From the NCBI GenBank assembly GCA_028583605.1, contig CM053330.1, forward strand, positions 24,268,129 to 24,332,128: a stretch of DNA of 64,000 nt, in the 5' to 3' direction. Below the pieces are notes generated by a model. That model was not told the DNA's origin. It saw only the letters and a program-made list of their open reading frames with translations, and made no database searches. A program made the position numbers and the translations under genes. Positions 1 through 64,000 of this stretch are shown here, in pieces. Positions within the stretch are counted from its first letter, which is position 1. Every line of letters starts with the position of its first letter. Source of the stretch: Dastarcus helophoroides (lineage: Eukaryota > Arthropoda > Insecta > Coleoptera > Bothrideridae).

Positions 1-564
1 ACGGTGAAATTTAAAAATAACTGAGGCTTTTTATCGAATTTTTTTTAAAAAGGTAGAATTTTCGAGATCAAATTCCTAATTTTCGGGAAAAAATAAAGTG
101 AAAATTTCGATATCAAACTAAAAGGAGAAGGAGAAAGTCCAAATTTCGATATGGAAACAAAATAAGGCAAATTTTTAGATAAATATTTTAGATAAATAAA
201 AATATTGGAGTTGGAGAAAAAAGTTGGGATCAAATACAAAATTTTAAGAAAAAAAGAGAAATTGTAAGAAAATATGGAAACTTTATAAAAAAAAAGAAAT
301 AACATTCAAACTTAAACCTAAATTTGCGGAAAAATTTGAAGTTATAACAAAAAATTTAAAATTTATAAAAATCGTTAGAAATTTTAAGAAAAAAAATTAT
401 ACAACACTAAACGTTTTTACGAAAAAAAGTCTAAATTTTGGAAAAAGGTCAAAATTTTAAAATATCATTTGCATTTCAAATTTAATGCTACATATGTAAA
501 CTCAACACATCGGAAAAAAGTCGAAATTTCGACATCAAAACCAAAATTTTGATAAAAAATCCAA

Positions 565-725
565 ATGTTTTTTTCAATTTATTTAACATTTCTTCGGCCC
601 AGTTTGGAAATATTTAAATTTTTATGATTTGTTAACAATTTTCTAAACAGTTTTTGAAATGCGACTACGTGACATTTAAATTTATTGAAAACGTCACTTC
701 ATGCCAGTTCACAAATTAAGAGGTT
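565..725 (-). repeat. Interspersed repeat R1, copy 1
   Basis: The reverse complement matches 23365-23525 over about 150 bp, sharing the blocks GTGACGTTTT and AAACTGGG followed by GAAATGT. Shorter copies of one end lie at 6470-6520 and 9235-9300. The family is not recognised; it looks like a non-autonomous element. Confidence 0.75.
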
Positions 726-754
726 ATTTTATTTTACATAGAATAGGAATAATG

Positions 755-867
755 AAAAATAGGAGACCAAAAATTAGATATGGAAAAAATAAAAATTTTG
801 TTTTTTTGATAAATTAAAAAACAAAATTTTTATTTTTTCCATATTTAATTTTTGGTCTCCTATTTTT
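755..867. repeat. Long near-perfect hairpin
   Basis: Two arms of about 53 bp are reverse complements around a short loop near 809-813. The outer arms read AAAATAGGAGACC and GGTCTCCTATTTT. It may be a small foldback/MITE; no coding content. Confidence 0.85.
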
Positions 868-3413
868 AATAAAATAATCGAACTTTTGATTCGAAATTTT
901 ATATAAAACTAAAAATGTTAAGTTTACTATCAAAATTTCGTAAAAAAAAGGTGTAAAGTTTGGGAAAGTCTTGAAAGTCGAAGAAATCTCAGGCTAAAAA
1001 TTGAAATTTCGAAAAAAGAAGCAAGTTTTTTAGATTAAAATGAAAATTTCCAGAAGACAATAGAACTTTTAATGTCATAATCAAAATTTGGAGAAAAAAC
1101 ACAAAATTTCCAAAAATATTAGAAATTTAAAAATATCTCAGGGCTGAAATTCAAGGTTTCAAAAAGAAAATTGAAATTTTGATATGGTAACCAAAATTTC
1201 GAGAAAATGTAGAAATTTGATAAAAAAACATTTAAATTTAAGGTAAAAAATGTAATTTTGAGAAAGATTTGAAGTTAAAAATATTTCATCGTGTAACTCG
1301 AAATTTGGAGAAAAATATTGAAACTTAGAGATCAAACTCAAAACTTCAAAAGAAAAAGTGGAATTTTGAAAAATTAAAATTTATAAAAACCGTATAAAAT
1401 TGAAATTTAAAATCTCGAGTAAATTGTAAATTTCAGGAAAACAGCCCAAACAGTAGAAATTTTGAGACTAAACTAGACATTTTGTGATTATAAGTCCAAC
1501 TCCTCGAAAGTCTTCCAAGTCCAAGTCTAGTTTTCGGTCAAAAGTCAAAACTTTCAAACGAAGTTTTTAACTAGAACTTAAAAAAGCGAAATTTACAAAA
1601 AGAAGTAAAAATTGCAAGAAAAAGTTCTATTTTTCGATTTTATTGATAAAATTTTGGAAAAAGAGTAACAAAGAGTGACCCAAAAAAAATCTATTTTTCG
1701 TCCCTTTTGGAAACCTGGTAAATTTTATCTAAAAGTGGTCTAAATGATAGTTTATGGTGATACACTAAACTGGGTGAAATTTCAAGTTCAAGTAAGCTCC
1801 GAGTTATTTAGAAAAAGCTATTTGTTGTCGTATTTTCGAAGTAATCTAGGTCCCTTAGGGGCTTTTCTGGACCTTTATAAATACAAACTTTTTTTTTATT
1901 TTGACCTAAAGAATCATCTCCTAAAATATACATACATTTATTCCGTACGAACTGTATAGTTATTACAACATTAAATAATTAGCTAATAAAGCTAAAGCTA
2001 ATATCAAAATACATTTCAGTAGTACAACCAAACAAGATTTATACATTTAATTTTTAATTCAGAGACCGTCTGATACAAGGTTTGGGGTATTTATCGAGAT
2101 TTGCAAAGTTTCCAGTGTAAAAAGATCAAATAATCGAATATTATCGGCAATTTTTTTATGTAATATCAGCTAAACCTAAACTGAATAACTTTTTAATAAG
2201 ATGCGTTGATATATTCGAAAATAACAAAAGATTTTACATTAAAAATGATACGTTTTGCGACTTTAACACTTTTGAACATAACAAACGAAATTGCCAAGAA
2301 CAAGTCATTAGCAGATCCGACTTGTATCTCCAAAATGAAAACTATGTTCAACTTGAAATTTTGCCCACTTTAAGGTATCAACATTAACTCATTTTTGAAT
2401 CGAATTCATGATGACCCTAAAAGGGGTAAAATTTGTACGAGTCATCTTTCGAGTTTCAACGTGGAATTTGTAGAAAAAAAAAGCAATATTTGGGAAAACC
2501 TAATTTGAAAAATAACCCATAAATTTTGAATTTAAAATTGTAATTTTAGGAAAAATTTAATACACTTAAGCTGAAACTTAGAATTTGGAAAAAGTCAGTA
2601 TCAACTTTTTCCCAAAATTCGGAGTCTTAGTTTGAAAGGATCTTAATTTACTATAAATCTTCCAAATTTAGTAATTTCTGGAAAACCCCGAACTTTCGCA
2701 CTTAAACTGGAAGCTGAGCATAAACTATAAATTTTTAAATAAAGTGGAATTGTTAAGAAAAAATAAAGTTTAAATGCGAGATTTTAAACTAGTATGTTTA
2801 AAAAAATAGGAACAATTTTCGAAAAACATTCCAAAAATAAAAATTTCTAATTAATGCTGCTAGCTTAGGAAACAACCAATAATTTAAACTTTGAACTGAG
2901 AAAGTTGAAAAAGTTTTGAAAATTTTCAGATAATTTGAAACAAAAATGTTAACTTTCATGTCAGGAAAATGGTTAAAACTTCAAGTTAAAACATGAAAAC
3001 TGGAGCAAAAAATGATGTTTTGATCGTGAGATTAAAGTCGAAATTTTGAATTTGAATCAAATTTTTTGTGCTAACACTGAAATTAGAGAAAAAATAAAGT
3101 AAAAATTGCTCTTTTCAATTGAGAATCTTAAGACAAGTCAAAATAAAAAAAAATATAGAAGATTAAAGTGCTAGAATCTTAGAAAAGAAATATGCATGTT
3201 AACAAGTTTCAAGTTTAAATTGGAAATCTGCCAATCTAATCTATCTTCATTTCCACCTACCACTCGCAGTGATCCAAGGGCATATTAGGGTAAAGGTTAC
3301 TCTTTTTGAGTGGCTTATACCAAAAACAAACTAACAAATAAGGAATGAATAAAAAAGTAAAAAATCACAGTTTTAATCATATAAATATTAAGAAAAATAC
3401 AGATGAAAAAACT

Positions 3414-3475
3414 ACCACTAAATGCAATAAAATACGCCTTAGACTACAATAATGCAGCTCTATAAACATGCGTAG
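3414..3475 (-). repeat. Regucalcin-boundary repeat, inverted copy
   Basis: The reverse complement resembles 39605-39655 and 24250-24302, sharing GCATTATTG, AGTCTA and CGTATT blocks. The other two copies sit next to regucalcin genes in the opposite orientation. This copy lies about 320 bp past the last recognisable exon of copy A and suggests a rearrangement there. Confidence 0.6.
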
Positions 3476-3796
3476 TGGATCATAGGTTACTGAACTATTA
3501 AGAGTTGACCGATGCAGAAGCAGTCACCCCGAAAAAGTTCAGAAAACTTTATTCTAATGCAGCAACCAATGTAAATAAATGATCAAAATTTCGATTTTAT
3601 AGATTTTCCTACTTTTATTGTGATAAAGTATATTAGTTTTCATTTTTTATTAGAAATTTCGAGAATGTTTCAAACGAATAATGAAAATTAGTTTCTGAAT
3701 AATGAACATTGAACAATTCCAGGAAGAACTAAAAATATGCTTTATATTTATTCATAATTAAATGTTATATTTTGAAAAGTGCAAATTATTTTTTAC

Positions 3797-5788
3797 CTGA
3801 TTGGCTGGAATAGGAATTGTTTGTAAAAGTGTTTCTGGTTTTTTTCCGTCAATTTTAATAACCCGATGTCCTTCTAGAACCCCCACCCATATATTTCCGT
3901 CTGCATCGACAGCGATGCCATCTGGTATTCCAGGGATATCATGCTTGGTAAAAACGAAAATGCATCTGCCGTTCGCTAAAGGACATTACAATACTGGTAT
4001 ATCTAGGATTTTAATGGTCAAGCTTCAAAAGTTCAAATTAAACTGGAGACGTACCAATGTTGCCAGTTTCTGCATCAAAGTCATACTGATCGATAGCTCT
4101 TTTTGGCGAGTCCACACAATACATATACTTGTGATCTAAACTCCAAGCGATACCATCCGAAAGACTTTCATTAATTAAATGTTTTTTAACTATTAAATCA
4201 CTTCTGAAATCAAAGCTGTACACAAAACCGATGTTCAGATTAATGTGGCCATCTTCAGGTTTCCCCCCAATGCTTTCTACAAATTCAATGCTCGAGTGAA
4301 ACTTTTTTTGCCTTCCATTCAAACATACTTGCCCACAGTCTACCGCATGGATCGATTTTGCCGGCATTGAACCAATTGTTGGCTATCGTCGGATCCTCCT
4401 CGATTTCATACAACTTCTCCATATCTGCTACTTTGTCGCTTTCACCATCCCATGTTACCAGAACCACTTCGGGACCAGCAGTCACAAGAAATTTATCGGT
4501 TTGTCCCTCCACGGGCACCACCATCGATACGTGACCAGTGGCTGAACCGGGGAATGTGTTTTGTAAAATTAAACGTATAGGAAGAAAATATAATGCATTG
4601 ATTTTAATTTATTGGAATGACTAAATCTAATAATAAGTTGAAGAGGAAAATAAATTAATTCATCTTTCTCTTCTGTAGGCGTCGTTTTTCATCAACTCAT
4701 TTAACCTATGAATTCATCTTTTTCGTTCTATTTTTTTCACAGGTCCTTTTTCATCAACTTACTTAATAAGTGGATTATTTGAAAATAACGTGAAGGAGCT
4801 CCGCATGACCAAGTTAAAAAAGAAAATGAACTAGTTATCTTTATGTTTTTCTCTTCCGACTTTATTCTTCAATAACCAACTCAATAATTGGATAGATGAT
4901 AGTTGGAAAGGTTGTTGGAGAAAACATATTGTGACCAAGTTGAAGAAGAAAATGAATAAATCCTTTAAATTCGTCTTTTTTTTTCTTCTTACACGCGTTT
5001 CCCTTCAACAACCAGTTTTAAAGGTTGATAGTCTCAGTATGACCAAGTTGAAGAAAAAAATGAATCAATTCATCTTTTTTTTCTAATTCATACATTCCTC
5101 CTCAATAACCACCATAAAAAGTCGATCTTTGATTGTCGGTGAAGAACATAAAAAGAATCTTACAATCAGTATAGCCAAGCTGAAGAAACAAATAAGCAAA
5201 TTCGTCACTCTTTTCTTCTTCACAATTTGTTCTCAACAATTTAATTAAGCAACCAATGAATTTGTTTTTTTTTCACACGTTTTTTTTCAACAACCAACTT
5301 AATAAACTGATCATTGGAAAAAAATTCAATAAGTTACTTGTTGGAAAAGGTCGTGAGAAGGTCCTCAGTATGACCAAGTTGAAGAAGAAATTGAATGAAT
5401 TAATTTCAATTTTTTGCTTTACACAATCACACGTTCTTTCAACAAACAAATTAATAAATTGATTGGTTCTGAAATAAAATGTAAGACAGAGCCCAATATC
5501 ACCAAATTCCAGAAAAGAATACTGAATGAGATTTGTTGTAAAAAGTGGAGATGAAAAGGAGAATAAAAAAGGCAAAAATGATAATAACGAAAAGTATATA
5601 GTAATAGTAAATACATACACACGCTACATACCTAAGGAAGCTTTATAATGTTTACCAGTCGCTGGTACGTATCTGTGAATCGTTTTACCAAATATGTCCA
5701 CGAAGTAAAGACTCTGAGTCGCTACATCCCAATGGGGCGCTTCTCCTAATTCAAGACACTCAGTCACTCTTTGCACTGTTGGGCTCAT
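3797..5788 (-). CDS. regucalcin: Regucalcin/SMP30-family protein, copy A (3' incomplete)
   Basis: SMP30/gluconolactonase-family beta-propeller, related to regucalcin and firefly luciferin-regenerating enzyme. Coding exons on the minus strand are 5788-5632, 4541-4329, 4276-4055 and 3975-3797, all with GT/AG borders and consistent phases (1,1,1,0), giving 257 residues. The start is ATG at 5788, which aligns with the start of copy C. It has one intron (4542-5631) that copies B and C lack. The family terminal exon of about 54 residues, starting SVAFGGPNLDE in B and C, is not in the window, so the gene is truncated or that exon lies beyond position 1. Family metal-site positions differ: GEAPHWD instead of GEGPHWD, NAGK for NDGK and SDGIAWS for SNGLAWS. 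These changes suggest altered or lost activity (inference). Confidence 0.82.
4600..5480. repeat. Degenerate tandem repeat in intron 1 of regucalcin A
   Basis: About six loose units of roughly 110-150 bp. Each contains a GACCAAGTTGAAGAAG-like block, a T/C-rich stretch ending TTCTTC, then CAACAACCAACTTAATAA and a TTGGAAAA block. They fill most of the 1.1-kb intron that is specific to this copy. Confidence 0.65.
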
Positions 5789-6460
5789 TTTGGTCGACCA
5801 TTGGTGTCACTCAATCAAAACGTTTTTATTTAACGGTGCACACAAACAAAACCGAAATTTATAAACGGTCCTGATAGAAACGAAACTTGAACGTGAATTT
5901 CTTTGAAAAGCGATGAACTAGTATTATTTCATTGATTTCTGTTATTGTTTCTCACTTGAGATAAGATAAACTTGAACCGATGCTTACATATAAATCTGAC
6001 AATTAAATTTATATTTAAATCCCCAATGTTTCCTAATAATAGTAATCTCTTTTATCTAATCGTTCATTCTTTTTGTCACATATAATCACTAGCAATTAAG
6101 TGCATTGTCGAATTAAATCAATTTTTTAGGTCTCGTTTTAGTAAAAATTGATAAACGCTCATCTCTACCCAAATTTATGCATATTAACAAAAAATGAGCA
6201 TATTTGCAAAATAATTATATATTTTAGTTGATTGTAGTTCAGGGGTACGGACTGTGCAGCATGTGACGTGTACGGAATTGAAAAAGTTTTGGTGTGGCAA
6301 AATTTTGGACTCCGAAGAGTTTAAATATCAATATTCAAAATATTTTATTTCATTTTGTGTAGGTTTCCATCAGAAATTGAAAGCAAAAAAGCGGAACATT
6401 ACTTGTATATTTTCAGGCACTTGAAAATAGTATTATTATTGGAAAATTAATTCATTATTA
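5789..6460. other. 5' flank of regucalcin A
   Basis: Upstream region of copy A. There is an AT-rich TATA-like stretch near 5990-6020, but the promoter module of copy C (39950-40270) is not recognisable. No coding signal. Confidence 0.4.
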
Positions 6461-6469
6461 GCATTTATA

Positions 6470-6520
6470 TATTCATTAATTTTATTTAACATTTCTGCGA
6501 CCCAGTTTGAAAATATTTAT
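6470..6520 (-). repeat. R1-family end, left flank of non-LTR fragment
   Basis: About 50 bp whose reverse complement matches 9235-9300 with few differences (TTATTTAACAT, CTGCG, CCCAGTTTG blocks). The two copies bracket the non-LTR remnant as an inverted pair. Confidence 0.75.
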
Positions 6521-6559
6521 TATTATTATTCTTATTACTCCTATGGGGACGGTTATCCC

Positions 6560-9215
6560 TGCAGCCACTGAAGCTTTCGCTTATTGTGCCCCCACGATTA
6601 TCTCATAATATATTCTTTTGAAAAATTTCAGTACCTCCTTGATGGGTGTCTCCACTATTGTCTTTGGTTCAGTCAGAGCATTCCCAAAGCTGGAATGTCT
6701 ATCCCTTGCCAGAGGGCAGACATTCACATAATATGTGCAAAGGAGTTTCTTCTTCCTCTCCATACATTCTACAAGTAAAATTTTCTTTTACGCCAATTGT
6801 TGTAAGATGTTTCATTAGGGCACAGTGTCCCGTAAATAGTCCAACTGTCCACCTGAGCTGATTTTTGCTTAACTGTAGTAGTTTTCTGGCTCTCTTTTCT
6901 GACTTCTGCGATTTCCCGAAACCGTTGACACCCCTCCAGTGAGTGCTGCGTTCTTTCCTTAGTAGTTCCTTTTTTACCTCTTTTGCCGCTTTGTAAGCAA
7001 GCGGACAAGTAGGCTCCGGTCCTACTACAGGAAACTAGGCTCCCCTTTTGGCTAGAAGGTCTGCTCTTTCATTTCCTTCAATTCCCCGATGGGCCTCAAC
7101 CCATCGAAGTATAACTGTATTGTGCTGTGCCAAGTTGCTTAGCTTATCAACCCAATATTTGACCGTCCTAGAGTTTATTTCATAAGCTCTCTGCGCATTT
7201 AGTGTTGCTTGGCTGTCGCTATAGACCACGATTCTCTTATTTTTATAAGACCTCCTGATCACTGCTTCAGAACAGTAATTGCAGTAACTTCTGCCTGAAA
7301 TGCGGTTGCCAAAGATCCCAGGTTTATGTAAAATTCATTCGTGGTTCTTTGCTGGTTATTCCCGCACCAATACTTATCTTTGTTTTGGATCCATCTGTGA
7401 ATCAAATTGATCCATTCTCTCTTTTTGGTTCTGCTAAATGAACTCACCTTTCTGGTATTACTACCCAGTAGGGTTTGTGAAAGTTGGGGATACTCTTTGT
7501 TCTATCCGATGGCATTCTTAGCGTATGGTTCGCACAGATCCGCTTGAATATTTCTGTATGGCGTGTTGATCTAGGTGATTCCATTCCATACCTATTTGTT
7601 TTTAGCCTGTAGGTTGCTGACGGGGCCTCCGCCTCCACCACCAGATGAAGTGGAGGTAGACCTAGCAGTGCTTCCATGGCTGCAGTGGGCGTTGTTTGCA
7701 TCGCCTTTGTTATTCCTAAGCAAGCTAATCTCTGAACCTTGCTTAGTCTGATAACACTTTCTTTTTTCTGGCTTTATGCCACCAGATTAAAGAACCGTAT
7801 GTTACTATGGGTACTACAACCTTGGAATATATCCAATGGATCTAAGTTCCCATTATTTTCGTATCATGCCTCTACAGGCCCATAGGGCCTTAGTAGCTTT
7901 GGCAGTAACTTTTTCCATATGAGCACCGAAGCTGAGTTTGGTATTTAAGGTAAGTCCCAAATATTTAACTTCCCTACTCAACGGAATTTCTTGTCCTCCT
8001 AAACTAGGCCTCTTTAAGTCATTAAGATTCCTTTTTTTTACTGAATGCGACTATCGTGGTTTTCGCAGGGTTCACTGTTAGTCCCTCTGCTGAACACCAC
8101 CTTTCTGTAATATTCAGTGCTCGTTGTATTAATGCTGATACGGGCCATGGAAATTTACCTCTAATTAATAAGGTTAGGTCATCTGCGTATCTTTGCGCAT
8201 GAAAGCCTTCTAGTTCTAGTACCCTCAGCAGATCATCCACCACAAGGCTTTACAGAAGTGGTGACAATACTTCACCCTGCAGACAGCCCCGGGCTGCAGA
8301 TACCGCTATCGATACGTGGCCTACTGATGTTGTTATTTTCCTGTTTTAGAGCATAAAGTCTATCCAGCGAGTTACGGCCGAATCGATTCCATGCCTTTTT
8401 ACGGCTTCACCTTCAATGTCTAAGAAGGCTCCCAAGGCAATTTCCTTGCTTATGAGGGCTTCCTCGATCCTGCGTGTGAGTTCATTCAGGCAAGATTTAC
8501 CTGCTTGATAGGCGTATTGATGTTAATGCAAGGGGAACCATCTCATCGCATCGTCTCTAATATACTTATTGACAAGCTTTTCCATTGTCTTGAGCATGAA
8601 TGATGTCAAGCTGATTGACCTGAAAGACTTTGCCGGGGCGTACATATTTCGCCCTGGTTTGGGTATAAAAACCACTCTCGTTCTTCTCCAGTCTTGAGGC
8701 ACATATCCTGTGGCCACACAGGCCCTGAATATTGTGCACAAGGGTGACGCTAATGCTTCAACTTCTTGTTGTAACATTATCGGTAATACTCCGTCTGGGC
8801 CTGATGATTTATATGGTTTGAAACTGTTTATCGCCCATATAATTCTGGTTATGTCAAATAGTTTATTAGCTATTCTCCAGCGTTGACTTGATCCCCGATT
8901 TTGCTGTACATCGGTGTCTTGGCTGTTTTGTTGTGCAGGAAGGGGTGCGCATCCCGGGAAGTGCGCCTGAAGTAAAACCTTCAGGCCCCCATCCTCGGAA
9001 TGTGTGCATTCTTCCTGTGCTGTTTGCAAAGATCCCAGTTTATTCTGGTTGTTCTTTTGCAATGCCTTCTGGAGTCTAGCACATTCTGGGGATTTTTCGG
9101 TCCCCTCACAGTACTTCCTCCAGAAAATCTCTTTTGCCTTTTTAATGGCACTTACATATCTTCGTCTTGAGGTTTTATATTCCTTCCAACGTCCGGCCTT
9201 TTTTGCCAGGTTAAA
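6560..9215 (-). pseudogene. Broken non-LTR retrotransposon ORF2 (R1/LOA/I-like)
   Basis: Reading down the minus strand, recognisable pieces are in the canonical order. First is an RT palm/finger segment (about 9215-8526) with SSGPDGVLP, followed by a proline/lysine-rich VVFIPKPG motif. Next is the RT catalytic block with RYADDLTLL (about 8190), then an RNase H segment (7262-7035) with YSDSQATLNA and HRGIEGNERAD. A C-terminal cysteine/histidine region follows near 6900-6700. RNase H after RT points to the I/R1/LOA group. Stops and frame changes separate the pieces (for example near 8240-8520 and 7700-8020), and no endonuclease or ORF1 is present. It is a dead, 5'-truncated copy. The exact clade is not resolved. 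Confidence 0.85.
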
Positions 9216-9234
9216 TTGAAAATATGAAATTTTT

Positions 9235-9300
9235 TTTATTAAAAATTTAAATATTTCCAAACTGGGCCGCAGATATGTTAAATAAAATTAATAAACATAA
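9235..9300 (+). repeat. R1-family end, right flank of non-LTR fragment
   Basis: Plus-strand copy of the R1 end (AATATTTCCAAACTGGG block), in inverted orientation to 6470-6520. It resembles 23470-23520. Confidence 0.75.
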
Positions 9301-9615
9301 TGTTTCCAACCAATAAGAGTCTATCATGAAGAAAAATCATTATTAGTAGCCTGCAAAAGTAAAAAAGTATATTTTACTGTTTTTGGTTTCATATGGAGCT
9401 TGACTGAAAATTTCATTTCCGTTTCATACAGTCTCAAGAGTTTTAAATTTATTTATCAGAATATCAAATACATTTTAAAGTTGAATTTTGTAAAGGAAGC
9501 TAAATTTCCCGAGAAAGTAAAGTTCAGGAAAAAAGTCAATATCTCCAAAAACATTTTTCTCGCGATTTTTACTTTTGCATTTAGATTTCGCCATAGGTAG
9601 CCTTGAGAGTTTGAA

Positions 9616-10661
9616 ATGAGTACCCTATCGAAGAAAAGTCGCAGTAGTAATTTTACCAAAGAGGAGGAGTTGTTATTACTTGCAGAAATTAACATTTTTA
9701 AAAATGTTATTGAATGCAAATCAACAAACAAAATTAGTTGGCTGAAAAGGTAAAATATTAGGTTAGTATATCATAAAATTTACGTTGTATATAATCGTAG
9801 GAAAATGCATGGAAGGCCATTTTGAAATCATTTAATGCGAAGAACTGCGCAGCCAGAACTGTAGACCAAAGTAAGGCCAAATACATAAATTTGAAAACAA
9901 AAGCTCGGAAGGAAGTGGCAAAGGTTAGAGAGTCTTATAAGGGAACTGGTGGTGGTCCACCAGTAGGAAATATAGATAGCTCATGTGAGGCTGTATTGGA
10001 CATGTTAAATATAAAAACAGTTGTTGGTATACAATCTCGCTTTGATAGCGATGCTGATGTTAATATGGTATTGTATTAATTTTTAAAGTTGTTTTAAAGT
10101 TGTAATATCGTTTCATTCTAGGATACACATAAGAAAGTGACTCTCCTATTCCTGGTGATAAAGAGAGCAAAATTGTAATGTGATACTAATATTTATTGTA
10201 TAGGTTTTAATTTAAAAATATTTCAGGTTTCACCAAATGAAGCAATAACTTCACATGAAGTATTTGAGAATGAAATCTTAATCTAGCATCAAATCCAGTG
10301 CTGGATTCGACACCAGTAGAAAATTGTATTGAGAAGGTTAGTTCAATTTCTTTTCGCATTTAATTTAAAACTATTATGGTGCCTATTTTTTTAGGAATCT
10401 AGTAAAGACTGGAGCAATTATGTTCCGAGCAAGTTAAAAGCGAGGGCAAATAGTAAATTAAGGCCCTAAGTTTTAAATCCTGGTATCGAGGCAAAGCAGG
10501 CTTATTATAAAAGGAAACTGCAAATTTTAAATAAGCTCGAAGAACGTGAGGTGGCCAAAGAAGAAAGAGAAATACTAAAATATGAGAGAGATGGCGGGGA
10601 GCAGGAATTGAGAATGAGATTATTAGAATTAGACTATGAAATAAAAAAAAAACAACTATAG
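9616..10661 (+). pseudogene. Harbinger SANT/Myb-like DNA-binding protein remnant
   Basis: Exon 1 (9616-9749) starts at ATG and has a helix-rich FTKEEELLLLAEI segment. Exon 2 (9801 on) carries a WKAILKSFN...YINLKTKARKEV region and a TGGGPP motif, both typical of the SANT-like partner of Harbinger transposases. Later pieces run through about 10100-10165, 10228 on, and 10395-10661, the last with a charged Glu/Arg-rich coiled-coil tail ending at TAG. The exon 1/exon 2 frames do not join, there is a frameshift near 10130 and stops near 10284 and 10467. Non-functional as it stands. Confidence 0.75.
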
Positions 10662-10708
10662 ATTGTAGATATTCTCTGTATTTTCTATAAATTGTGTTAC
10701 CAATATAT

Positions 10709-11815
10709 TTATAACCTTGAAAAATGTTGTCTTATTATTAATTCGCGAAAGTGACGTGCATTGTTGCAATTTTCTTCAACCAAAAGATTTTCATAATTAT
10801 CTTCCAAATTTACACCATCCTCAGGATATACGTCATTCATTTCCAAGGCAATGTTGTGAAGGACAGCGGTTGCTACAATTATATCCATGACTACATTTAA
10901 CTGTACCCTCATACCGTACCTCAAAATTGGAAAACGACTTTTCCATACTCCATATTGTCTTTCCACAACATTTCGTGTTCTTATAATAGATTCATTAAAT
11001 AAGTTTTCAGCTTCAGTTCTGGTTTCATGTAATTTAGTCATTAAATAAGGCTGCAATGCATATCCGCTATCCCCAATAATTAAAAAATTCCCAAAATGTC
11101 CATCCTCAAATTTTCTTTTCAAGCTGCAATTATTAAAAACTGTCTGGTCATGGACAGAACCTGGCCATCTAGCAACGATGTTTGTTATTTTTAAATTTGC
11201 ATCGCTAACTCTCTGTACGTTCAAGGCAAAAAATCCTTTCCTTGAGCGATATATTTCGGCATCAGCTCCTCCAGGAGAATCAATCCTAATGAGGGTATAA
11301 TCAATTGCTCCTATAACCCTCGGAAATCTAGCAGTTCTATAAAATTCCTCAGATGTTTTCTCCATTTCAGCCCTATGATTGCACATTTTTATATAGCGAA
11401 AACTTAAAGAAGCAATAGATTCTGAAACTTTCTTAATAATTCTAGAAGCCGGCGCCGTTAAAATGCCCATAAAGTCAGTTACAGCAATTTGCATATTGCC
11501 TGATGCATAGAACCTTAGAGTCAATAGTAGTTGATGCAGGGGTTGGATAGCTCCGCCTCTGTAATAAGTTAACAATCATTAAAAATTTCATATTATCTTG
11601 TATAATGTATTATACCTATTCGATAGCAGTTTAATTAAATGTTCAATTTATTGCAATAAAGACTGAACAGTATTTTTCATTAAACGAAATCGTTCAAAAA
11701 AGCTTACATCATCGTAATCGACGAAATAATCTTTTCTATTGTTATATACTTTTGGTCTTCGTAAGTAGATATACACTTCATCGTCAGATGAACTGAAATT
11801 CGAAGAGGAAAACAT
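10709..11815 (-). pseudogene. Harbinger (HARBI1-like) transposase, one nonsense codon
   Basis: DDE_Tnp_4-type transposase. Exon 1 runs 11815-11616 from ATG; exon 2 runs 11558-10709, joined across a 57-nt GT/AG intron in phase. Exon 2 contains the acidic triad context: GAIDYTLIR (first Asp), WPGSVHDQTVF (second Asp) and VVERQYGVWKSRFP (Glu). A premature TAA falls in exon 1 near 11658, just before the IEHLIKLL segment; the rest is open. The partner SANT gene lies convergently downstream. It is therefore a recently inactivated copy. Confidence 0.88.
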
Positions 11816-12072
11816 AATTTTTTATAACAGAATCACTCGCTCTTAATAACAGGAGAGGTTAAAATATAAGGTTATGTTTATACTTAAAGTGCATTTTAAA
11901 ATTTAAAATGGACAATTCCTTCTTTTAAGTTAAAGTCGACTTTAAAGCTTAAAAATTGTTTATGAAATTAGATTTGACAGTCAAAATGGACTTTAAAGTT
12001 AAACTTTACTTTATATCCATTATGAAATCGGCTATTTTAGAAAATAGAATATTGTGTAGCTAGCAATAAAAG

Positions 12073-14326
12073 CAGTAGGGGAGATTGTTGTACCTTGGAA
12101 CATTTTTTTAATATTTGCAGTTCTCACTACTTGAACATTATTTTCTATTGAAGCAATATTTTAATCTCGTCTAGTATATCAGTACCTTGAAGTATACACC
12201 TATAAATATATAAAAATTTGGAAAGTAGATAAGACAAAAATATTTCATTTTCTGTATTTTAATGTTCCGTGGTACAATCGAATCCTGTACCTTGAAACGA
12301 ATAGGCGTGTACCTTAAGACATGAGTTTTCTGGATTTGTTAGGATTTATTATACTCATTGTCAGATAAATATTTATTAAAAAAATAACAGTAAAATTAGA
12401 AAGTTTTTTGCATTGTAATTTTTAAATCAACCTGGAATCATAGCTGGCTTGCAACTCTATCGGACTCCTTTTGGAATTGGTTGAGGAAGTGTCATCACAA
12501 TATCAGACTCCCTAACAAATGGTAAATCTTTTGATATAATTTTTCCAGTGTAACAGGCAGTCAATCCTCTTTTATTAGGAACTAGAACATAGTCGCCAGC
12601 CTCATAATGACCTAATAAAAAATCTTCAGAAAAAATTTCTGACTCGCTGTTATCATTTAACAGCAAATTAACTGATTCATTATCGGTATCACTTTCAAAA
12701 ATATTCTTCTTGACTTTTGATTTTAGATTCCTGTTTAGCGATTTTCTTTGAACTTGATGACCGCTTTTCTTTTCGTTTTTTATTTATTTTACTTCTGCTG
12801 TGTTAGTTACGATACGGATGTCTCCAAATTTCCTTCCTTTTTTTTACGTTTTTCCTGGATGCAGCCTTTGGATATGAAGGAACTATTTGCGGCAAAACTC
12901 AAGAAGTGCTGGTTGTATTAGATGAAGGTGTCCTCTTCACGGGAGTAGATGGCCATATTGTTGAATCTGAAGGTGTCTGTTTGCTAGTTTAGAGTGTGTT
13001 GGGAGTCTGAAGTAATTCATAAGGCCGGTCAGTAACATAGGAAACAACGTAATCCTGCTCTGAGAAAACCCCACGATCAAAAGGGTAAATTCAAGGTTTT
13101 TTAAAACCACTTAAAATATTGCTTGCTGTAAATGTTCGAGGGTAAGCTTGTCCTAGAGCTTTAGCAATATTATAAATTGGAAAGGTTTTACCTGGATTAT
13201 TTCTCAACCACACATCAATAAACTGATCATAGGAGAGATATCCAGCGGCTGAAATTTGTGTGAAGTATAGGGCGAAAATGTTAACAGCACAAGACCCACT
13301 TGTTTTGCTCATTTTACAGCTTGGACTGACAAATGAGTTTCGTAGTTATCGAGAATAAGTAGCACAGGCTCATTTTTTTGACGGTTTCACATGTGATCCA
13401 GTGTTTCAAAAATACTAGGAATAAACCTTCAGTGCTCCATCCAGATCGATTAGCAGCTCCAACCGTTTCAGTAAGAGCTCCAGTGATCATGTAATCTTCA
13501 AACGTACTCTCGGAAAAATCAGTATGGGAGGTATATGAGTCCCTACAGAATTCACTGCAGCAATAAGTGTCACAAGCTGACCACGTTCTGCGGAAGTTAC
13601 ATTCCCAATTTGTTTTTCTACTTTTGGTGCCAACTTGTTTGCAGATATTTGAACAGTTGTTAATGCTGTCACATCAGTATTCCAAATTCTTTCGGGAGGT
13701 ATTGGACAAAAAGTGTTATGAACAGTTTCAAGATTATTAAAAAATGTGTCAACGTTCTTGAAACTAGATGATCTTAATAAACTTGTTGCTTCAGGCCTTC
13801 TCACCGAGATGGTGTTGTTCCGCTTCATAAACGAACGCATCCATTCTTCGCCCGCAATCCTGTTTACCTTCCAGCTAGGAAAACTGTTTTTATTATTTCC
13901 CTCTGCAAACTTGTAGGCCAACACTCTAAGACATTTTTTACTAAGACCATGTATCATTCTGGCCACTGTTTTTACTTAAATTGCCAAAATTGATATCTCT
14001 GCATCAGTACATACTTTTTTTACGTCAAGTTTTGCAGAATAGGTAAATGTTTTTTCTCCTGATTCTCTAAATCGTTTTAAGTGCATCGATAGTGTGGCTA
14101 GGGAAATTTTGTAACATTACATGCTTCTCTTAGTGAAATACCATTGTCGCAAGTAGCTGCTTCTACAGCTCTCTTAGGTAAAACAACATCAACATCTGGC
14201 CTTGTTTTTCCTTGCTTACTTCTAGGCATTTTTAATCCCTGAAAAAAATAATTTTTAAGGTTTTCTTTAATTATTGTTTGTAATTTAAATATTCTTGTAT
14301 CCTGAAACAGTTTCAAGGTACAATGA
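12073..14326 (-). mobile_element. Decayed pogo/Tigger-like DNA transposon
   Basis: Bounded by a short inverted terminal match, TTGTACCTTGGAAC near 12088-12101 and its complement-like form near 14311-14326. The left end begins CAGTAGGGGAG at 12073. The motif GTACCTTGAA recurs at about 12182, 12289 and 12310 as subterminal repeats. It encloses the transposase remnant. Confidence 0.7.
12457..14230 (-). pseudogene. Pogo/Tigger-like DDE_1 transposase remnant
   Basis: Minus strand, N to C. MPRSKQGKTRPD start and helix-turn-helix region (14230-14100). CENP-B-like HTH with KVNRIAGEEWMRSFMKRN (about 13890). DDE_1 core with PPERIWNTDVTALTTVQ and SAERGQLVTLIAAVN (13690-13530). An ILDN-type segment lies near 13360. 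The helical block WLRNNPGKTFPIYNIAKALG is near 13215 and the C-terminal tail at 12666-12457. Several stops and frameshifts (around 13970, 13480, 13320 and 13080) break it. The WNTDVT motif keeps the first Asp but has V-T where relatives have E-T. Confidence 0.85.
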
Positions 14327-14542
14327 CACAATACGTTTGAAGCTACACGAGGATAGGTTAGGTTAAACAGACTTTATTTATCGACAGTACATGATGTATA
14401 TTTGAACAATTGATATACCAAAGTACTTACCAGAATCTGATGCACAAGTACACATACAAAAGTTTCAATTAAATCAACAATATTCAAAGTTATTAGACAC
14501 AATTTCAAATTCGAAATACTTAGTTTCGACACCGGAAATATT

Positions 14543-14839
14543 CATATATATAATACTTCTATATGGCTAGCTCCCTATTCTCTTTGCGAGTTTATTCTGA
14601 CCAAATCCGATAAAGATGGACCATGGGTGATTGGCGGATATTGCGCATGAATGAACGAAATCAAGGAATCGCTACGCTCGGGTTTTGCAGGAGTTTATGT
14701 TTGGCCGTGCACAGCTAACTTTGGCCATGTACAAATGATTTGTAACACCTGCTCATTGCGACTCATCACTGCGTGCGAGAAAGAGAAAACTTTCCCACAA
14801 GAAACGAGGAACTGGCCATATAGAAGTATTACATATATG
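14543..14839. mobile_element. MITE 1 of a tandem pair
   Basis: 297 bp. The ends are inverted copies of CATATATRTAATACTTC followed by TATATGGC; the inner terminal sequence is also similar (AGTTCC-like). No coding capacity and no clear target duplication. Confidence 0.8.
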
Positions 14840-14872
14840 TTGTTCAACATGGAATCCCGGCTGGGTTGCTTT

Positions 14873-15175
14873 CATATATGTAATACTTCTATATGGCGTG
14901 TTGTGTATAATCGCCACTACAAAATGCGTTGTCAAAAAGGTGAGATGAAAGTATATGTCGTACTCTTTGGAGTACAAGCATTCATTCAATTATAGCCGGA
15001 ACAGATGACAAGATGGGCGGGAACACTAATAAATGAATGACAACAAAGATAACTGACGAGAAGCGGGATTAATTAATAAATTCTGTCCTCCATAAAGACA
15101 AACATATATATCCATCGCGTCTTTTGAACACAATCGAAGGTACAAAACACGCCATATAGAAGTATTACATATATG
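14873..15175. mobile_element. MITE 2 with 8-bp target duplication
   Basis: 303 bp with inverted ends of about 35 bp (CATATATGTAATACTTC, then TATATGGCGTGTT). It is flanked by the direct repeat GTTGCTTT at 14865-14872 and 15176-15183. An 8-bp duplication fits a hAT-type or similar transposase acting in trans. Same family as MITE 1, 33 bp away. Confidence 0.85.
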
Positions 15176-15183
15176 GTTGCTTT

Positions 15184-16900
15184 AGTGGTCAAGAGATATG
15201 GCGCTAAATTGGAAATTTGAAAATTTTCGGGCATTTGTTCCATGGTACACTATATTCAAGGAACAACAGTCTCCCCTACATTCCCGGACGACGATGTAAA
15301 TTGTTGGCCGAGGCGTCAAAGTCCGGGAATGTGCTTTTACAACTATGTACACATACTCTTTTTTCTGAAAATTTCGAAATTTCGACTTTAAACTCAAATT
15401 TTCTAAAACATATTTTTTTTAATTGTAATAATTTCTACGGCTAATTTCTTTAATTATTATTTGTTATGAAATGACAATTATTTTCCTTCCTTTATTTTTT
15501 TCCAAATTTTAGCTTAAAACTAAAAATCTAGAGTTTTTGAACAGAAGATTACGTTTAAAGATTATAATTTAAAAAAAAGTAGTTATTTAAAGATTACAGC
15601 CGACATTGTAGAAAAAAACTTCAACATTTAAATGCTAAATTGAAATTTATAAAAATTTAAACTTTAATCTTAAAATTTATAAAAAAAAGCTCGAATTTTC
15701 GATAAAAACTGAAGATTAAACTTTGGATTTGGAGAAAAAAGTTCAAATTTCGGGAAAAAAACCAAAATATATCAAAATTAAATTTAGCCTAATACAAAAT
15801 TTTAGGAAAGATGGGAGACTTTTAAGAAAATTTGTAATTAAAAAAATATTCAATTATCAACTTTAAGCATGGAATTAGGATAAAACATTGTAATTTCTAG
15901 TAGTTGATATCAAAATTTTTTACTCAAAAATTGACAACTTTTTTTTGGAGAATTTTGAAGACTTTTACTTTTGATTCAAAAACTAGACATTTTTAAAGAT
16001 GATGATTTTTCTCTTTCGAATTTTCGACTTTTTCCTAGAAAAAATTAAAAGATCAAAATAGTTTGCAATATTTTCTAGAAAAAGATGAAAGATCAAAAAG
16101 TCCTAATTTAAGTAAAGCAAATTTTTCTTTAAAAAACTGAAAATCTTAAGTTTGAACTAAAAATTTTTATAAAGATCAAGATTCTTTTGTTTTCTTTTTG
16201 TCTGAATATTTTGTTTTGAGCTTAAAATTGTCAAAAAGTTCAATATTTTGAGATTGCAGTCGTATTATATTCGAGAAAAACGCCAATATATGAAAATTAA
16301 AATGTTAACAATTTCCGCCGTAATTACCTAATCTCAGGCATTTATAAAAAATTCTCGAATTTTCGAATTTAAAAAATTCAATTTTACACTCCAAATTTTA
16401 GGGAAAAAATGTGAACTTTTGAGAAAAACTTAAAATTTAGAAAAATAAAATGGGAAAGTTTGGTTTAATACAAAATTTTAGGAAAAAATGTGAGATTTTC
16501 AGGAAAATCTGAAATTATATAAATATCCAATTATCAATCTAAAGCACGGAATACGTATTATAATTTTTTACTTAAAAATTGACAACTTCTGTAAAATTTT
16601 TAATTTGAAAATTATGGTCCTAATTTTGAGAATTCTATTTTGGTTTTTATTTGGAAATTTTTACTTTTGACTCGAAAATTGCTCTTTTCCTAAAAATTAT
16701 TATCTTTTCTTAGTAAATTTCGACTTTTTTTCTAAAGGTTTTAAGTTAAACTGCGAAATTAAAAAAATTAAAAGTTCGAAAAAGGAAAATTTATGTAAAA
16801 ACAGTTAAATTTAAACTAGAAATTTTGATAAAAGTAAGAATTTCTTTCTTTTCTTTTTGCCCAAAATATAAAATAATAAATAATTAGTAAATAATAAATA
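15184..16900. other. AT-rich repeat tract
   Basis: No gene seen. A short less-AT segment runs to about 15340. After about 15480 the sequence is the same degenerate AAATTT/GAAAAA material as 1-3240. Confidence 0.65.
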
Positions 16901-17860
16901 TCGAGTGTAAGCAAGATCATGGTACTACCCCTTATTTTTTCTTTATTTATAAAGATAAAATTTTCAAAATTGTTACACTTGATGTATTTATAAAATGTAA
17001 AATTTTGATATAAAATTTACCTTCCTACTGTTGTCACTTTAAAACTGATACCAACTTTTGATTTTTAAATGGAATATCCTATATATTATTACATTTTTTA
17101 AATCTGCACAATTGTCTGGATACAATACACATTAAATGAGTGATATTTAAATATTTAAACATTTTTTTGGTTCCATTTTATTCTTCGGTCTAGAAGGTCA
17201 ATGACTCATCCTAATTAACGCTAACTAACCACATAAGCACTGCAAGAAAATTAAATTAGGAAAACTTAATCAAGTGTCCTTTTCTCTAAATTTGTTTTCC
17301 ACAGCTATCTTACGTCCTTATTGAATAAATCTTCAAATAAATTGAAACCGAATATTTTGAATTCCTTTGGATGCTACTTCAGTTCTATTGATTTCACAGT
17401 AAAAATAAAAATTTGATTAGGATTGACCATTAATTATACCTTTTGGTGGTACCACAGTATAAATATGGTGCCATTTAAAAAAATGAAAGTTATGACATCA
17501 AATCCATTTTTGTTTACTTTATACCGTGATAAAAGAATAAAATACTTTATTTTTCACGCGGATTTGATTTTTTTAGCCTTAATGTGGTCCATTAGAATTA
17601 GTTAGAATGAGTCATAGCCTTCTAGGTCGAAAAATAAAATCGGACCAAAAAAATATTCGATCCTTTAAAAATCACTTTCGTTAGGTGCACTCTATTTAGA
17701 AAATAGTGCAGGTTTTAAAAATGTAATAATATACAGAGTGTTCCATTTAAAAATTAAAATTTGACATTTCATAAGTACATTCAAGTGAAGTAAGTTTGAA
17801 CATTTTATCTTCATAAATAAAGAAAAAAAAGGGGGTGTACCATGATCTTGTTACACCCGA
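16901..17860. mobile_element. Tc1/mariner-like foldback MITE, 960 bp
   Basis: The left end TCGAGTGTAAGCAAGATCAT and the right end, read inward, TCGGGTGTAACAAGATCAT form imperfect inverted repeats. They extend roughly 200 bp and include the insect-common block TTAAATGGAAYAYYCT. TA flanks both sides (16899-16900 and 17861-17862). The interior has no transposase. Confidence 0.82.
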
Positions 17861-18908
17861 TATCTATGAATTAAAAATCTAAATTTTAAAATGTTCATTA
17901 ATAAATCAAGTTTAAGTTTTCGAATTTTTAAAGTTAATACTCGAAAAGCTTTTCTAAAAATGGTTATTTTTCAGTCAAAATTTGGGTTTTTGCAAAATGA
18001 AAATATCTAAATGAATTTTTAAATATAATTGTATCGTATCTCTGAAGCATACAAATGCAAAATTAATTTGTGAGATATACCATATACCGCTGAAATCGCC
18101 TAACTATACTCTGTTCACCCAACACATATAGTTAGTTATAAAAAAAGTGCGATATTTGAATAAATCGTTTCTATTGGATTTCGTTGAAAATCTCGTATTA
18201 CACCCCAAAACAAGTTTGGTCAGGTCGAATCATTAGTAATGTTGATTTATTTCTTGACTATCGTGTGAAACTGTCTGTTTTTGAGGGGGAGTGACATAAC
18301 TACATCTGTTGGGTAACAATGTAGTTACAAAATTGTTTAGTCATTTGTCTCATCCATGTTAATTTATTCTATGCAATAGATGGGTAATTATGTTGCAATG
18401 CGATACATCGATTTTTTAAACATCGCTTATAAATTAATAAGGTCGAAACTAATAATTTTTGGTCAAAACTTTGAAAATTATAAAACTTACTTAATAATAG
18501 TTGGTCATTACAGAAAAAATATTGAAAAAATTATCACCAAGAAATTAGGGTGAGAATCAGGGGTTGAAATTCTAACTAATTTAAAAAAAATAATCCGGAG
18601 ATAATTCGATCTAAAAGTAATGCAAAATTAGTGAAACAATTAGTTTTTTGAAAAAATGGAGTGTAGTAAGGGGTATCAAATGATACTGAGTCAAATTGAA
18701 TCAGTCGTTGACTCCTAAAAGGGAAATTTCTCTCATCTGCATCATTATGTTTAAAGCGCAGCTAGGCGCAGCCAAAATTTGTAGAACTTTTAAGTCCATA
18801 CTTCATTCAATATAAAAAAAATATGAAAAGGCTAAGGTTTGTTAAAGTAAATATAAAACAAACAAAAATATTAATTTTGCTGATTTTGCTACTCGGATGT
18901 CTGATACC
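17861..18908. other. Unassigned AT-rich interval
   Basis: No gene recognised. A partial inverted pair with TTCACCCAACA near 18116 and TGTTGGGTAAC near 18307 hints at an old small transposon; it is too diverged to bound. Confidence 0.4.
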
Positions 18909-19322
18909 TTTTAACTGATGAGATAATAAGCCTTGTATATACGAATATATACAAGTTTATTGATGCAATTGAAATCCAATTTCATTAGAATCTAATGAAA
19001 ACTAGACTGCAATTGCAAAGTTTACGTAGATGAGGCAAAGCTTAGTATGACGGGTTGCTTCGCAACATCCATAGATACAAACGTCCTCGGTGTGACTTTA
19101 CTTTCATCTAGTTTTGACAAACCAATTAAGTGTTCTATTAGACGTGCTTAAAATTGAAAATATGTACAACCGCAACCATAAACTAGTTTCGGCTTTCCTT
19201 GGCCTCATCAGCATGGTACGGTGGTTGTATACACTTCCAACTTAAAGCCATTAGTCAGTCGTATAAGTATCCAAGAGAGCAAACCTCCATTGGGTGACAT
19301 GTCAAATCTTTTAACTGATGAC
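18909..19322 (-). repeat. Hammerhead-bearing repeat, copy 1
   Basis: About 400 bp, one unit opened between modules X (18923-19120) and Y (19150-19305) and flanked by the overlap CTTTTAACTGATGA at both ends. Module X holds a perfect hairpin, CTTGTATATA-CGAA-TATATACAAG at 18932-18955, and a second palindromic stretch with GCAATTG arms. Module Y holds the ribozyme. The copy at 56498-56970 has the modules in the opposite order. Confidence 0.9.
19161..19234 (-). ncRNA. Minimal type I hammerhead ribozyme, copy 1
   Basis: On the minus strand the order is stem I strand ending ACCAUG, then CUGAUGAG (19211-19204), stem II GGCC / loop AAGGAA / AGCC (one C-A mismatch), GAA, then the self-complementary ACUAGU as a minimal stem III, U17, and the stem I return strand UAUGGU. 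Predicted cleavage is between 19181 and 19180 (GUU site). All invariant core positions (CUGANGA, GAA, A15.1-U16.1) are present. Stem I extends outward with bulges (ACAA/UUGU, CCGU/GCGG). Confidence 0.85.
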
Positions 19323-20580
19323 AAACTCTAAGTCATAACCCGCATGTTATTTTTTAAAATGAAATAATGTTCTACAGTAGGACACTTAATTTGTTCCATA
19401 TGAAATCTCGTTAATATTTCAAATTATCAAGTTTTATGGCAATCGCAAATATACTGAAATTTCACTGTACAATTATTTATTTAAACACCTATTCGTTCTA
19501 AGGGCGGCATCGTGAAATGGGAAAATATATGGGCATTTTAATCAATTGTTCCTTTAAGAATAAGCTTTATTCTTGCTAATTAACCGGTCATTAAGCTATT
19601 TTCCTTAAGTCGAAAATATTCAGTCCTTCTTAGTTTTGGCCAGAAATTACTCAAATTGACCCCCTGTACGATGTATCGATATTTTTTATGCTCTACCAGC
19701 GATGTTGAAACATCTATCTTTTCAAAACATCGAACTATCGTTTGCATTCCTATAAATCTAACAATATTTTCATTGTGATTATTTTTCGATTTATTATTCA
19801 TTTCAAAAGATGAAACAATTTTTATTTTCAGAGAGGTATAATGAAAAATAAGGTTTCTTACTCGTCCATAAATGCTTTTTCCGTACTTGCATGACTTCCC
19901 GTGCTCGGTTGAGCAGTTGAGCCTCACATGTGGGTCTGTCATGCACGCACGGGAAAAGCCCATTTTCCAAACTTATATCACAATGAAATATGGTGGCGGC
20001 AAACCGCGGCTCATGAGCCACATGCGGCTCATTCAAGAGACAATTGCGGCTCTTCAAATTCACCCCAAAAAATAAAAGCAAATGAGGACAGACACGCAGC
20101 ATATAAGCACACCGTGGTCAATTTAACGCGCAACCCTTTTTGAACATCATTTGCAGAATTAGTAAACCAATTATTTTTGTACGTAATAAGAATTCCTAAG
20201 AATTTTTTTCCAAATTTTTCATTTTTTCGCAAGAAAAAACTGAACGAAATAGACAAATTAAACGGGTATATATTGTATTTTTTTAAATGAAACATTTTTG
20301 TGCGAATGGATAGAGAATTACAATTTGTCAACATTTATGGACATTTATTTCATAAAATTCCTCTAATACCCCTTATGTTAACTAGTTTTAGTTGGAGATG
20401 TGTTAGAAGCAATTCATGTTGCATATTCCCCTAAAAAACAGGGGAATTCAAATTAAATGATCCCTATTTTGCGGAAAATTTAAAATTCTTACTACTTCTT
20501 GACAAAATACAAAAAAAATCCAAATCCGTACAGTTTATGTGAGATAAACTTTAGTAAAACTCGCTTGTAAAAATATATAG
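19323..20580. other. Intergenic DNA with a GC-richer hAT-like scrap
   Basis: No gene seen. About 19860-20110 is GC-richer and has repeated CGGCTC/GAGCC blocks (GCGGCTCATGAGCC, TGCGGCTC) of the kind found in hAT-derived repeats. No termini or transposase. Confidence 0.4.
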
Positions 20581-21135
20581 GGTGTTTAATTTAAAAATAT
20601 AAGACTTTGATATGTTTTATGCTTTTTGGACACCCTGGAGGTTATAAAACTAATTTTAAAATGTACCGCCAATCGGTCCTCTTCTATCCCCACAACAAAC
20701 TTTTTTAAAATCAAGTAATTCCGTATCGTATGTCGTGAATAACGCGGTATAAGCTAAATTCGATTTTAAACTGTATATGTATAATTTTGAAACACTACGA
20801 AGTTCCCGTTATAGAAAAAAAAATTAGTAAACAAGCTTTTGGGTTAGTTCTCCAGCTAAATGAGGTAGACAACTAAAAGGAGATACAAATGACAAAAAAT
20901 ATTTTTTTAGAAGTTTCTTTTTTTTAGCAAAATTTCGCTCCCTTAATAGTATGACTCTTCTTGAAAATTTGTAATTTCGTAAGAAATGTCTTGAATAGTT
21001 AAAATGTTTAGAAAATATGTAAATTACGATTACAAATGAAAACTTTGAAAGAACAAATTTATGATGAAAAATTGCCAACACGTATACAGGCTCCGCTATT
21101 AGTGCGTGGACGGAGAATAGCCCCTAAACTGAAGA

Positions 21136-21420
21136 CATTTCAAAATGAAATTTTGTTCAGTGACGTACATCTATAGGGAACATATTAGAAAATTATTTTC
21201 ATTTTATTGTACCAATCATATACAAAGCGTTGATATAAACTTACTTCTTTTTAAATAGAACACCCTGCATATCTTTACATATTTGGATAACACTCTAAAA
21301 ATGTAGCAAAATAATGTAGGGTTTCTGGAGGTTTAGATGGATCGTTTTTCCAATAGAGAATCATAAATCTGAAGACAGGACTCCGATGCAGTAAACACTC
21401 AGTATGATATAGTATTCACC
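21136..21420 (+). repeat. Direct duplication, unit a
   Basis: Matches 21851-22147 in the same orientation, about 715 bp away, sharing AAAATGAAATTTTGT, TTTTCATTTTATTG and CCTGTATAT-like blocks in order. Unclassified repeat. The shared AACACCCTG block recalls common insect repeat ends. Confidence 0.7.
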
Positions 21421-21850
21421 CATTTGCAGCATAAATAATCATTGATAGTTTTTTAGTTTCCATAAACCATTAAAACGTTGTTTTATATTTTTTAATTATA
21501 CAGAGTGATGGATGTTTGTAAATCCAAAAATGGCCTATTATTATTACCTTATATGAAACGAAGATAGAATTCCCTTTTCAAAAATACCATATTACGTGAA
21601 CTTTCTTTTGCTAGGTTTCATGCAAATTACCTTTTAATTTTTTTTTTATGTCTTTGCTAATCACAACTAGGGATTATTTGTAATTATTACTAATTAAATA
21701 AATAGTTGGTAACATTAAATTATAAACAAATTATTAGCATTTTTAAATAGTAATTGAAACTGAGTAGATATTTTACTGGGTGCCCGAAAAATTGACAATT
21801 AAAAATATGTAGTTTGTAGAGTCGTTTACATGAAAACTTTCGGAAGTCTA

Positions 21851-22147
21851 CAGAGATATTAAAATGAAATTTTGTCCAGTAACGTAGATCTATAGGGGCC
21901 ACATTATAAAATTATTTTCATTTTATTGCACTAATCATATACGAAGTGTTGACATAAAATTATTTGTTTTAAACAGAACATCCTGTATATTTTTGCACAT
22001 TTAAATAGCCTCAAAAAAATGCAGCAAAATAATATAAGGTTTATGGGGGTTTTGATATGTTATTTACCTAGTAGACGCTCCTAAATCCGAAGACATGATT
22101 TCGATGCAGCTATTTGTAAAACACTCAGTACAATGTAGTATTATTTT
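21851..22147 (+). repeat. Direct duplication, unit b
   Basis: Second copy of the 21136-21420 repeat, roughly 80 percent similar by eye, ending with the AACACTCAGTA block also found in unit a. Confidence 0.7.
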
Positions 22148-22214
22148 TTTTATGTTCAATCCATTCGTAAAGGATAACCCTATTATGCCTTCAAAACCTG
22201 TGAGTAGGATGCGG

Positions 22215-22690
22215 AAACAAGGATAGATGGCGATGAACCGCCTTCTTAAACAAGGATAGGTGGCAATTTTTGGGGAAAATTCCGTTGGGTAACGAGTTTC
22301 ATAGCTTGGAAGTTCTATAGAAGAAAGAGCCTCCGTAGACAGAAGTCCTCACTTTCTCCTCACTCATAAGCTGGAGCTCACAGGAATTTGTTGTCTCCGA
22401 CTGTCTTGTCTGCGTCAAAAATCTCGCCCTTGGGGGGATCAATCCTATTAGTTCCTGTGAGCATCTCCCATCAAAGTACTTGTAGAAAAGGGATAAATCA
22501 CCAACCATTCACCTGTGCTCTAGTGTTTCGAGAGAATCAAACTCTCGTCATTAATTAGACGAATCGCTCTTCTTTGGATAGAATCCAAAAGAGCTAAAGT
22601 GTACTTTGGAGCTGAACTCTAAACATGAGAACAGTATTCTACTGTTGGCCTAACTTGAGCTTTGTACAGTGTAGCCTACAGAACTATCGA
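22215..22690 (-). pseudogene. Non-LTR (Jockey/CR1-type) ORF2 C-terminal fragment
   Basis: On the minus strand, with frame breaks: LYKAQVRPTVEY, then SIQRRAIRLI, then a frame with MVGDLSLFYKYFDGRCSQEL and KVRTSVYGGSFFYRTSKLW, and finally NGIFP-like residues. These are the conserved post-RT C-terminal blocks of Jockey/CR1-type elements. The RT catalytic region is missing, so it is a typical 5'-truncated dead copy. Confidence 0.8.
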
Positions 22691-22734
22691 CGCCTAGAAA
22701 AGTAATCAGTGCTGATATTTAATGTGAAACAGCT

Positions 22735-23360
22735 GAAAACTAGATAGAAACAACCATAAATGAAAGATACCGAAATGAAATGTACTGAGTATACTTGTCA
22801 TGGAAATAGAAGCTGCACAAATTGCGTACTGATTTTAACCTGATAATTTAAGGTTTAAATCCTTGCAGTAAGTTCACTCAATAAGATGTTAAAACATTTA
22901 CATTTTCAACTACTGTAACTGGTGCTATGGGGATGCAATATAATGAGGAATATTTTTTGGAAAAAGCAAGTGGCATAAGATATATTTATGCTACAAACAG
23001 TTTTGCGGACAAAAGTAGATATGTGCTGAGCTTGAAGACGAACTTTCTGCTTTCTTGCGAAAACTATAACACCAATTATAAAACCAATTCCCTTGGTGTA
23101 CAGTTCTGGTTTTACCAACGATATTTAATTTTTCCTAAAAATTTTGTATTTAAACTTGCAATTTGTACATGTTTTCCTAAAGTTTTTTATTTAGAAAACT
23201 AAAAATTGGACTTTCTATTTTTAGCGTTTTGCCTCAATTTCAATCTTAAAATGTCAACTTTTTTTGAAATGTTCTAATTTAAATTATAAATTTCTACCTT
23301 TTACTTATTATTTCGATATACAACTTTGGAAAATAAATTTCGATTGTAAAATAAACTAAC
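22735..23360. other. Unassigned interval
   Basis: No gene, repeat or structured element recognised. Confidence 0.4.
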
Positions 23361-23364
23361 CTAC

Positions 23365-23525
23365 TTTTTGTCAATTGTCATGAGGTGACGTTTTAAATAA
23401 ATGTAGATATCACGTCATCATATTTTAAAAATTGTTTCAGAAATTGTCAACTTTCATTAATAAAAATTTAAATGTTTCTAAACTGGGTCGCAGAAATGTA
23501 AAATAAAATTAATGAACATATAGAA
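23365..23525 (+). repeat. Interspersed repeat R1, copy 2
   Basis: Plus-strand counterpart of 565-725: ATGAGGTGACGTTTT, an ATTGTTTCAGAAATTG segment, then AAACTGGGTCGCAGAAATGT. It shares its last 60 bp with the pair flanking the non-LTR fragment. Confidence 0.75.
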
Positions 23526-24249
23526 TGTTTTCTAAATATTGACTCAACGCTTGAAATTTTGACTTTTTCTTGAAATTGTAACATATTTTTTTTAATGGCA
23601 AAGACACTTTGATAGTGTTAATAGTAAAATTGATTCAGGAAAAGAGAACCGGTCTTACGAGAAAGTGTTTTATCCTGAAGGAAATTATGAGGTCTGAGCT
23701 TCTGAAATTTTATGTAGGTGTGAGGTCTGGGCACTTCACATTTTATTTACATACCAGGATTTGAAATTTTACTTACACCCTTCAATTTTCAATTCTGCGC
23801 AGACTGCTAAGGGTACTCCGTTCGAACCTCACAAAGAGAAAAACGACTCAAAGGGACATAATTTGGACTTAAAAATTTTTTATAACAAAAAAAAGTTGCA
23901 TTTTTGACGTCTAAAAAAAGTTGTTTCTTATATTCAATGACCAAAAAAGGGGAAGAACAAAGTACAATTTTATTTTTAACAACTAAAAAGATGAAGGTTT
24001 ATTGATATGGTTTACGACTAAAAAAGGCATTTAATATCTTTGACGGCGTAAGAAAAACCCTTCCATATACATATTTGATGACCAACAAAAGAAGATCCAA
24101 CAAGTATTCCGCAAATTTACTAATAACTCCCAAACTCTGAGTCTGACAAATGTTCAAAAATATTGGTCGATGCATTAGGGCTTTGGGCTTTTTCAGGGTA
24201 ATCGTAATGGTTAACTGTTGGTACTTAAGCTACCTACGATCTACTACAC
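23526..24249. other. 3' flank of regucalcin B
   Basis: No gene recognised; AT-rich with scattered less-AT stretches. Confidence 0.4.
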
Positions 24250-24302
24250 ACGTTTAGAAGGTTACATTATTGCAGACTAGGTCATATTTTATTTGAATGA
24301 AA
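24250..24302 (+). repeat. Regucalcin-boundary repeat, copy near B
   Basis: About 50 bp similar to 39605-39655 (GTTACATTATTGCAGACTAG against GTTGCATTATTGCAGTCTAG). It lies just past the 3' end of copy B. Confidence 0.65.
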
Positions 24303-24343
24303 AGTGTGCTTACTAAAAAATGTTTAAAACTTTCTGTGGTACT

Positions 24344-24349
24344 TTATTT
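24344..24349 (-). terminator. AATAAA polyadenylation signal of regucalcin B
   Basis: AATAAA on the minus strand, 16 nt past the stop codon, with the flank GAGTAAATAAAGTACCACAG. Copy C has the same block. Confidence 0.75.
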
Positions 24350-24364
24350 ACTCAGGCTTCTTAT

Positions 24365-25751
24365 TTACAGTTTAAAGGAAGCTCCAGGTAACCCTTTCAC
24401 TTTCAGCCCCGATACTTTATACGTAGCTCCATTTGTTGGGCGAGGCAATACAACATCATTGATTACGTAGGATCCAGTGGTCACGTAGAGTTCATCAAGA
24501 TTGGGGCCTCCAAACGCAACGGAAGCAGTCTAAAAAAGATCCATTTAGGGTGTCCAACATTAACATAAAAGCAACCAACCTGCTTGGTTGGCATAGGAAT
24601 TGTATCCAAAAGCGTTTCTGGTCTTCTGGGATCGATTTTGAATACTTGATAGCCATCAAAATTGGCCACCCACAGATTTCCCTCAGTGTCAATTGTCATT
24701 CCATCTGCTAAACCAGTCATATTATGTTTGGAGAGGGTAAAGATCACTTTACCGTTACCTACAATTGTGTTAGATTAGTAATGTTTTCTGTCGTGGTAGT
24801 GATCGTAGCTTTACTAATAGTTCCTTTGATGATATCAAAGTCATACTGATCGACAGTTCCTTTTGTGGAATCGATGTAATACATGTATTTATCATCAATA
24901 CTCCAAGCCAAACCGTTTGAGATACCAATACCATCTATATGTCTCACAACTTTTCCGCTCTTGTCGATGCTGTACAAATACGACGTAAGTGGTTTATCGT
25001 GGCCCTTTTTAGGTTTGTCTCCAATAAGAAAAGCAGGGTTACCAAGTCCTAAAAAAATTGCTCGTAAAAATGAATCAAAATATCTTACAAAATGGAAACC
25101 TATGCTAATTTTGCATACAATTAATATACATGTATCCTAAAAATATTTGGCCCCTGAGAAATCCCTCTTAAATTTAAAAGTTTAAAGTAACAGAGTTTTG
25201 TAAAGATTACCTGTCCATAATCGGCCCGACGAGTCGCATTTTCCATCATTCAACATCAAACCCTTAAACTTTATGGGATCTTCAATTTGAGCAAACTTTT
25301 TGAACGCTGATATTTTATCGCTAGTACCGTCCCAAGTGATCAGATTTAATTCTAAATCGGTACCAATTATAAATTGATCTTTTTTTCCTTCCACCGGTAT
25401 AATGTAAGTAACATGTTCAACATCCATTCCCTCCAATTTGGCTTGGAAACATTCGTTAGTTGCCGGAACGTATCTCTGGATTGTATTCCCATATATATCG
25501 GCGAAGTAGAGACTTTGCTTGGAAACATCCCAGTGAGGTCCTTCTCCCAACACAACACTATCGGTCACTCTCTCAATTGAGAATTTCGTTTTTCCACTAG
25601 CAACAGAATGATGATGTTTTTGTGTGGCTAATTTGCAATTATGACTCGGTATTTTGCCTGCCGAACATGTAAGCGCAGTAACGAGTAGCAGTGCAAGAGT
25701 CACTCCACAGCATCCAAACGGTGAAAGCATCTTTAAACCCATTTTGCTCAT
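24365..25751 (-). CDS. regucalcin: Secreted regucalcin/SMP30-family protein, copy B
   Basis: Four coding exons, 25751-25211, 25048-24815, 24758-24580 and 24529-24365, with GT/AG borders, in-phase joins and no stops, give 372 residues. The 56-nt intron 24759-24814 is supported by the restored ISNGKVIFT block, matching SNQ in copy C. Start is the first of three close ATGs. The N-terminus has a hydrophobic core (residues about 14-30) followed by CSAG, a likely signal peptide that copies A and C lack. Family metal-site contexts are kept: GEGPHWD (E70), NDGKCD, SNGLAWS and a DGMTID block. SMP30-family proteins are metal-dependent lactonases; the firefly luciferin-regenerating enzyme belongs here. 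The substrate of this protein is unknown. An acceptor-like TTTCAG 56 nt upstream of the ATG fits an upstream noncoding exon. Confidence 0.92.
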
Positions 25752-25914
25752 GCGGTAGAGTTTGTATCTATTTATGGGTTCGTCTGGGGAATTACTCCAA
25801 GTATTTGCTGAAATGAAGGTTAATAACTGAATTACACTTTGTGATAAGCATTACTCATGTCTTCTTAATAACTTATTTGTTTATGCATAATTTTACACAC
25901 TTTATCTTTATAGC

Positions 25915-27897
25915 CAGAGTCCGGATAGTAAGGCAAAATAAACATGCCATTCCGCAAATTACAATGTCTCATTTGGACAAAAGAATAGAAAAAAATAAAT
26001 TGAATTATTATGTAAATAAATAAATTATTAAATAATTACTTCATTTTAATGGAAATTACAAAAGTTGGATAGTTTCTCCAAAGTGTAGAATCATCTTAAA
26101 TACTTCGATATAAATACACTCCAAAAAAACGCGATTTTTTTTAATTTTACACTTGTGGAAAAAAATATTCATGATTGTTCTTAAAGCCACGCATTAATGA
26201 GAAAATATTTTGATTTAGCTATTCCCTTTATCACAGAATTATGGAAAGCTACGATAATTAATGGTTGTTTAAAGTAACTGTGTGTAACGTTTTTTTTTTA
26301 GGTATATCGATTTTAAACCCAATTTTTTTATTTCAACTTTAAGGCTTGACATACACAGAAAGAGCAAAACAGTTTTAGTCAAAAACGTTTTGTTTCAAAC
26401 AAAAACGTTTTGCTCTTTCTGTGTGCTTCACGCCGAAGACGGCAGTAGAACGCTCAACGTCGAACTCCCTGACTGTGAATAAATGAGCCTACACGTGCTT
26501 TAAGACATGCAACTAATCAGTGTGCGTCAGCCTATTTAATTTACATTGCAATAACAACATGGAAGCTGTTTTGCTTTTTCTCTGTGCGTCAAGTTCTAAG
26601 CTTGCAGTTTTTATTTTTAATCTATTTTATCATTAAATTAAAAATTTCGAATTTTTGAAAAGTTTTTATTTTTATTACTGAAAATTTCGATTTTAATTTG
26701 TCAAATTTAAACCCAATTATTGTTTAAATAGATGTAGAGGGTTTTCTAAAAATTTTGCCCCTTACTCTAAATTTATAGTTTACGTTTTTTAGTTTAGTCT
26801 TTTATTTTTGTAAATATTTGATGGTAAAGTTAGAATTTTGACATATTCGCGAAATTTCAGCATATTTCCGGAAACGAGTTTTTTTAAAATTTGGATTTCA
26901 ATTACGTTATGCTAAATTTTTTTAATGTTCTAATAAATTATATGTTCTTTTTTAAACCTCTGATTTTTTTTAAAAATTGGCATTTTAAGTTTTCACTGTC
27001 CCTCTAATTAAAGTCGAAGCAGGTTCGGATTTCAGACGATTGGAGAGATTAGACTCAATCGGGCCCCGCACTTGAAGGGGCCCCCGCATCACCACAAACC
27101 TTAACAGAAGGTTATTTTTCGAAATTTAAAATTAAAATTTTATTGTTACACTTTCAATTTTTACTTTCTTTTCTTAAAAGTATGATTATAAAATCAAATT
27201 TAAACTTTTCTGGAAATGTACTACACTATGTATTAGATTAATTGATATTTTTGATTTTCGAAATTTCGATCTTAATTTCGAAATTTCTAATTTCATTTCG
27301 AAAAAACAACTAGAAATTCAGTTTAAACCTAAAAATTCTGAGAATCTTGACATTGCATATTTTCCTCGTCATTCTAGATTTACACTTTCAATTTCTACTT
27401 TGTTATCAAAATTTCGAGTGAAAACATTATTTTTTTTATAAAGTGCATTTTTTTGGAAATTTGAAAATTTTTCTTCAAATTTCGAGATTCAAATTTGGAC
27501 TTTTGCACTTCTAAGTATTTTAATTTTTTTCTAATTCTCCTAAATTTCAAGTTTAAAATTGATTTTTTTTAATTCTCCAAAATTTCAAGTTTAAAATTGA
27601 TTTTTTTCGTGTAAATTTCGAGTGCTTCTCGAGCTGACATTAGTCTCAGACATCACGTATATCTACAAAAAAGCATGCAAAAAAGTGGGAAACTTTATTT
27701 AGTTTACTGTTGTTCCTTTATTCATTTTTATAAGCAATTTGGCGGTATTTAGTCCTACTTGGATTTAGGTAAAAAGCCATTTTTTTCAATTCTTGCAATT
27801 GCAAAAGGGAATCAAACTAGAAACAGATATTATGAAAAAATTTCAAATTAGGAAAAATAATCAGGCAATAGGCATTTTCCTTACTATCCGGACTCTG
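25915..27897. mobile_element. 2-kb TIR-bounded insertion upstream of regucalcin B
   Basis: Perfect 19-bp terminal inverted repeats CAGAGTCCGGATAGTAAGG at 25915-25933 and 27879-27897. The flanking 8-mers TTTATAGC and CTTATAAT are only partly alike, perhaps a decayed target duplication. CAG ends suggest a hAT-type non-autonomous element. The interior is mostly AT-rich repeat material, with a nested MITE and a GC patch at about 27050-27100. It falls between the copy B start and its putative first exon. Confidence 0.75.
26345..26593. mobile_element. MITE with 32-bp TIRs and an internal hairpin
   Basis: 249 bp. Ends CTTGACATACACAGAAAGAG and, inverted, CTTGACGCACAGAGAAAAAG continue into GCAAAACAG. 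An internal perfect 18-bp inverted pair, ACACAGAAAGAGCAAAAC at 26353-26370 and its complement at 26407-26424, makes a third copy of the end. Confidence 0.8.
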
Positions 27898-27899
27898 CT

Positions 27900-28110
27900 T
27901 ATAATAGTTATAATTTATTTACATTTTAAAAGTAGCGAAACCTTGAGAGAGGACTTTCGCCTTAGTTGCAGGCACTGAAATATTTATTTATTGGGGGAAT
28001 TCGTCTTGGGTTTTTCTTTCTTGGGTTTATTCTCTTCATTACAATCATTAAGTTCAAACATTAATTTAATAAAGAGGCATAAAATACAAGTGGTATGGCG
28101 GTATCGCTAC
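27900..28110 (-). promoter_or_regulatory. Degenerate regucalcin promoter/first-exon module
   Basis: Diverged third copy of the module at 39950-40270. Minus strand shares ACTTAATGATTG, GAATTCCCCCAA, AAATATTTCA and a donor-like TTTTAAAAT/GTAAATAAATT. The TATA box is not conserved. It probably was, or still is, the 5' exon of copy B, now separated by the 2-kb insertion. Confidence 0.55.
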
Positions 28111-28189
28111 TCCACTATTATAATTATATTAAACTTAGTAAAAAGCAAGTTTGCAGTCCCGCATAGAGGGGCAAGCAATTAAATTACCC

Positions 28190-31100
28190 ATGGGAACTTC
28201 GCACAACCATGTTAGTGTTAGTTACTTGCCTCCAAAAATATTGATGATGGTGATGAGGTTTTTATGACCGTCAAAAACATCAAGCAGACTTTTTTCCAAA
28301 ATTTGGATTTTAAACACGAAATTCTTTTAAAAAAAATTTCATAAATTTCATATTTTTTCTCACAAAATGTCTGTCTAAAATTTCTTCGTTAAACTCGGAA
28401 CATTAATTTACAAAGAATTTGGCTTATTTACATTACATTACATTTCGACTTAGTTTCATCGATTTTTTTGCAAAATTACAAACTAAACTGGAATATTCTC
28501 TGAAATTCTGGCTTTAAATTAACAATCTCTAAATATTGCTTTTTTAGGTAATTTGGAGTGTTTTCCCAAAAATATCATTCCCTTTCTAAAAAAATTCAGG
28601 CTACCCGAAAGAAAAATCTCAACAATTCGATTTTAATCTCAAAATTTTAAAAGGTTGGTTGGTTGCAGGTTAGTTGTCTTCCTAGACTAGAATTTCGAAA
28701 CTTCTCATTTTTTGTTGGAGATTTTCTCAAAATTTGAAAATTCTGAGTTCAGTAAAACTAATTTTAATTAAATCACCACTACCACTACAAATGTAAAATT
28801 TTTCCATTTTTTTTATTTCCATTTTTCCAGAATTTTTTGATTCATTCCTAATTTTCAATTTAAACTGAACCCAATGAAATTTATTATTTTTTTCCTAAAA
28901 TTGTTGACCTTAAAAAAATTAAAAACAAAATAAATATCAACTTGGATTGTCTTGAAATTTCGACTTTTTCTAAAATGAAATTCAGCTAGAGTTGCTTCTT
29001 TTATAAAATTTCGATCCGATATTCAAAATCTAGACTTTTTCTAAACAATTCTACTTAATCATAATATTTCGATATTTTTTCTCAAAATTTTAGATTTTTC
29101 TTGAAATCACAAAACTTAAGTGTTTGTTGTTACAACTTTCGAGTTTTCCACAAAATTTCGACTATTTTCTCAAAATTCCAAGTTAATAATTTCTTTTTCC
29201 TGAAATTACAAATCCTTTTAGAAATTTTATAAATTACAATGTTGGTTTTCTTCGAAAATTTCACCAATTTCAAAAAAAAAACTTGGGTTAACCGCTGAAT
29301 TTGTTGCGTTGGCCTTAAAATTGCAACTTTAAAATCGAAATTTTTATTATTATTATTACTACAAATATTGGCTATTTTTTGTTTGATGGTAAATATCTGA
29401 ATTATTTTTTTTTGTTTTTGAGATTTACACCTTTTATCCAAAATTCCATGCTTAATTTAAAAGGTTTAGTTTGAGCTTAAGTCTTCACTCAGAATTTCCA
29501 AAAAGGTTCATTTGATAGACCTCAAGTTTCTACTCAAAATACCGTCCTTTTTCTGAAAATTGTCACTCTTTAATTTTTGCCCAAAATTTGGATGTTCTCG
29601 AGTTGACGGAGTTTTTCTACAAATTTTTATTCTGATTTTGATTTTTTCTCGAAATTTAAGTTAAAAGGTAAATAGCTTTTTAATTTCAACTATTTCCCTA
29701 AATTTGCATCTTTTTCTAAATAGATATTTAAATTGGTGTTTAAAACTGAAATTTTTACTTTTACTTCCCCCCGAAATTTAAAGAAATTTTTATTCTATTT
29801 ATCTGAAGCTTTTCTTAAAATGTCTGCTCTTTCGTAAAAACTTTCAGTTTATAAAATTTCGACTTCAAAATAAAAACTGGACTTTAAATTTAAATTTCGT
29901 CTTTTTACTCAAAATCTTGACTTTTTTCAAAAATTATTATCGATATTTCAAAAAAATTTTTCTCAAAATCTCAACTTGTTATTAAAAATGTGCAATTTAA
30001 TATTGGAATGTTTTATATTGTTTATCTGATTTAAAACTAAAGTCAAAATTTTTGAAAAAGCTATAATGTCCAAAAAATAAAATTTTTAGATAAAGCCGAA
30101 ACTTCGAGCGAAGTAATCAAAGTTTAAAAAAATTGAATATAAACCTTGATTTTTGAGAACATAGTCGGAATTTACAAAATTAAGGGTAACTTCGGAAAAA
30201 ATAAGAACTTATAAGAAAATGTAGAGTTTAAAATCGTAGAAAAAGAGTAAAAATATTAAACGTATTTGGAGTTTATTTTAGTGCACAGACCAATAGGTTT
30301 GAACATGAATCAAAGATCGGTTTCCATCTTATTAGATCTTTTCAGTTGATATACCCAATTTGGATTTATCAAAAAAAGATAAGAAATCTCGGAGTTTGTA
30401 AAAAAAATGGTTTCAAAGTCAAAACGTCGTGAAAAAAAACGAAATTTCGAAACTTTTTTTAAAACACAATGTTATGAAGTTATTTCTCAAAATAAGTAAA
30501 ATTGAAACCTTAATAAGCCCTAAATTTTGTAGAAAAAATCCACTAAGTTTACAATCGAAATTATTAGAAAAATGAATGTATAAATATGGAATTATAAAAA
30601 AGTCGAAAGAATAAAAAGAGCTTCAATACTAAATTTCGAGAACAAAAGTCAAAATTTCATAAAATCGAAATTTGGAAATAAGATCAACATTTCTAAAAAA
30701 AGTCATAATTTGCATTTTATCCTAAAAATTTTAGGGAAAAAAAGGTGGGAAGTGAGAATTTACCGAAAATTGAATCAAAATTTGGAAAAAACTCATATAT
30801 ATGCACATAATTCATATAAAAAAAATAGTTTCAGGGAAAACAAATTAATATTTCAAAAAAAAGTGTTCCCAAAGTTTTGAGAAAAAGGTCCAACTTTCGA
30901 AATTAAATAGAGATATTTTGACAAAAAAATTAGAATGTAAAGATTTCGATTGGAGCTAAAATTTTAAGGAAATATGAAAAATAAGAAAATATTAAATTTT
31001 CCAAGAGGCTTCAGAATTCATACAAAAAAGTTTTCTCAACTCATTTCGAAATCTTAGTCGATATTTCGGGATTAAAGTATAAATTTTGCAACAAAAATCA

Positions 31101-31307
31101 AAATCATTAGAAAAAATTTTCGATAAGAAGGTCAAAGTTTTGGGATTAAGTTTGACATTCTTAAAATAACGTATGTATGTCTCAGTTGTTTTAGTACAAA
31201 ATATTTTACGGTATTCTTTTGTAATAAAAAACTTCATTTAAATTTATATTGTTTGCCATGATTAACAACTTGGTAACTAACAAAATTATTAAGTTAAACT
31301 AAATTAA
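28190..31307. other. Strand-asymmetric AT tracts with a switch near 30.0 kb
   Basis: No gene seen. From about 26.6 to 30.0 kb the plus strand is T/C-rich (TTTTCTCAAAATTT-type units). From about 30.0 to 33.1 kb it is A/G-rich (AAATTTCGAGAAAAA-type units). The two halves look like the same degenerate repeat in opposite orientations. Confidence 0.65.
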
Positions 31308-31808
31308 TGCTGTTCAATGAGGCGCATTTTTTGCAAATAATATCAACCATCAGAAACCGGGCGGCTTGAACATCAATTTCGAGTACAATCCTACGCATTA
31401 GTTGTTGTTTCTTTTCTGTTTGCCACCCCCCACCATACACTTTTCGAAATAAAAGTGCCCAAAAATGTTTACTTGGGCGAGTCTGAGGTAAATTACGAAT
31501 TACGTTCCGGATAAAAAAGGTGTGTTATTTCGACGAAATGAATTTTGTGTTTCCCTGTCATAATGACAAGATGCTAACTCAGCCTAAAACATTTTTTGTC
31601 CCCCCAAATAATAATCCCCCTAATTATATCTCATGCCCACTTCTATATCGCAAAGTATATGATGACGAGCAGCAAGCAAAAAATAATGAACAACTAATTG
31701 TAAGCGATAACATTTTCAAAAATATACCTACGCCAAATTAATGTTTAAGTCGCCCAGTTCCTAATGGTTGATATCATCTGCAAAAAAACTGTGCCTCGTT
31801 GAACAGCA
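31308..31808. mobile_element. Foldback/MITE element with 59-bp TIRs
   Basis: 501 bp. The left end TGCTGTTCAATGAGGC and the right end, inverted, TGCTGTTCAACGAGGC continue through GATATCAACCAT to GGGCGRCTT, about 59 bp with few mismatches. The interior includes an open stretch of 73 codons at 31520-31741 with no recognisable domain; not called as a gene. Confidence 0.88.
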
Positions 31809-33133
31809 CAGACCCATTCATTACGTATAAGCCAATAATTTTGTTATTTATTAAGCTATTAATCACAATAAGTAATATTAGTTTAAATAAATTTATTTTT
31901 TATGGAAAAATATGATCAAATATTTTGTGCCAAAATTTTTGAGACATAAATTATGTAATTATATATAAGGCAACATGTTTTTGAAAGAAGTTCTGAATTT
32001 TTGGTTTAAAATAAAAAAAAGAATAAATAGAGAAAGTGTTCATTTTGACCAAATATTTAATGTCTTGAAAAATCTTAAAATCTATACCACAATAATAAAC
32101 AAAACTTCTCGAAAAACTCTGGTTTATAAATATATGTCTAAAATTTAAAGAAAAACGTGGAAATTTTGAGATTAAGGTCAAAATTTCGAAACCAAAAGTC
32201 AAAATCGTTAGTAAAAGTTGAAAGTATAAAATTAAATGTTTGAATTTTTGGAAATATATTCGAATGTTGCGAAAATTCAAAATCTATATAAAATATTCCA
32301 GGATTAAAATTAAAATTTCGAAAATCATGTTAAATTTGGGTTTAAGATCATCATTTCGAGAAAAAATGCAAAATTGAAAAAAAATTGAAAAAGTATTCAA
32401 TATTTCGAAATTAATGATTTTTCGATTGTATGATAATTTTGAGATTTTTCGAGATTGAGCCGTGAAGATTTTTGAAGAATTTAAAATCATTAGAAAAAAT
32501 TAAAATTTAAACTGTCGCAAGAAAAAAAAATTAAATTAAAAAAAAATATTTGAAATTTTGTAGATAATTCATAATGCATATGATGATAAAAACTCAATAA
32601 ACTCAAAATTTTACGAAGATCGTTTAAACTTCAAAGTAGAAATATTTTGAGAAAAATGTGTTTTAGAGAATGCGCTCGCATTTGATTTACGATTAAGTAT
32701 GAAGTTTTGAAAAAAGGCAACATCTAGGCAACAACTAGAAGAAATATAAATTTTTAATTCATAACCAAAATTTTATCTAAAATAATTCAAAATTCCTAAG
32801 ATAAAGTATTCTTTCGGAATTTTGTAAAATAATCTTGTATTTAAAAAGTTCCTTGATATTTTGCATAAGTTAGAGCCTGAATTTTAAAGAACTAAAATTT
32901 TTAGAACATGTTAAAATTTTGAATTTTAAATCAAAATTTTAATAAAAAAATAAAAATCGTTAATTTTAAGGTTAAGTTTCAAGTTGATTGTCGAAATTTA
33001 AAAAAAAATCTAGATTTATAAAAATAAACAATTGTAAGTGTTAAGCTAAAATTCTAGAAAAAAATTAAATTTTAGAAATAATATCAGCTTTTTTAAAGAA
33101 GAGACGATATTCTCTTGTTTGTTATAAACCGCC
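31809..33133. other. A/G-rich repeat tract
   Basis: No gene seen; degenerate AAATTT/GAAAAA units as in the 30-31 kb tract. Confidence 0.6.
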
Positions 33134-33170
33134 GAAGTTAACTAAAAGCTTAAAGCTTTTAGTTAACTTC
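33134..33170. repeat. 37-bp perfect palindrome
   Basis: Arms GAAGTTAACTAAAAGCTT and its exact complement, separated by one base. It lies about 30 bp intron-side of the orphan promoter-module splice donor. Confidence 0.95.
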
Positions 33171-33179
33171 ATTATTAAT

Positions 33180-33480
33180 TTTATAATTATAATTTACTTA
33201 CCTTTTCACCGCAATGAACAGTTGAGAAAGTACTTTCGCTTTAACAGCAGCAGCATTTATTTATTTGGAGAATCTGTTGTAGATTAGATAACCAGGGGAT
33301 TTTTATATAAGTGCAAATTACTTTCATTGCCTTATCGCCCAAATTATTAATTTTAGAGATTAATTGGATAAAAATTATATTGTCGCTAAGGCACAATTAC
33401 TGAAAATAGTTCCCATTATGGAAACAAACACGGAAACCCTTTCAATAGTTCATTGACACGGTTCAGTCTAGAAAGAAGAA
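33180..33480 (-). promoter_or_regulatory. Orphan regucalcin-type promoter and first exon
   Basis: Homologous to 39950-40270 over about 300 bp. It keeps a TATA box (33301-33309, TATATAAAA on the minus strand), the GGTTATCTAATCTA block downstream of it, and a splice donor AAAAG/GTAAGTAAATT at 33202/33201. No regucalcin coding exon follows before copy B, 7.4 kb away. A mariner element is inserted directly at its upstream edge. Confidence 0.72.
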
Positions 33481-33482
33481 TA

Positions 33483-35449
33483 CAGTGTGGAGCGGCTAAA
33501 TGGAATAAATTCTGAATCTGAGTTATTCTACAAACTTATGAAAAATCTCGAGACACGCCAATTTTAGATTATAAAATGACATCCTTTACCGTAAAAATTC
33601 CAACCCTAGATGCAACCCTCTTCGAGCGACAGTTGCAACCTCTAAATTTTTAAACCGAAAGTAGAAGCTTGTTATACCTCATTTAAAAGTTTTTTCATTC
33701 TCTATTCAAAAATGTCATGGTTTCCATATTTATTTTAAAAATTAACAGTAAAAAAATGAATTTCAAATTTCAACAACAAAATATAAATCTAATATTTTCA
33801 TTTAATAAAATAAAAAACAAACCATACATAATATAGAAGATATTCAAAGTGGGTACCATCTTGGCAGCATCCTAATGATGAATAAAAGTGTCTCCTGACA
33901 TTATTCAACATCTCTGGGGTCACCAACGCAATCGAAAGCGTTATTCTTGCTCGTAAGTCAGCTACGTCGCGGGGTTTGGTTTTATACACTTTTCACATAA
34001 CCCCATAAAAAAAGTTCACAGGCGTCAGATCTGGTGATCGTGGTGGCCATTCTACCGTACCTCATCTCCCTATCCACTGATTTGGAAATGTAAAATCGAG
34101 ATATTGCCGGATATTGACTTGGTAATGTGGTGGTGCTCCATCTTGCTGAAACCATATTAAATTAGCTGGAACGTGTGGATTTCCTTGAGCTGGATATAAG
34201 TTTAGCAAGCTGGTACAATGTTGTTTTGGAGCAATGCTGAATAATTATCTCCATTTAAATTTCTATCAATAAAAAATGGACCAATGACATGATCTCCAAT
34301 AATACCTGCCCAAATATTAACTTTTTCAGTGTTCTGTATATGCAATTCTCTCGTCCAGTGGGGATTTTCAATAGCCCAATAGCGACAGTTTTGACAATTT
34401 ACATGACCGTGGAGAGTAAAAGTGGACTCGTCAGAAAACAATATGTTTTCTGTTCTGTTCTGTTTGGATGACATTATTATCCAACCTTTGCACCATTTGG
34501 TCACAAAAATGAGTTCTTCTGTCAAAATCGTCTTCACTGAGCTCTTGACATGGTGTCAGTTTATTAGAATCATTTTATTTTCTTTCAATACACGAATAAT
34601 CGCGGAATGACTAACGTTCAGTGCTGCAGCTACTTGTCAACTTGAAGAATATGGATTTTCTTGAAACTTACTTATTATTTCCAATATGGTATCATTAGTT
34701 AATTCATTGGAGGGTTCTTTTTTTAGCATTCGTACATGTCCATGTTCGTGAAAATGCTTCTCGATTTTACTAATTGTACCTTGGGATATAGGGGGTAAAT
34801 CAGGAAATTTTTGTTGAAATAGACGAGCGATTTCGGCCTGTGATCTTCCTCTATCTTCATAACCGATCATTTGTAAAACTATTACTTTATGCATTTCTGT
34901 TAAATGACCAATATTAAATTTTCAAAATGTGCAAAAAGATAACTGAAGCACGATACTGACCACTGTTCAATTCTCTCAGAATTTTAAAAAGTTACTGGAA
35001 TGTTTTCGACAAAAAGTACAATTGACTATGATGAGGTTGATAAATTTTTACGTTTCCTTTTTTATAAAATCAGAAAAGGATATCGAAATTGTTTTTGGTC
35101 CCTTTATAATTATCGAGGACGAACCAGACGAACCGCTATTAGTTATTATTGTAGAAAATTTCATCTAGTTGATAATTTTTTGTTTGTTTATTTTTAAAAT
35201 ACATGTAGAACCATGACATTTTTGAATAGAGAATGAAAAGACCTTTCAAATGAGGTATACCAAGCCCCTGTTTCCAATTAAAAAATTTAGGTGTTGAAAC
35301 GGTAACTCGAAGGGGGTTGCATCTAGGGATGAAATTTTTACTATGCAATATGTTATCTTATAATCTAAAATTGACCTATCTCGGGATTTTTCATAAATAT
35401 GTACAATAACTGAGATATTGAATTTATTCCATTTGGCAGTTCCAAACTG
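33483..35449 (-). mobile_element. Tc1/mariner element with long TIRs, TA target site
   Basis: 1967 bp flanked by TA (33481-33482 and 35450-35451). Ends begin CAGTGTGGAGC and, inverted, CAGTTTGGAAC. The inverted similarity continues for about 235 bp per side, through AAATGGAATAAATTC, TTATGAAAAATC and the TTCATTCTCTATTC block. Encloses one broken transposase. Confidence 0.92.
33799..34894 (-). pseudogene. Mariner-like transposase, frameshifted
   Basis: N-terminal helix-turn-helix segment (34894-34637) with MIGYEDRGRSQAEIARLFQ. Catalytic domain with ILFSDESTFTLHG (first Asp, about 34450), WFQQDGAPPH (second Asp, about 34150) and PRSPDLTPVNFF (about 34030), where relatives usually have D in place of the N. 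One T is missing from the adjacent T-run near 34010 and shifts the frame. Other breaks occur near 34630 and 34200. The C-terminal part (33989-33799) retains DLRARITLSIALVTPEML. Inactive. Confidence 0.88.
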
Positions 35450-35451
35450 TA

Positions 35452-38278
35452 TATTTTTTAAAAATGTCATAATTTTATTTTAAATTAATTCGTTGATTTT
35501 GCGGATTTCATATCTCCCCAGTTCCTATCTAATTGGTTTGGTAAAAAGAAATGGAATGACACCAAATTCAAAATTAATTCATAGCAGGTTTAAATATCAC
35601 CATTTATTAAAAATAAAAAAATAGATTTCAATAATGAATTAATCTGCAAAAAAATTGGGCTACGGCTTATCGTTTGGTCGCTAAAAGCGTTTAAAATGTT
35701 ACTATTTTCAAAAGTTGAAAATTGTTATCAAATTTCATTTAGAAGTTTTTGATACGTGGGATTCAAATTTAGAAAGAAAATTCAGTTATGATTTTTTGTT
35801 TGGGGTCATGAAAGTGTTTAAAATTAGCACAATACAACACAATTAATAAAAATAAATAACGAGCTATTGCTGTATTATTAAGGGCAAATTTGAACTGAGT
35901 ACGTATTTTTTTTCTAAAATTTCGACTGAAGACATCAATTTTTTAGAATTCAAAAAATATATAGTTTTTTTTATTGTAAGTTTAAATTCAAACCAGATGT
36001 CGACTTTTTTTTTAATTTAAACTTTGAATTCTAAATTTTTGGGAACTTTATCTTTTTTGTTAATCTTAAAATGTAGACGTAGGAGGCCTAAATTTAACAC
36101 GGCCTTTTAACAGAAGATTATGGAATTTATATTATTAACTTTCCTTTGTAATTCGTTGTCATTATGGACCGATTTTCAAGCAAAAAGGGGAATCGTCCAA
36201 CGATTTCTTCGGGACCGGGACTCTTGGAGCCGAAAGCAACACTTAAATGTCTTCATGTTTGCATAACCTAATACCTCAACATTGTTTTGTTTTCCTCGAT
36301 TTCCGATTGCATGTTGTGGTGCAACTCCTGAATTATCTGGCGATGTCAAAGCCGCTTGGAAATAAACAGAAAAGGGGTTTACATTATGATTTGAAAATAT
36401 AATTTTTTTGGTGTAAATATAGATTTAAACAAATTTTTAATCTTGAATTTATATGACTCATTTTTCCTCCTCTAAAATCAATGACATTATGTCTAAAACA
36501 GCCGGTATGAGATACATTTATAAAATACCTTTTTGTAAAAAAAAAATATATTTCAACTTTCAAAATGACTTAGTGACTTAGAAGTCAGAAACTTTTTACG
36601 GCCCCCTATTTTTTATTTTTGTAGGACAGTTGTCAAATATCAATAACAAAAAATAATATCCATCATGTAATAGTGGACCCATTTATCGCATTAATTACTC
36701 AGCATATCAACTAAAAAAATCCAAATTTCAAAATTAAAATCATAATTTCACAAAAAGTTTGAAAATTACAAAAATTAACTTTAGGCTACTTCTAGAAAAA
36801 AGGTATTTTGAGGTAAAAATCAGAATTTTCCAAAAATTCAAATGTTTAGAGCTTCGAAATTTAGACTAAAAATTTGAAAATTTTGAGAAAAATGTGGAAC
36901 TCTTTAGATTTAGCCTAAAATTATAACAAATAGTTTTAGGTTTATAATCGAAATCTAAAAAAGAAGTAACAGTTGAAAGCGTAAAGTGAGATTATGTAAA
37001 AAAGTTTTTCAAAAAAAACCTAATTTATATTAAAATAAGTGCCCTTTCTAGTTGACAATCGAAGTTTGGTAAAAAAAGGAGAATTTTGCAATACATTCAG
37101 AATTATTATAAAAACTGTAAGGTTTAAAACTAAACCCGTAAAATTTGTCAAAAAATCTCAAATTTAAACTTAAAATTTAGAGAAAAAAATAAACTTTAGG
37201 TATTAAGTTTGACATTCCGAAATAAAATTAAAATTTCTATGATGGAAACTTCGAGATAAAATACATGATTTTAGGAAGAGAAATAAAGATTTAAATGAAG
37301 ACTGGGATAAAAGAATTTTAAAAAAATCTAATAAAATTTTAATCCAAGCACAGAATATTTTGGGTAAAAATTTCAAAAGAAATGAACAGTTGTAGAAAAA
37401 GGCCAAAATTTGGAATTTCAAATCGAATTTTTAAGTAAAATCAAATTTTGATAAATAAAACCATGATTTATAAGGATTCTTGTCATTTTAAAGGAAACTT
37501 TTTGACTTTTTCTACATTTTCATTCCGTATTTAACAGGCGTAGAGTGGGAATTTTCAAAAATCTTTTATTAGTTACATAAGGAACTCATGTGCAAAATTT
37601 TAGCCTTTTAAACCCATGAACTTTTCTGTTAGTGTTTAGAATTTTATTAAGTAGATTTTTTAATTTTTATAAAAAGTTTTTACTAAATACCATTATTTTT
37701 TTAAATATATTTTTATTCAAAATTTTAATATCAATCTCAGTATTTTCAGATACTTTGACTATTTTTTTAAATTGCGCTTTTAATCTTGAGATGTGAACTT
37801 TTTTCCTGAACTTTAGAATAAATATTTGTTATTAATATCAAGCCTCTACTCTGAATTGCGTCAAAGAAAAATTTGTGAAAGGGCCCATTTCGCAGGAAGG
37901 TCTTTGGCAGCCTTCATAGCTACGCCAGTGACTTTCACCTCTGATTTGGATGTTATTAAAAATAAATTTCAAACCCCAATTTAAAGATTTATAATTTTAC
38001 AAAAAATGAAGCCCCTCATAGCCTAGAATGAGCACCGAAATATCTAAATTCACACACATATAACAAGGTGACAAGGAACACTTTTATAAAAACAGAATAA
38101 ATTTAGTTATATCTGGAGGAAAATAAGTATTCTTTTAAATTTTATACAATCATACGAATAAAAAATTAGACTCATAAGAATTGGCCATATTCTATTCCAT
38201 GTTGCTAATCTTATAAACTTCATTCTTGCGGTAATGGTCAACTTTCTCATTCGTCAGGACTAAAATCTCCTGTGGTAC
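35452..38278. other. Intergenic DNA between mariner and regucalcin C
   Basis: No gene recognised. 36700-37490 is A/G-rich repeat sea. 36160-36370 is clearly less AT-rich and non-repetitive; on the minus strand a short open stretch with VAPQHAIGNRG is visible but matches nothing I recognise. Confidence 0.4.
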
Positions 38279-38284
38279 TTTATT
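38279..38284 (-). terminator. AATAAA polyadenylation signal of regucalcin C
   Basis: AATAAA on the minus strand, 17 nt past the stop; the surrounding GAGTAAATAAAGTACCACAG block is shared with copy B. Confidence 0.75.
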
Positions 38285-38300
38285 TACTCAGGTTATTAAT

Positions 38301-39384
38301 TTACAGTTTAAAACAAGCTGCTGGCAATCCTTTCACCTTCAGTCCCAAAACTTTATACGTAGCTCCATTTTCAGGATGAAGTAACTCAACACCATCGACT
38401 GCAAATGATCCAGTAGTCACGTAAAGTTCATCCAGATTGGGGCCGCCAAACGCAACGGAAGTGGTCTGAAAGAGATCCAATTAGGGCACCCAACATTACT
38501 TTAGAAACAACCAACCTGCTTGGCTGGAATAGAAATTGTTTCCAAGAGTGTTTCTGGTTTTCTGGGATCTATTTTGATCACTCTATAACCGTCAAAGATG
38601 GCCACCCATAGATTTCCCTCAGCATCAGTGGTCATACCATCTGGCAAACCAGATATATTATGCTTGGAGAGGGTAAAAATCGTTTTTTGGTTACCTACAA
38701 ATATGGAAGATGAGTAAGGTTTTTTTGTGGTGGTGATAGTGATCGTACTAATAGTTCCATTGATGATATCAAAATCGTATTGGTCTACCGTTCCTTTTAT
38801 GGAATCGATGTAATACATGTATTTATCTTCAAGGCTCCAAGATAAACCGTTAGAGATACCAATATCATTGAGATGTTTCATAGTTTTGCCGCTGTTGTCG
38901 AAACTGTACAACGACCCCATAAGTGGTTTATCTTGGCCTTCCTTAGGTTTTCCTCCAATCGTTCCTGTAATAAAATACAATTTCTCCAAGTTTACGCTTA
39001 AGTGGATTTACCTGTCCATAATCTGCCTGAAGAGTCGCATTTTCCATCATTTAATAACAAGCCATCAAAATGTGTTGCATCTTCAACTTCAACTAATTTT
39101 TTTAACGATGCTATTTTATTACTGCTTCCATCCCAAGTAATCAAGGCCAACTGCAAACCGGTGCCAATTATAAATTTATCTTTTTGTCCATCTACTGGAA
39201 TAATGAAAGACACGTGTTCAATCCCTTCCAATTCGGCTTTAAAACATTCCTTAGTTGCCGGAATGTATCTCTGGATTGTCTTCCCAAATATATCGACGAA
39301 GTAGAGACTTTGCTTGGAAACATCCCAATGAGGTCCTTCCCCCAATGTAAAACTATCCGTTACTCTCACAACAGACGATTCCAT
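38301..39384 (-). CDS. regucalcin: Regucalcin/SMP30-family protein, copy C
   Basis: Coding exons 39384-39012, 38964-38749, 38694-38516 and 38465-38301 splice in frame to 310 residues, close to the roughly 300 residues usual for regucalcin and luciferin-regenerating enzyme. The 54-nt intron 38695-38748 is a multiple of three and open, so it is easily missed; removing it restores the family block ISNQKTIFT. Metal-site contexts are intact: GEGPHWD (E16), NDGKCD, SNGLSWS and LPDGMTTD. The exon ends KGLPAACFKL and stops. No signal peptide with the ATG at 39384, so it is probably cytosolic. TTTTTCTAG six bases before the ATG looks like an acceptor, consistent with a noncoding first exon at 39983-40065. 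It is about 75 percent like copy B by eye, much closer than to copy A. Confidence 0.93.
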
Positions 39385-39604
39385 TCTCACCTAGAAAAAT
39401 CTTGGAAACATCAAATTTCGTCGTTATTAATCAGAAGAGATAATTTTGCCAGTCAAATTGCCAATATTTAAGGAATAGGTAATCAACAAGAACTGGGACT
39501 CAGGAGGATTCAGTTTCTAGAAACCTAAATGCTGACTCAATCTCAGGCACTCATCGCATCCAAGCAGTATTTGAACTCATTTGTTAAGGGACACACACAA
39601 ACAT

Positions 39605-39655
39605 GTTTGTTTAGAGGTTGCATTATTGCAGTCTAGGTCGTATTCTATTTGCATG
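39605..39655 (+). repeat. Regucalcin-boundary repeat, copy near C
   Basis: About 50 bp like 24250-24302 and, inverted, 3414-3475. It lies between the C coding region and its promoter module, in intron 1. Confidence 0.6.
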
Positions 39656-39949
39656 TCATTCGTTAGGATTTGAAGCTATTGTCTGTTTGACTGGTGAAAT
39701 ACAATAATTCTAATTCCTACATGGTAACGGGGACACATATCAAATTTTCTAAACCTTAATATAGAAGTCGATGTTTATCCAGTACTTTTGTAAGATACTT
39801 AAGATATCAAAGCAGAAAGTATGTTTCGAGTGTCAACTCTAGAATGAACGCTAATAATTGAATTTATATCATGATAAGGATGACGCGTAACTTGGACCCT
39901 TAACGATAAACTTTTAAGCCTTTTAGTAAACTTAAAAAACATGCAAGTA

Positions 39950-40270
39950 AAATTGTGTAGGTTATAGTTGTAATTTACTTACCTTTTAAATACAATTAAA
40001 AGCAGATGAAGCACTTTTGCCTGAGCCGCAATCACTTTGAAATATTTAGTTGCTTGGGGGAATTTGTTTTAGATTAGATAACCTTCCAATTTTTATATAA
40101 ATGCAAATCACTTTCATTGCCTCATCGCTGCAATTATTAAGTTCAAGGATTAATTAGATATTGGATAAAAATTATGTTGTTGTTAAGGGCAGTTAATGAA
40201 ATGAGTTGGTAATAAGGAGGACCAAACTTAAAAACGTTACACACTTTCATTAATTCCTAGACACTGTTTA
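39950..40270 (-). promoter_or_regulatory. Promoter and noncoding exon 1 of regucalcin C
   Basis: Minus strand: TATATAAAA at 40099-40091, then GGTTATCTAATCTAAAAC and a region without ATG, ending at a strong splice donor AAAAG/GTAAGTAAATT (39983/39982). The expected start site is near 40065. The exon would join the acceptor just upstream of the C start codon. The module recurs at 33180-33480 and, degraded, at 27900-28110. Confidence 0.7.
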
Positions 40271-40279
40271 ATCACAAAA

Positions 40280-40830
40280 ATTAGTAACAACCAGAAAGTA
40301 ACTCTCGCCTAATCCTTTTGTGGTCGATGCCGACAGCCCGTGACCTCGAATTGTTATGAACTGCTTTTTAACATAGACGTATCGTAGATTAATTCAATTA
40401 TTAATATAAAAATAAAAATATCTTAAATTGTACCAAAAAAAATATTAACGCCTTTTTTACTGAAAATAAGATAGACAACAGATACACACCACTCAGATAA
40501 TATAATAAATAACAAAAAACAATTCGGCATATTCTCGTGCTCTCTCTGTTGAGGTCGACTCTCAATAGACGTGCCGGGCACCGTCCAGTCAAATCCTGAC
40601 TGCTAGGATTGCTCTAATAATGCAAATAGATGCTTTCATTGATACTGGACGCGACGGCTGTAAAATCAACTCGCGGTCTAAGAAAGACCGTGGCGAATAG
40701 TTCTGAAGCGATCAAGACCATCAATCTCGTGTATCTGCCTCTCATACTTCAGTGTGAATAGCCAAAAGTTAAGTCGCAAACAAGAATGAATAAACAGCTG
40801 GTTGAACTGGTGCACGAATTCGAAGAAACA
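40280..40830. other. Unrecognised GC-richer segment
   Basis: 40535-40830 is less AT-rich (TGTTGAGGTCGACTC, GTGCCGGGCACCGTCC blocks) and abuts the gypsy/reptin chimera. It may be a scrap of another retroelement. No motif is recognised. Confidence 0.35.
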
Positions 40831-40831
40831 T

Positions 40832-40922
40832 GACCTTTCACAAATCTTCTGTAATAGGTGCATAACCCCAGGAAACTTCTCAGTTCATGTTTATCTTTGG
40901 GTCACGGATTGCTCGAGTCTTG
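40832..40922 (-). repeat. Old gypsy pol (RT) fragment fused to reptin
   Basis: The reverse complement matches 45932-46040 of the intact gypsy element, around CTATTACAGAAGATTTGTG, with about 12 percent differences and one deletion of about 10 bp. It starts exactly where the reptin fragment ends. Confidence 0.85.
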
Positions 40923-42177
<1,255 letters not shown>

Positions 42178-42383
42178 TTACCAAATTAGAAAAAATTGAG
42201 AAAAAGGAAGAGATTTCGAAAAAATTGAAAAAAAGGAAGAGATTTCGAAAAATATGAATTTATCGAAAGTTCTCAATAAAAGGTTAAATTTTTTAACACC
42301 GTAAAATTTCGACAATAGATTTAAATCCAGGACAATTCAAAAACCTGAAACTTTTAGACAATTTTTAATTTTTTAAAATATAG

Positions 42384-42747
42384 TGTAACGCAATGTAAAT
42401 AGACGAAATAGGATTTAGAATAGAATTGTAGAATTTAGTAAATAAAAAAAGTTTCTAGAAGGTTCTGATAAGGGGAAAGCGGCCGCGATAACGAAACAAA
42501 CGGCAGATAAGCGTTCCAGAAATTTCGGCATTCGATAAGCCTTATCTGCCGAAAATTCTGGAAGACGCGGGCCGAAACTATAAAAAGGCGGTCACTTTTC
42601 CCTCGAGTCAGTCAGTTAGAATCAGTGCAATTACTAAGTTAGTAGAAGTGAGTTAATTGTAAATTGTGGTGATTCAAGTTGAGTTCAGTAATAAAGTGGG
42701 AATAAATCCATCACGTGTATCAATTCGAACCGATAACGCACGTAACA
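42384..42747 (+). repeat. 5' LTR of gypsy element
   Basis: TGTAACGCAATG...CGTAACA. It contains TATAAAAAGG near 42590, AATAAAG near 42690, and an 11-bp inverted pair CGGCAGATAAG/CTTATCTGCCG at about 42500-42552. Confidence 0.95.
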
Positions 42748-42749
42748 TC

Positions 42750-42767
42750 TGGTGTCAGAAGCGGGAT
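42750..42767 (+). other. Primer binding site, tRNA-Leu type
   Basis: TGGTGTCAGAAGCGGGAT, two bases after the 5' LTR. It is complementary to a CCA-ended tRNA-Leu 3' end, as in many gypsy elements. Confidence 0.75.
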
Positions 42768-42903
42768 TATTCGTGGATTGTGCTTTATTACTCGAAAAAA
42801 ATTCGTGCCAGGTGCCGTAATTGGCTTTATCTCGGACGTTTTAAACTGTTAAATAGTTATACGAGGCGCGTCAAGTAAAATCTTGAACATTCAGATACGC
42901 TTT

Positions 42904-44376
42904 ATGGATACGAGATTAAAATCGGCCAAAATGGAACAACAAATGCAAGCATTATTAGCAATGTTTAAAGACCAAGCAGAACAAAGACGGCAAGGAAAAG
43001 AACAGGAGGAAGAAAGAAGGCGACAAGACGAAGAACGAAGACGACAAGAAAAAGAACAGAAGGAAGAACGAAGACGACAAGAAAAAGAACAGGAGGAAGA
43101 ACGAAGACGACAAGAAAAAGAACAAGAGGAAGAACGAAGACGACAGGAAAAAGAACAGGAAGAAGAACGAAGACGACAAGAAAAAGAACAGGAAGAAGAA
43201 CGAAGACGACAAGAGGAAGAACGAAGACGACAAGAAAAAGAACAGGAGGAAGAACGAAGACAACAAGATGAAGAACGAAGACGACAAGAAAAACAAGAAT
43301 TGCATAGTCTACTAGCAAATATAACTGAAAAAATGGGAGTAGACGTTGAAAAAATGAAAGAAGAAGTGAAAGAACAGATTACAGGAATGCGAGAAGAAAT
43401 GCAGGAAGAGATTGGCGAAGTCAGGGAAGAAATTGGAGAAGTAAAAGAAAAATTCAACAGCAAGCTTCTTGATTTGGAAAATACAACACAGAAAAAGTTC
43501 AGCAACATCGAAAAAAACATGAAGAAGTTGCTAAGTGGACAAGTCACACAACACGAATCCGAAAGTGTACCCGCTATCTCTTCCCAAAAAGTGAAACCTC
43601 CGACCTATGATGGGAAAACATCCTTCCAGACCTACAGAAAACAGTTCGAAGCTGCTGCTAAGGCAAATCGGTGGACGGAAGAAGCAAAGGCAACCTCATT
43701 AGTGGTATCCCTGCGCGGAGATGCTCTGGAATTACTCCGAACTCTATCGGATCAAGAACAAGCCAATTATGAAGATCTAGTTAGGGCTTTAGAGCTGAGA
43801 TTTGGGGACCAACATTTGCAGCAAGTTGTCCAGTCGCAGCTGCTAGTAAGAAGACAGAAAAGTGGAGAAACGCTGCAAGAATTCGAGGCTGACGTTAGAA
43901 GATTGGCGTACATCGCCTATCCAACAGCACCAACCGACTTTCTGGAACTCCACGCAGTTAGAATCTTCATAGAAGGAATAAGAGATCCGGAAGTTCAGAG
44001 AGTGATACGCCTATCAAACGTCCGAACATCAAAGGAGGCACTGATAAGAGCTTTGGAGGTTGAAGCTGCTTACAAGGTTTCAGAGCCAGGGGCGCCACGG
44101 AGAATTAGGAAGGCTGACATCGAAGAGGCTACGAATGACCCTGATCTGGCGAACTTAAACACCAACATGAAGGAAATGAACGCGAACATAAAGAAGATGG
44201 ACGGGAGCATAAGCGCTAACATACAGGAAATGAACGCGAGCATCAAAGAACTGGTAGGAACTCTTAAAGGCAGATCCAACAGAAGCACATGTTACAACTG
44301 TGGCAAACCGGGGCACTTCAAGAAGGACTGCAGATTAGCCCCAAGAAGTCGACAAGCCTCACAACAGGAAAACTAA
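42904..44376 (+). CDS. gag: Gypsy Gag polyprotein with charged coiled coil
   Basis: 490 residues from the first ATG in frame. Residues about 20-140 are an extreme Glu/Arg/Lys/Gln-rich coiled coil built from near-identical 11-residue units (EEERRRQEKEQ), about eight in a row. A second coiled coil has EVREEIGEV repeats. Then comes a capsid-like helical domain (about residues 230-400, with PPTYDGKTSFQTYRKQF and LQEFEADVRRLAY) and a single CCHC zinc knuckle CYNCGKPGHFKKDC (463-476). Structural protein of the retrotransposon particle. It overlaps pol by 88 nt in the -1 frame. A GGAAAAC at 44367-44373, just before the stop, is a possible but non-canonical slip site. Confidence 0.93.
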   Translation: MDTRLKSAKMEQQMQALLAMFKDQAEQRRQGKEQEEERRRQDEERRRQEKEQKEERRRQEKEQEEERRRQEKEQEEERRRQEKEQEEERRRQEKEQEEERRRQEEERRRQEKEQEEERRQQDEERRRQEKQELHSLLANITEKMGVDVEKMKEEVKEQITGMREEMQEEIGEVREEIGEVKEKFNSKLLDLENTTQKKFSNIEKNMKKLLSGQVTQHESESVPAISSQKVKPPTYDGKTSFQTYRKQFEAAAKANRWTEEAKATSLVVSLRGDALELLRTLSDQEQANYEDLVRALELRFGDQHLQQVVQSQLLVRRQKSGETLQEFEADVRRLAYIAYPTAPTDFLELHAVRIFIEGIRDPEVQRVIRLSNVRTSKEALIRALEVEAAYKVSEPGAPRRIRKADIEEATNDPDLANLNTNMKEMNANIKKMDGSISANIQEMNASIKELVGTLKGRSNRSTCYNCGKPGHFKKDCRLAPRSRQASQQEN

Positions 44377-47300
44377 AATCAGCCAGTGGGAAGGGGCACT
44401 CACTGGCTGGTGTCGAGCAACGAGCCCCCAAAACTCTTTCCATCAAACAGATAAAAAGGACCATGGAAAGTTTAGTGGTGGCAGCCAGCGTAGATGGAAG
44501 GAATGTACAGGCAACAGTGGACACAGGCGCCATGGTTACTTTGGCACGAAGGAACATCCTACCGTCGCAACCGAAGGTACTGTCGCAAAGAATGGTCCTC
44601 AGAACAGTTACGGGAGATACTGCGCCAATTATAGGAGAGGCAGACGTCATGATTGGTCTGGGAAAATTAAGGATTTCGCATCGGGTGTTGGTGGCAGATA
44701 TCGAAGACGAACTGATTCTGGGGATGGACGTAATCAGGCAACATGGCTTTACTTTCGATCCAGCGCAGAACATTTTAAAGATTGGAAATGAGGAGCTTGT
44801 CCTGACTACACCAAAGGACACTCCAAAGGAGGTAAGACTGTTTGCCTGCGAAACAGCTGTAGTGCAGGGAAGCAGCGAGAAGACGGTTATGGCTGTGATG
44901 GAAGGAGATTTGGGCTGCTGCGTTGGATTAGTGGAACCGACTTATGACATTTCCAAGAATTTGCTAGTGACGAGATCCGTGGTTAAAGCATCTCAGAAGG
45001 TACCTGTGAGAGTTGCCAATGTGTTCCCAACAGCACGCTCAATCAAAAAGGGTACTACTCTGGCAGTCTGTACCCCGGTAGCCTCAATAAGCTCCTTGGG
45101 AGACAGTTGTGCGCCAGTACAGGAAACAAAGATTGGGCAAGTCAAGTTGGAAGTGGACTTGAAACACTTGTCCAAGGAAGAATTAGTTCTGGCTAGGTCA
45201 TTTCTAAAGAAAAACCACGGCGTTTTTACCGATGGAGACCGAAATCTAGGAAGGACCGACGTAGTTCGACACAAAATCAACACCGGCGATGCAACACCTA
45301 TTCGTCAACCCCCTAGAAGATTACCGGTGGCCAAGCAAGAGGAAGTCGCGGGACTGGTTAAGAAGATGATGAAGGATGGAGTCATCGAGGAGTCCAATAG
45401 TCCATGGTCTTCCCCTGTAGTCTTGGTTACAAAGAAGGACGGGTCAACAAGATTCTGTGTCGACTACCGGAAATTAAACGACGTCACTAAAAAGGACAGC
45501 TACCCCTTGCCAAGAATTGATGACACCCTAACGACCTTGTCTGGGTCCACCTGGTTTTCAACTTTGGACTTGAAAAGTGGATATTGGCAAGTGAGCATAG
45601 ACCCCGACGACAAAGAAAAGACGGCCTTTTCATCTGGGAGTGGATTATATCAGTTCACGGTTATGCCTTTTGGACTATGCAACGCACCGGCTACTTTCGA
45701 ACGTCTAATGGAACTGGTACTTCGAGGACTCACTTGGAAAACCTGCTTGGTTTACCTAGATGACGTCATGGTGATGGGCAAGAGCTTTAAAGAACATTTG
45801 GAAAATCTTCAAGAAGTTTTCGACAGATTAAAGCAAGCCAACTTAAAGCTGAATCCAAAGAAGTGCTCTTTGTTCCAAAGGAAAGTAGAATTTTTGGGTC
45901 ACACTGTATCAGCCGCAGGAGTTGAAACAAATATCAGCAAGACTCAAGCAATTCGTGACTGGCCAAGACCCAAAGACAAACATGAACTGAGGAGTTTCTT
46001 GGGGCTGTGTACCTATTACAGAAGATTTGTGAAAGGTTTCGCCAACATCGCTGCGCCGTTGCATCAACTAACGGAAGGAAGAAGGCCGTTCGTCTGGACT
46101 CCAGACTGTGATACCGCTTTCCGAAAATTGAAGTCCGCCTTGTGTACAAGCCCTATCTTGGCGTATCCTCAGCAGAATGGGAAGTTCGTGTTAGACACTG
46201 ATGCCAGTAACATCGGCATTGGGGCTGTGCTGTCCCAAGTTCAAGGCGTTGAAGAAAGAGTCATCGAATATTACAGCAAGATCCTGACGAAGCCAGAGAG
46301 GAACTATTGCACCACCAGGAAGGAACTTCTTGCGATAGTGAAGGCCGTGGAACACTTCCACAAGTACTTGTATGGGCAAGAATTCCTTATCAGGACAGAT
46401 CATTCGGCACTTTCTTGGTTACTCCGAATGAAGAACGCGGAGGGACAGACGGCTAGATGGTTAGAAAGGCTTCAGCAGTATCACTTCAAGGTGCATCATC
46501 GACCGGGACGACAGCATAACAACGCTGACGCTTTGTCCAGAAGACCTTGTGGTGATTGCAAACACTGCAAACGAGTTGAGGACCATGAGGACATGGTGGA
46601 TATAAGGGTCACTTCTCTCCAGCCAGAAGACGAATGGACTGTTGAAGGCCTTCGGAAGCTACAGAGGAGCGACGCTGATATCGGACCCATATTGGAATGG
46701 AAAGAAGCTGGAGACAGACCGGAATGGCAAGAGGTTTCCGACAGAAGTCCAGCTCTTAAGAATTTGTGGGCTCAATGGAAATCCCTCCAGGTCGAGGACG
46801 GAGTACTGAAGAGAGCATGGGAAAGCGCGGATGGAAAGCGTGTCAACTTGCAGTTGGTGGTGCCTCAGGAGAAGATTCCACAGGTCTTGTGGGAGGTGCA
46901 CAATGGGACCTCTGGTGGACATCTAGGGATGAACAAGACCCTGGAGAAGGTTCGAAAACGATTTTATTGGGTTAACTGCAGGGAGGACGTCGAGCGGTGG
47001 TGTCGGAAATGTGTCACCTGTGCTGCATCCAAGGGTCCTCGTACGAGAACCAAAGGGGCCCTGAAGCAATATAATGTGGGAGCTCCATTTGAAAGAATTG
47101 CAATCGATGTGGCAGGACCATTCCCAGCTTCAGACGATGGAAACAAGTACATCCTGGTGGCCATGGATTATTTCAGTAAATGGCCTGAGGCTTATGCCAT
47201 CCCGAATCAGGAAGCCACCACAGTCGCAAGGGTTCTTGTGGACAACTTCATCTGTCGATTTGGTGTTCCCTTAGAACTGCACTCGGACCAGGGAAGGAAC

Positions 47301-47945
47301 TTTGAATCGGGGGTTTTCCAAGAGGTGTGTCGTCTTCTTGGAATAAGGAAAACTCGAACAACACCTCTTCATCCACAGTCTGACGGAATGGTGGAGAGAT
47401 TTAACAGGACCTTAGAGGAACATCTTTCGAAGGTCGTTTCCAAACATCAGACCGACTGGGACCGACATCTACCACTGTTTCTGATGGCCTATCGCGCGGC
47501 AACTCATGAAACTACAAGTCAGACCCCGGCAAAAGTGATCTTCGGGAGGGAACTGCGGCTTCCATGTGACTTGGTGTTTGGATCACCAAGGGAGGTCCCC
47601 AGGGAAACGATGGGTTTCGTAGATGACTTGAGGGAAGCGATACTGGAGACGCATGCTCTGGTGCGGACGAAGATCAATTTGGCGACGGACCGGATGAAGG
47701 CCAGGTATGACGTGAGTGCCAATCATGGTGGTTTTAGTGAGGGCGAGTTGGTATGGCTATACAACCCTCAGCGAAAGAAAGGAGTTTCGCCAAAGTTTAC
47801 GCCATCTTGGGAAGGGCCGTACAAGGTGCTGAAGAGGATCAACGACTTGGTATACAGGATCCAGCGTAGCTCCAGGAGTAAAATGAAAGTGGTACACCTG
47901 AACAGACTATGCAAATTTAGTGGCGAAGTGACTGATTGGAACTGA
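44289..47945 (+). CDS. pol: Gypsy Pol polyprotein (PR-RT-RNaseH-IN)
   Basis: An open frame of 1218 codons in -1 frame to gag, presumably made by -1 frameshifting in the overlap. Aspartic protease has VDTGAMVTLA (D78). RT has FCVDYRKLN and the catalytic YLDD (489-492). RNase H has LDTDASNIG (D636). Integrase has a zinc site starting at H871 and ending CVTC, then the catalytic D940 (IDVAGPFP), D1000 (SDQGRNF) and E1036 (VERFNRTLEEH), spacing D-35-E. A GPY-like WEGPYKVLKRI module and HLNRL motif close the C-terminus. All catalytic residues are present and no stop interrupts it. Confidence 0.96.
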   Translation: MLQLWQTGALQEGLQISPKKSTSLTTGKLKSASGKGHSLAGVEQRAPKTLSIKQIKRTMESLVVAASVDGRNVQATVDTGAMVTLARRNILPSQPKVLSQRMVLRTVTGDTAPIIGEADVMIGLGKLRISHRVLVADIEDELILGMDVIRQHGFTFDPAQNILKIGNEELVLTTPKDTPKEVRLFACETAVVQGSSEKTVMAVMEGDLGCCVGLVEPTYDISKNLLVTRSVVKASQKVPVRVANVFPTARSIKKGTTLAVCTPVASISSLGDSCAPVQETKIGQVKLEVDLKHLSKEELVLARSFLKKNHGVFTDGDRNLGRTDVVRHKINTGDATPIRQPPRRLPVAKQEEVAGLVKKMMKDGVIEESNSPWSSPVVLVTKKDGSTRFCVDYRKLNDVTKKDSYPLPRIDDTLTTLSGSTWFSTLDLKSGYWQVSIDPDDKEKTAFSSGSGLYQFTVMPFGLCNAPATFERLMELVLRGLTWKTCLVYLDDVMVMGKSFKEHLENLQEVFDRLKQANLKLNPKKCSLFQRKVEFLGHTVSAAGVETNISKTQAIRDWPRPKDKHELRSFLGLCTYYRRFVKGFANIAAPLHQLTEGRRPFVWTPDCDTAFRKLKSALCTSPILAYPQQNGKFVLDTDASNIGIGAVLSQVQGVEERVIEYYSKILTKPERNYCTTRKELLAIVKAVEHFHKYLYGQEFLIRTDHSALSWLLRMKNAEGQTARWLERLQQYHFKVHHRPGRQHNNADALSRRPCGDCKHCKRVEDHEDMVDIRVTSLQPEDEWTVEGLRKLQRSDADIGPILEWKEAGDRPEWQEVSDRSPALKNLWAQWKSLQVEDGVLKRAWESADGKRVNLQLVVPQEKIPQVLWEVHNGTSGGHLGMNKTLEKVRKRFYWVNCREDVERWCRKCVTCAASKGPRTRTKGALKQYNVGAPFERIAIDVAGPFPASDDGNKYILVAMDYFSKWPEAYAIPNQEATTVARVLVDNFICRFGVPLELHSDQGRNFESGVFQEVCRLLGIRKTRTTPLHPQSDGMVERFNRTLEEHLSKVVSKHQTDWDRHLPLFLMAYRAATHETTSQTPAKVIFGRELRLPCDLVFGSPREVPRETMGFVDDLREAILETHALVRTKINLATDRMKARYDVSANHGGFSEGELVWLYNPQRKKGVSPKFTPSWEGPYKVLKRINDLVYRIQRSSRSKMKVVHLNRLCKFSGEVTDWN

Positions 47946-47962
47946 TCGGGACGATCATTTCT

Positions 47963-47975
47963 AAGGGGGAGGCAG
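47963..47975 (+). other. Polypurine tract
   Basis: AAGGGGGAGGCAG directly before the 3' LTR; the plus-strand priming site. Confidence 0.85.
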
Positions 47976-48339
47976 TGTAACGCAATGTAAATAGACGAAA
48001 TAGGATTTAGAATAGAATTGTAGAATTTAGTAAATAAAAAAAGTTTCTAGAAGGTTCTGATAAGGGGAAAGCGGCCGCGATAACGAAACAAACGGCAGAT
48101 AAGCGTTCCAGAAATTTCGGCATTCGATAAGCCTTATCTGCCGAAAATTCTGGAAGACGCGGGCCGAAACTATAAAAAGGCGGTCACTTTTCCCTCGAGT
48201 CAGTCAGTTAGAATCAGTGCAATTACTAAGTTAGTAGAAGTGAGTTAATTGTAAATTGTGGTGATTCAAGTTGAGTTCAGTAATAAAGTGGGAATAAATC
48301 CATCACGTGTATCAATTCGAACCGATAACGCACGTAACA
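47976..48339 (+). repeat. 3' LTR of gypsy element
   Basis: 364 bp; no difference from the 5' LTR found by eye. Confidence 0.95.
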
Positions 48340-48343
48340 ATAG

Positions 48344-49870
48344 TAAAATTTCGAAAAGAGAAATTGTAAAAATTAACTGTAAGCTTAGAAAAAATTGTCG
48401 TTCTCTAAAAAAAGTCCAAGTTTTTCAGTGAAGAGGAAACAAGTCTAATTTTAGGAAGAATTTCATGAAAAAAGTTTAGAACAGCTCGAAATTTCTATAA
48501 AAAATTGCAATTTTCCTGAGAAAGCTGAATTTCCAGAATAAATTTGCAATTTAGAGAACAAGATGAATTAAAAATAAACTCGAAATTTTCAGATAAATTC
48601 GAATTTTGAGAAAATTGTCTAATTGGAAAAAAGGCAGAAATTTCGAAAAAATGAATTTATCGAAAATTCTAAAAAAAGGCAAAATTTTAGAAAAAAAAGT
48701 CGAATTTCGACAATAGATTGAAACCCAAAACAAATTTAAAACCTGAAATTTGTAGAAAATTTTGAAAAACTGCAAAATTCGAAAAGAGAAATTGTAAGAA
48801 TAAACTGGAAGTTGGAAAAAAATTGTTGAAATTTAAAAAGTCTAAGTTTTTCAGAGAAGAAGAAAAAAGTCAAATTTTAGGAAAAATTTCAAGGAAAAAG
48901 TCAAAATATTAAGAAAAGCTTTAAATTTCGACAAAAAATTACAATTTTCCAGAGAAAGTTAAATTTTAAGAATCAATTTGAAATTTCAAAAACAAGACGA
49001 TTTTAAAAAATCCAAATTTTCAGATAAATTCGAACTTCGAGACAATTTATAGAATAATTTCGAAAGAAAAGTCCAAGAAAATGTCGAGAAAAGTGTTTTA
49101 ACTTAAAAAAAAGGTTAAGATTTCTCGGAAAAAGCCAAATTTTGAGAAAAAGGAAGAGATTTCTAATAAAAATTGAGAAAAATTAAGAGATTTAAAAAAA
49201 TGAATTTGTCCAAAGTTCTCAAATGAGGACACAATTTCAGAAAAAAAACCTCGAATGTCGAAAATACACTGAAACCCAAAACAAATTTAAAAACCTGAAA
49301 TTTTTAGATAAAAAAGAAATTGTAAAAATCAACTGGAAGTTTAAAAAAGTGTCGGTCTTTAAAAAAATCGAAGTTTTTCAGAGAAGTAGAAAAAAGTCAA
49401 ATTTTAGGAAAATTTTCAAGGTAAAGGTCAATCAACATTTTAAGAAAAGTTCCAAATTTCGATAAAAATTTGCAATTTTCCAGAGAAAATTAAATTTTAA
49501 AAATAAATTTGAAATTTCGAAAACAACACGAATTGAAAAAGTACTAAAAATTTTCAGCTAAATCGAATTTTGAGAAAATTGGTAAAATAATTTTGAAAGG
49601 AAAGAGAATATTGATAAAACTTCCAATTTCGAGAAGTGTCAAACTTTAAAAAAAGGTCAGAGAAAGTCAAATTTTAAGAAAAAAAATCAAATGTTGAAAT
49701 TTGAAAATAGATGAATTTCGTTCGAATTACCGTTGATATTTCGTTGATATTACCGGAAAAATACTAATTTTGAAAAAAAGAGATTTCGAAAAATACGAAT
49801 TTGTCAAAAATTTTCCGGTACATTTTCCGGTACTTGAAATAAAAAGAAAGCAGATTGTAATCTCTTGACC
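48344..49870. other. A/G-rich repeat tract
   Basis: No gene seen; degenerate units of GAAATTT, AAAAAGTC and TTTTCAGA. The gypsy element sits inside this tract: the same material lies at 42180-42380 on its other side. Confidence 0.65.
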
Positions 49871-49984
49871 CATCGAATCCAAGATATTTTGCATTATAAT
49901 ATTCAATATTGAAATTTACTGTAGTGCTTGTACTTGTGCTTCGGTATACTTTCCGGAGTTTCACAGTCCATCATTGTTTTTGTC

Positions 49985-50160
49985 GCCATTTCTTGAATCC
50001 TCATCCCAGGCTCTTGAATTCTCGTCGCAGGTTCTTGAATCCTCATCACAAATCCTTAAATCCTCGCCCCAGGTTCTTAAATTCTTGTCACAAATTCCTA
50101 AATCCTTATGGAAGGTTCTTGAATTATTGTTACAATTTCTTAAATCCTCGCCAGTTCTGT
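49985..50160. repeat. 21-bp minisatellite, 8 units
   Basis: Consensus near GGTTCTTGAATCCTCGTCACA, with strict 21-nt spacing, so it translates as a 7-residue periodicity in any frame. No sign that it is coding. Confidence 0.85.
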
Positions 50161-50179
50161 TATGTCCATAAGGACTAAT

Positions 50180-50930
50180 AACATACGTTTTATTGTAAAA
50201 AAGAACACTTGAAGGGAAAAGTAAATTCCTTTTTATTATTCGTTTCCAGTCTAAACAATAACGTAACAACTTCCTGTATACTTTAAATTTCCAAGCAAGA
50301 GTGATATTTTAAATTATAGAATTTTACAAAAATTAATTTTTTTTCAAGAAATTGTTCAAATTTTTACCTCTCTTGAGATTTGTAGTTTGTTTCATATTTT
50401 TATTTGTTCTAATTCAAACTTTCACGAAAACTCGAAAGTTTGATATTACAAACTTGAGCTTTTGACTTTGTTCCTTAAAAATTTTACTTCAAACTTAGGG
50501 CTCAGCAAAAACTGTACTTGTACTTAAAGTTTTCATTTTAACCAAATTTCTATTATTTTACTAAATAAGGTATAAACGGTTTTTAAAGCTGATGGAGTGG
50601 TAAGCCAAACAAAAGACAACATGGTAAAAACCGAGATTTTATTGGAACTACATAATTTTATGGATAACACATTAAATAAATACAGCAATCGATGAATCCC
50701 TTAAACGAGATCGCCAGCTATATTTCCAACATGTTAATTATTTTAATAGTAAACTTATAGTAAAAACATACTTTAGAATGAGACCACATCAAAAGTTAAC
50801 AGAGTTGATTCAACATTCAGTATATATTATTGCAGTTTAACAACATTCACAGTGCTACATGTAAATCAAAAATTTCATATTGTCTTAGTACATGCACTTG
50901 CAAGCATCAATATTTAGTTTTACATTTACT
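50180..50930. other. Distal 3' flank of pointed
   Basis: No gene seen. An AATAAA on the minus strand near 50637-50642 could be a distal polyadenylation signal for pointed; unproven. Confidence 0.35.
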
Positions 50931-50940
50931 TCAGTTTTTA

Positions 50941-51165
50941 AGAAGCAAAATTTACTTCTTAAGGAGCGAAATCTACTTCTTTAAGAGCAGAATCTGCTCC
51001 TTAAGGAAGGAAATCTGTTTCATAAGAAGCTAAATCTGCTTCTCAAGAAGTGAACTTTGCTTCATAAGAAGCGAAGTCTGCATCATAAGAGGTGAAATTT
51101 GTCTTTTAAAAAAGCGAACTCTGCTTCATAAGAAGCGAAATTTGCCCCTTACGTTAACTGAAATT
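50941..51165. repeat. 21-22-bp palindromic minisatellite, about 10 units
   Basis: Consensus near AAGCGAAATCTGCTTCATAAG. Each unit contains a small inverted pair GAAGC...GCTTC, so the array could form many short hairpins on either strand. Confidence 0.85.
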
Positions 51166-52434
51166 TATTTTATGTCCACATGGAATAAATTTCATTTATA
51201 GTCGCAAGGTGTTTGCTTTGGTTCCTATGGAAGGAAACATTGTTCTTAAAACGAAATTTATTACTCAAGGAGGAATAAATTTCATTTTTCAAGTCGCAAT
51301 ATTTTGGAATTCGTCACTAACGTAAATGTGAAATATATTGCTTGCAAGCTCACTTCGATAAATTTTTTAACAAAATATCTATGACAAGTAAAGTATAAAA
51401 ATACAGAGGATTCGGTCAATCAACCCTTATCATCGAAAATATAAACATATACTATTTGATTTAAAATGCTTATCACAATAACGATATATACAAGTGGCGA
51501 TGGGAAGGATCCGATCGCTTTTACCCTCGCTTCGAAATTAAATAGACGGCTTTAGGCCGAAGAGAGCTGGCTCTACACTTAACTTTATACATTAACTAAT
51601 TATCTTACTTAACTATCGATAAATCACACGCGTTTATTGTTACTTTGTTTTGATTATCGAAGGGGGGAAATTCGCCTGAAATGAGCAAAATATATATAAA
51701 AAAAAGGAGTAGGGAGGGGTACGATCATTTCCTACAAACTAGAGAACTTAAAAACCTTTTAGTACGATTCAGTATTTAAAATTTATCACAAATAATGATG
51801 ATTTAGGCATAGCTTAAATCATCATTGTCATACTAATGACAACTAATTGTAAGACATAGTTATGGTCATATGTAGAAATTACAACCAACAATTTAAAATG
51901 GCTTGGAAAATAATTAATACAAAAAAACGTCTTTTCCTATTAATTATTTTTCGTTATAACCAATTTTTAAAAATCACTTTTAGGAAACGGGCGCGGGCGT
52001 TAATGTTCCTAAAAAAATAATCGTACTCCTCTTTCTAAACGTTAAACAATCAGAACAGTTAACAATTTGATAATTGAAGTTCTAAACGAATTAAAATTCC
52101 TTGAAGTTGACTCAATGGCACTACTTATCCCTATCGATACGTAAAGGTTGCAAAATCACTTAACGTTTAGAATCAAATCAGCCTCAGATCTTTCGCTTCT
52201 TAAGTCGTCGATCCTAAAAAATATGCACCGTTCAAAGGCTATCGAACGGTAGGGACTCCTTGAATACATTAAACAATCTTTTTGGTACGAAATTTGTAAA
52301 GTTGAGGTACGGATTTTGTTCTTAGCGTTTTTTTAAGTTGGGCGACTTCCGATTCGCTTGTTCTGTCCTCGGACGTTCCGCTTAGGCACCAATGTGATTA
52401 ACAGACGATGTGTCGCGAGAGTGGATGCGTTCGA
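51166..52434 (-). other. Likely 3'UTR and 3' flank of pointed
   Basis: Immediately downstream of the pointed stop codon. It is less repetitive than the surrounding AT tracts, which fits a long 3'UTR. Several AATAAA-like sites exist on the minus strand, none decisive. Confidence 0.45.
51794..51826 (-). other. Perfect 12-bp stem hairpin in probable pointed 3'UTR
   Basis: AATGATGATTTA, 9-nt loop, TAAATCATCATT. About 610 nt past the pointed stop; possibly an RNA structural element. Confidence 0.7.
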
Positions 52435-55400
52435 TCAGTCGTCGTCTTTTTTCTCCGGCTTGAGGTCCACCATTGCGTGCAGCTCCTCTGGACTGTATCT
52501 GGAACAGGGTCACTAGTTAGAGAAGTGATAAAATTACATAGAAATTGGATTTTAGAATTTAATCTTTTCATGTGCCATATTTTACAATACAACTAAAATG
52601 ATGTATGTTATTTAGGGAGGCCGAAAAATCTCAAATTTCATCAAACTCTTAAAATTTAAAAGATTTCCACAAAGTTTTGCATTTAATTTCGAGTTATTTG
52701 GTATATTTTCGACTTTTTTTGGTAGATTTTACTTTTGAGAAATACAGCTTTTTTATATTTCTCAAAAATTTTGAGAGTAGTCAATTTTTGTAAAGAAATT
52801 TCCTTTTGTTATATTTGATGAATTTCTCAAAATATTGACTGATTTTTATGATCTCCGGCAGAAAGTTTCGATATAGATTAAAATTTTAAACTTTTTAGTA
52901 AATATTCACAAAATTTAGAGCTTTTAACGCTAAATGTCGACTGTTTTTTGTAAATTTGGAGTCATCTCTTTTCATAACTAATGTTTAACTACTTTTTTAA
53001 TTTTGATATATTTACGGGGAAGGACTCATATACTAAATTTTTGTCCCATTTCTAAACATTTTAAACTGAAATCCCAGATTAAGATTTTTGAGGAAATTTT
53101 CAAGTGTTTTATATAAAGTTTCAATGGATTTATTTTTCATAAAATTTCTTTTTTAAACAATTCCTGATTTAAAAACAAATACTTTGACTTTCTGAAACCA
53201 CCTATTTTTTTTAGGAATATCCACCTTTTTCTAAATCCATTCTTTTCTTTCATGTTGTTGAAATACAAATCTTGTCCGCTGAAGCCAAGAAAGATTAAAA
53301 AAACACAACAAAGGTTGCTCTAACGCGTTTCGATAGCCAAACTATCATTTTTGGAGAGATGATCAGAAGATACTCTGAATATGATAGGTTGGCTATCAAA
53401 AGGCGTTAGAGCAATCCTTTGTTGTTTTTTAATATTTCTTGGTTTCAGGGACAAGATTTGTTTTTCAATTTTTGAAGATAACCAAGGACCAGTCCGTTCC
53501 GCCAAAAAAATCATGTTGATGTATCTCAAATTTATAATCTCAACTATATTTTTTCCAAAATTTCGCAATCAGAGCCACGATTATGATCATTCTTTGAGAA
53601 GTTTTCAGTTTTGTAAGTTAATAATTTCAGCAAATTTTCCAACAATTTCTTTTTATTATCTAAATTCGTTTCCTCTTCCAGAAATTTTCGATTTTGGTGC
53701 AAAATTTCGACTGCCTTTGTGATTTTTCCTTAATTTTCTGCTTTTAACTAATTTTCAGGAATTTCGGTTTAAAAATGCTCCTCTTTTTTGGTTGTTTTTC
53801 TCAACATTTCGATACCCTTACAAAGTTTAACTCCAACATTTTAGTTAGATATTCAGCAAATTTGAAATTTAAAACCAAAATTGTTCCTTTTTTGAAATTT
53901 TCAGATTTGTCAGTAAAATATTTAACAGGTGTCTAAAAAAAAAATATTGAAGTCAGACCTTTTTATTATGCGGCCATCTGAGAAATTTTAACCTTTACCT
54001 TCAGATTTAACTTTTTCTTGACTTTGACACAAAAATTACTCAAGGAAAGTCATGATTTCAAGAAAAGGTCAAAATTTATAAAAAATTAGGATACCTTAAG
54101 CCAAACGTAGAAATTTCAATTTTTTTCTGAATTTCGATCATAAGTCAACAATAAAACTTCGTAATTATTACTTTTTTCTTTAAATTTTGACTGAAAATTC
54201 AAAATTTGAAGAAAACAATATAATTGAAAAAAGCCAAGAAACTAGAGAATACGTTCAATTTCGAATTAAAAGTTTTAATTTCGAGTTTGAAATAAAATTT
54301 TATAAAAAAGAAAACTATTAAAAAAATTAACATTTCAAGCTGAAGGTCGATATGCTAGGACAAAATAGAAATTTCCAGTTAAAGAGTAAATTTGCAAAAG
54401 GAATTACGCAAAAAAAGTTAAGATTTCAAGAAAAAAGTCAAATTATAAAAAATTATAAGACTTTCAGCCAAATGTAGAGATTTCAATTGTTCCTAAATTT
54501 CGATTTTAAACCCAAAATAAGAACCTCGAGATTTTTTTCCCTAAATGCTGATTAAAAATCCAAAATTTGACAAAGTTGACATTTAAAAACAATCAAGAAA
54601 CTAGAAAAAAATGTCCATAATTTGCATTAAAAATCTAAATTTCGAGTTAGAACTCAAAATTTTAACAAAAAAGTAGGATTTTGAATTTTTCTAAATCCCA
54701 AAAAAGTCGACATTCCAAATTTAAAATAGCAAGAAGAAAGTTACAATTAGACTCTAGATTAAAAAAATGTAATTTTGACTTTTATCCATATTTAAATATT
54801 TTCGGGTTTACATCTAAAATTATCTGAATAAAGTCGAGATTTCAAAGATAAAAATCAGATTTATAGAAAAATTTGAAGACTGGGTCAATTGTAGAAGTTC
54901 GAATTTTTTACTCTGAATCTCATTTGGGAACCCCAAAATAGAAATTTTGACAAAAAAAAAGATCAAAGATACGGATGCAAAAACCCCAAATTGTAAAGTA
55001 AATATCAAAAAAAAAAACAAACTAGAAGTTCTAAAATTACAAAAAAAAGTGGAAAATTCCAGGAAAAGTCAAAGTTTAAAGAAAAATGGTGACAGCTATA
55101 AATCCAAATTAAAAATCGAACTTTTGAAGGAACAGTTTTGACATTCTATATTGCTATATAGTTTAAATTAAAAAATTAAGAAATAGAAATTGTAGGTTTA
55201 AATTCAAAATTTTTAAAAATGTCGAATGTTCGAGTTTATTTAGCAATTTTAACTTTGTTTCCAAAATGTTGGCTTTAAATGCAAAATTTATGTGGTAATA
55301 ATGCATTTTAATTTTTATTTCGAGATTTGAGTTCTCGATTTTAAATTCAATATTCTGAGAAAAAGTCGTTTCGAGAAAAAATCGAAGTCAGTTGAAATCT

Positions 55401-58400
55401 TTGATAAAAACTGAAATTTCAATTTCAAGTTGAAAGTTTAAAACATATAATTTCGATTTTAATCTAGAAATTTCGTGTTCTCAATTTTCAACCTCCATGC
55501 CGCGATTTAAGTTTTTTTTCTTTGCTTTAAATAAAAAAAGTTCAAAAAATATTTTTGAGAAAAAATCCCAAATTTTGGTAAAACGTTAAATTTTGAATTG
55601 AAATGACGGAAGAATTGTGATTTAAAGATAAACATATAGAACTTTTAATTTTATTCTTGGATTTTCACTTTCCAACTAGTAATATAAACTTTTACTAGCG
55701 GAAATTTCACAAAAAAAGTCGAAAATCGAAAATTCCAAATTCGGAAAAAATTTAAGTTTTGAAAAATTAAATTAATAGCAGTTAATTTGGAATTAAAAAC
55801 TTAAAATTTTAAGGAAAACAACGGACATTATGTGTTTAAACTCTAAATATGAAGGATAGCGTAAACATTTCAATGTGATCAACAAGTTGAAATTTTAAAG
55901 AAAAAATCGCAATCTTCAATTTGTAAAAGTTGAAACTAACTTAATTCTTAAATTTTCAATGAAAAATGCAATTTTTGTTTTACGTAAGTAGACGCTTTGA
56001 GTTTAACAAAATTTAAAGCAAAAAAATCAATATCTTGAAAAAAAGTGTCATTATTCAGTTTCCAAATTAAATGCCCTGAAAGGATCGGTTGCTAGAACAA
56101 TACTCACCCAAGGAGCGTTTGTAAATCACAAACGAAACGATACACGTAACGCTTTCCGGCAGTCTTGTGGATGATATTCTTATCATAATAGTAGCGCAAT
56201 CCCCTCGACAATTTTTCGTAGTTCATTTTTGGCTTATTCTTGCGTATGCCCCATCTACGGGCCACTTCATCAGGATCCGTCAGCTTGAACTCCCAACCGT
56301 CCCCCGTCCAAGAGATAAAGCCCTGACAGGATTTATCGGTAAGTAGTTCTAACAAAAACTGCCACAACTGTATTGGTCCCGAACCTAAAATACGAAAAAA
56401 AGAAAAAATGAAAATTGTCTTCTGTTATTTTTCAAATATAATTATTGTTAGTTTGGTGATTCGGTTTTATTGTGTTCAAATTTTGTCTAACTGCTTCTGA
56501 CCAATTAAATGTTCTGTAATTAAACAGTTAAACGTGCTTAAAATTGAAAATATGTACAACCGCAACCATAGACTAGTTTCGGCCTTCCTTGGCCTCGTCA
56601 GCATGGTACGGTGGTTGTATACACTTCCAACTTAAAGCCGTTACTCAGTCGTATAAGTATCCAAGAGAGTAAACCTCCATTGGGTGACTTGTAACTGACT
56701 ATTAACTGTTTATTACGCAAACATTTTCGCTACATGCTAATTGAAGCATTCTTCTCTACTGAGATAATAAGCCTTGTATATACGAATATATACAAGTTTA
56801 TTACGATGCAATTGAAATCTAATTTCATTAGAATCTAATGAAAACTAGATTGCAATTGCAAAGTTCGCGTAGATGAGGCAAAGCTTGTATCACGGGTTGC
56901 ATCGCAACATCCATAGGTACCAACGTCCTGGGCATGACTTTGCTTTTATCTAGTTCGACAAATGACCAACTATAACTGCTTATGGGTATAAATAATAGTT
57001 ACCTAATACATAAAACATTCTCAAACACGGCGAAAGATTAGATGTTTCACTGATAATTTATTAATAGATGTTTTACTGATAATTTATTAAATTCTTAACT
57101 AGTTGAAACTGATCAAGTCCAATATAAAAAAGTTGTCCTTGAGGATGGACCAATCGTCCGAAGTCGATAAACTTGAGTAAACCATACGATACTGATAAGG
57201 CTAAGGAACGCCGAAACCGGCGTTATGTAGTATATAGTTGTTATATGTGAACATTTTCAACTGTAGCAAGTTCAACTGTTTCATTACAGAACTTTTAATT
57301 GACATTATTTATACTAAGACTAACATACCTAAACGTATGTCGAGCCGAGGGCGCTTGCATTTAATGAATGTTACTAAGCAATTCATAATACAAGAAAGTT
57401 TAATCACTAGTAGTGACTTTTGTGACTTAAGTTACACGTACTACATAACACGAATGTAATTCATAACTATCAAACTTTATTTACGATTAAAAAACAACAG
57501 GTATTAACAATTCCACAATTTGGATTAGAAATATTCGTAGGAGTCTGTGATCCATGGAGCTTGTTAGCATAACAACGGCTAAACAAATTGCCGGTATAAC
57601 CGCCGATGATGCAGTAATGCGAAACTTGTTCCAGTGTTAGCAAATATTTATCGAAACATTGTGGAATTTTTAATACTTGTTGATTTTTAATCGTTAATAA
57701 AAGTTATTAATTAAAGAATTCCACGAAATAAGGGTTGAAAATGTCAGTTACGAATGTAATTCTCAACAATAGTTGCTTCAATTCGCACATATAGCAAAAT
57801 GTTCCTAGTAAGATGCAATCGAAAGTCAAATAATCACTCAATGGGATTTAGATTTCTGGAATATTTATGTGGCTAACTAACTACTATAAGTTGTTACAGC
57901 CATTTTACGCCTATCATACTGGTGTCGAAAGAAAAGTCGAAACCGATATGTGGTTGTTGGTTGAAAATATTTTCAACTGTAGCATGCCCGACTAGAATAT
58001 TTAATTGAACTCATAACCAAGTTATAGTACAAAAAAAAAAACAATTTCTCCCTCATATTTCACTTGTGTTCATAAGTAAATGAAATGAAGAGTTATGTAA
58101 ACAATATGGTTACAGTTAATTTATGTAAATATGAGTAGAGTTTTTAATGAATGCAAATGTATACAAAACGGATTGGTAAAAAAATCTCTATAACATTAGA
58201 ATGATACGTACATTCATTAAAATATAAAAAAAGAAACAATGCCTGGCAGCCATTGTTTTGTAGCCTTGAACTGGCAGAAGCTGATTAGCTCCCGCGTGAA
58301 CATACACTAATAAATCGTTACACTGTAAGATCTAAAAACTGTTGATTACACTCGATTTTTTCATCAAACCATCCATGAGTAAAACTGAAGAACTTACCCG

Positions 58401-60379
58401 TGAAGCAGGGCCCTGCGGTGGCGTTATTATTAGGATAACCCCCCAGCATGCCGTTTTGGATCATCGGTTTTGTATCCGGTCCCAAAGTGTTGATGGCGTC
58501 CCTAGAAGGCATCCCTGCTGCCGACAGAAAAGCGGGATGGTGCGCGTGGGCGTGCACGATGGAGTTAAGGTCGTGGTTGTGCGCCCATTGTTCTGGACCG
58601 TTGTTGGTCCCGCTGGGCACAGTTTGGAAAGGCGTACTATCGTAAGGGGATCCATAGGTGCTATCTCCGTAACCGTCATTATACCTCCCCGCACCTAGAA
58701 ATGGAAAAACCAGTTAAGCGACATCATCTTCATTTCCGCCTCCTATTCGCAAAACTCCAAGGGTTACCCTTTAAGCGTGGATTGAGCTTTACAAAAATGT
58801 TGTCATTATTATCATTCGAGGAAGACAATAAAGTAGAACGCACTAACATCAGCGAATAGTGTAAAAGAGCGAGTCATTCTGAGAAGATTTAAATGAAGAC
58901 TGCTGTAATACTGTATACGCAAATGAAATTAATCTAACTCTGAAGATTGGTGGAAATCTCATAGGAAACCAATGAAGTCTAATTTACACTCTGAGAACTT
59001 AAAGAAGCCTGGTGCGGGTTCAAGGGAAGTTAATAAAGCCTTCTGTACACTCACATTAGAAGAAATCGATGAAGATTAGTGTACACTCTGCAGAAGCCAA
59101 AAAGACTTGTGTATGTTCAAAGAAGGTCAATGAAGACATTGTCTTCCAATCGGGGGCTTGCTCGGCGCCCTGTGTAACTTACTGGTTTAGTCGTGGCTGA
59201 GAGCTAAAAAAAGGGGACAGTCATTCACTTTGGTGAGACAGCACATCTATAAATCCTCCCCTTTCTTATTGCACATCTTTAAATCCGCCCCTGCTTTTAC
59301 CAAAGCAAACTAGTGTCATTCAAATTTAAGGAAGTCAATAAAAAGTGATGTACGTTCAGGGGAAGTCAATGGAGATATTGTCTTCCAACAATGAAGACTA
59401 ATGTAGAGCACATATGAAGAAGTCAATAAAAACTAATGTAACTCTATGGAAAGAAGAACTGGTGTACACTTGTACAATAAGAACTGGAGAACAAGTTAAG
59501 GCACTTGGTATAAACTTGTGTAGGATTACATCAGACGAAGTCACTCTAAGAAAGTTAACAGTGTACATTCATAGTCTTGTATCCGAAATAAATAAATTAA
59601 GAATGGAAATTAATTATAAAAAAACTACGAAGTTATATAACTTGATTATTATTTAAATTAAAGTATGATCATTGGGGAGTTAATGACCTTAAACTTTGTT
59701 TTAATTTGAATTCATATAGTAATTCGAATCGAAGTCACGCAAATTGTTGCCTAATTGGGAACAATGAGTTGCCATAATCGTACTTTGGTACACCATCGGA
59801 CTAGACATTAAATCTTCACCATTAAATAAGTCGAATCATATTTCTCAAACAAAATACTTTTATTCATATACCATTAAATGAGTACCATATCTACTACATG
59901 GTACATGGTTAAAGAATAAAAACTTCTGTGACAGTTGTTTTCCAATTTGGGAACCATCGACATAGTGTATTAATATGCTAATATGCTAGATCGCCATTTC
60001 TCAATGTGAGAAAGAACAAGCAAAGAAAGTTACGTACTTTACTTGTAATTATTCACTTTAGGTATCACTGCTGCACTGATCTAGTGATAGATCGAGATTC
60101 CTAAAGCGAGCCTGTACCAAAAATCTCTAAATCACTTACCGGCTCTTACGTAATTTTTTACGTAGTTGTGGGGATGGTACTTAGATTCTAAAAGGTTGTT
60201 CGCTGCGTAAAATTCTGGTGAATTTTCTAAATATTGCTGCTGGTGACCAGCTTCCAAAGCTTGATATTCGTGTTCTTCCGACGAATAGTGGGGCGTTTGG
60301 AAAAGGTGAGATTGGTCTTCGCTGTTGAGCGATTGAAGGTTATCCATCGTTCCGAAATTACTCGTCTCGCTTTTGAAAC
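52435..60379 (-). CDS. pnt: Pointed (ETS1/2-class transcription factor), last four coding exons
   Basis: Minus-strand exons 60379-60140, 58694-58398, 56384-56108 and 52498-52435 join in phase (1,1,2) to 291 residues and a stop. The third exon holds nearly the whole ETS winged-helix DNA-binding domain: [17 protein letters not shown], the [21 protein letters not shown] segment and recognition helix [11 protein letters not shown]. It is almost identical to ETS1/2. The last exon adds the [17 protein letters not shown] tail typical of Pointed. The upstream exons are His/Asn/Tyr-rich, as in the insect linker. Pointed is the nuclear effector of EGFR/Ras/MAPK signalling. The PNT (SAM) domain, the MAPK site and the alternative starts lie outside the window, since the 60379 border is a splice acceptor. 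No frame damage is seen. Introns are 1.4, 2.0 and 3.6 kb and host repeats. Confidence 0.95.
52640..53265. other. T/C-rich repeat tract in pnt intron
   Basis: No gene; degenerate TTTCTCAAAATTT-type units on the plus strand. Confidence 0.6.
53266..53460. mobile_element. Hairpin MITE, 195 bp
   Basis: Inverted arms of about 77 bp (CAAATCTTGTCC, then CAACAAAGG and GCTCTAACGC) separated by about 40 bp. Almost the whole element folds on itself. It lies in the last pnt intron. Confidence 0.9.
53461..56040. other. Repeat tracts with orientation switch near 53.95 kb
   Basis: T/C-rich on the plus strand to about 53940, A/G-rich from about 54050 to 56040; same kind of units as elsewhere. No exon seen. 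Confidence 0.6.
56498..56970 (-). repeat. Hammerhead-bearing repeat, copy 2 (permuted)
   Basis: About 470 bp. Module Y (56531-56690) comes before module X (56759-56955), the reverse of copy 1, with the overlap TGACCAA at both ends. X-hairpin CTTGTATATA-CGAA-TATATACAAG is at 56773-56796. The X/Y joint here is about 60 bp longer than in copy 1. It lies in the pnt intron 56385-58397. Confidence 0.9.
56551..56624 (-). ncRNA. Minimal type I hammerhead ribozyme, copy 2
   Basis: Minus strand: stem I ACCAUG, core CUGACGAG (56601-56594; position 7 may be any base), perfect stem II GGCC-AAGGAA-GGCC, GAA, self-complementary ACUAGU stem III, C17, stem I return UAUGGU. The cleavage triplet is the canonical GUC, between 56571 and 56570. 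The palindromic stem III suggests a dimeric active form, as known for other minimal hammerheads. Confidence 0.9.
57039..57090. repeat. 26-bp tandem duplication
   Basis: Two adjacent copies of TAGATGTTTYACTGATAATT followed by TATTAA, one mismatch. Confidence 0.9.
57185..57305 (+). ncRNA. Eroded hammerhead-like relative, plus strand
   Basis: CTGATAAG (57192-57199), a GGC-TAAGGAAC-GCC stem and GAAAC follow the hammerhead order, but the invariant G8 is A and stem I is poor. The downstream flank, CAACTGTTTCATTACAGAAC, closely matches the flank that follows the ribozyme in copy 2. A diverged, probably inactive, copy. Confidence 0.6.
57310..57900. other. pnt intron, unassigned
   Basis: No exon or repeat recognised. 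Confidence 0.4.
57912..58020 (+). repeat. Second eroded hammerhead-repeat relative
   Basis: CTGGTGTC, a short A-rich loop, GTCGAAACC and then TTTTCAACTGTAGCA, which also occurs in the 57185-57305 copy. The core is too changed to be a ribozyme. Confidence 0.5.
58880..59480. repeat. Degenerate 30-36-bp tandem repeat in pnt intron
   Basis: Roughly 12-15 loose units of the type GAAGTCAATGAAGACTAATG followed by TACACTCTGA. An unrelated GC-richer patch interrupts it at about 59150-59300, itself with a doubled CACATCTWTAAATCC block. Confidence 0.65.
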
Positions 60380-63300
60380 CTGCAATATGCAAAGATGATT
60401 AATATTCACGAGGATCGAATTCATCCATGGATTAAGGGAGAGGAGTTTTGATCCTTATTAACCATTAGGTTAGAGGTCATTAACCCTGGAGAAAAATGAG
60501 ACAATTTTTCTCAAAATTAAAAATATTTCCTGGTCTGTTATGTTTAAGTGAGTAGTTTATTGAGAACCAATTAACATACAATACAGTGAGTTTCAAAAAT
60601 CATGCCCATTTCGGAAACTATCAATTTTTGAAAAAATCGCATAGGACAGGTCAATTTTATTTATTTATTTATCTATTTTTTGAGGCGTGAACGTTTGTGA
60701 AGTTTAATTCTCAAAGATATTATCAGAAGCGGAGGGTAAGAGAGAAAGTTGTTTTTTTTTTAAGAAACCACTTCGCTCTCCAGTGTGAGGCGCTTCCCCT
60801 TCTTTTAATACACACCCATTCAAGCAAAAATTCAGTTGAGAATTTCTACTTTTATTTCGAAAAATTGTTTTTTTCTCGAAATTCATAAATTGTTCTGAAA
60901 AATGTCGAATTATTTTCTTAGAATTCTTTTTTTTTTGTTCAAAATTTAGGCTATATACACAAAATACAACTGTTTTCCAAAAATTTGACTTTCCCTGGGA
61001 CACATTTTCTCAAGAATTTGATTGACTTAAATACGTCTTTTTTTTCGGTTTCTTAAAATTTCAATTTTTTTTCCTAAAATTCGACGTTCTAAAAATTTGG
61101 ACATGTTTCTCAAAATTCGCATTGTCCTATAAATTTCGACTTTGATGTCACAATTCAACCTTTTTAAACAATGGCTATGGAGGATGCAGGGTGGGGTGCT
61201 TGTTTCTCGAAATTTCGTATTTTTTGCTGTAGACTTCTAAATTTTGATTCCATTCTCGGAATTCGCCTTCCGAAAAAATTGACCTTTTCTCGGAAATATC
61301 GAATTTTTCCTCATGACTTTTCTTTAACATCATATTTCTCTCAAAATTAAGTAATTTCTAATAAGTTCCATCTTTACTAAATCGTAAATCCGATTTTTTG
61401 ACTTATTAAAATTCAGCTTATCCTGGATTTTTAACTTTTGTCTTGAAATTCGACCGTTCTTATTTGTAGAAATTACGACTTGTCCTCGAAATACATCTTT
61501 TTCTCAGTATTTCAATTTTTTCTCAAAATTAGTTTATTCGCTCAGAATTAGATCAAAACTTTAATAAAAACATAAAGCTCTATTTAAATTGGACAAACTT
61601 TGAAGTTTTGAAAAAGACGCTGAAATGGAGACCAAGCTCACAATTTCGAGTTAGTTGAAAAATTGAGACTTCGAAAAAAGTTCGCAAAATTAACGTTAAG
61701 TATGGTTATTTCTCAAAAATTTTACCTTTTACGTTGAACTATTACATTGAAGTATAAATATTCAAAAGAAACTACGATATTTATAAGGAATATTTCTTTG
61801 AACATTTTAAACTTGATTTCGATGTTTTGCGTCCAAAGTCAAAATTCAAATGGGAAATTCTAAGAATCTAGTCACAATTTCGACATTTAAGGGGAAATTT
61901 CAAATTTAAACTGTAGAAATTAAAATCGAAAAATCTTAATATTTCAATAAAAAGTTTTCAGAAATATGTCAACATCGAAAATAATTACTTAATGTCGAAA
62001 AGTAGAATTCTTGTCGACATTTTGACGTATAATTTCGAGTTTAAAACAGAAATGTCGGTATTAGAGTCGAAGTTTGAAAACTCAGTCAAAATCTCCAGAA
62101 TTGCAAAACGACACACAAAAAAGCTAAAATTTGTGATTTTAAATTCAAATTTTGATATTAAAAAAGTTGAAATGTCAAGTTTAAAGTCAAAGATGAAATG
62201 TGGAAACTAGAACTAAAATTAAATTTGTCTTTTTCGAGAGATTTTCACTTTATTTTCAAAATGGTACGAAATGTTGGCTCGTTTGGCAAAATTCCGAGTT
62301 TTTACTTTCAATTTTTTATTTTTTCTTTCTAAATCAGTGGTAGTCAACTTTGTCCGTACCGCCCACTAGTAGGCGTTTTGGTGGGTGCTAGAAGTTTTGT
62401 CCAAAATTAAACTCCTAAAGTGAAGACCTTTTTTTGGTCATTCACTTCTGAGATGTATGTTATTTTTATGACAATATGACAAGTCAAGGTGTACACCTCA
62501 CTAACAATTCTTACTTGAGAATGTTTTTTTAGTCGTTGACTAATATCGCCCCATTTTTTGTTTTTTGTTGGCGGTAGAACCGATTCATTTCTAAAACTGA
62601 CACAAAAATAAAAAACTGGGCGGCAGACCTAAAAAGGTTCACTGCGCCTATTTTAAATTGTCAACAAACAAGACTATTTTTTTTTCAATTCTATTATTAT
62701 TTATTTTAAACATTCCACTTTTTTTCTCAAATTTTTGTCAACATTTTACTTTCTTCTCAAAATTCTGACTGTAAAGTTGCAATTTTAACTTTTTTTCCAG
62801 ACATTTTGAGTTTATACTAAAAATATTGGCCTTTTCCCTTAAGACTCGGAGTGGTTAGAAAATGATATTTGTTGTTCTTTTTCCCAAAATTTTGTTTAAC
62901 GTTTTTTTATAATTTTAGAGAGTTAACTTGATTTTTTTTTAATTTCGAAATTTTTGTTTGAAATTTTAAAGTTCTCAAAGTTTCGAGAGTATAATTTCAA
63001 TATTTCCTTCTTTTGGACTTTTGTGATTGTAAACTCAAAACCTGGCGGTTTAAATTTCCACTTTAAAGCATAAAATTTTAATTATTTTGAAATTTCAAGT
63101 TTAAATATTTTTTCCAATTTTCCTTTTATTTACCATTCACTGTTTCGTAATTTCCACTTTTTTATATAAATTTTGCTATTTAACATCAATTTTTTTATAA
63201 ATTCTGGATTATTTTTTAAATTTTGCCTTTTTTCGCACAATTTCAAATTTACATCTTGCATTGTGGCTTTTATTTGAAATTTCTTATCGGAAATTAAATT

Positions 63301-64000
63301 TCCCTCAGCAACTTTCGATTCTTAATTCAAAATTTTGACTTTTTTCCTCAAAACTTGTGGTTTACATAAAAACTTTTTGAAACATTTCCAAAATCAAAAT
63401 ATCAGTTTTAAATAAGACACTTTTTCGAGAAGTTTTAAGTTTAAAGTCTCAATTTATGCTTTTTTGTGAAAATGTAGCCTTTAAACTCTTATTTATATCT
63501 GTTCCAAAATTTCCTCTTGTTATTTTGAACCGAAATAATTCCCTAAGGAAAATTTCATAGGAAAACAACTGCAATACTGAATACTTATAAACACCAAAGA
63601 CCCAATTTTTTTAACATAATATTATTTTGCCTAATGAACTGATGAACTCCTAAATGCCCAATATTTATCTCAAAACATATGCGAATTTTAGAAACTTCAT
63701 GAGAAATCAACTGTCGGATGAACCATTAAATACCCAATTTTATCATAATATTATTTGCCTATAATCCTCCAAGGAGAGAATGTTTCCTGGCAAAACAATT
63801 GAAATACTAATGAACTAGCAAATTTCCAACATTTTAGCTCAAGATTATTTTAGATCAGGATGCTCCATAAAAATATTTGCGAATTTTAGAGAAGATTTCA
63901 TAGAAAACAACCGCAATACTGATGAACCACCAAATATTTAAATTTTAGTCAAAATTATTTTGCCTTTGATGGTCCAAGAGGAATTTACGAATTTTATGAT
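60380..64000. other. pnt upstream intron: AT tracts
   Basis: No further pnt exon recognised. Tracts change orientation: T/C-rich on plus to about 61550, A/G-rich to about 62220, T/C-rich to about 63540. After about 63550 there are loose repeats with CTAATGAACT/TGATGAAC and AATATTTTAGCTCA-like blocks. Confidence 0.5.
62336..62643. mobile_element. hAT-like MITE, 308 bp
   Basis: The left end CAGTGGTAGTCAACTTTG runs to CCGCCCA; the right end, inverted, is CAGTGAACCTTTTTAGG running to CCGCCCAG. CAGTG ends with this spacing are typical of non-autonomous hAT elements. The flanking 8-mers do not match. Confidence 0.75.

Follow-up and report, generated by a model that had tools for sequence, protein, structure and literature searches.

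The genome of the beetle Dastarcus helophoroides contains dispersed copies of a short non-coding repeat with a hammerhead ribozyme, which are probably an animal retrozyme copied from circular RNA by the machinery of Penelope-like elements (PLEs) with two internal start sites, here called P and Q. Its copies show these two starts, 5′ ends spread uniformly over the ring, target-site duplications, and head-to-head twins whose two arms end at different start sites (heterotypic twins), together with a signature that resembles that of the PLEs resident in the same genome.

An earlier note, made from a stretch of 64,000 nt of contig CM053330.1 (the window), had described two blocks of this repeat, X and Y, whose order is reversed between the copies at 18.9 kb and 56.5 kb when both are read on the plus strand. 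Self-comparison of the window bears this out: on the plus strand, X links positions 18919-19121 with 56760-56962 (91% identity, E 4e-75), and Y links 19138-19317 with 56528-56708 (93% identity, E 9e-71). With the ring numbered in the RNA sense and U1 set at the predicted cleavage point, the copy at 56.5 kb (copy B, 56498..56969, minus strand) is a P-type insertion of one 465-nt ring plus 7 nt, having its RNA-3′ end at 56498 (U73) and its 5′ end near U64; the Q site inside it is a small predicted hairpin, TCTC-AGTA-GAGA (U273-284), at 56753..56764 on the minus strand. The copy at 18.9 kb (copy A, 18919..19307, minus strand) is a Q-type insertion with its RNA-3′ end on the left, at about U277-281; part of the ring between about U278 and U345, some 50-65 nt lying between Y and X, is missing. 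The order of the blocks is permuted because copy B started at P and copy A at Q. The description of each copy as just over one unit fits copy B but not copy A, which at about 400 nt is less than one ring. As for the reported overlaps at the ends, TGACCAA does occur twice in copy B (56498-56504 and 56963-56969), whereas CTTTTAACTGATGA of copy A is mainly a target-site duplication (18908..18921 and 19308..19321) like those of other copies; only the last bases of its left repeat belong to the element end as well. Copy B is itself flanked by a target-site duplication of 9 bp, TAACTGCTT, at 56488..56496 and 56973..56981, against a background of flank matches of at least 9 bp in 8 of 398 mismatched controls. 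A third copy, C (57181..57301, plus strand, 73% over 122 bp), is an old degenerate relative that covers the ribozyme and the P region; copy B lies some 200 bp away from this older member of the family and has the opposite orientation.

The window has 11 open reading frames of 150 aa or more; none of them reaches into copies A, B or C, and the element encodes no reverse transcriptase or GIY-YIG domain. Other features of the window include a Gypsy-type LTR retrotransposon (42382-48339) with identical 366-bp direct repeats (42382-42747 and 47974-48339) and long gag-like and pol-like frames; its identical repeats and long open frames indicate that it is probably a recent insertion. A RuvB-like frame (TIP49 C-terminal; 40959-41594, minus strand) adjoins this element. 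Two blocks about 80% alike (24325-25576 and 38261-39371) with SMP-30/regucalcin-like frames (SGL domain) represent a local duplication, and a DDE_Tnp_4 transposase frame of 288 aa is found at 10712-11575 on the minus strand.

The perfect stem II and the GUC site attributed to copy B are both present, with a stem II of 4 bp and the core on the minus strand; a plus-strand hammerhead was considered and rejected. The type I motif including stem I spans 56548..56620 (minus strand) in the predicted fold and matches the Rfam HH9 model with 22.7 bits (E 0.006), which is less than the curated gathering score of 52; the Rfam scan of the window gave no match at gathering score. The core, CTGACGA-GGCC-AAGGAA-GGCC-GAAAC-TA-GTC, occupies 56571..56601 on the minus strand, with predicted cleavage between 56571 and 56570, and includes a palindrome, ACTAGT, at 56572..56577 (minus strand). 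The hammerhead of copy A (19181..19211, minus strand) is damaged, with a C:A mismatch in stem II and a GUU site. A search that tolerated up to 5 substitutions found 140 ribozyme motifs in 81 genomic places; 135 of them have an intact core, 133 have the GUC site and 135 carry the ACTAGT palindrome. The intact cores may mean that cleavage matters, or the copies may simply be young.

In the predicted fold of a single ribozyme, stems I and II form and helix III does not. Two ribozymes can be folded together through ACUAGU into a 6-bp helix III at -67.0 kcal/mol when the core is kept unpaired; the unconstrained dimer is predicted to prefer another fold, at -69.2 kcal/mol, by about 2 kcal/mol. Cleavage confined to dimers would cut multimers and keep a ring with one ribozyme closed. 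The circular fold predicted for the whole ring is rod-like (z -8.5 versus 60 shuffles). In the unit that serves as ruler, the loops of P (U78-84) and Q (U277-280) belong to small hairpins, and these share one predicted multiloop in 51 of 66 natural units and not in the other 15, the units being related and the count not equivalent to 66 independent tests.

The family was sampled in the 539-Mb genome (50 contigs), where the first look gave 2034 and 2043 candidates, as distinct from verified copies, for the two window copies. For each of three queries, 40 candidates were scored. Two of these were permuted at P or Q, and the third, end-neutral one (U157-257) contained neither end and found 29 distinct places, 10 already in the set and 19 new. 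The resulting 89 copy loci include 8 repeats of the same place and reduce to 81 distinct places (62 through the permuted queries and 19 through the end-neutral one), which are the best-scoring copies only. Compared with one chosen unit of 466 nt and 37% GC, most segments show 96-99% identity; tandem copies repeat with a period of 466 nt, and the head-to-tail units that the earlier note had proposed to look for are present, up to about four turns of the ring. The flanks of the insertions are AT-rich (30% GC), but so is the window, and no target preference is shown.

Of the 81 insertions, 37 lie between target duplications of 11-16 bp (12 bp in 18 and 13 bp in 10), and none of 398 mismatched flank controls shows one of that size; the other 44 insertions have no duplication of at least 11 bp, and 21 of these have no match of at least 7 bp. 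For some insertions the joined flanks match relatives of the uninterrupted target, as for L088, whose joined flanks align with window positions 53253-53464 and where the extra duplication appears as a gap. These observations weigh against the other origin allowed by the earlier note, a tandem hammerhead satellite sampled at random breakpoints without retrotransposition. Head-to-tail units are what a satellite would contain, and satellites are where animal hammerheads first became known, according to the available part of PMC7229834. However, the copies are short dispersed insertions with target duplications and with relatives of their uninterrupted targets, they have two fixed 3′ end sites and head-to-head twins, and no long array occurs among the 81 places, where the longest segment is 1922 nt. 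As the main process, we assign this origin an almost negligible probability.

The ends of the copies are distributed in a markedly unequal manner. The RNA-3′ ends of 115 segments fall at P in 59 cases (U68-92), at Q in 53 (U266-294) and elsewhere in only 3, so these two intervals, which make up 11.6% of the ring, take 112 of them. The 19 places recovered with the end-neutral query behave alike, with all 26 of their segment 3′ ends at P (12) or Q (14). The 5′ ends, on the other hand, are uniform on the ring (KS p 0.91). Only one of 113 lies within 5 nt of the cleavage point, a point that 100 of 113 segments cross; a linear monomer cut by the ribozyme was rejected as the template on these two counts. 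Segments measure from 50 to 1922 nt, with 74 of 115 longer than one turn and 8 longer than two, one of the latter (L074) being broken up. In this census L056 and L060 were counted as singles and L074 as one segment; on closer reading, L056 is a twin with ends at U98 and Q, L060 is a P/Q twin, and L074 is in pieces. No A-tail was found at the mapped element ends. The idea that reverse transcription began at different points of the circle is thus partly supported: the 5′ ends are scattered, whereas nearly all the RNA-3′ ends sit at two fixed sites. By the criterion of the earlier note, a circular origin would be refuted if the two ends were fixed and identical in most copies; here the result is split, with fixed 3′ ends and scattered 5′ ends.

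Many insertions are twins, in which two segments of opposite orientation meet at their 5′ ends. Among 34 such head-to-head twins, 16 are PQ and 16 QP, none is PP or QQ, and 2 have one unclassified end. Four further twins were recognized, of which L019, L060 and L082 are heterotypic and L056 combines Q with U98, which brings the total to 38: 35 heterotypic, none homotypic and 3 (L004, L056 and L062) in which one end lies at neither P nor Q. Tiny arms of the opposite type, of 14 and 16 nt, were what revealed two of these, L019 and L082, among 45 singles, and none of the 45 has a same-type arm of more than 7 nt. Within a twin, the 5′ end of one arm bears no relation to that of the other: they come within 10 nt of each other in 1 of 34 twins, against 1.5 expected, and this single case, L058, is a misfit. 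Summed, the arms are longer than one turn in 33 of the 34 twins. Since their 5′ ends are unrelated, the twin arms look like two separate cDNAs, not the product of a fold-back.

A similar architecture is found in the PLEs of the same genome. At least 91 GIY-YIG matches occur in the genome, obtained from 150 scored out of 1070 candidates, and at one locus RVT_1 and GIY-YIG lie within a single frame of 417 aa. Among PLE relatives (100 scored of 5508 candidates), copies are up to 97% alike and have open frames of up to 814 aa, and inspection by eye of these 100 revealed seven tight head-to-head pairs and two looser ones. The reading covered five of the tight pairs, L091 in full and the other four through pairs of flanks. 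All five carry a tail of about 35-40 nt on one arm and none on the other, which amounts to two 3′ ends; their duplications are of 12 bp in four and appear as a 15-nt match in the fifth. Twins of retrozyme and PLE in this genome hence share two 3′ ends, one per side, and a like duplication length. They differ in the spacing of the start sites, about 200 nt between P and Q against about 35-40 nt in the resident PLE, and in that the PLE twins are near-palindromic, with arms that start at nearly the same point. The retrozyme twins are not, and a ring has no such 5′ end. A kinship in sequence between P or Q and the PLE start sites was set aside, as no likeness reached significance (the best was equalled by 19 of 300 shuffles, within the PLE 3′ region only). 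By eye, the PLE 3′ region (L097 1-260 and others) has a hairpin resembling stem II, with GAAA and the palindrome TACGTA after it, and CTTGAAAA in place of the hammerhead CTGANGA, possibly a decayed or odd hammerhead; a hammerhead in this region was nevertheless rejected, with no Rfam match at E<=1 in five PLE loci.

The palindromic PLE twins bear on the possibility that head-to-head arms arise by fold-back, that is, by self-priming of a single cDNA or an antisense template, as for rotifer Penelope. Self-priming has been inferred there from palindromes at inverted junctions (PMC3846280, in the text available), and in this genome the whole of the PLE twin L091 (446-2886) forms a nearly perfect inverted repeat, and in six of the seven tight pairs no more than 17 residues separate the starts of the two arms. 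These palindromes look as if both cDNAs had run off the 5′ end of one linear RNA, or as if a cDNA had folded back, and the former could produce them equally; moreover, the outer ends of the PLE twins differ. With the unrelated 5′ ends and the two different outer sites of the retrozyme twins, we give fold-back scarcely any weight for the latter.

A second question is whether twin priming by the reverse transcriptase of a LINE-type (non-LTR) element could mobilize the retrozyme instead. Target duplications of such sizes and 5′ truncation are usual for LINEs. By eye, the window seems to contain a LINE-like reverse transcriptase fragment, in which Pfam reported no family, and an R2 element has been reported to cut both target strands (PMC12222951, in the part available). 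Two internal 3′ ends, the lack of an A-tail and different starts on the two target ends argue against it, and so does the resident PLE, which displays two 3′ ends in all five twins read, together with the 12-bp duplications, the signature having been compared with PLE alone. A LINE enzyme is in our opinion a highly improbable agent, and the machinery of a PLE is the preferred one.

With a PLE as the probable agent, the template could be a circle or a multimer. The variants of the ring were followed at 15 variable sites (minor allele in at least 5 of 76 insertions), with L056 and L060 excluded and poorly aligned segments dropped, which left 72 or 76 insertions depending on the analysis. Within single insertions, 49 of 68 informative insertion-by-site cells show the same variant in all turns and arms (25 of 33 where two arms are compared); when units were shuffled between insertions 200 times, agreement averaged 6% and never exceeded 12%. 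As judged from these variants, each insertion would mostly stem from one template; the discordant cells (19 of 68, and 8 of 33 across arms) may reflect some multimeric templates, editing or later mutation. Reverse transcription of a circle made by the ribozyme, as first proposed, fits the dispersed, multi-turn copies that cross the cleavage point and carry mostly uniform variants, though it had not foreseen two fixed starts.

The most serious competitor keeps the PLE machinery but takes as its template a linear multimeric RNA, transcribed from a tandem insertion already in the genome and left uncleaved. Tandem source copies exist, the discordant cells (for example in L062, L013 and L067) would be natural in such a transcript, and PLE insertion in vitro proceeds independently of ribozyme cleavage and from an internal start (PMC11167929, in the portion available). 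But to serve as template for the 1922-nt segment, a source array would have to contain more than four units, and none longer is present among the 81 places, which are part of the genome's copies; the agreement of turns and arms is far above that of the shuffles, although young arrays would be equally uniform; and the ribozyme core is intact throughout most of the family, as cleavage may matter or the copies may be young. On balance we regard the linear multimer as unlikely, and a circular template as the preferred one.

The variable sites of the ring are also biased in kind. At those with the minor allele in at least 3 insertions, changes in the RNA sense are A/G at 26 sites, C/T at 7 and a transversion at 1. 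Variants common to all turns comprise A>G at 12 sites, T>C at 1, G>A at 13 and C>T at 3, and those not common to all turns are even between the strands. RNA editing or a tolerance of A-U to G-U changes may account for the A/G bias. Editing is kept as a lead, and A-to-I editing was dropped as a firm claim, for several of the sites are linked subfamily variants and the A-U to G-U tolerance explains them equally.

Joining these pieces, we infer circular RNA, an active ribozyme and a PLE protein as the enzyme, in the following cycle. The element would be a non-coding unit of about 466 nt whose transcript bears a type I hammerhead. Transcripts of two or more units would cleave themselves, with two ribozymes pairing through the ACUAGU palindrome, and the monomers would then be ligated into rings, in which the lone ribozyme would form no helix III. 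The PLE reverse transcriptase/GIY-YIG endonuclease would cut both strands of the target with a stagger of about 12 nt, and one or both target 3′ ends would be extended on the ring from the hairpins P (about U76-85) and Q (about U277-282), which lie in the same predicted multiloop; when both ends prime, one would use P and the other Q. The ring would be copied for anything from a partial turn to about four turns, and finally the two products would be joined head to head, or a single product would be joined straight to the other side. For the more specific form of this scheme, a rolling-circle, two-site target-primed reverse transcription in which the PLE complex sits on the one multiloop, the pairing of P with Q is obligate and dimer-only ribozymes keep the circle closed, the chances appear to us evenly balanced.

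Metazoan retrozymes with circular RNA are already known, with insects among their hosts, and PLEs have been called “a strong candidate” in this context (PMC7229834, in the part available). The criteria given there for metazoan non-LTR retrozymes include a size of about 170-400 nt, a low GC content, an occurrence as dimers to multimers, RNA in both linear and circular form, and the lack of LTR, PBS and PPT (Cervera & de la Pena 2020, PMC7229834). As far as the available text of that paper goes, the beetle element resembles them in its type I hammerhead, its AT-rich non-coding unit, its tandem copies, its strongly self-paired circular fold, its target duplications of more than 4 bp and the PLEs in the same genome. 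It differs in its ring of about 466 nt against some 170-400 nt, in a predicted monomer fold without helix III and in having no long array in the 81 places, and the two starts, the heterotypic twins and the matching PLE signature are not described in that text. The hammerhead repeats of newt and salamander, as presented in the same source (PMC7229834), have a likewise very weak helix III with a palindrome, and cleavage is expected from dimers; in their case, however, the stem is of 1 bp with a palindromic tetraloop, and the axolotl has two families of about 60,000 motifs each.

PLEs themselves provide the closest mechanistic parallels. In the available parts of PMC11167929, a lizard PLE cuts and extends both strands, two internal start sites of reverse transcription explain its tail, and in vitro its ribozyme mutants have no effect on insertion, with unprocessed RNA as the main substrate. 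In rotifers, PLE ends stand head to head, one of them may carry a tail, and the duplications measure 8-10 bp but are lacking in some copies (PMC3846280, likewise in part). The beetle retrozyme shares with such EN+ PLEs (PMC3846280, PMC11167929, in the parts cited) the inverted ends, similar duplications, both strands cut and extended and two internal starts, and the optional tail at one 3′ end belongs to this common pattern. Unlike them, it has no protein gene, its starts are about 200 nt apart on a ring instead of about 30-40 nt on a long RNA, and the arms of its twins share no 5′ end. Further related literature, partly available, is found in PMC4918200, PMC7761336 and PMC8490949. In the literature accessible to us, where subscription journals are thinly covered, we found no retrozyme described as having two starts, heterotypic twins or a resident PLE of matching signature.

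The route and the enzyme by which animal retrozymes re-enter the genome are left open in the available text of PMC7229834. Here, a single genome records where copying starts, its direction, the number of turns, the use of both target ends and the size of the duplication, and several of these features agree with those of the resident PLE. The retrozyme offers a defined RNA with two predicted start hairpins, and cleavage only as a dimer may be a simple reason why such rings escape their own ribozyme.
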